32,455 bases of DNA, taken from contig CP070718.1 in NCBI GenBank assembly GCA_020350565.1, positions 2,988,110 through 3,020,564 of the forward strand. Direction: 5' to 3'. Position 1 is the first letter of the stretch. The number at the start of each line of letters is the position of its first letter. Made by a program: the position numbers and the translations under genes. Positions 1-32,455 of the stretch are shown here, in pieces. The notes below the pieces were generated by a model that worked only from the letters and a program-made list of their open reading frames with translations, ran no database searches and was not told the DNA's origin. This DNA comes from Phycisphaerales bacterium. GTDB lineage: Bacteria; Planctomycetota; Phycisphaerae; UBA1845.

Positions 1-840
1 GTATCGGGTGAACGCATTGCTGTTACGGCCGTTGCGCGTCGGCAGCACGCAATCGAACATGTCCACACCGGCCTCAACCGCCGCCAGCATGTCCCGCGGC
101 ATGCCCACGCCCATCAGGTAGCGAGGCCGGTCCGCAGGCAGCATCGCCGCAACCGGGCCCAGCGTGCGGATCATCTCCTCGTGGCTCTCACCCACCGACA
201 GCCCGCCGATCGCGTAGCCGTCGAACCCAATCTCGATCAGCTTGGCCGTACACTGTTTGCGAAGGTCCAGATCAAGCCCACCTTGAACGATTCCGAAGAG
301 TGCCTGATCGGGTCGTTGGTGGGCCTTCTTGCACTCAGCGGCCCAGCGCATCGTCCGCTCAACGGCCTCTTCGATCGCGGATCGCTCGGATGGCAGCGGC
401 GGGCACTGATCGAACGCCATAATCACGTCGGCACCCAGTTTGTTCTGGATTTCCATCGCCGCCCGCGGGTCCAGCCGAAGAGGTTTCCCATCGACATGCG
501 AGAAGAACTCCACGCCGTCCTCGTCGACTCTGTTGATCCCGCCAAGCGAGAACACCTGGTAGCCGCCGCTATCAGTGAGGATGGGCCCATCCCAGCCCAT
601 GAACGCATGCAGCCCGCCCAGGTCGCGTACGACGTTCGCCGTCGGCCTGAGTTGAAGGTGGTAGGTGTTGGCCAGGATCATGACGGCCCCGGTGCCGCGA
701 AGCTGCGTCGGCGTCACCCCTCGGATCGTGCCGGCCGTCCCTACCGGCATGAACACCGGGGTCTCCACCACCCCGTGAGGCGTCACCAGCCGGCCCAATC
801 GGGCGCCGCCGGACGTATGGGTAACCTCGAACGAGAACAT
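1..840 (-). CDS. tgt: Queuine/preQ1 tRNA-guanine transglycosylase, 5' part only
   Basis: This frame is open from an ATG at 840 to the window edge and gives the first 280 residues of a family usually about 370-430 long. The enzyme swaps guanine 34 in GUN-anticodon tRNAs for a queuosine precursor in the cytoplasm. Visible signatures are TDSGGYQVFS (the Asp at residue 90 is the family's general acid/base), FDQCPP, GIVQGG, GGLSVGE, and MFDCVLPTR with Asp263 at the position of the catalytic nucleophile. The Cys3-His zinc site lies beyond the window. There is no strong ribosome binding site before the ATG. The membrane protein gene upstream on the same strand ends 85 nt away, so co-transcription is possible. 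The family call is very secure; completeness of the C-terminus cannot be judged here. Confidence 0.96.
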   Translation of the reverse strand, partial: MFSFEVTHTSGGARLGRLVTPHGVVETPVFMPVGTAGTIRGVTPTQLRGTGAVMILANTYHLQLRPTANVVRDLGGLHAFMGWDGPILTDSGGYQVFSLGGINRVDEDGVEFFSHVDGKPLRLDPRAAMEIQNKLGADVIMAFDQCPPLPSERSAIEEAVERTMRWAAECKKAHQRPDQALFGIVQGGLDLDLRKQCTAKLIEIGFDGYAIGGLSVGESHEEMIRTLGPVAAMLPADRPRYLMGVGMPRDMLAAVEAGVDMFDCVLPTRNGRNSNAFTRY

Positions 841-925
841 GGATGAAGATGCTAGAGCGGGTCGGCGGATTCCGCAACGCGGGGGACCATCGAACACCGG
901 CCAGCGCGGCGCCCGGGCGTCCCAT

Positions 926-2593
926 TTATTCGCCTTCCTGTTCAGGCCTGCCGCTCACATTCTCGGCGCGTAGGAAGTGCAGCAATCGCTCCTTGTGCCA
1001 ACTGATCAGTGCCCCGCCAATGAGCACCGCGAAGCCGCCGCCGACCAGAACCGCCGCGACAGGATGCACCCCGTGCAGCACCCATCGTTCGGCAAGCAAA
1101 ACCGCATGTCCGGCAACCAGGACAACGGCCACCAGTCTATAGTGTGTCCAGCGCCATAGTTGCCCTGCAAGGAACAAGACGAGACTCATGGCGACGGTAT
1201 GCACACCTGCCAGCAAGGGGAGGGGGGGCGCCATGATTCGGGTCCATGGGCCGATTGCCAGAAACGCGATGGTGGCCAGGCGGAAGAGCAGGCCCGGTCG
1301 CTTGGTCTCCAGATGAAGGCCGATCAGAATGCTCCAGCCGACGGCAAGACCGACGATGAACCGATCCGCAGGAATCCTCTCCCACACCAAAAGGATGACG
1401 GCGGCCAGATGTAACACTAGCGCGAGCAGGGCTTCGCGGCGGGATCGACGCAGGCAGGCGATGAGCAACAGATACGCGGCAGCCACGTAGAGCGCGACGG
1501 TCCAAAGGTCTTGCGCCGGAATGAGCGATCCCCGAGCAGTGGGCAAGTCAGTCAAACCGCGGAGCAGCCGATAGACTCCAAGGCACAGCGCAGCGTTGCC
1601 CACGTGCAGTAGGGCGACGAACCGGTGGCGGAAATAGCCGAACAACCACGCGCCTCCCGCTGCAAGCGAGACGATCAGCATCGGATCGCGCAGCCACCAC
1701 GGCGTCAGCACCACCAGGACTTCGGCGTCAAAGGGCCGGAGCGTCAGAAGGATCGCAACAACGGGGAGCGCGCCAGCCGCTGCCACAAGGCGTCCGTCGC
1801 GTTTGCCTGCCAGCGAAAGCAACTCCATCCCGGCCGTAGAAACCGCAATGACCAGCGGCGAGGCGTAGAACCAGGCGGCGTGGCAGAAGAACGCGTGGTT
1901 CATCCCGACGAGGTGCGTGGCCGTGGCGATAATCGTCATGGTCAAGAATGTCAGCTCGTGACACCCGCACAAAGGATGTTCCCTGTGCCCGCGTGTTGCC
2001 TTCCTTCTTCGATAGACCGATGCGACCGGCAGACAGACCAGAGCGATGCCGCTGAGCACCCACCACGCGGCGTAGAGGAACAGCTCGTTCGTTCCGGAAG
2101 CAGATACCGGCACCTTCAAGAAAGGCGGTGCGACGGCGAGCAGTATGGCGCATGCGGCCCCCATAAATTGCCCCGGCAAGGTCAACCGGAGTCCCAGCCA
2201 CCGGCAGGTCAGCCGCATCTCCGCCAGGGCGATCAGGCACGCACCGGCGGCGAGGCAGGTGCCCAGGTCGGGGCGGAAGGCGGTCACTTCGATCGTGGCG
2301 GCCATCGGCCCGGTCCAGAACAAAGCGGCCACCAGCAGCAGCGATGCCTTATCCTCCGGTGATCGCCTGACCTTGTGCAGCAAGATGAGAATCCCGCTCA
2401 CGGCCCACTCGTAAACCTGCAGCACGATCAACGTCAGGAGGATCAGCCCGATGTCACCGGCGGCGCGGTCCGGGCCCACCAAAAGCAGCCGCGCTCCTAC
2501 GGCCATCATCGCGGCACTGATCAGGTACATCGGGTTGCGGTGCAAAACCCATGCAACAAAGCGCGCAATCCATCCCTGCATCTCACTCGACAT
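926..2593 (-). CDS. Orphan polytopic membrane protein
   Basis: This 555-residue protein is made almost entirely of hydrophobic segments separated by short Arg/His-rich loops. By eye there are roughly 14-16 membrane-spanning helices, so it sits in the inner membrane. I do not recognise a family motif: there is no transporter signature, glycosyltransferase DXD or Walker motif. The start is the ATG at 2593 because GGAGG lies 7 nt upstream. A TTG six codons earlier (2611) would overlap that binding site. A cluster of His and Cys residues lies in the middle (around HPLCGCHELTF and MNHAFFCHAAWF), which could hint at metal or heme binding, but this is speculation. It lies upstream of tgt on the same strand. 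That it is a real gene is well supported by length and composition; its function is unknown. Confidence 0.85.
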   Translation of the reverse strand: MSSEMQGWIARFVAWVLHRNPMYLISAAMMAVGARLLLVGPDRAAGDIGLILLTLIVLQVYEWAVSGILILLHKVRRSPEDKASLLLVAALFWTGPMAATIEVTAFRPDLGTCLAAGACLIALAEMRLTCRWLGLRLTLPGQFMGAACAILLAVAPPFLKVPVSASGTNELFLYAAWWVLSGIALVCLPVASVYRRRKATRGHREHPLCGCHELTFLTMTIIATATHLVGMNHAFFCHAAWFYASPLVIAVSTAGMELLSLAGKRDGRLVAAAGALPVVAILLTLRPFDAEVLVVLTPWWLRDPMLIVSLAAGGAWLFGYFRHRFVALLHVGNAALCLGVYRLLRGLTDLPTARGSLIPAQDLWTVALYVAAAYLLLIACLRRSRREALLALVLHLAAVILLVWERIPADRFIVGLAVGWSILIGLHLETKRPGLLFRLATIAFLAIGPWTRIMAPPLPLLAGVHTVAMSLVLFLAGQLWRWTHYRLVAVVLVAGHAVLLAERWVLHGVHPVAAVLVGGGFAVLIGGALISWHKERLLHFLRAENVSGRPEQEGE

Positions 2594-3080
2594 GAGAAGA
2601 CCTCCAATCAAAGAAAGATGATCTTCGGGTGTGTGTGCACGAAGCCCGTCCGCTGCCCGCCGGTTTCAGCCATGCGGACAAAGATGCAACTGACGGATCA
2701 TCGGCGGTAGACCTGCAAGCGAGATGATGTAGATGATAATGACTACGAGTCGTAAGACGGCAGGTCACACCGCATCACACACTATCTATAAAACGTATGA
2801 GCGCTGCTTTCCCGAAGTCAAGCATGAGGCGCACAAGCCGACTCAAAAATGCGCGGCCGACTTTGTCCCGGTGCACGTCACGTTCATTGCCCGGCCGCCA
2901 AGCCGGTGCCATGGAAGCCCTGGCAGCTCACCGCGGGCTTGCGAGACGGTACCCATTTATGAGATGCTCCGTTCATCCTTCTTGAGTCCCGCAAGGACGG
3001 ACGAATATGGCCTGGCGATTCGTCGCCGGGTCGGGCTTATTTCTCACACGATGAAACGGATCTTCGGCGGTGGCCTGTTT
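2594..3080. other. Intergenic stretch, no gene seen
   Basis: This stretch of nearly 490 bases lies between two minus-strand genes. I found no ORF with a convincing binding site, no tRNA and no strong terminator hairpin after the signalling gene. The GGAGG at 2601-2605 is the binding site for the downstream membrane protein. A plus-strand frame that starts here runs antisense into the signalling gene and is a shadow. The promoter of the membrane protein must lie here but I cannot point to a clear -35/-10 pair. Confidence 0.5.
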
Positions 3081-4766
3081 CTAGGCCGGTTTGGCGGACT
3101 TGAGGGCGGCTCGGATTTCGCTGAGGAGCTGATCGACTTTGAAAGGTTTGAAGAGGACGGCGCTGAGACCCTCGCGGCGGGCGCGAACGATCGCATGATT
3201 CGGGTCATAGCCGAAGCCGGTGATGAGAATCACCGGCGTGGCACCGTTCGCCTCCTTCGCGGCCGCAAAGATCTCGTACCCGTTCTTTCCGGGCATCTTG
3301 ATATCACTCAGCACAAGATCGAAGGGTTCGCGGGAGACGAGCTCGTACGCGGAGCCGCCATCCCCCACGGCCGTGACCTCACAACCGTAGCCGGTCAGCA
3401 CATCGCGGATCGTGTCACGGATGATGTCCTCGTCGTCGGCGACGAGCACTTTCTTCCCGGTCAACTCCGGATCACAACGAAACGTGCTCTTCGATCGCGC
3501 CCCGACCAGCCCGGGCTTCCGCGAGGTCACTTCATTGATCGACTCGCGGATCATCACCGCATGCTCCGAGATCGCTCGAAGCCGGTGCCGCAAATCATCA
3601 TGCCCGATGTAATCCTCAACCAAGCCCTCGACTTCGGTGAGGATGTCGTTCAGCGGGCCGGTGATCTGGGCCATGACGTCACTGCCCAGGCGACCGGTTG
3701 TCGTGTGACGCTCGGAGACCAACAGCTCCAGGATGTGCAGGGCGATGGCCAGGTAGCGCCCGAAGATCTCCGCAAACTGGCGATCATCCTCGCTGAAGGC
3801 ATTGCGCTTGGTGCTCTCGAAGTTGGCCACCCCGATGATGCGGTCATGTAGGCGAAGCGGAACGGTCAGGGATGACTTGGCCCCGGGGATACCCTCTATG
3901 TATCGGGAATCGAGCGAGACGTCCGGACAGATGTAGCTTCGCCCCCTGGCGGCCACAAAGCCCACGATGCCGTTGCCCTCGGTGGAGACGAGCAGTTCCA
4001 TGTGTGCTTGGGCGCCTGGTTGACCCGAAGAGAGCACCAGGTCCAACTTCTGCCGAGATCGGTCAAGCACGAAGATCGCAAAGTTGTCGAAGTGGAGCAG
4101 TTCTTTCGTGCTGCGCAGGATCTTCTGTTCCAGCAGGGACAGACGCTCCTGAACGTCCAGCCGCGAGAACTGTTCCGCGTCCAGGCGAACGAGTTCGCGG
4201 CCGGCCTGATCGAGGGCGTCAATCTTGTCCTGCAAACGCCGCGATTCCGTCGAATCCCACACGATCGACGCCACCTTGGTGATTCTCTTATCCAGGTCGA
4301 TCACGGGCGTTGCGGTCATCTCGAAGTGCTGATTCTCGGAGGTGGTGATGCTGAAGCGGCGTCCTCGCATTTCCGACGTGTCTTCCCGGGCCTGGGTCGT
4401 GGCCCACCTGAACGTCTCGACGCAGCATTGACTTACGCGGTCGCGAACCTCCTGCGGGAACCCCAGCATCTTCGGGTTCGCCCACACCAATTCGCCCGAC
4501 TCGTCGATGATGCAGACACCCTGGCTGATGGTGTCGAGGACCACGCTGGCCTGTTCGCTGAAGAAAACGCTCTTGAAGGGAATCAGGTCGGCGGCACAAC
4601 TGATGACAATGTCGTAAGGTTCGGACTCTAACGCTTCGAGGGCAGCTTCAAAGGTGTCCACGCGTTCGACACGCGCGCGCGCTTCGAGCCATTCCCCCAG
4701 ATCCTCCCAGGACTGGGGGCTGCCCAGAATCAGCACATGCATTGGCTTGACGCTTGTTCTTGGCAT
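3081..4766 (-). CDS. PAS-GAF-degenerate DHp-receiver signalling protein
   Basis: This 561-residue cytoplasmic protein has, in order, an N-terminal alpha/beta stretch resembling a truncated receiver (about 8-65), a PAS sensor (about 70-180), a short coiled coil (180-220), a GAF domain (about 205-350), a helical segment like a histidine-kinase dimerisation domain (355-425), and a complete receiver (437-557). The receiver has Asp444/Asp445, phosphoacceptor Asp488 in LVLSDIKMPG, Thr516 and Lys540. In the kinase-like helix the usual HExxNPL motif reads AQITGPL, so Ala366 stands where the phospho-His should be, and no ATP-binding domain follows. It probably senses a ligand and receives phosphate from another kinase. 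The ATG at 4766 is preceded by a purine-rich GGAGGGGGGAG about 10 nt away. A GTG at 4793 is a less likely start. Partners and output are unknown. Confidence 0.88.
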   Translation of the reverse strand: MPRTSVKPMHVLILGSPQSWEDLGEWLEARARVERVDTFEAALEALESEPYDIVISCAADLIPFKSVFFSEQASVVLDTISQGVCIIDESGELVWANPKMLGFPQEVRDRVSQCCVETFRWATTQAREDTSEMRGRRFSITTSENQHFEMTATPVIDLDKRITKVASIVWDSTESRRLQDKIDALDQAGRELVRLDAEQFSRLDVQERLSLLEQKILRSTKELLHFDNFAIFVLDRSRQKLDLVLSSGQPGAQAHMELLVSTEGNGIVGFVAARGRSYICPDVSLDSRYIEGIPGAKSSLTVPLRLHDRIIGVANFESTKRNAFSEDDRQFAEIFGRYLAIALHILELLVSERHTTTGRLGSDVMAQITGPLNDILTEVEGLVEDYIGHDDLRHRLRAISEHAVMIRESINEVTSRKPGLVGARSKSTFRCDPELTGKKVLVADDEDIIRDTIRDVLTGYGCEVTAVGDGGSAYELVSREPFDLVLSDIKMPGKNGYEIFAAAKEANGATPVILITGFGYDPNHAIVRARREGLSAVLFKPFKVDQLLSEIRAALKSAKPA

Positions 4767-5024
4767 TATCCACGCTCTCCCCCCTCCAAGCACTCCAAAC
4801 CGGAAGGCTGCTTCTCGTCATCATTATTCTAGGCCCGCGATCGGGGCTTCTCCCCCACCCCAGAGCGCTTGTTATCAGGCCCCGTTAATCAGGATACCAA
4901 CCCGCCCCGCGGCAACACAAGTCTTGATCGACGCAATTCTGCGGTGGGGCTTGACGAAATCGTAGGCCCCTCTCTTGGAATGCCGGAGTCTGACACTGTG
5001 ACGGGTGAGCAGGGGTTCTCGGAC

Positions 5025-5756
5025 TCATCGCCGTTGCGAGCCCGGCGTTGCTGGAGAGACTTCAGGCTCGCCTTCGCCACCTGCCGATGTTGGCGGCTGG
5101 CCGAACCGAGCCTCAGTGCCAGAAACGAGACGGCGGATGTTCGCCCGATGGCGCACGACCAACATCAAACTGACCAGGATGGCGAAGCTGAGAAAAGGCC
5201 ACTCCTCGAGCATCGATACGCCTCGATAGCGCGCGTAGAGATAATAGGTCACTGGGAAAAATACCCCGCCAAGCAGTGATCCGAGCGCGCTCATCCGCGA
5301 GACCAACAACGCCAGTGCCCAGACCGCAAGGCCGAATAACGCTGGATAGGTGAACTGAGGGTAGATTCCCAGGGTCACACCGAAGGACGTCGAGACCCCT
5401 TTGCCCCCTCGGAATCTCAGAAACGGCGAGTAATTATGCCCCAGGATCGCGGCCAGACCGACACCAAGCCAGACCGCGTTCACGACGGCCGCTTGGCACT
5501 CGCAGAGCTCCCCCGCCTGTAACAAGACCGTCCGGCTGCCCAGGCAGGGCCCCAGGCCCTTGAGCATATCGAGAAGGAAAACCGCTATTCCCCACCGTCG
5601 GCCCAAAGCGCGAACGACATTGGCCGCTCCGACGTTCCCGCTGCCCACCTTGCGGATATCCACGCCCTTCAGCCGGGCGAAGATCACCCCAAACGGAATA
5701 CCGCCCACCAGGTAGGCCGTCAGCATGGCAGAGACCGATACGAGTACGAAGAGCAT
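5025..5756 (-). CDS. plsY: Acyl-phosphate:glycerol-3-phosphate acyltransferase PlsY
   Basis: PlsY is an inner-membrane enzyme that transfers the acyl chain of acyl-phosphate to glycerol-3-phosphate, giving lysophosphatidate, the first committed step of phospholipid synthesis. The 243-residue product shows all three family motifs: GSGNVGAANVVRALG near residue 38, GHNYSPFLRFRGGKG near residue 106, and RHRANIRRLVSGTE near residue 205, among about seven hydrophobic segments. The last 25 residues after that motif are a polar, Gly/Pro-rich tail not needed for the family. GGGAG lies 7 nt before the ATG. The gene starts 2 nt after the stop of the GT4 glycosyltransferase, so translation is likely coupled and it is the last gene of the envelope cluster. 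Very secure. Confidence 0.97.
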   Translation of the reverse strand: MLFVLVSVSAMLTAYLVGGIPFGVIFARLKGVDIRKVGSGNVGAANVVRALGRRWGIAVFLLDMLKGLGPCLGSRTVLLQAGELCECQAAVVNAVWLGVGLAAILGHNYSPFLRFRGGKGVSTSFGVTLGIYPQFTYPALFGLAVWALALLVSRMSALGSLLGGVFFPVTYYLYARYRGVSMLEEWPFLSFAILVSLMLVVRHRANIRRLVSGTEARFGQPPTSAGGEGEPEVSPATPGSQRR

Positions 5757-5758
5757 GA

Positions 5759-6922
5759 TCAGGCTCCCGCGGGGGTCAGCGACTGATATAGCTCGATCAT
5801 GCCCGCCGTATGCCGGGCCATGCTTGCCCGTTCGGCCGTACGGCGAGCCGCCTGTCCCATCCGACTCCTGAGGTCCGCATCACCGAGCCGTTGAATACGA
5901 TCGACCAGGCCATCGACATCGTCAGCATCCTGCAGGACAAAGCCGCTGAGACCGTCCTCGATCATCTCGGACGCGCCGTCCCAGCGTGTCGTAATGCATG
6001 GTAGGCCCGCCGCCAGACCTTCGAGCACCACCCGACTGCACGGGTCGTAGTACGTCGGATGCACCAGCACGTCGACGGCGTGCCGGAATGCCGGCACGCG
6101 ATTACTTGGACCGGTGAACGTCAGCACCTTGTCGACACCCAACCGGACCGCCAGACGGTGCCACCGCCTTGAGTCGCCCCGACCCACGACCAGCGAACGA
6201 ACGCACCGCTCACTTTCTCGGCGAAGCCTCGACAGCGCCTCCAGCCACCAGCGCACCCCTTTGAGCCGGAAATTGTGCGCCACCAGCAGCACAGCCAACT
6301 CGTCATCGGCGATGCCGAACTCCCGGCGAAGCGCCGCTCGGTTCGCGGCCCGCTCCTCATCCGAGGCGCCGTCAGGATCGACCCCGTTGTACACCTTGTG
6401 AATCCGACGATCCGGCAGGCCGTAGTGCTCCTTAAGCTGGCGAACGACATAGTCGGAGATGGCGACCACGATCGGACCCTCGCCCGGCGCCAGCAGCCTG
6501 CGCTCCATCGCCAGCATGTAGCGCTGTTTGAAGTTGAGCCGACTGGTGCACCGTTTGAGGGAACGCCCGGTCACCGTGCGCCTTATGGCGACGTTTCTGC
6601 GGATCGTTTCCGCAACCGTGCCGCCTCGCGGCTGATAGATGTCCGCACCCATGCACGGCGATATGGCATGCACCACATCAAAGGAATCCTCCTTGAGCAG
6701 CCGCTGCACGCGACGAGCAAACGTTATGCTTCGTCGGGTGCGCGTCATGGCCGCCCCGGTGATCGTGTGCACGTGCAAGCCCGGAGTAGGCGAGGGACGG
6801 CTTCGTGTGAAGATGTGAAGCTCCACGCCGCCACCCATCAGATGATGCATGAACTGGAGGGTCGAGGTCTCGGCCCCGCCCCGCCATGCATCCAGCCATT
6901 CCGCCACGAGCGCCACCTTCAT
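5759..6922 (-). CDS. Family 4 glycosyltransferase of the LPS-core cluster
   Basis: This 387-residue protein has the two-Rossmann layout of GT-B enzymes. The N-terminus reads MKVALVAEWLDAWRGGAET, the acceptor-side signature of GT4 proteins. The C-terminal donor-binding part has SRVVLEGLAAGLPCITT followed by a Glu in ASEMIEDG, the usual E-x7-E type motif. The segment VLLVAHNFRLKGVRWW is typical of LPS-core transferases of the WaaG kind, so sugar addition to a lipid-linked core acceptor at the cytoplasmic face is the best guess. The sugar cannot be told from sequence. The ATG at 6922 overlaps the stop of the upstream kinase as ATGA and is preceded by GAGGGG. An in-frame ATG at 6946 would overlap more. 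It is followed after 2 nt by plsY. Confidence 0.9.
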   Translation of the reverse strand: MKVALVAEWLDAWRGGAETSTLQFMHHLMGGGVELHIFTRSRPSPTPGLHVHTITGAAMTRTRRSITFARRVQRLLKEDSFDVVHAISPCMGADIYQPRGGTVAETIRRNVAIRRTVTGRSLKRCTSRLNFKQRYMLAMERRLLAPGEGPIVVAISDYVVRQLKEHYGLPDRRIHKVYNGVDPDGASDEERAANRAALRREFGIADDELAVLLVAHNFRLKGVRWWLEALSRLRRESERCVRSLVVGRGDSRRWHRLAVRLGVDKVLTFTGPSNRVPAFRHAVDVLVHPTYYDPCSRVVLEGLAAGLPCITTRWDGASEMIEDGLSGFVLQDADDVDGLVDRIQRLGDADLRSRMGQAARRTAERASMARHTAGMIELYQSLTPAGA

Positions 6923-7812
6923 CGCCCCGTCCCCTCGGCTCGCCATCTTGCCTTGCGCTGCCGGTCGTGCCGCGCGATGCGGGCCGTCTTGGCCATAATC
7001 CGGCGGACCAGTCGCTTGGCTCGCCCGTCAAGCCTATCCACGTTCAGGTAGCGACGTAGCCAACGCAGTCGGTCGACGGTCGTCACCAGGTCGAAGGGCG
7101 TGGAATAGTTGAGCGAAGCCAAATCCTTGACAATCCATCGAGCCCGTCGCCACCGGGGCCTTATCACCCGTTGCAGGTCGATGAGATGCAGAGCCTCGTC
7201 CGACGCCGCGGCCTCATCGAAGAAGATGTGCGACAGGTACAGATCACGATGAATGTAGCCGCATCCGTGAAAACAAGCGACGAGGTCCGCCGTCCCGATG
7301 AGGGCGCGGCGGATCAGCGGCAGGTGCACATCCCGCGACCAGTTCGCCGCCAGGCGTTCCAACGACTCGCCGGGGACTGCGGCGGCGAGGATCGCGCTGC
7401 GAACCTCTCGTCCACTTCGTATCTCCTCACCGAAGGCGATCGGCATAATCGTCGTGATGCCGTCACGGGCGAGTTGGTGCATCCGGGCCCATTCGAGGCC
7501 GGCAACACTCACCGCACCGGTGTCAGACGCCCGAACCGCCCGCTGGACCTTGGGCGGAGGGTCGGTGAAGCGTTTGAGATACACGGTGCGCGTCCCTTCA
7601 GCTTCCCGCAAGCTCAATCGAATACGCTCCCGCCAGGATTCGAGCCCCGGCTTTCCGAGCGATTCGCCGGACGAGATCGCAAACAGAGCTTCCAGGCTAT
7701 CCAGTTCGTTGGCCAGGAGCAGAGGCTTGAAGGATGCCACAACGAGCACGTCGCCGAGAACCTCAGCGCCCGCTTGATCGGAAAGGGGCTCGCTGACAGC
7801 CGGCTGCTTCAT
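6919..7812 (-). CDS. WaaP/Kdo-kinase-like LPS core kinase
   Basis: This 297-residue protein belongs to the lipopolysaccharide kinase (Kdo/WaaP) group with a eukaryotic-protein-kinase-like fold. The phosphate-binding lysine is probably Lys80 in VYLKRF, with Glu107 as partner. The catalytic loop reads IHRDLYLSHIFF with Asp190, and the metal-binding triad is IDLQ (Asp212), typical of WaaP-type kinases rather than the DFG of protein kinases. In Gram-negatives such enzymes phosphorylate heptose or Kdo in the inner core. Its place directly between a heptosyltransferase and a GT4 enzyme supports that role. The start at 7812 forms an ATGA overlap with the end of waaF. A frame extension upstream to 7938 lies inside waaF and is rejected. 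The substrate position is not predictable. Confidence 0.9.
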   Translation of the reverse strand: MKQPAVSEPLSDQAGAEVLGDVLVVASFKPLLLANELDSLEALFAISSGESLGKPGLESWRERIRLSLREAEGTRTVYLKRFTDPPPKVQRAVRASDTGAVSVAGLEWARMHQLARDGITTIMPIAFGEEIRSGREVRSAILAAAVPGESLERLAANWSRDVHLPLIRRALIGTADLVACFHGCGYIHRDLYLSHIFFDEAAASDEALHLIDLQRVIRPRWRRARWIVKDLASLNYSTPFDLVTTVDRLRWLRRYLNVDRLDGRAKRLVRRIMAKTARIARHDRQRKARWRAEGTGR

Positions 7813-8912
7813 GACCCGTCCTCGCGGGCGTACATTTCCAGAAGCTCCACACACGCGTCGTGGGCGGCGTCGACCGTGACGCCGAACATGCACTTGAGGT
7901 GTTCCTGCGGACAGATGCGCTGTTGACAGGGACCGCAATCCACATCGATCCTCACGATGCGTTCGGCCTCATAGCTTGTGGCCGTCCACTCCGGATGCGT
8001 CGGGCCGAAGATCGTCACGACCGGCACATCAAAAGCCTTGGCAAAGTGCCGGAGCCCGGCGTCGTTGCACAACAGCAGATCACTCCGACGCACCAGCGAC
8101 TTCAATTCACCCAGCGACAGGCGCGGATCATCGAAGACTGCGGCGCTCCGATTCATCGCGGATGCGATCTCGCGGGCGATATGCTCTTCGCCAGGCCCGC
8201 AGGTGACGACCACGGATGCTCCTTTCTCCTCGATGAGTCGATCGGCAACGGCCGCAAAACGATCCGGAAACCAGCACTTCGCGGTCCCGTACTTCCCGCC
8301 GGGACTGATCACGATAAGGGGGCCGCCCGGGGCATCTTTGCTCAGGCCGGCGCTACGCAAGTGCTGATCCAACGTGACGTCGCAGTCAGGTGTGGTGAAC
8401 AGTTCGAGCCGATCGTCGGGCCGCTCGCAGCCGAGGGCTTCGGCCAGGTCCGCGTAGTACGCCACAAGAGGCATCGGCACGAACTTCCCATCCACGCGGT
8501 TGCGGACCGGCACGCGATCGGTCAAGAGCAGGCCGCGACCGTCGCGGTTATATCCGATCCGACGCCTTGCCCCCGCATGCCAGGCGATGAGAGCTGACCG
8601 AAACGAATTGGGCAGGAGGATCGCCAGATCGAACCGCCTCTTCCGAAGCGTTCGCCTCAGCCCGCGGTATTCGCGATGCCATGGCCTGGGCCGAGTGCTG
8701 ACGGGCCAGTACACGCACTCGTCCATCCAGTCACCACCTTCGATCAGATCCCGAAGGTTCTCCTCAGCCAAAAACGTGATGGATGCGTCGCGAAATCGAT
8801 TTCGGACGGTGCGGAGGAACGGCGTGGCCATCACGAAGTCACCCACCCATGTCGGCAGGACGACGAGCACGGCCCGCGTATCGCCGGGCAGTTTGCGAAC
8901 TGCGGTTTTCAC
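7809..8912 (-). CDS. waaF: ADP-heptose:LPS heptosyltransferase (GT9, WaaF/WaaC type)
   Basis: This 367-residue GT-B protein fits family GT9. The N-terminus has LPTWVGDFVMATPFLR, close to the PxWVGDxVMxxPL signature. The middle has VISPGGKYGTAKCWF with a phosphate-loop-like glycine run. Near the C-terminus is LLCNDAGLRHFAKAF followed by VTIFGPTHPEW, as in WaaF proteins. These enzymes add L-glycero-D-manno-heptose from ADP-heptose to the Kdo-lipid A acceptor at the cytoplasmic membrane. A group of Cys residues near the C-terminus (CGPCQQRICPQEHLKC) also occurs in many WaaF relatives. The first possible start is a GTG at 8912, just after an in-frame stop; the binding site is weak. The gene overlaps the following kinase gene by ATGA. 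WaaC versus WaaF cannot be separated firmly, but WaaF is favoured. Confidence 0.92.
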   Translation of the reverse strand: MKTAVRKLPGDTRAVLVVLPTWVGDFVMATPFLRTVRNRFRDASITFLAEENLRDLIEGGDWMDECVYWPVSTRPRPWHREYRGLRRTLRKRRFDLAILLPNSFRSALIAWHAGARRRIGYNRDGRGLLLTDRVPVRNRVDGKFVPMPLVAYYADLAEALGCERPDDRLELFTTPDCDVTLDQHLRSAGLSKDAPGGPLIVISPGGKYGTAKCWFPDRFAAVADRLIEEKGASVVVTCGPGEEHIAREIASAMNRSAAVFDDPRLSLGELKSLVRRSDLLLCNDAGLRHFAKAFDVPVVTIFGPTHPEWTATSYEAERIVRIDVDCGPCQQRICPQEHLKCMFGVTVDAAHDACVELLEMYAREDGS

Positions 8913-8952
8913 AGCCGTATCTTAGCCCGCCGGGGAAATCGGGTCCAAAGTC

Positions 8953-9720
8953 TCAAGGTCGGTTGGCCGACGCCCGCCCGCTCGGCTCAGAGGGAAGCTC
9001 AAAGAGGGGAAGCAGGTGTTTGCGGGCGAAGTCGGTGGCAAAGCCTCCCGTATGGCCGCCGAGGTTTCCCAGTCGAATCATGCTTCGGTCCCAAGGCAAC
9101 TGCCCCAGCTTGTCCGCCAAGGCCGCGTTTGCCGGCTCCTCGAAACCGACCATCCCCGCAGACGCGCGATGTCGGCGATCGGTCGTACCGAAAACCCACG
9201 TACCTGCTCCCAGAATCACGACATCACGCCTGCTGTAGTAGTTGAACAGACCTTTCCGGCTGCGCAGCAGGATGGGGCTCAGATCAACACTTGGTGACAA
9301 TGCCGCCGAGATGAAGATCACACGTTCGATCTGAAAGTCTTCGGGAAGCTCCTCGCAGGTGAAGAGCACGATCCCTGCTCCACCGGAGGTAGCCACCAGG
9401 TAGAGAAGGCAATCCGGATTCTCGCACCGCCACCGAACCAGCTCATCGGCCAGAGTCCGAGCGCGGCGTCGATTTCGCCCAAGATCGACCAGGTCGCCGA
9501 GTGGCGTGCTGAAGCCTATGTCGGTCCAGTCCCACACCTGTGCCGTGACGCCTTCCACCTCATCGTCAATCATTCGTTTCAGCCGGTGCTGGTTGGGAAG
9601 CTCGCCCCCGATACCGGGCAGGATCAGTACCTGTCCGCGGCATCCCCTGCCGATCGGCTGGGCGGTCCGGCAGCCGGCCGCCGCCAAGAGAACAAGGGTC
9701 GAGAGAAGGGTGATTCGCAT
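8953..9720 (-). CDS. Lipoprotein with an alpha/beta-hydrolase-like motif
   Basis: This is a 255-residue exported protein. A short hydrophobic leader is followed by LLAAAGC, so Cys17 is the likely lipidation site, although the -3 residue is Ala rather than Leu. The mature part starts with VLILPGIGGELPN, resembling the oxyanion-hole strand of alpha/beta hydrolases. Ser112 in VATSGGAG sits at the nucleophile elbow position (xTSGG, not the strict GxSxG). A later Asp in SRRDVVIL and His in GGHTGGF could complete a triad. No closer family is recognised. The ATG at 9720 was chosen because it gives a clean signal peptide; the ORF extends upstream to 9807 without adding anything export-like. It ends 40 nt before waaF, so it may be the first gene of the envelope cluster. 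Confidence 0.8.
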   Translation of the reverse strand: MRITLLSTLVLLAAAGCRTAQPIGRGCRGQVLILPGIGGELPNQHRLKRMIDDEVEGVTAQVWDWTDIGFSTPLGDLVDLGRNRRRARTLADELVRWRCENPDCLLYLVATSGGAGIVLFTCEELPEDFQIERVIFISAALSPSVDLSPILLRSRKGLFNYYSRRDVVILGAGTWVFGTTDRRHRASAGMVGFEEPANAALADKLGQLPWDRSMIRLGNLGGHTGGFATDFARKHLLPLFELPSEPSGRASANRP

Positions 9721-9888
9721 TCTGCGGTATCCCCATAAACACTTCGGTGTGCACTTGCTGGCGCAAGGCCGAGGCGCAAAGAACAAGCTTTTCGGGCCGG
9801 TGCCCAACAGGCCTGCGGTGCCGGCGATGAGCCACGCCCGAGTGGTCTGCTAAAGGCGAAACAGGAGCGAGATGCCCGAACAAGCATT

Positions 9889-10572
9889 TTAGGAAACGGC
9901 CGGGATAGGCATTTCAGGTTGCGGAGTGAGCACCTCCTGAGGGGCTGATCTGGGTCTGGGCTTCCGCTGGGGCCTTGCTGTGCGTGGTGATTCGGCCTGC
10001 CGCTCAAGGAGGTCCGTCGGTGCATTGGCAAGAGCACGCCGCCATCGACGACGCTCCGCAGTCGTCAGGAGACTCTCCATCTTGGGCCTGATCCGGTCCA
10101 CCTTGGAAACACGGCGCGTCTTCACGGCCGGCCGCTCTTCAAGAAGGTTCGAATCAAGGATGCGGGTGAGAATATCGAAGAGCACACGAGCCATCTCCAC
10201 CGTGATCATTCCGTGCCGCGTTTCGCGGTACAGACGATCCAGTGCGTTGCCGATCGATGCGCGGTTGGTGAGTTTCCGCAGGTATCCATCAGGCAGGCTG
10301 GCGATCCGGTTGTGGCTCCGACCGCCTTTTGCGGCGTTCTTTCGGCGGGTGTCCTTCGAGACGGCCGGATCGTGGAAGGCACAGAACTCCGATCCCTTGC
10401 GGACCCTGGCCTTACAGCGTCGACCTGTCTTCGCAACCGCGACGCATCGGGTGTCGTAGGGCAGGCGATGACTCCGTAGCGCGGCGTGCACCACCGCCGG
10501 TTTGCTCTCCTGGGTCTGGGGCGCTTCGATCTGAAGCGACTCCCAGAGCAGTGCGTATTCTGACGATGCCAT
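9889..10572 (-). CDS. Small basic protein with a Cys3-His motif
   Basis: This 227-residue protein has a compact CX9CX10CX2H motif (Cys43, Cys53, Cys64, His67) in the context GRRCKARVRKGSEFCAFHD, which looks like a small treble-clef-type zinc site. It is followed by a basic stretch (RRKNAAKGGRSH), a helical region of about 80 residues, and a Pro/Arg-rich tail. There is no signal peptide. A DNA- or RNA-binding role is plausible from the basic composition but unproven, and I do not recognise the family by name. The ATG at 10572 has AGGA about 9 nt upstream. Just upstream, the leader contains small dyads (10582-10626). It is separated from the lipoprotein gene by about 170 nt on the same strand. 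Confidence 0.8.
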   Translation of the reverse strand: MASSEYALLWESLQIEAPQTQESKPAVVHAALRSHRLPYDTRCVAVAKTGRRCKARVRKGSEFCAFHDPAVSKDTRRKNAAKGGRSHNRIASLPDGYLRKLTNRASIGNALDRLYRETRHGMITVEMARVLFDILTRILDSNLLEERPAVKTRRVSKVDRIRPKMESLLTTAERRRWRRALANAPTDLLERQAESPRTARPQRKPRPRSAPQEVLTPQPEMPIPAVS

Positions 10573-11038
10573 GGCGTGACATCCTGTGACAGGCCACGAC
10601 GTTGGAGCTTACCCTGTCAAAGCTCCGCCCGTGGGGACGTTCTATGGACTTATCAAAGCTCGGGCTTCCGCGCCCCGGCCCAGTCGCATACCGGAAACCA
10701 GCCTGTATTGAGCCCCTCCGCTCGACGGACAAGCATCGAGCCAAGACCCGCAATCACCGATTCTAAACCAGGCCGCCCAACCGGCAAGCGCATAAATCAC
10801 CAATCCCTGTCTCACCCGGTGTAAAAACTCTTCGCCGATAGACAACGGGCCCTATGCCGCGTTGAGGTTACGGGCAAAACAAGAATCATTTCACAGATCG
10901 CTGTTCTTCGGACCGGCTGGAAGATGCGGACTGGTCGAGGGCTCGCACCTTGATACCATGGTCCCGCTTGAGACCACCGCGGCGGTCTAAGGTTTGTGGT
11001 GAAACCGCACAGGGCACGATCCCGAGGGCAAAGCGACT
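10573..11038. other. Divergent intergenic region with small dyads
   Basis: This is about 465 bases between the divergent Cys3-His gene (minus) and the EamA transporter gene (plus). It should hold both promoters. A 7-bp inverted repeat, ggagctt/aagctcc at 10604-10610 and 10620-10626, lies some 30-55 nt before the minus-strand start. Closer still is the dyad cctgtgacagg, which overlaps the minus-strand Shine-Dalgarno. These could be operator or leader structures. No credible ORF or RNA gene was seen. Confidence 0.35.
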
Positions 11039-11998
11039 TTGAACCACGTCGACCACCGGCATGATGAGCCGAGCAAAAAGGCCTATTACGTGGGCCTCGG
11101 CCTGGTGTTTCTTGCTGCCCTGTTATGGAGCCTCAATGGGGCGCTGATCAAGCTGGTCAACCAGGGAGGCCGGGGGCCCGACGCCGTCACGATCGCATTC
11201 TACCGCTCCCTTTTCGCCGGACTCTTCCTGGTTCCGCTGGTTCGAGGGCGCTACCGTACGCTCCGGCCGCCACCAAACTCTGGCTCCAGGTTGCCTATCC
11301 GATCCTCGGTGCTGGTCTGTGTGCTGTTCTTTACGCTGATGACCGTGTTCTTCGTGGCTGCCAACGTGATGACGGAGGCCGCCAATGCCATCATTCTGCA
11401 ATACACCTCGACGTTCTGGGTGTTCGGCTTATCGCCTCTCATCCTGCGTGAAAAACCAGGAAAACGGGCTGTGGCCATTCTCATGCTGGCGATGGCCGGC
11501 ATCGGCATCATCTTCGCCGGCAATCTCATGGAAGCGGAGAACGTGCGGGCGGACCTGCTGAGCCTGATCATCGCACTGGCCTCCGGGCTGTTCTATGGCT
11601 TGCTCACGATGATGATCCGTCAGGCCAGGGAATCCGACTCCGCGGCCGTCACCGTGATGAACAACCTCGGATCGGCCCTGCTCATCCTGCCCTTCGCATT
11701 ATTGCTCGGTGATCTGCTGGTTTCCGCCCGGTCGTTGGGCTACCTCGTATTCATGGGCGTGGTCCAGTTCGGTGTGCCTTACTACCTGTTCACGCTCGGG
11801 CTGGTGCGGATACCCGCCTATCAGGGGGCCCTCATTACGCTGGCCGAGCCGGTCCTTGTACCCATATGGACTTATCTTGCCGTCGGTGAAATGGTGCCAA
11901 TACCCACCGCGCTGGGCGGTACGGTGATCATGCTGGCACTGGTTCTGTTCGTTCTTGTGGCGAAGCAGCCCTCAACCGCAAAGCAAAGCACCGCATAA
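11039..11998 (+). CDS. EamA/DMT-family metabolite transporter
   Basis: This 319-residue inner-membrane protein has the two-fold EamA (drug/metabolite transporter) layout with about ten hydrophobic helices. The first half starts GLVFLAALLWSLNGALIK, the usual EamA opening with the conserved Trp and Asn/Gly. The end of the first repeat has TSTFWVFGLSPLILREKPGKR. The second repeat contains GLFYGLLTMMIRQ and ends in ALITLAEPVLVPIWTYL with the conserved Glu-Pro. Substrate is unknown; amino acids or other small metabolites are typical for the family. The start is a TTG at 11039 with GAGGG about 10 nt upstream. The nearby ATG is out of frame. It stands alone, convergent with the protease gene. Confidence 0.92.
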   Translation: MNHVDHRHDEPSKKAYYVGLGLVFLAALLWSLNGALIKLVNQGGRGPDAVTIAFYRSLFAGLFLVPLVRGRYRTLRPPPNSGSRLPIRSSVLVCVLFFTLMTVFFVAANVMTEAANAIILQYTSTFWVFGLSPLILREKPGKRAVAILMLAMAGIGIIFAGNLMEAENVRADLLSLIIALASGLFYGLLTMMIRQARESDSAAVTVMNNLGSALLILPFALLLGDLLVSARSLGYLVFMGVVQFGVPYYLFTLGLVRIPAYQGALITLAEPVLVPIWTYLAVGEMVPIPTALGGTVIMLALVLFVLVAKQPSTAKQSTA

Positions 11999-12094
11999 CC
12001 GCAGTGCCGCTGTGGGATCACCGCCTGGCATATGTAAAAGAAGCAAGCCGGCGTACCGCACACCCGTGTACCACCGGCTGACCCTTCCACGGAC

Positions 12095-12108
12095 ATCTGA
12101 CGTCAGAT
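12095..12108. repeat. 14-bp perfect palindrome between convergent genes
   Basis: The sequence atctgacgtcagat is a perfect dyad of 14 bp. It lies in the 144-nt gap between the 3' ends of the transporter gene and the protease gene. No T-run follows on either strand, so a terminator is unlikely. It might be a protein-binding site or a chance palindrome. Confidence 0.4.
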
Positions 12109-12142
12109 CAGTTGCCCGTCACGTTTGCTTCCTTAGCTTGCC

Positions 12143-14791
12143 TTATTGCGGCATCCAGCACGGTTCCGCGCTCTCCGCCGTGCACGGACCATACCAGTAC
12201 TTCACCAATCCCACGTCCGCCGGTGTGATCTCGCCGTCGCAGTCGACGTCATAATGGCAGAGGTTGACGGGATCGGTATCGCCGTACCAGTACTTGACGA
12301 GGCCTACGTCCGACGGCGTCACCTCGCCGTTGCCGTCCGCGTCACCGGAGCAGACCGGCGGATTAGGAATGGTTGCGCAGAACGGGAGCGGGTCGCACAC
12401 GTCCGCATTCTCGTTGCAAACCTCATCAGGACCGCACGGCTCCTCACCCGGCTGACAGAAGCCGTAAGCGTCACAGGTTTCCGTGCCGTCACACCACAAG
12501 CTGTTATCGCACGTTCCATCCGACGTGCATTCGCAAGGCGGACAGGGCCCACCACAGTCGATGCGATCCTCGCCCTGGTTCAGGATGCCGTCGTCGCACG
12601 TCGGGCCCGGCGGGATGCCCCAGATCTCGATGTCGTCGATGTTCCACCCACTGAACTGCCAATCTCCGTCCGTCTCACCCATGGTCCACCGGATGTAAAC
12701 GGTGGACTCCCCGTCGGCCACAGCGGAGATGTCGTACTCGAAAACCTGCCAGGCAGCGTCCTCGACGTCCGGGTTGGGGTTCTCCCAAATCTGCATCCAG
12801 TTGGCCAGGTTGTCGCTCACGCGAACGTAGGCATGGTCGTACTGGCTACTTTCGACATTCAGCCATCGCGCGAACTTCAACGTCGCTCCGATGACACCAG
12901 TGCAATCCAGAGCAGTCGTCGTCAGATGCCGCTCCGGGAGATTCGCCGGATAATCCCCGTCAAGGTTGTACCCGTATACGTTGGTTCCCGTGTAACCGCT
13001 TGTGGGATCCGGTTTGCCGTGTTCGGTACCACCGCCGCCGGTTGGCTGACCGAACGCCCAGTCACCTTGCGTGGCCCATCCGGGGTCGGTGTCCAGCGGG
13101 AAGGAGTAAATCAACGTCGGACCGCCGACCTGAAGCGTCACCACCCTGACCGTGTTGCCGATTCCGTCCGTGGTGTTGTTGAAGTGCACGTAGTCGGTGT
13201 ATGTTCCTCCCTCCAGGGAATCCGCTGCAGAGTTAATCGACACGGTAACGGCCGTGGAGTCGCCGGCAGGGATGAAGCCCGTGTCATTGCTCACGCTCAC
13301 CCACGCCTCGCTATGCGTCACCTCATAGTTGATACCGTATTCCGAGAGGTTGGTCAGCGTGTAGACCTTGCTGTCTGGTGTAAAGGGCCCGCCGGGATCG
13401 CCTTGCGAATCCAACCCGTCGGTAGGTGCCACCTCCAGGCCTGTTATGCCGGGCACGAGCGTGTCAATGCTCATCAGGCCCGTCCCGCCAGGGTCCAGCC
13501 AGTCGCTGAGGCGACTCGAGCTCGTACCGCCGCCCGTCCATGAAACGGAGAACCGGCCATACCAATCCGGTTCGTCATTACCGCAGGCGGCGTCGCCACC
13601 GTGAAGCTGACCGACCGCGTGATGGTTCGGATCGAACAGCGGCGAGCCGGAAGAGACCGGTTCCGTCGTGCCCAGGTCCCAGTCAATGACCTCGATATGC
13701 GTGCCGTCGCCAGGGCTGGTTTCCTGGAGATAACTCGTAGTCTGGGTGGGGTCGTATTCGAAGCTGATGCTCTTCTCGTCGCCACTGGGATGATGAATGG
13801 CCACGGCGCTGGTCGGGTCCGCACTGCCGCGGTCCCATCCGGCAAAGGTCACACCGAAACTCGGGTCGGGGTTTTCATCCAGTTCGAGAAGGGTGAAGTC
13901 TGAGGGACCATACTCGGCCCGCCAGTAGGACCCGGTCTGGTTTTGATCGAGGGACCCGCCGCCTTGTTGGCCGCAGCTCGGACTCTCAAAGTTCCAATAC
14001 ACCACCAATGACGCCGCGGCGCCCGACGTGACATCGCAGTGCATGGCTGTCATGAAGTACGGCGTCTGGTCCTGGGCGGTATTGTTCACCATAAAGCCGC
14101 TGCAGAACGTACTGCCGCCGGTCGAGATGACACCCACGGATGCGATCTCGTCGCGCCAAGGGTCCCCCTCCGGGCAGATGACGTCGATGTTGCACCACCC
14201 GGAGCGCTCGCCGAAGGTCTCCCCGAAGAAACGATAGCCGGCATTGATCGACGTCAGCTCGAGCTCCAGTTCGCCCTCTCGGCCGACGGGCACGGTTGCC
14301 TCAACCACGACGTCGTCCGACAGCACAACGGGTGTCCAGAGCTGGCCATGATCCTCGTTGTCATCTTCTGTATACGGCCCGACGGAGTGGCTGCCGTCCG
14401 CCGCGCGGACGATCAACTGGCTGTCGTCCGGCATGTGATAGCGCGTAAAACCGAAATTGATCGACAGGGCCCCCGGCGAGGAAATGCGCAGCGTCCAGAC
14501 GCTGACTTTCGGGGCCGAATGCTCCCACCGTCCGTCCGTATCGGGCGTGATGAACACCGGATGAGGAATGGCGTAACGAGGAGGCAATCCGTCCCGTGCA
14601 CGCTCCTCATCTTCCGCGTCGATGACCGCGCGTTCGGGCAGGATGACCTGGATACCCCCGGGTTCCGCCCCGTCCGCGTATCGCACGAGGCCGACTGCCG
14701 GTGTTTCCTCTCGGGAGACGTCGCCCCATGCTGTCGGGCCGGCCAGCAACGTCCCCAGCGCACAACAGCACACCACGATTCGTTGTGACAT
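12143..14791 (-). CDS. Secreted lysyl-endopeptidase-like serine protease with dockerin-like repeats
   Basis: This 882-residue exported protein starts with a signal peptide (about residues 1-23, ending near TAWGDV). A prodomain-like beta region follows. The catalytic part resembles Achromobacter lysyl endopeptidase (chymotrypsin fold): GWCNIDVICPEGDPWRD, then STFCSGFMVNNTA, the His in FMTAMHC (His251), Asp in GPSDFTLLEL (Asp298), and Ser in VSSGSPLF (Ser381). After it come a BACON/Ig-like beta domain, a jelly-roll-like domain (about 580-720), Cys-rich spacers (CDGTETCDAYGFCQPG), and two dockerin-like calcium loops (DADGNGEVTPSDVGL and DVDCDGEITPADVGL), each ending in KYWYG. No membrane anchor or PEP-CTERM tail is seen. 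The ATG at 14791 has AAGGAT upstream. Lys specificity is inferred from the family only. Confidence 0.92.
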   Translation of the reverse strand: MSQRIVVCCCALGTLLAGPTAWGDVSREETPAVGLVRYADGAEPGGIQVILPERAVIDAEDEERARDGLPPRYAIPHPVFITPDTDGRWEHSAPKVSVWTLRISSPGALSINFGFTRYHMPDDSQLIVRAADGSHSVGPYTEDDNEDHGQLWTPVVLSDDVVVEATVPVGREGELELELTSINAGYRFFGETFGERSGWCNIDVICPEGDPWRDEIASVGVISTGGSTFCSGFMVNNTAQDQTPYFMTAMHCDVTSGAAASLVVYWNFESPSCGQQGGGSLDQNQTGSYWRAEYGPSDFTLLELDENPDPSFGVTFAGWDRGSADPTSAVAIHHPSGDEKSISFEYDPTQTTSYLQETSPGDGTHIEVIDWDLGTTEPVSSGSPLFDPNHHAVGQLHGGDAACGNDEPDWYGRFSVSWTGGGTSSSRLSDWLDPGGTGLMSIDTLVPGITGLEVAPTDGLDSQGDPGGPFTPDSKVYTLTNLSEYGINYEVTHSEAWVSVSNDTGFIPAGDSTAVTVSINSAADSLEGGTYTDYVHFNNTTDGIGNTVRVVTLQVGGPTLIYSFPLDTDPGWATQGDWAFGQPTGGGGTEHGKPDPTSGYTGTNVYGYNLDGDYPANLPERHLTTTALDCTGVIGATLKFARWLNVESSQYDHAYVRVSDNLANWMQIWENPNPDVEDAAWQVFEYDISAVADGESTVYIRWTMGETDGDWQFSGWNIDDIEIWGIPPGPTCDDGILNQGEDRIDCGGPCPPCECTSDGTCDNSLWCDGTETCDAYGFCQPGEEPCGPDEVCNENADVCDPLPFCATIPNPPVCSGDADGNGEVTPSDVGLVKYWYGDTDPVNLCHYDVDCDGEITPADVGLVKYWYGPCTAESAEPCWMPQ

Positions 14792-15211
14792 GTCTTTCCC
14801 ATCCTTACCTGACGAGGCGTACAAACGCGTCGCGCAAGGTGCGACCGTGGCCGGATAATCGTTGGTTACCCCTCCCCAGCAAGAGGTTTGAACCCATCCA
14901 GGGCGGTCGCAGGTATGGACCCCCTGAATTCCATACAAGCGGCTTGAATAATCGTAGCAGATGGGAGCTTACGGCTCAATATTTGGCTCGGAGAGGACCC
15001 TGCAGGGCACAAATGCACCCCCGGCAGCCCCTTATGATGGCTTCCGCTAAAATGTTGCTGCAGCAGCGTCCCAAGACCTCTCCGGCTCATTCGGTCCGGT
15101 ACGACGCGCCTGATCCGCAAAGGACCCGCGATCGTGTTTGAAGCATCTGGTCGGGCACGCGATTGACGCAAAGCCTTGCTTTACGCAAGAGCACCTTCGA
15201 ACGCAGGTGGG
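14792..15211. other. Intergenic stretch with one weak hairpin
   Basis: These 420 bases lie between the M29 peptidase gene and the protease gene, both on the minus strand. No ORF with a binding site was found beyond the upstream extension of the protease frame. A hairpin at 15167-15185 (8-bp stem with one G-U pair, 3-nt loop) lies just after the M29 gene in its reading direction. It lacks a U-tail and is only a weak terminator candidate. The promoter of the protease should lie here but is not clear. Confidence 0.35.
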
Positions 15212-16330
15212 CTACTTGAGGTTATCGGGGTTTAACGGCTGAAGCTCCTGCGGCATGAAGAGACCTTCCTTGCGAATCAACTCACCGTCAAACCAGATCT
15301 CGCCGCCGCCGGCCTCTTTCGTCTGGATGCAGACCATGTCCCAATGAACCGTGCTGCGGTTGCCGTTGTCGGCCTCCTCGTATGCCTGCCCCGGAGTGAA
15401 GTGGAAGGAGCCGGCGATCTTCTCATCAAACAGAGTGTCCAACATCGGCCTGGTCACATAGGGATTGAAGCCGATCGCAAACTCGCCCACGTAGCGCGCG
15501 CCTTCATCCCGATCCAGAACCTGGTTCAGGTGGTCGGCGTTCGAGCTCGTGGCCTTGATGATCCTTCCGTCGTTGAATTCCAACCGAACGTTATCGTGGA
15601 TCACGCCGTCGTCGCTGATCGTCCGGGCGTTAAACTGGATGGCACCGTTCACGCTCTCCCGCAGTGGTGCGGTGAACACCTCGCCGTCCGGTATGTTGAG
15701 CTTGCCGTCGCACGGTACCGCATTTATCCCCTTGATGGAAAAAGTCAGATCCGTGCCGGGCCCTTTGATGTGAACCTTGTCGGCTTCCTTCATGCGACCG
15801 GTTAAAGGTCTCATGGCGTCGGCCATCCGCGCGTAATCCATCGTGCACACGTCGAAGTAAAAGTCCTCGAAGGCGTCGGTGCTCATCTGAGCCTGCTGAG
15901 CCATAGCGGGATGAGGCCAGCGCGAGACCACCCATCGCGTCTTGGGCACCCGGACCTCCTGGTGAACTTTCTTCCAGACGTAATCCTTGTAGAGCCTGTG
16001 CTTCTGCTCCGGGACATCGGACAGTTCGGCGATGTTGTGGTTGCCGCGCAGCCCGATGTAGGCATCGACGTTGCTCATGGCCAGCCGCTCGACTTCAGCG
16101 ATCAGCGCCATCTGTGATTCGGAGGCGTGCTGCATCAGCGCACGGTTGACCTGATTGCTCTTAAGAAAGACCAGGGGGTCGGCGCCGGCCTCGCGGGCTA
16201 CGCGGACGAGTTCGCAGGTCATCGCCGTGGGAATGTCGATGGCCTCGATTAAGATCTTCTCCCCTTTTTTGAGAGCGGTGGAGTAGCCGATGAGCGTCTC
16301 AGCCAACTTCGTCATGCGTGGGTCGACCAT
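15212..16330 (-). CDS. M29-family aminopeptidase (AmpS/thermophilic type)
   Basis: This 372-residue cytoplasmic metallopeptidase matches the M29 (aminopeptidase T/S) family in length and motifs. The co-catalytic metal site is visible: Glu217 in LNIPDGEVFT, Glu283 in YVGEFAIGFN, His310 in GSFHFTPG, and His329/Asp331 in TVHWDMV. The N-terminal half has the typical ADPLVFL and AYIGLRGNHN strands. The enzyme removes N-terminal residues from peptides. The ATG at 16330 is preceded by AGAGGA with about 7 nt spacing. Single gene, divergent from the pterin dehydratase gene. Secure. Confidence 0.95.
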   Translation of the reverse strand: MVDPRMTKLAETLIGYSTALKKGEKILIEAIDIPTAMTCELVRVAREAGADPLVFLKSNQVNRALMQHASESQMALIAEVERLAMSNVDAYIGLRGNHNIAELSDVPEQKHRLYKDYVWKKVHQEVRVPKTRWVVSRWPHPAMAQQAQMSTDAFEDFYFDVCTMDYARMADAMRPLTGRMKEADKVHIKGPGTDLTFSIKGINAVPCDGKLNIPDGEVFTAPLRESVNGAIQFNARTISDDGVIHDNVRLEFNDGRIIKATSSNADHLNQVLDRDEGARYVGEFAIGFNPYVTRPMLDTLFDEKIAGSFHFTPGQAYEEADNGNRSTVHWDMVCIQTKEAGGGEIWFDGELIRKEGLFMPQELQPLNPDNLK

Positions 16331-16675
16331 ACCAAGTCCTCTTGCTTAGCGTTTTGAAGCCGCGAGTTCGATTACCGCTCCAGTGGCGCAGGCGGCAAAC
16401 GATGTCTGCCCGACCGGACGTTGCTCGAAGCGGCGGCCAAGCTTAACGGATGTCTCCGCCACGCGAAACTCAGCCGGGACAACAAGGCCATACAGAGCCA
16501 CTCGGTCCCGGCGGTCCCGCAAAGGCTTGTAAGTGGTTTGCCGTCCTGAAGCCGGAACACTACCATCCGAATGACTTGAACGGGCCCATGCGCTCTAGAG
16601 CAACCTGCACGAACTTGTACAGAATCGGCATGATTCCAACCGGTTCCATGCCGCTGAACATGAAAGGAATTCATC
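16331..16675. other. Divergent intergenic region
   Basis: These 345 bases separate the M29 peptidase (minus) from the pterin dehydratase gene (plus) and must carry both promoters. A small dyad gaatc-N5-gattc at 16622-16636 lies about 40 nt before the plus-strand start and could be a leader hairpin or operator. No gene seen. Confidence 0.35.
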
Positions 16676-17008
16676 ATGACTGAGCTTTCAGCAAGGCAAT
16701 GTGTGCCGTGCCAGGGCGGTATTCCTCCCATGACACGACGGCAGATCGACGAGCTGCTCCAGCAGCTCGATGGCTGGTCTGCGGTCGGCGAACATCATCT
16801 AACCAAGGAATACCCGTTCCTCGACTTCGTTTCGGCGCTGGCCTTCACCAATAAGATTGGTGCGCTTGCCGAAGAGCAGGGACACCACCCGGACATCTAC
16901 TTGACTTGGGGGCTGGTGCGCGTCGACATCTGGACACACAAGATCGACGGTCTGACAGAGAGCGACTTCGTTTTGGCCGCCAAGATCGACAGGATTCTCG
17001 GCAAGTAG
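16676..17008 (+). CDS. Pterin-4a-carbinolamine dehydratase
   Basis: This 110-residue protein is the size of PCD/PhhB. It has the family core EEQGHHPDIYLTWGLVRV, with the His-His-Pro of the active site, followed by WTHKIDGLTESDFVLAAKID. The enzyme dehydrates 4a-hydroxytetrahydrobiopterin during pterin recycling for aromatic amino acid hydroxylases. No such hydroxylase is in this window, and several bacteria keep this protein alone, so a different pterin (for example molybdopterin-related) role is possible. AAGGAA lies 6 nt before the ATG. A 7-bp inverted repeat (cggcaag/cttgccg, 16999-17021) spans the stop codon and may form a weak 3' hairpin. Confidence 0.95.
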   Translation: MTELSARQCVPCQGGIPPMTRRQIDELLQQLDGWSAVGEHHLTKEYPFLDFVSALAFTNKIGALAEEQGHHPDIYLTWGLVRVDIWTHKIDGLTESDFVLAAKIDRILGK

Positions 17009-17259
17009 CGTTCCCTTGCCGGCGGGCCCCGGAACATGTCCGCATAGCGAACGCGCACAACCTGCCGGGAAAAACGGAATAGGTTTCTCTCGCCCCTTCG
17101 GCCGTTTGATTCCGTAACCACAGGCGGATATGATCTTTCAGCGTTGACGAAGCCCGGCGCGGCACGCGCCCCCATACGTGGGTTTCGTCCGCCGGATGGG
17201 CGGCGTCATTCCGGTCCTTCTTCGCAGCAGTCCGTTCCGCATAGCCCGAGGAGGATGCC

Positions 17260-17916
17260 TTGCGACTTCTGGTGTTGCACTCGGATCGATCTGCTCGCAA
17301 GTTTCTTGAAAAGCGCGCCGGAAACCAGCACTTTGTCAAGACGGTCGGGAACCTGGCCAAGGCGGTGAGGGAAATCATTCCCTACCGCCCTGACATGATC
17401 ATCGCCGAAATCGACACGCGTAAGTCGGCGGCTCTGGACCTGCTGAGGTATCTTCGGCGCAACCGGATCAAGCTTCCCGTGGTCCTGGTGGGTGAGGCCG
17501 GCGCTGGCATCTTACAGCCGGCCGCCATGAAAATGGGCGCCTCCGCGTTCGTCGAATATCCCATGGAAGAACAGGCGTTGGCGCGGGCCCTTGCCAGAGC
17601 CCGCAGGGCGTTTCGCGAGCTTAACGACCGCATGCCCGAGATCACCCCGGAGGAGCTGGATAGCAACCTCTCCGATCTGGAGCAGCGGCTCAACCGGCAA
17701 ATGGTGTGCTTCGCCGGCAGAAACCAGGTCTACATCCAATCGCTGATCATCGATGCAGGAACAACGACGAAGCCCCGCATCACGCTGAAGTGCCCCATCC
17801 GCAAGGACTTCGGCCATCCGCCGAACGTATACTACGAATTCATCCGCGACGTGTGCTGCGGTAATCCTTCCGCTTGTCCGGCTTATCAGGAATTCACCGC
17901 GCGCAAGGCAAGCTGA
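17260..17916 (+). CDS. Degenerate receiver-domain protein with a C-terminal Cys cluster
   Basis: The first 115 residues of this 218-residue protein follow the receiver fold: RLLVLHSDRSAR at strand 1, PDMIIAEIDTRKS at strand 3, LPVVLVG at strand 4 and ASAFVEYP at strand 5. The phosphorylation residues are altered. Glu50 replaces the phospho-Asp, Gly78 replaces the Thr/Ser and Glu99 replaces the Lys, so it is a pseudo-receiver, possibly locked in an active-like state. The C-terminal half contains Cys150, Cys178, Cys199, Cys200 and Cys206 in a short span (CPIRKDF...DVCCGNPSACPAY), suggesting a metal site or disulfides. I do not recognise that domain. The start is TTG at 17260, with AGGAGG 5 nt upstream; a nearby ATG at 17255 is out of frame. 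It stands about 250 nt after the dehydratase gene. Confidence 0.85.
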   Translation: MRLLVLHSDRSARKFLEKRAGNQHFVKTVGNLAKAVREIIPYRPDMIIAEIDTRKSAALDLLRYLRRNRIKLPVVLVGEAGAGILQPAAMKMGASAFVEYPMEEQALARALARARRAFRELNDRMPEITPEELDSNLSDLEQRLNRQMVCFAGRNQVYIQSLIIDAGTTTKPRITLKCPIRKDFGHPPNVYYEFIRDVCCGNPSACPAYQEFTARKAS

Positions 17917-17964
17917 ATCGGCGCTGCATCTCGCTAACCCGTGTAACAGGATGAAAAGGGGGCA

Positions 17965-18000
17965 GCGCTGTGCTCGTTGGGGGGCAAGCGAGCACAGCGC
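17965..18000. repeat. Strong 12-bp hairpin downstream of the pseudo-receiver gene
   Basis: The arms gcgctgtgctcg (17965-17976) and cgagcacagcgc (17989-18000) are perfectly complementary with a 12-nt loop containing a G-run. There is no T-tail on either strand, so it is not a textbook terminator. A second, weaker hairpin follows at 18012-18037. It begins about 50 nt after the pseudo-receiver stop and could be a terminator, an mRNA stabiliser or a leader for what follows. Confidence 0.65.
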
Positions 18001-18011
18001 CGTGGTCGTCT

Positions 18012-18037
18012 GCGTCACGGTGGGAGGTCTGTGACGC
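18012..18037. repeat. Second hairpin in the same leader-like stretch
   Basis: The arms gcgtcac (18012-18018) and gtgacgc (18031-18037) form a 7-bp stem with a 12-nt loop. It lies between the stronger hairpin and the Shine-Dalgarno of the small ORF at 18053, so the pair may form a structured 5' leader. Confidence 0.45.
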
Positions 18038-18052
18038 GCAAAGGGGAGATTC

Positions 18053-18139
18053 ATGCGTAAGACCGGACACGTCGAATCGATCGCACTTGCGATGACCGCT
18101 TGGCCCTGTCTTCTTGGTCAACCTTTCAGTAAATGCTAA
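18053..18139 (+). CDS. Possible 28-residue small ORF
   Basis: An ATG at 18053 sits just after AAAGGGGAG, a good ribosome binding site with short spacing, and opens 28 codons ending in TAA. The peptide starts MRKTGHVES and continues with a hydrophobic stretch (IALAMTAWPCLLG) and two Cys residues, so it resembles a signal peptide or a tiny membrane peptide. It could be a genuine small protein, a leader peptide behind two hairpins, or the remaining start of a decayed exported gene. There is no homology evidence; confidence is low. Confidence 0.3.
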   Translation: MRKTGHVESIALAMTAWPCLLGQPFSKC

Positions 18140-19080
18140 GAGGGGCTCACACACATGCCGATGTGATGAACCCGCTTCTTTCCTTCACCTGTCAGGCCTT
18201 GGGTTGCGCTCAAAGCGTCGACACGTCGCGCCAAGTGATGATCGTACAAATGATGGCTGGTCGCGCCCTTGGCCTTCTACTTATTTATTCGCCCGAGTGA
18301 AGCGGAATGCAAGAGGCACCGCTGTAAGTTCTTGTCTGTCGCGAAAAGCGCACTCTTCTGTCGGATTTCATCAGTTTCAGCAAACCTCGGGCCGAAACCG
18401 GCGGCGAATCACGTCACGCGACAACTGCACACAAGATCGATCGCCGGCACCCTGACGTTGCTGTACGCGGGGTGACCGAGCGGCGCCGCCGAGTGGGGTT
18501 GCCGGTGGGCACAGCAGTGCGCACGGGATAGCTCTAGTTGCAGTTGCTGTGGGAGTTGCGCGCAGAGGTGCCTCCGAGCCTCAACATGGAGGAGAAAGCA
18601 TCGGCCCCTCGGCCCACGTGACCATCGAGCAAGCCGCTGCCCGAATGGACGCAACGATCATCCCGCAAACCGCGCTCAGTGGCCCTTTTTTTCAGCGTGC
18701 CAACGCGGCACCATCCGGCCGCGCCGGGATCACACGGCGAGAGCGCCTTCGTTTGCCGATCTGCCGCCCTGGGCGGGTCATCCCGAGATGTTTCCGAGCA
18801 CAGCAGGAGATGTCCTGAAGCCAAGCGCGCCCTTGGCCGCTTACAGTTTAGCTTACACGAAAAGGCGTTATATCCGCTAGGACCGGCATATGGCGGTGGC
18901 GCAGTCCGGCTGGTGGTGCTGTGCTCCTTGACCTCGGTCTCCTCACCCTGGTAAGCTACGAAGAAGGAGAGGGTCTGCCCGTACCTTCCTGTTTTCATTC
19001 CGCAGAGGGGTCTTTGGGGCTGGCCATGGTCTTGGGGGGAAGGACTATGCTTTTCGGCCGTGTGGCGGAAAGAAGCCTGG
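18140..19080. other. Gene-poor stretch before the PEP-CTERM gene
   Basis: More than 900 bases without a convincing gene. Several open frames exist on both strands, the longest on the minus strand from 18534 to 19172. They lack binding sites, run into the PEP-CTERM gene antisense, and translate to Ser/Arg/His-rich sequence with no motif. No tRNA, rRNA or clear riboswitch core was found. It may hold decayed genes or an RNA that I cannot identify. Confidence 0.4.
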
Positions 19081-19848
19081 ATGAGTAGCTCCCGCCTGTT
19101 AACAGCACTCGTCATCCTTACGCTCGCGGTGTGCGCGGAGCAGGCCCCCGCTACGTCCATGCTGATGACCAAGGACGGCTACTGCCAGAACAACATCGCA
19201 AGAGCCCAGAGCCTCGGCCATGATGTAACCGAAGAGTGGCTCGAAGCCATCGAGCAAATGAGCCAAGCCGAATTGGCACCTTACGGCGTCGTGTTCGTGA
19301 GCCCGCGCCTGAGCACGCAGGCATTCAATACGCTGCGTTCTGCCGTGGCCGACGGTGGCAGCCTCCAACAGTACGTCGCGAGCGGCGGCATCCTGGTCCT
19401 CAACGTGGCTGCCAATGCCGGTAACCAGAATGATGTCGCACCCGGCGGCGTGGACTATCAAGCCACCGGCCCCCACGATGTGGAAACGTTCCTCACTCCA
19501 GGTCATCCTTACATCACTGGGGCGGGTTATGGTGGCTATTCGTTGGTCGAAAGCGACTTCGATTATTGGGGTCACACCGACCACGGGCACCTGACGAGCC
19601 TGCCCGGCGGTGCGACGTCGATCATCGGGAACGTCGACGGCGTCTCGCTTGCTCATTTCGAGTACGGCAGTGGAGACGTGCTGGTGGGCACCCTGACCAT
19701 TGGCTGGGCGGAAGGCGGGGAAGCCAGGGGCAAGGCCCAATACAACATGATTCAGTACGCGGCGGCCCTGGTTCCCGAACCGTCGACGATCGGCCTGCTG
19801 ACCGTAGGGCTTCTGATACTCACCAAGCGGCGCCGCAAAGCGGCTTGA
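19081..19848 (+). CDS. PEP-CTERM exported protein with a GATase-like core
   Basis: This 255-residue exported protein has an N-terminal signal peptide (SSSRLLTALVILTLAVCA). Its C-terminus has the full PEP-CTERM sorting signal: VPEPSTIG, a hydrophobic helix and the basic tail KRRRKAA. That signal normally directs cleavage by an exosortase and surface or extracellular placement. The middle has strands and turns like the class-I amidotransferase-like (DUF4350/ThuA-type) fold: YGVVFVSPR, LQQYVASGGILVLNVAA, PGHPYITG and GSGDVLVGTLTIGW, with no visible catalytic Cys-His pair. It is probably a binding or structural version of the fold. The ATG at 19081 was chosen over one at 19060 for signal-peptide geometry; the binding site is modest. 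No exosortase gene is in the window. Confidence 0.88.
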   Translation: MSSSRLLTALVILTLAVCAEQAPATSMLMTKDGYCQNNIARAQSLGHDVTEEWLEAIEQMSQAELAPYGVVFVSPRLSTQAFNTLRSAVADGGSLQQYVASGGILVLNVAANAGNQNDVAPGGVDYQATGPHDVETFLTPGHPYITGAGYGGYSLVESDFDYWGHTDHGHLTSLPGGATSIIGNVDGVSLAHFEYGSGDVLVGTLTIGWAEGGEARGKAQYNMIQYAAALVPEPSTIGLLTVGLLILTKRRRKAA

Positions 19849-20181
19849 GGCTGGCCGCCCACCCCATCGCCCGCGCAGAACAGATTGCATCATCACATAG
19901 AAGTAGCGCAGCGTGCGTTCTGTAACCGCCCACGCACATGATTCACTGTCCTGGCGAATCGGTGCCCCGCAGAAAAGGTCACGCACATCAGGGTGCGGGG
20001 CCTGGGTTGGATAGGCCCCACGGGGCGGCGTTAGAATGGCCTCCATGGAAGAAGGCGGAAACAAAGCCGTGGAGAAGCTCTTCGGTCGACCGCGCCGGCT
20101 GGATCGTTACGGTCATGCTACCCGCCGGTCGCACCAGGGCAGGAGATGCCCGGCCGGCAGGGATGATGGAGGTACCGGGCA
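19849..20181. other. Leader region upstream of the racemase gene
   Basis: These 333 bases contain two overlapping inverted repeats: gccccgca/tgcggggc at 19964-19971 and 19994-20001, and ggggcct/aggcccc at 19997-20003 and 20015-20021. They are mutually exclusive, so an attenuator-like switch or a terminator for the PEP-CTERM gene is conceivable. TTGGAT followed after 19 nt by TAGAAT (20009-20039) may be a promoter with long spacing. A 46-codon ORF from 20045 ends in an ATGA overlap with the racemase start but lacks a binding site. Confidence 0.35.
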
Positions 20182-20874
20182 ATGAAACTCATCGGCCTGA
20201 TCGGCGGAATGAGTTGGCAATCGACGGCAGATTACTACAAGCTGATCAACGAGATGGTGTGGCAAAAGCTGGGTGGTCAGCATTCAGCCCGGATCCTCTT
20301 GTACAGCGTGGACTTCGAGCCCCTTCAGCAGGCCCAGCACGAGGGGCGCTGGGACGACACGGCCCGGATGCTCGCCGAGGCCGCGCTCGCTCTGAAGCGC
20401 GGCGGCGCCGACTTCCTCGTCCTCTGCACCAACACCATGCACAAGGTGGCCGATGCCGTGGAACAAGCCGCCGACCTGCCTCTGCTCCATATCGCCGACG
20501 CTGCGGGTGAGGCCATCAAGGCCAAGGGCCTCGAGCGGGTGGCCCTCCTGGGTACACGATTCACCATGGAGGACGACTTCTACCGCGGCCGACTCCAGGA
20601 GCGGTTTGGACTGATGGTCCTCATCCCGCCGGAGCCGGACCGCCTCGACGTCCATCACATCATCTACGACGAACTGTGCCACGGAGAGGTGAAGGATGCG
20701 TCACGTCGCCGGTACGTGGAAATCATCAGCGAGCTTGCACAGGCCGGCGCCGAGGGCGTCATCCTTGGCTGCACCGAAATCCCCATGCTCATCAAACCGC
20801 CCGACGTCCCCATCCCCATCTTCGACACCACGCACCTGCATGCAGAAGCTGCCGTGAGACGAGCGTTGGCCTAA
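20182..20874 (+). CDS. Aspartate/glutamate racemase family protein
   Basis: This 230-residue cytoplasmic protein matches the Asp/Glu racemase family. The N-terminus MKLIGLIGGMSWQSTADYY is the characteristic opening of aspartate racemases of the YgeA type. The two catalytic cysteines are present: Cys82 in LVLCTNTMHK and Cys197 in VILGCTEIPM. The enzyme interconverts L- and D-aspartate or glutamate without a cofactor; broad-specificity versions exist, so the exact substrate is open. D-amino acids for envelope use would be one purpose. GGAGG lies 9 nt before the ATG. The gene stands alone on the plus strand, convergent with rsgA. Confidence 0.94.
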   Translation: MKLIGLIGGMSWQSTADYYKLINEMVWQKLGGQHSARILLYSVDFEPLQQAQHEGRWDDTARMLAEAALALKRGGADFLVLCTNTMHKVADAVEQAADLPLLHIADAAGEAIKAKGLERVALLGTRFTMEDDFYRGRLQERFGLMVLIPPEPDRLDVHHIIYDELCHGEVKDASRRRYVEIISELAQAGAEGVILGCTEIPMLIKPPDVPIPIFDTTHLHAEAAVRRALA

Positions 20875-21072
20875 AGCGCCGATCAAGGCTCCGTGGAACT
20901 GCCTTTTCAGGTGGTCGATGAGCCCGACGCACGTTGGGAGAAAGCCTGTCGCACGCATCTCTTGCGCGAGGCATTCAGTGCCATACCAAGGCATTAACAT
21001 GATCTTGAGCAACGAGTATCGTCCCTAGCCACCAGCTCAACACAGAGTCATCGCAAGACAACGCGGAGCCTG

Positions 21073-22233
21073 TTACCAGTTCTCCGTCCCCCACGGTTCC
21101 TCGAACATGCGGACGTAGCTTTCGTATCGTTCCGGATGGATGAGGCCGGCCTCCACGGCCGCCTTGACCGCGCAGTCGGTCTCGTGCGTGTGCGTGCAGT
21201 CGGGGAACTTGCAGTCGGGGATGTGGGGCTGGAACTCGAGGAAGTGGACCTCGATCTCGCCCTTCTCCACGGTCGAGATGTCCAGCGATTTGACGCCGGG
21301 CGTGTCGACCACGTAGCCGCCGAGCCGCAGGCGGATCAAGGTGGCCGTCGAGGTCGTGTGCCGGCCCTTCTGCGTCTGCTCGACGATATCGCCGATCTGC
21401 AGGTTGAGGTCCGGCTGGACGGCATTGAGCAGGGAACTCTTCCCCACACCGCTTTGTCCCGCGATGACGGATGACTTGCCTTTGAGTACCTCCTTCAGGA
21501 CATCGACGCCCTCGCCCGTGACTGCGGAGGAGCTCAGCGTGCGGTAGCCCAGAACCTCATAGCGCTCCAGGATGGGCGCGCCGAAACCCCGGTCGTCCAA
21601 GTCCATCTTGTTCATACAGACGACCGGCGTGATGCCGCCCGCGAGCGAAGCCACGATGTAGCGGTCGATCAAGTGCGGTTTGGGATCGGGCTCGGCCGTG
21701 GAACTGACGATGACGGCCTGATCGATGTTGGCCGCGATCGTATGCACGCGCCTGCGGGCCCGTCGGCGAAGCTGGCTCTTGCGATCGGCCACCCGCTCGA
21801 TGACACCTTCCTGCACAACGCCCTCGGCTTCTTTCGCGACGCGAAAGTCCACCTGGTCGCCGACGGTGACGCGGTGGCGCTCTTCCGTCCGCCGGGTGCG
21901 CAAAATGCGCCGCACGGTGCAAGGCCAGATGCGGTCGCCGTCATCGACCTCGGCAAACAGGCCTCGCATCGCCACCACCACGCCGGACCGGAGGTCTTCG
22001 ATCAGCTCGTTGCCCTCATCGTCGACGATGATCGTCCGCTGCCGCGAGAGGTCCCCTTTAGGTGTGACACGCTCCTCGAGCGCGTCATCAATGTGGAAGT
22101 CCTCAGCCTCATGGGCCTTTGAAGTCCAGTCCTTCTCCCGGCGAGGCTGCTGGCGGTTGCGGCGGAAAGGCACACGGAGCTTTCGGCCCTTTCGGCCCTT
22201 GCCGGCTTTGGGATTGTCCTTTCGAGGGGCCAT
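21073..22233 (-). CDS. rsgA: Ribosome small-subunit biogenesis GTPase RsgA
   Basis: RsgA is a circularly permuted GTPase that checks late maturation of the 30S subunit. The 386-residue protein shows the permuted motif order: NKMD (208-211) before the P-loop GQSGVGKS (259-266) and then DTPG (310-313). An OB-fold precedes (about 83-155). A C-terminal zinc knuckle has Cys341, Cys346, His348 and Cys354 (PDCKFPDCTHTHETDC). The N-terminal extension of about 80 residues is longer than in E. coli and very basic (GKGRKGRKLR), fitting rRNA contact. No strong binding site precedes the ATG at 22233. A decayed second copy of its 5' part lies at about 25.8-26.0 kb. Confidence 0.97.
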   Translation of the reverse strand: MAPRKDNPKAGKGRKGRKLRVPFRRNRQQPRREKDWTSKAHEAEDFHIDDALEERVTPKGDLSRQRTIIVDDEGNELIEDLRSGVVVAMRGLFAEVDDGDRIWPCTVRRILRTRRTEERHRVTVGDQVDFRVAKEAEGVVQEGVIERVADRKSQLRRRARRRVHTIAANIDQAVIVSSTAEPDPKPHLIDRYIVASLAGGITPVVCMNKMDLDDRGFGAPILERYEVLGYRTLSSSAVTGEGVDVLKEVLKGKSSVIAGQSGVGKSSLLNAVQPDLNLQIGDIVEQTQKGRHTTSTATLIRLRLGGYVVDTPGVKSLDISTVEKGEIEVHFLEFQPHIPDCKFPDCTHTHETDCAVKAAVEAGLIHPERYESYVRMFEEPWGTENW

Positions 22234-22250
22234 TCTTTTGCATCATTGTC

Positions 22251-22310
22251 CAAAATGCGCGACGAGGATGTCAAGTAATGGCGAATGGCGAATTCAGAAT
22301 GGCGAGTGAT
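22251..22310. repeat. Short repeat upstream of rsgA, shared with 26.2 kb
   Basis: This stretch contains caaaatgcgcgacgaggatg followed by tandem cgaatg/gaattc units. A related stretch at 26205-26270 has caaaatgcataaagaggatg, also followed by a cgaatg and an attctgaatg unit. Both lie immediately upstream of an rsgA-like 5' end on the minus strand, so the duplication included the leader. The tandem gaatg units also look like intergenic repeat DNA. Confidence 0.55.
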
Positions 22311-22487
22311 CTGCATCGTAACGACCAAGCGCAGCGTTGCCCCGTCCCAGTTTCTACGTGTCCAACATCGGTGGCATGCCTTATCGCGTGCGGCAGACCC
22401 CATCTTCGACGGATGACGACACGAGCGTGCTCGGGCCGGGTTTTCGCTGGGAACGGAAATGGCTGCCGCGACTCGATGCCAAAGGAA

Positions 22488-22526
22488 AGGTCCCGGCGGT
22501 GGGGGGCAAAAATCCCGCCGGGACCT
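22488..22526 (-). terminator. Intrinsic terminator of the 827-residue repeat-protein gene
   Basis: A perfect 12-bp stem (aggtcccggcgg at 22488-22499 pairing with ccgccgggacct at 22515-22526) begins 44 nt after the stop of the minus-strand gene. In that direction it is followed by TTTCCTTT. The loop is about 15 nt. GC-rich stem plus U-rich tail fits Rho-independent termination on the minus strand. Confidence 0.75.
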
Positions 22527-22569
22527 CAGAATAACGCTCGGTTTGATTCAGGCCGACGCAGGGCTACGG

Positions 22570-25053
22570 TTAGCGCGCGCCGCCATGCCCTTGGCCGTGG
22601 GCGCCCAGGCGTTCCTTGATCAGCCCTTTCGCCCGCAACTCAGCCACGTCGAAGCCTCGGGACTGTGCATAGTCCGGCGTCAGCATGATATCCACGTTGC
22701 TGTCGACGATCCGCTGACGGCCCTTATGGTTCACCCAGAACGTCGTCTGTGTCGGCACCAGGTCGCTGCCGACCTCGGTAACGGCGAATTGCACCGCCTC
22801 GAGTTCGTCAGCAACGTCCTCTGACAAGGAGTCATAGTCAGCGACGAAACCGTCAGGCGGCTCCACCGTGACGGTGACGCCCCAGTCCCCAATGCTGTCG
22901 AACACAAAGGGATACAGCTCCGTCGTATCTTCCCAGAGCATGAACTCCGGCTCGATAATCAGCAGCTCCGAACCGGTGAGCCTCGTGGTCTTGCCCGGCA
23001 CTTTTTTGCCGTCGATCCGCTCGATCTGTTGGAGGTGTTTGTACATCACCTCGCCATCGGCCAAGTCGCCGGCGCTGACGCCGAGCGGATCAGGCAACAC
23101 GGTCTTGGTCGCGTCCGCCGAGATCACAATGTAATCGCCCGGCAGCAGGTCGATCGTGCACACACCACTCCCATCCGTGGTACAACAGTTCACCGGATCG
23201 CACGGTTCGGTATCGGCCGTGCCGTCCCCGTCAAGATCACCAAGCGCGATGCACGCATAGTGCTGGTGCGAGATGCCGCCGCAATCCGTCAGGGCACAAC
23301 TACCCTCGGACTTGTCGTAGGCACAGACCTCGATGTCCTCGAGGGGGGTCTTGGTGGAACCGGGGTGAGCGCCGGAACCGACAGTGTGCTTTACCGCCGA
23401 GACAACGATCGCCGCGGTGAATTCCTCGGTCGTGACGTGGGCGATGTACATGCCGAAGTCACTGCTGGTAGAACCGCCGAACTTGGCGAGGAAGGCCACG
23501 TCGTTATCGTTGTTGATCGACCTATAGTGGCCGGAACGTACGTCGCCGAATTGGTAAAGGTCCGGACTGAACGCCCCGCTGTGCCCGAGGTCGGCTTGTG
23601 CCGTTGTGGAGTCGACGATGCGCACGGGCTCCATGGCGCACGCGTCGTAGAAGTAAACGCCATTGAGTAGCAGACCACTCTCGTCAACGCCGCTGGCCCA
23701 GAATGCCATATGGCCGTCGTCATTAATCGCGGCACTCCCACCGCCATCGAAGTACCTTAATTCGGCATCGCTCAGCGGATTTAAACCGGGCGGGATCGAC
23801 TCTTTGTCGGCGACGACCTGAAGCGAGCCGTCCCCAACGTCCGCGGCGTAGATCCCCTGGTCGTTGCTCTTGCCGCTGTTGCTGACCCGGGCGAAGCAGC
23901 CCATCTGACCGGCTTCATTGATCGTCGCGAAGTTGATAACGTCGAAGTAAGCCTCCTCCAGTCTATTCGGCACGAGGAAATCGCCGAAGTTGTCGACGAT
24001 TCGGGAGTGCTCGCCGGATGCGTTGACGGCGTAGAGACCCCACCCGCCGTCAGGCCTGTTCCGGAAAACGATCGTCCCCGCGTTGTTGATGTCCGGGCCG
24101 GAAAAATCGTCGCTGTAGCTATGGTCAGTGGTTTCGCTGCCGGGAGCGGGCCATAAACGAAAAGCCTCAGTCGTGACGTCACCGCCGGTGACAGGGACGG
24201 TAAAGATGCCCGTGAGTAATGCTGTGCCGGGCCGAAACTGCCCGCTAAAAGCAACGGTGCCTGAGTTGTTGATGGCGAACTCCGAACTGACCGTGATGAA
24301 TGTGTAGGTAGACGGCTGATCAACGGGGTGGATCGTCTGGGTGCTGTCGGCCAGGAGTACCGGTGTACCGCCGTTAACTGTGGTTCCGTAGACTCCGTGG
24401 TGTAGGGCTCCACTGAGATTGAAATTCCCCCAGAAGACGACCTCACCGCTGTCGTTCAGTGACGCGGGCATGTTCCCCAAAGGGTCGATAAACAGGTTGG
24501 AGAATTTGGTCGACTCGTCTTGGGCCGGGACGCTCGTCGTGGTGTCGACAAGCTTGACGATCGGCCCACCGGTGGTCGTCGTGGCAAACAGACCGTACGG
24601 GTAGGTGCCCGATGAGGGGTCGTGGAATCGGGCCCAAAAGACCACGTCGCCCACGTTGTTGAGCAGCGGTGCGTTGTTGGCCGTGGTATGCACAAATTGG
24701 TAGAAGCTAGCGCCGTCGTGACCGGGGACTTCAGTCGTGCGGTTGCCCGCGGTGTCCACCAGAACCGTCAGGGGCTGGCCGGGTCTGTAGACGTAGATTC
24801 CCTCGGCATCGGCCGACGACGGACCGCTCTTCGCACGGAACACCACTTCACCAAGATCGTTGATAGACGGCGGCTGCACGTAAGACCCGCCGACGAACAC
24901 AATTCCCGCCGACCGACCCGGTACGGGATCCCCGCTCTTTACGATCTCCTCGATCGTCACAGTCGCAGCCGCCGCAGGTCCTGCGGCTCCGACGACAAGC
25001 AAGACCGCACATGTCAACTGTAAGTCCTTTTTCGCCCGACCAATCACATTCAT
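22570..25053 (-). CDS. Secreted tandem-repeat protein (beta-propeller-like)
   Basis: This 827-residue protein is exported: a signal peptide of about 28 residues ends in AAGPAAAA. The next 500 residues hold about eight repeats of roughly 55-65 residues. Each begins with a motif like INDLGEVVFRA, LNNVGDVVFWA, INNSGTVAFSG or INEAGQMGCFA, and continues to GIYVYRPG or GVYGTTVNGG and a LVDT-like strand, as expected for propeller blades. A later part has Cys-rich segments, DLDGDGTADTEPCDP (a calcium-loop-like motif), and an Ig-like tail. The C-terminus GAHGQGHGGAR is polar with no PEP-CTERM or anchor. GGGAGGAG sits 5 nt before the ATG at 25053; upstream in-frame codons to 25194 are discarded. The substrate is unknown. 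It resembles planctomycete surface or secreted proteins. Confidence 0.88.
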   Translation of the reverse strand: MNVIGRAKKDLQLTCAVLLVVGAAGPAAAATVTIEEIVKSGDPVPGRSAGIVFVGGSYVQPPSINDLGEVVFRAKSGPSSADAEGIYVYRPGQPLTVLVDTAGNRTTEVPGHDGASFYQFVHTTANNAPLLNNVGDVVFWARFHDPSSGTYPYGLFATTTTGGPIVKLVDTTTSVPAQDESTKFSNLFIDPLGNMPASLNDSGEVVFWGNFNLSGALHHGVYGTTVNGGTPVLLADSTQTIHPVDQPSTYTFITVSSEFAINNSGTVAFSGQFRPGTALLTGIFTVPVTGGDVTTEAFRLWPAPGSETTDHSYSDDFSGPDINNAGTIVFRNRPDGGWGLYAVNASGEHSRIVDNFGDFLVPNRLEEAYFDVINFATINEAGQMGCFARVSNSGKSNDQGIYAADVGDGSLQVVADKESIPPGLNPLSDAELRYFDGGGSAAINDDGHMAFWASGVDESGLLLNGVYFYDACAMEPVRIVDSTTAQADLGHSGAFSPDLYQFGDVRSGHYRSINNDNDVAFLAKFGGSTSSDFGMYIAHVTTEEFTAAIVVSAVKHTVGSGAHPGSTKTPLEDIEVCAYDKSEGSCALTDCGGISHQHYACIALGDLDGDGTADTEPCDPVNCCTTDGSGVCTIDLLPGDYIVISADATKTVLPDPLGVSAGDLADGEVMYKHLQQIERIDGKKVPGKTTRLTGSELLIIEPEFMLWEDTTELYPFVFDSIGDWGVTVTVEPPDGFVADYDSLSEDVADELEAVQFAVTEVGSDLVPTQTTFWVNHKGRQRIVDSNVDIMLTPDYAQSRGFDVAELRAKGLIKERLGAHGQGHGGAR

Positions 25054-25323
25054 TGTTACTCCTCCCGGAAAAAGCCACTCCCTCATACCCATGCAACACA
25101 GAGCGCACCCCCGACCGTCGGCTGACTGTCGGCAGCACATCGACGCGTACTCATGGTTGCGACGCGCGCAGGTAAAGCGGCGTAGAATTCTCAATATCCG
25201 GCCTACGGGCGGGTGTCGTCCGGGGTGAAGCGGATGCGAGAAGGCACATCGCCGAAAACGGAGTCGGTCTCGGGAGCCCCACGCTCATAACCCGGATTCC
25301 TCGCACCTCAGTGGGCGCTGAGA

Positions 25324-25438
25324 ACGCAGAGTTTTGTGGTGAAAGGAGTTGCGACAGAACTGCAGGCCGTCTCATTCCGGCCCTGCGCCGGCAACGCCGG
25401 TATCGCGCAACCTCCCTGTTTCTCCACGGTCTCTGCGT
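25324..25438. repeat. Imperfect inverted repeat pair, intergenic element
   Basis: The plus-strand segment at 25324-25353 (acgcagag, then gtggtgaaaggagttgcg) matches the minus-strand reading of 25405-25438 (acgcagag, then gtggagaaacagggaggttg) apart from small gaps. Together they form an imperfect palindrome of about 115 bp. The motif resembles the acgcagag...gtggagaaa type of dispersed intergenic repeat seen in many bacterial genomes. It may be a miniature mobile element. Confidence 0.45.
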
Positions 25439-25716
25439 GCCCCGCAGTGGGAAAGGCCGGCCAATAATGGGAAGAGCCGGCAGGTACTCTGCCGACTCTC
25501 TCCTGCCGTACACCCCACCTGCTTGTAATCATCCCAGATTACCAAAATTCACGCGCCGGATTCAAGACACCCCGACCGACAGGTCATGCTGAACCTCATC
25601 CTGTCACTCACCTGCCGTTTGCCGGCCAGAGAATCCTGCAAGACACTGCTTTCCCGCATTCGGGAATGCGGGGGGCAACTCAACGATCAACTCGATACCT
25701 TCTAGGCGGAAAACCT

Positions 25717-25743
25717 GTAAGCCACTTTTTTAAAACGGCTTAC
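25717..25743. repeat. 7-bp inverted repeat with A/T-rich centre
   Basis: Arms gtaagcc (25717-25723) and ggcttac (25737-25743) flank acttttttaaaac. On the plus strand it is followed by gatgttttt. It marks the place where similarity to rsgA stops on its left side, so it could be an insertion or deletion boundary. A weak terminator is another possibility. Confidence 0.35.
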
Positions 25744-25787
25744 GATGTTTTTGCCTGCCGATGCACGGCGGATGGAAGGCCGCGCTG

Positions 25788-26045
25788 GTTGCGGGCGATG
25801 CGTCACAGTCCACAGGGCGGGAACCTTTCGCCAGCATCAGTTTCGGAATAGAGGGCCCGCAGGGCCTCCACGACTGCAGACCGCGGGTTTTCAGTGAACT
25901 CATTGCGCTTGTCATCGTTGATAGTGATCCGATACCGCGAGAGACCCTCTCCGGGGCGTGGGACCTTCCTCCATAGGGTCTATCCCCTAGTCATCGGCTT
26001 GGCGGGCTTTTGCGGTCCAGTCCATCCCCGGGCGGAGCGGTTGGC
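25788..26045 (-). pseudogene. Decayed second copy of the 5' part of rsgA
   Basis: Read on the minus strand, 25958-25788 gives 57 codons that align without gaps to residues 57-113 of the intact RsgA in this window; about 27 are identical by eye. Examples are LSRYRITINDDKRNEF against LSRQRTIIVDDEGNEL, and NPRSAVVEALRAL against DLRSGVVVAMRGL. The same frame continues upstream to a Trp-Thr matching Trp36-Thr37 of RsgA. It is broken by TAG at 25980-25982 and TGA at 25803-25805. The region before it, up to about 26270, resembles the rsgA leader. The OB-fold is cut and the whole GTPase and zinc part is missing, so it is not functional. It is an ancient duplicate or an acquired paralogue. Confidence 0.8.
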
Positions 26046-26204
26046 CGTTACACTTGCAAGACACCTGGACCTCCCGGCCTCTCCACACCTTTCGCCTTTT
26101 GGAATGGCTCGTTCATCACGTGGTCAACAACATCTGTTCAGGTGCTGCGCAGCGGAACGTGCGGGCCGGGGGCTCTGGGCAAGTTGACCGAACGCACGAC
26201 TGTT

Positions 26205-26270
26205 CAAAATGCATAAAGAGGATGTCGAGAACGGTCGAATGTCACATTCTGAATGAAGAATGTGAAGTGC
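26205..26270. repeat. Leader-like repeat of the rsgA remnant, with a 9-bp hairpin
   Basis: This segment resembles 22251-22310 upstream of rsgA (caaaatgc...gaggatgtc...cgaatg...gaatg). It also contains a perfect 9-bp inverted repeat, tcacattct (26242-26250) and agaatgtga (26257-26265), with a 6-nt loop. Confidence 0.5.
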
Positions 26271-26309
26271 CGGGGGAGTTGTAGATGCACAGGCCCGTAA
26301 AAATGCAAG

Positions 26310-26338
26310 GCCGCCCGGCCTTTCTCAGGCCGGGCGGC
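26310..26338 (-). terminator. Strong intrinsic terminator on the minus strand
   Basis: A perfect 12-bp GC-rich stem (gccgcccggcct at 26310-26321 and aggccgggcggc at 26327-26338) with a 5-nt loop is followed on the minus strand by TTGCATTTTT. It is the only strong hairpin with a U-tail downstream of the 236-residue membrane-protein gene. That gene ends 326 nt earlier, so either a long 3' region or an unseen RNA or small gene lies between. Confidence 0.75.
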
Positions 26339-26664
26339 ACGTGCGTGGCGCAGAGGAGAGTGGGGTTCTATGCGTTGGGCACTGTGGTAGAAGGAGGATC
26401 GGTTATCAAATTCTATCTTCGATCGAGGCCCCGTTTGCTTCTTCGCCCGGGCCTCGGTTAAGCGAAATCTCTTTCGATTCAGCAGTCCGCCGCGCTTCCA
26501 AAGGTCCTTTCCGGCGACCGCTTACGTTCTGTTCACTGTGGTTATCGAGAGTCGGCAGAATGCGTTGCGTGGCATTTCATCTTTTCTTGAGCGATCGGCG
26601 GGCATCGTTGAACGGAGGCGCCTGACGGAGGCGTGGCAAGCGTCTTGGGCGATTCTTCGGTCTG
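26339..26664. other. Untranslated stretch before the terminator
   Basis: No supported gene is seen here. On the minus strand there is a hairpin at 26424-26456 (8-bp stem cgaggccc/gggcctcg), and an open frame of 56 codons that has no usable start codon. The stretch probably forms the 3' region of the membrane-protein transcript. A processed or independent small RNA ending at the 26310 terminator is possible. Confidence 0.35.
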
Positions 26665-27375
26665 CTATTCCTTCCGCTCGTCCTCGGCCAGGACGGCGTC
26701 CGCAATGGTTTGAATGGCGTGGTACTGCCGGGCAACGCAGCGCGCCATCTCCAGGCCGGCCCCTTTCTCGGGATCGTAGCCGCAGCATTCACCCGCCAGA
26801 ACGAGGGCACGAAACCGGTATTCCTCCTGGAAGGCACCTTCCTCCCGGAGTTGCCGGAAGACAGAGCTTACTTCCTGATCATCGATGGCCGCGCCCCCGC
26901 CGACCGTCGCGATCGGAGACGTAAAGGAATCTCTTTCGCTCTCGCCCCCATAAACAGCTTCGAGGACAACGGCGGCCACGTGATACCGGACAGCCGCGCA
27001 GAGGACCAGATTCAGATCGATCTCCCGCCCCGGCCGGTAGCCGCATTCGCGGTAAGCCTGCTGCAAGACATGCGCAGAGGCACCAGCGTATGTCGTGCCC
27101 GCCTGCTTGTAGGAGGAGGCCGACACCGCCAGACCGGCCACATCCACGTCCGTACCCCGGCATGCCGCGGTGACGGCTGGGTTACGCAGGTGTGAGCCAC
27201 TCGGCAGTTCGTCCGTGTCGGCAAGAGCCCGGAGCATCAGTCCCAGAACGATGAGACCACCAAAGGCCGCCAAAACGATGGACAGGAGGCGCGGATCCCG
27301 TGCCTTGCACAGACCGGGGAGCGCGATAAGCGCATCCAGGACGGCCCGAAGAAAGACCGCCAATCGCAATAGCAT
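26665..27375 (-). CDS. Membrane-anchored protein of unknown function
   Basis: This 236-residue protein has one clear membrane helix at about residues 30-50 (LLSIVLAAFGGLIVLGLMLRAL) after a short amphipathic N-terminus. A mostly helical soluble part of about 180 residues follows, containing several Cys residues (CRGTD, RECGYRPG, LVLCAAVRYH, GECCGYDPEKG). I do not recognise a family. By signal-anchor topology the soluble part may face the periplasm, where the cysteines could form disulfides. GGAAGG lies 7 nt before the ATG. The tRNA-binding protein gene ends 65 nt upstream on the same strand, so the two may share a transcript ending at the 26310 terminator. Confidence 0.82.
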   Translation of the reverse strand: MLLRLAVFLRAVLDALIALPGLCKARDPRLLSIVLAAFGGLIVLGLMLRALADTDELPSGSHLRNPAVTAACRGTDVDVAGLAVSASSYKQAGTTYAGASAHVLQQAYRECGYRPGREIDLNLVLCAAVRYHVAAVVLEAVYGGESERDSFTSPIATVGGGAAIDDQEVSSVFRQLREEGAFQEEYRFRALVLAGECCGYDPEKGAGLEMARCVARQYHAIQTIADAVLAEDERKE

Positions 27376-27440
27376 CTCAGGCCCTTCCGCCGCGCCGGAC
27401 GGGCCGCGGTATTGAATTCCAAAAACGTCAGTCTCCCCGC

Positions 27441-27803
27441 TCAGGAGACCGCCGTCCCGGGCGGGATATCACGCTCGGGCGAAATGATGACCACCTGCGA
27501 ATAGTCGTCGGTGACAGCGGCCAGCAGCATGCCGTTGCTCGCCTGCCCGCGCATCATCCGAGGCGCAAGGTTCGTCACAACAACCAGGTTCTTGCCGACC
27601 AACTCTTCGGGTTTGTAATACTCTTTCAGGCCGGCGCAGATCTGCCTTTGCTCATCGCCCAGGTCAACCTTCATCACCAGCAGCTTGTCTGCATTGGGGT
27701 GATCGGAGGCCTCCACAACGCGTCCCACGCGAAGCTTGACCTTGGTGAAGTCGTCGAAGGTGATCACGTCTTCTTGCGGCTTGCCACCGGATTGTTCGGA
27801 CAT
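27441..27803 (-). CDS. tRNA-binding OB-fold protein (MetRS-beta/CsaA type)
   Basis: This 120-residue protein is a stand-alone tRNA-binding domain as found at the C-terminus of bacterial methionyl-tRNA synthetase and in CsaA/Trbp111. The OB-fold signature is clear: FTKVKLRVGRVVEASDHPNADKL, then LVMKVDLGDEQRQICAGLKEYY, VVVTNLAPRMMRGQASNGM and LLAA. It is likely a dimer that binds tRNA, either assisting a MetRS that lacks this domain or acting as a chaperone. No synthetase is in the window to decide. AGGAG lies 6 nt before the ATG. It is divergent from manA. Confidence 0.93.
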   Translation of the reverse strand: MSEQSGGKPQEDVITFDDFTKVKLRVGRVVEASDHPNADKLLVMKVDLGDEQRQICAGLKEYYKPEELVGKNLVVVTNLAPRMMRGQASNGMLLAAVTDDYSQVVIISPERDIPPGTAVS

Positions 27804-28001
27804 GGAATACTCCTAGGGCAAAATCGCCACGCTTGGTCCAGGCAAAACGGAAGGGCATATCGATGCTGCGCGCCTCACGAGCCGGGCAGCCATCTACTGC
27901 GCTACCGGAGCGAGCCTCAGTGTAGTCCGCTGCCGGAGCGGAAGCAATCCGTTAAGCGACCACCGGTGACACATCCACACCGGCATGCGGCTAGTGCTGC
28001 G

Positions 28002-28029
28002 TTGCCAAGACGATGCCGCCGACTACACT
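28002..28029 (+). promoter_or_regulatory. Candidate sigma70-type promoter of manA
   Basis: TTGCCA at 28002-28007 and TACACT at 28024-28029 are separated by 16 nt and lie 27 nt before the manA start codon. The -35 box matches five of six consensus bases and the -10 box four of six. Position and spacing fit a housekeeping promoter. Confidence 0.5.
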
Positions 28030-28055
28030 GCTGACCTGGAAGGAACCTGAGACGG

Positions 28056-29165
28056 ATGAGCGTCGGACCTCTGCTCTTTGAACCCATCTTCAAGCCCAAG
28101 ATCTGGGGCGGACGTCAATTGGAGCAACGCCTCGGCAGGAAGCTGCCGCCGGGCGAGCCCATTGGTGAATCATGGGAAGTTGCAGATTTGGAGGATGACC
28201 AGTCGGTGGTACGCGCCGGGCCGGCCAAGGGGAAGACCCTGGGGGCACTGGTGAAGGAATGGGGCAAGGATCTCATCGGCCACGCGGAGTTGTTCGAAGG
28301 CCGGTTCCCCCTGCTCATCAAGTTTCTTGACGCCCACGAGACACTGAGTGTCCAGGTCCACCCGGATGAGAACACCGCCCGGAAGCTCGGCGGCCGCGTC
28401 CGGGTCAAGAATGAGGCCTGGTACATCCTCCACGCGGAGGGGAGTGGCTGCATCTATCGTGGGCTGAAGCCCGGAGTGGACGCGACGCGGCTTCAGACCG
28501 CCCTGGCAGAGGATCATGTCGAATCCGTGCTGCAACGGATCAACGTTCGCAAAGGGGAGTGTTATTACTTGCCCAGCGGTACCCTGCACGCGCTCGGTGC
28601 GGGCGTTGTCGTGGCCGAGGTGCAGACGCCTTCAGACATCACCTATCGCATCTACGATTGGAACCGGATCGACGAACAGACCGGCAAACCGCGAGACCTG
28701 CACATCGAACAGGCGATGGAGTGCATCGCGTTCGACGCGCCGCTGATCCCCCAGGATCGTCCTCACCATGTCGCCGGCATGTGGACCACGGTGACGCGGC
28801 TCGTGCTTTGTGAGTCGTTCATGATCGAGCGAATACGAATGGTCGGCGGAGTCGAGCGGGAAATTCCACACAGCGAGTTCGTCATCTGGATAATGCTTGA
28901 AGGTCAAGCGGCCATTTCGTACAAAGGGGCAAGTCAGCCGCTGGAGATTCTGGTCGGGGACACCGTGCTCCTGCCGGCAGGAATCCAGGAAAGCCGGGTC
29001 CATGCGATCGAGGACGCGACGTGGCTGGAGGTATCCATCCCGCTAAGCAGCGACCTGGCCGAGCTGGAGAAACTCACGGGCGAACGAGCGAGTCAGCCAC
29101 CGGCCGGCGGCGGCGGGTTCGTTTCCTTGAACGTGCCCAAGCCACACTCAAACAATGAGGCATAA
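28056..29165 (+). CDS. manA: Class I mannose-6-phosphate isomerase
   Basis: This 369-residue zinc enzyme interconverts fructose-6-phosphate and mannose-6-phosphate, supplying mannose and its derivatives for glycans. The cupin metal site is visible: Gln100 and His102 in LSVQVHPDE, Glu120 in VKNEAWY, and His178 in LPSGTLHALG. TYRIYDWNR, typical of type I enzymes, follows. The N-terminus PIFKPKIWGGRQL is also diagnostic. The C-terminal cupin-like part is complete. GGAAGGAA lies about 12 nt before the ATG, a little far. The next gene starts after 73 nt and may be co-transcribed. Mannose-phosphate would fit the envelope-building theme of the window. Confidence 0.96.
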   Translation: MSVGPLLFEPIFKPKIWGGRQLEQRLGRKLPPGEPIGESWEVADLEDDQSVVRAGPAKGKTLGALVKEWGKDLIGHAELFEGRFPLLIKFLDAHETLSVQVHPDENTARKLGGRVRVKNEAWYILHAEGSGCIYRGLKPGVDATRLQTALAEDHVESVLQRINVRKGECYYLPSGTLHALGAGVVVAEVQTPSDITYRIYDWNRIDEQTGKPRDLHIEQAMECIAFDAPLIPQDRPHHVAGMWTTVTRLVLCESFMIERIRMVGGVEREIPHSEFVIWIMLEGQAAISYKGASQPLEILVGDTVLLPAGIQESRVHAIEDATWLEVSIPLSSDLAELEKLTGERASQPPAGGGGFVSLNVPKPHSNNEA

Positions 29166-29238
29166 CGGTCTTAAAGGGGATGACGGACTTTGGCCGCACG
29201 AGCCGCGTCCGGTCCCCATCCGACAGGTACTTTGGCCA

Positions 29239-30129
29239 ATGACACAGGAATACAAAGTCGATTCGACCAGACAGACCCAGCGAACGATACAAGTTGTGTC
29301 GGGGCTTTATGTAGTGATCGGTCTTCTGGTCACCGCTGTTTCAGCCTTCACAGGCCATGTCGCCTTCGCTCTGGTCGGATTGATCATCGTCAGCCTTGCG
29401 GTGGTGGGTGGCGTCCTCCTGCACAACATCCTCCGGCTCGGTCGCCGCGCCGCGCTGGTGGAGGACCGTCTTCAAGGGATTGATTCCGCGCTCGCCCGCG
29501 TCGAAGAGAGACTGGCCCAGATACACGGGTCCCAAACCGCGGGTACTGACGCGGAGGAGATGGTCGACCTGACTGCAATCGGGCCTGGTGATCCCGGCCT
29601 CCTGACCAACGCCGTTCTGGATCGCGGCAGGTTCCCCAGACTTGTGGCGACCATGGCGGACGCGCCCGACGGTGAGGTTTCGTCATCGTCGCATTCGTCA
29701 TACGCCCGCAAACACATGCCTGGTGGAAACAGCTCAGAGGCCGGCAACTCCGCCGTGCCCGCGGCCCCCCCCAGCGAACCCATGCAGGAAGACGCGATAC
29801 ACCGCTGGGAGATCGCACTTGTCTGCGGCAACCTCGCGACCTGTCGAGCCTTGTTCTCCATCCTCGTTGACACGGCCTCACCCGATCTCGTCGCCGAGCT
29901 GGAAGAGCAGCTTGGAGATCTGGAGCGGCGGACGGCGCGTAGATTGCGCGAGGCATTTAACGAGGATGTTCGTCGCGAGGATTACGCCGGCGCCCTGGAG
30001 ACCGGCACCGAGATCCTGCGCCTGTTGCCGAAGAGCTCGATCGCTGCCGACTTCGAGAGGATTCGGCCCCACCTCCTCCGGCGCGTGGAACGGGCCTCCC
30101 AAGCGCGGCGTGCCGTCGCGTGGCTTTAG
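29239..30129 (+). CDS. Two-TM membrane protein with a helical C-terminus
   Basis: This 296-residue orphan has two adjacent hydrophobic helices at about residues 17-37 and 40-62, then a coiled-coil-like segment (VEDRLQGIDSALARVEERL). A low-complexity Ser/Gly/Pro linker follows, then a C-terminal helical region rich in Glu and Arg that resembles a tetratricopeptide-like fold (DYAGALETGTEILRLLPKSS). The N-terminus and C-terminus are probably cytoplasmic. No family is recognised. The start at 29239 avoids a 28-residue polar extension from 29155 that overlaps the end of manA; neither start has a strong binding site. It may be in one transcript with manA. Confidence 0.8.
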   Translation: MTQEYKVDSTRQTQRTIQVVSGLYVVIGLLVTAVSAFTGHVAFALVGLIIVSLAVVGGVLLHNILRLGRRAALVEDRLQGIDSALARVEERLAQIHGSQTAGTDAEEMVDLTAIGPGDPGLLTNAVLDRGRFPRLVATMADAPDGEVSSSSHSSYARKHMPGGNSSEAGNSAVPAAPPSEPMQEDAIHRWEIALVCGNLATCRALFSILVDTASPDLVAELEEQLGDLERRTARRLREAFNEDVRREDYAGALETGTEILRLLPKSSIAADFERIRPHLLRRVERASQARRAVAWL

Positions 30130-30164
30130 AGAGTGTGTCGCTGCGCCCGAGATGTCCTCGAGTT

Positions 30165-31637
30165 TTAATAGACGCGCGTAAGCTTGCAGCCGGGATAATA
30201 GAAGCGAAGGATCTCGGCCGCCTTCGTCCCTTCCAGCGCCTGACCGTGGGCGCCCCACTGGCACAACCCGAGCCCGTGACCGAAGCCCTTGCCGTTCTCG
30301 ATGATCACGCTGCCGCGTCGCAGACGAATGTCGCAGTAGGTGCTCCGCATCTCGCGTGAGCCGACAGCCAATCGGAAGTGCTCGGCCAGCATCTCATAGG
30401 ATTCGCCGCTCGTCCCGGCGATTCGGTAGCGTACCGCCCGACCTCCCGCCGCTCGTTCGATCACATCGATGGCCTCCAGCGCGCCGAACGACGCAAGGTT
30501 GGGGTATCGATCCGTCAGGCGTTTCATCAATTCCTGGGCGGGGAGCTTGACGGGGCCCCAGCGATAGGCGCCGGACGGGGCCACCTCACAGAATTCGCAA
30601 CGGACGCCCCCTCGAAGCGGAGGTACATCGTCGGCCGTTCCGAAGATGACCGCGGACTGGCTCATTCCTCCACAGGCCGCGTGGTAATACGTCGAGAAAA
30701 TCCGATCCTCACCGTCCACCTCGTACGTGCACACCAGCCCGCGCGTGTACGCCGCTGCTGCAGCAGCCTTGAGCCCCGTATTGTCGGTGCGCAGGCCGCG
30801 ATACACCTGCGCCCCCTCACCGGCGGTGATGTCGTAGCGCGCGTTCTTGCGGCGGTCCATCTGATAAAGAGCGTAGGTCCGCGCGATGATGGCCTGCGCG
30901 CGGTAGGCCTCGACATGGAAGGTCGGCCAGACTTCGTTAGCCACAACCGCCGCGACGTAGCTCTCCAGGTCGACGTGATTGATCACCTCGATGCAATTGC
31001 CCTCGTTGGCGGCCAGTCGCACACTGCCTGCGTAAGCCCGCTCCTTGGACCACTTGTCATCCTGATAAATGGAGATCGTCAGCGGCACCCGTTCCTGCGG
31101 CTCGAGCGCCACCGCGCTTATCCCTTTCGATTCACCGGGCAGCAACAAGCCACCGGAAGGGTCCGGTGCCACCACCGTCCACTTTGCGGACGCATCGCCG
31201 TCCAGGACGCGACCCGCGCCCTCCAGGATACGAATCGGCTTCGGAGCGCGAAAACGCACCTGGTCAACGTCGGCTGCGATCAGAACTCGAACCGGGCGCA
31301 ACGGTGGGGGCGGCGCTGCCGGTGTCTTGAAGGCTGATGAATCACCCGAGTTGCAACCGACAAGCCAGAAAAGCAGCCATGGGAGGCAAGAAACAGTGCC
31401 CGCATGGCGCAGATGAGAAGTACGCGGCTTAGCTCTCCGTTGAAAAAGGGGACTGGCTCCGAGCGTAAGCCCACTGGCGCCTGTGAAAACGCCGTTCGGC
31501 GAGGTGCCTGTCCCCTTTTTCAACGGACTCTTAGGTGCTTCGATGACGTGTTCACGCCAGGGGCATGACTTGCGACCGGGAGACGCCGAAACCGTGGGCC
31601 GGCCTCCGAACGGTAGACAGTCTCGTCCCAGAATCAT
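30165..31637 (-). CDS. SpoIID/LytB-domain lipoprotein; 5' end uncertain
   Basis: The conserved part is a SpoIID/LytB (amidase-enhancer-like) domain, associated with peptidoglycan glycan processing. Motifs are HVDLESYVAAVVANEVWP, YRAQAIIARTYAL, YYHAACGG, and at the C-terminus GHGLGLCQWGAHGQ followed by AAEILRFYYPG. A lipobox (LLFWLVGC, Cys95 in the longest frame) implies export and lipidation. The only standard start codon in frame is the ATG at 31637. The first 75 codons, however, run through a REP-like palindrome (31436-31527) and look non-native. A signal peptide would naturally begin near codon 76 (about 31412), where the codon is CTG. Either that codon is used, or a small indel or repeat insertion has displaced the start. 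Domain call secure, start not. Confidence 0.85.
   Translation of the reverse strand: MILGRDCLPFGGRPTVSASPGRKSCPWREHVIEAPKSPLKKGTGTSPNGVFTGASGLTLGASPLFQRRAKPRTSHLRHAGTVSCLPWLLFWLVGCNSGDSSAFKTPAAPPPPLRPVRVLIAADVDQVRFRAPKPIRILEGAGRVLDGDASAKWTVVAPDPSGGLLLPGESKGISAVALEPQERVPLTISIYQDDKWSKERAYAGSVRLAANEGNCIEVINHVDLESYVAAVVANEVWPTFHVEAYRAQAIIARTYALYQMDRRKNARYDITAGEGAQVYRGLRTDNTGLKAAAAAAYTRGLVCTYEVDGEDRIFSTYYHAACGGMSQSAVIFGTADDVPPLRGGVRCEFCEVAPSGAYRWGPVKLPAQELMKRLTDRYPNLASFGALEAIDVIERAAGGRAVRYRIAGTSGESYEMLAEHFRLAVGSREMRSTYCDIRLRRGSVIIENGKGFGHGLGLCQWGAHGQALEGTKAAEILRFYYPGCKLTRVY
31436..31527. repeat. REP-like palindromic element
   Basis: Perfect 18-bp arms (tccgttgaaaaaggggac at 31436-31453 and its complement at 31510-31527) flank 56 nt. 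Beyond the perfect part the arms continue with ggcNcc similarity, giving the tgaaaaaggggacaggcacc motif. That motif is known from REP-type intergenic elements mobilised by REP-associated (RAYT, Y1) transposases. No transposase gene is in the window. It sits at the 5' end of the SpoIID-domain gene. Confidence 0.75.
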
Positions 31638-31661
31638 CGGTCGGCCAGTTCTGCGAGAGGC

Positions 31662-32455
31662 CTACTTGGAATCCTTAAGGGAAAGCCCGCATCGGGCCAA
31701 CTGGCGCTTGATCTCTCCAAGCGAAGTGAGCCCGAAATTCTTCGAGGCCATCAATTCAGCTTCCGTCCGATCCGCCAGTTCCCGCAGGGTCGTGACGCCG
31801 AGCCGCTGGAGACACTTCCGCGAACGAACCGACAACTCCAATTCGGAGATGGACATGTCCTGGGCGCTTTCGATCTTCGGACTGCTTGGGCTCGGGGGCG
31901 GCGCGGGGGCCAGCGCCGGCTCGGGTACCGTCTGCCCAAGCTGAAGGCCCTTCTGGACCAGCATGGCCTTGATCTCATTCAGAGACGTCTCACCGAAGTT
32001 CTTATAAGAAAGGAGCTCTTCTTCGGTCGCCTTTAGCAGATCGCCCAACGTCGTGATGTCCATCTGCTTGAGGCAGTTGCGGCTGCGGACGCTCAGTTCG
32101 AACTCGGAGATCGGTGTATCGAGGACCGCGTCGCGCGCCTCGCGGTCGCGCTGTCCTTTCTCGTCGAAGATCATCGTTTGGGAGGCCGCGATCGAACGCT
32201 TCAGCAACCGAGCCCGATGATGATCCGGATATTCCCGCAGTACCTGGTCAACACAGACTGCGGCCATATCAATCTGACTGCGCTCTTCGTATAGAATGGC
32301 CAGGTTCAGGAGCGCATTGACCGGAACAGGCTGCTCCATGAGGCAGCGCCGGTAGTACTCGATGGCCTTTTCATCCTCCCCGTGCAGGTCGTACAGCAGA
32401 GCGGCGCGGAACAACGCCTCGGTATGGCCCGGATCCTGGTCGAGCACCTCCTCAT
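31662..32455 (-). CDS. TPR protein with two RNA polymerase alpha-CTD domains, 5' end missing
   Basis: The frame is open to the window edge; the N-terminus is cut off. The visible part has at least two tetratricopeptide repeats (TEALFRAALLYDLHGEDEKA and the following NALLNLAILYEERSQIDMA). Two domains similar to the C-terminal domain of RNA polymerase alpha follow. The first reads ISEFELSVRSRNCLKQMDI...KNFGETSLNEIK. The second, after a Pro/Ala linker, reads ISELELSVRSRKCLQRLGV...KNFGLTSLGEIK. The DNA-contacting Arg of alpha (in VRS) is kept in both; the Lys of GKKSL is replaced. It is not the alpha subunit itself because no assembly domain is present. A role in transcription or nucleic acid binding is inferred. 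Confidence 0.9.
   Translation of the reverse strand, partial: EEVLDQDPGHTEALFRAALLYDLHGEDEKAIEYYRRCLMEQPVPVNALLNLAILYEERSQIDMAAVCVDQVLREYPDHHRARLLKRSIAASQTMIFDEKGQRDREARDAVLDTPISEFELSVRSRNCLKQMDITTLGDLLKATEEELLSYKNFGETSLNEIKAMLVQKGLQLGQTVPEPALAPAPPPSPSSPKIESAQDMSISELELSVRSRKCLQRLGVTTLRELADRTEAELMASKNFGLTSLGEIKRQLARCGLSLKDSK

Follow-up and report, generated by a model that had tools for sequence, protein, structure and literature searches.

This locus raises the question of whether a short minus-strand stretch, upstream of a gene for a repeat protein, is what is left of a second copy of rsgA and, if so, where this copy came from and how it decayed. RsgA is a ribosome-assembly GTPase, and the Phycisphaerales genome studied here (a single contig of 3.80 Mb) contains only one intact rsgA gene. 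This gene lies in the window, i.e., the whole analysed stretch of 32,455 nucleotides (contig positions 2988110–3020564), together with the following features, given in window coordinates:

21073–22233, minus strand: intact rsgA, 386 aa (RsgA_GTPase PF03193, E 2.2e-53)
22240–22308, minus strand: leader of intact rsgA, with TTGACA-N18-GACAAT; its outer part is a dispersed repeat
22570–25194, minus strand: DUF7453 (PF24251) repeat-protein gene, between the remnant and intact rsgA
25195–25781, no strand assigned: non-coding DNA in place of the absent 3' part of the second rsgA, not clearly similar to any other part of the window
25782–26106, minus strand: rsgA pseudogene remnant (rsgA nucleotides 18–345, codons 6–115)
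26107–26193, minus strand: leader-to-coding gap of the remnant, 87 nt vs ~23 nt for intact rsgA (difference ~64 nt)
26194–26262, minus strand: remnant leader; its outer half (26228–26262) aligns with the dispersed repeat, and its inner half is 26194–26227

A whole-genome tblastn-type search with the RsgA protein of the window returned three places, namely the intact gene, 25782–26042 and 25945–26100. The minus strand of 25782–26042 matches RsgA residues 30–115 (E 2.7e-10, 40% identity) with one TGA and one TAG in frame, and 25945–26100 matches residues 9–60 in a second frame (E 9e-4), the frame change falling around 25950, between the two matching stretches. At the DNA level, rsgA nucleotides 18–345 align with window positions 26106–25782 at 63% identity over 328 columns, after which the similarity ends. 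The remnant is located on the same strand as intact rsgA, ~3.5 kb away. The preliminary description had confined it to 25788–26045 and RsgA residues 57–113; the similarity is longer and reaches rsgA nucleotide 18 (window 26106) with a change of frame. The count of about 27 identities over 57 codons given there is close to that obtained here, a gap-free block of 54 codons (window 25943–25782) with 27 identical residues. Nucleotide differences in this block number 16, 16 and 27 at codon positions 1, 2 and 3, respectively.

That a stretch unrelated to rsgA resembles it by chance has a vanishingly small probability. The top protein alignment score between the remnant and RsgA is 132; 300 dinucleotide shuffles reach no more than 55 and window tiles unrelated to rsgA no more than 53, and the DNA similarity is collinear and includes the leader. 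Together with the E-value, these observations rule out a chance match, for which no supporting point was found, and they place the earlier identification of a second rsgA well above background. The two disruptions described before were also found, a TAG near 25980 and a TGA near 25803, as was the absence of the GTPase domain and the C-terminal part, no RsgA similarity being present in 25195–25781. A functional RsgA paralogue at this place was rejected, given that the GTPase part and the C-terminus are absent, and no different intact gene was recognised at the remnant on either strand. Compared with RsgA (YjeQ), a GTPase of small-subunit maturation with the domains PF03193 and RsgA_N PF16745, the remnant matches the N-terminal extension and the first part of the N-terminal domain, but has no GTPase or C-terminal part and contains two stops and frame shifts. 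It is thus the broken and drifted front third of a second rsgA, whose missing 3' two thirds would have been either deleted or never copied.

The upstream DNA had been said to resemble the rsgA leader as well, and it does so at 71% over 69 nt (22240–22308 vs 26194–26262), but half of this match is a dispersed repeat. The outer 35 nt belong to a ATTCTGAATTCGCCATTCGCCATT-like element that recurs about 25 times elsewhere in the genome; the inner 34 nt, which match at 25/34 positions between the copies, have no clear counterpart in the rsgA regions of relatives. The inner leader of intact rsgA contains a candidate promoter, the sigma-70-like pair TTGACA-N18-GACAAT, and the putative equivalent in the remnant reads TCGACA-N18-AACAGT.

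Several repeated elements were observed in the window. The ATTCTGAATTCGCCATTCGCCATT repeat (22274–22308 and the about 25 other genomic places) is intergenic and dispersed, its copies being 77–96% alike and clustered in places. The stretch 25288–25350 has four matches of 78–82% in a genome of the same family (G023), where it represents a dispersed repeat family, and no further copy in its own genome at E up to 1. Residues 29–69 of the SpoIID-like ORF at 30165–31637 (window 31431–31553) show up to 76% identity to intergenic stretches elsewhere in the genome, and the 5' part of this ORF is therefore probably a dispersed repeat, so that translation may truly begin further in. A terminator-like perfect 12-bp inverted repeat with a 5-nt loop (GCCGCCCGGCCT) occupies 26310–26338, between the remnant and the gene that follows it.

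The comparison with relatives covered 50 other genomes of the family, the genus itself being represented by this genome alone. Trees were built from RsgA of 34 same-family and same-order loci, to which the remnant was added via alignment to its own gene. Own rsgA and the remnant form a sister pair with SH-aLRT/bootstrap support of 92.5/98 in the DNA tree and 97.1/99 in the protein tree; aligning the remnant through its own gene leans slightly towards this grouping, for which the shared leader provides independent support. Within the gap-free block, 36% of nucleotides differ between the remnant and own rsgA, compared to at least 45% between the remnant and each of the relatives. Nearly all change falls on the remnant branch of the DNA tree, with branch lengths of 0.68 for the remnant and 0.03 for own rsgA. 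Since the trees pair the two copies and the leader is shared, a duplication within this lineage is the best reading, and the remnant is very probably a duplicate of own rsgA that decayed beside it. Of the two origins in the preliminary description, a duplication or an acquired paralogue, the tree favours the former over a paralogue from one of the sampled genera.

The tree would look the same with a donor that stands nearer than the sampled genera, and the dispersed repeats at the leaders are possible recombination points. A close sister species might thus have supplied the second copy by horizontal transfer, or the intact copy might be the incoming one and the remnant the old resident, the loser having decayed in either case. 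We consider such a transfer unlikely: no such donor occurs among the family genomes examined, the GC content is similar (0.61 in the remnant, 0.64 in rsgA), and the same strand, adjacency and common lineage-specific leader are most simply explained by tandem duplication, which we infer rather than entry from a sister species. No simple tandem unit can be recognised any longer, since the stretches tested contain no duplicate of the DUF7453 gene that separates the copies; a second DUF7453 piece beside the copies (downstream of rsgA), which would mark a duplication unit, was not found there.

Among the 50 other family genomes, the remnant was not seen in any, and DNA searches with the remnant in 60 relatives and with the gap in the whole family yielded nothing beyond a short dispersed repeat, present in a single genome. 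No intact second rsgA is preserved at the place of the remnant in the relatives compared. The 36 rsgA regions from relatives have no shared neighbours, except for one weak partial match, so that gene order around rsgA is essentially not shared. No relevant publication emerged from a literature search for rsgA duplication in planctomycetes. Elsewhere in the family, genome G030 has two intact rsgA genes (L047 and L048) on different contigs with 56% mutual identity, representing either a real second copy or contamination, and four genomes (G008, G022, G024 and G031, the last listed as 97% complete) have no RsgA match.

The two copies differ in how they have changed. Of the first and second codon positions on which 80% or more of the relatives agree, 28 are changed in the remnant and one in intact rsgA. 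Divergence between the copies is 0.38 (0.29–0.49) at zero-fold sites (K0) and 0.82 (0.51–1.34) at four-fold sites (K4), giving a K4/K0 ratio of 2.2 (1.2–3.8), an interval whose width reflects the generally low conservation of the N-terminal part of RsgA. A ratio of 2 is expected if one copy was unconstrained from the start and the other tolerated only silent changes; pairs of functional orthologues mostly give 2–6. These values fit a scenario in which coding constraint on the remnant ended about when the duplication arose. In the proposed history, a stretch of DNA comprising the rsgA leader and no fewer than the first 115 codons would have been duplicated beside the original in this lineage, and selection would have maintained one copy as the functional RsgA. 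In the other, coding constraint would have ceased with the duplication or shortly afterwards; this copy would have accumulated stops and indels and drifted freely, having lost everything beyond codon 115 or never possessed that part, and would now be intergenic DNA without function, located upstream of the DUF7453 gene.

Judged from these divergences, the remnant appears old for dead DNA in a bacterium, with ~0.38 neutral substitutions per site, which supports its earlier characterisation as old. This is much for a bacterial pseudogene, since those of Salmonella are mostly young and highly degraded ones are rare (Kuo and Ochman 2010, PMC2916853). In that set, 346 of the 378 Salmonella pseudogenes have a single inactivating mutation (PMC2916853). 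The remark in the preliminary description that such age is unusual for functionless bacterial DNA accords with this Salmonella work. The remnant is likewise a disrupted copy with stops, indels, truncation and no coding constraint, but differs from them in having several lesions, about two thirds of the gene gone and ~0.38 substitutions per site. A 400-kb sample of the genome, screened with crude gene calls and for within-sample paralogues, contained two disrupted, stop-bearing paralogue fragments, one of them the remnant. The other fragment (L094:4846–5091) has 51% identity to its parent gene (L077:856–1716) and one stop.

Survival over ~0.38 substitutions per site without deletion is the one observation in favour of the stretch having been kept for a new role, whether as a leader with a regulatory function, as an RNA or as a short opposite-strand gene. 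We regard such a role as highly improbable. The predicted folds of both strands are less stable than those of shuffled sequences (z +2.0 and +1.4) and Rfam has no match in the window, and a structured RNA was rejected on these grounds. None of the ten ORFs in 25195–26924 on either strand matches Pfam, a plus-strand ORF of 97 aa that overlaps the remnant is without relatives among the 50 other genomes of the family, and the substitutions are spread over all codon positions. Equally improbable, in our judgement, is that the remnant is kept simply as DNA, e.g., as a spacer or regulatory region upstream of the DUF7453 gene; if true, retention at the DNA level would account for its survival beyond the point at which bacterial pseudogenes are usually deleted.

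Homology to rsgA, a disrupted frame, lost coding constraint and a sister relationship to the resident gene all characterise the remnant as a real but ordinary duplicate pseudogene, its only unusual trait being an apparent long escape from deletion. By itself it changes nothing for RsgA and its pathway. It provides one clean case of a bacterial duplicate with polarisable decay, and it suggests that dead DNA may last longer in this lineage than in enterobacteria.
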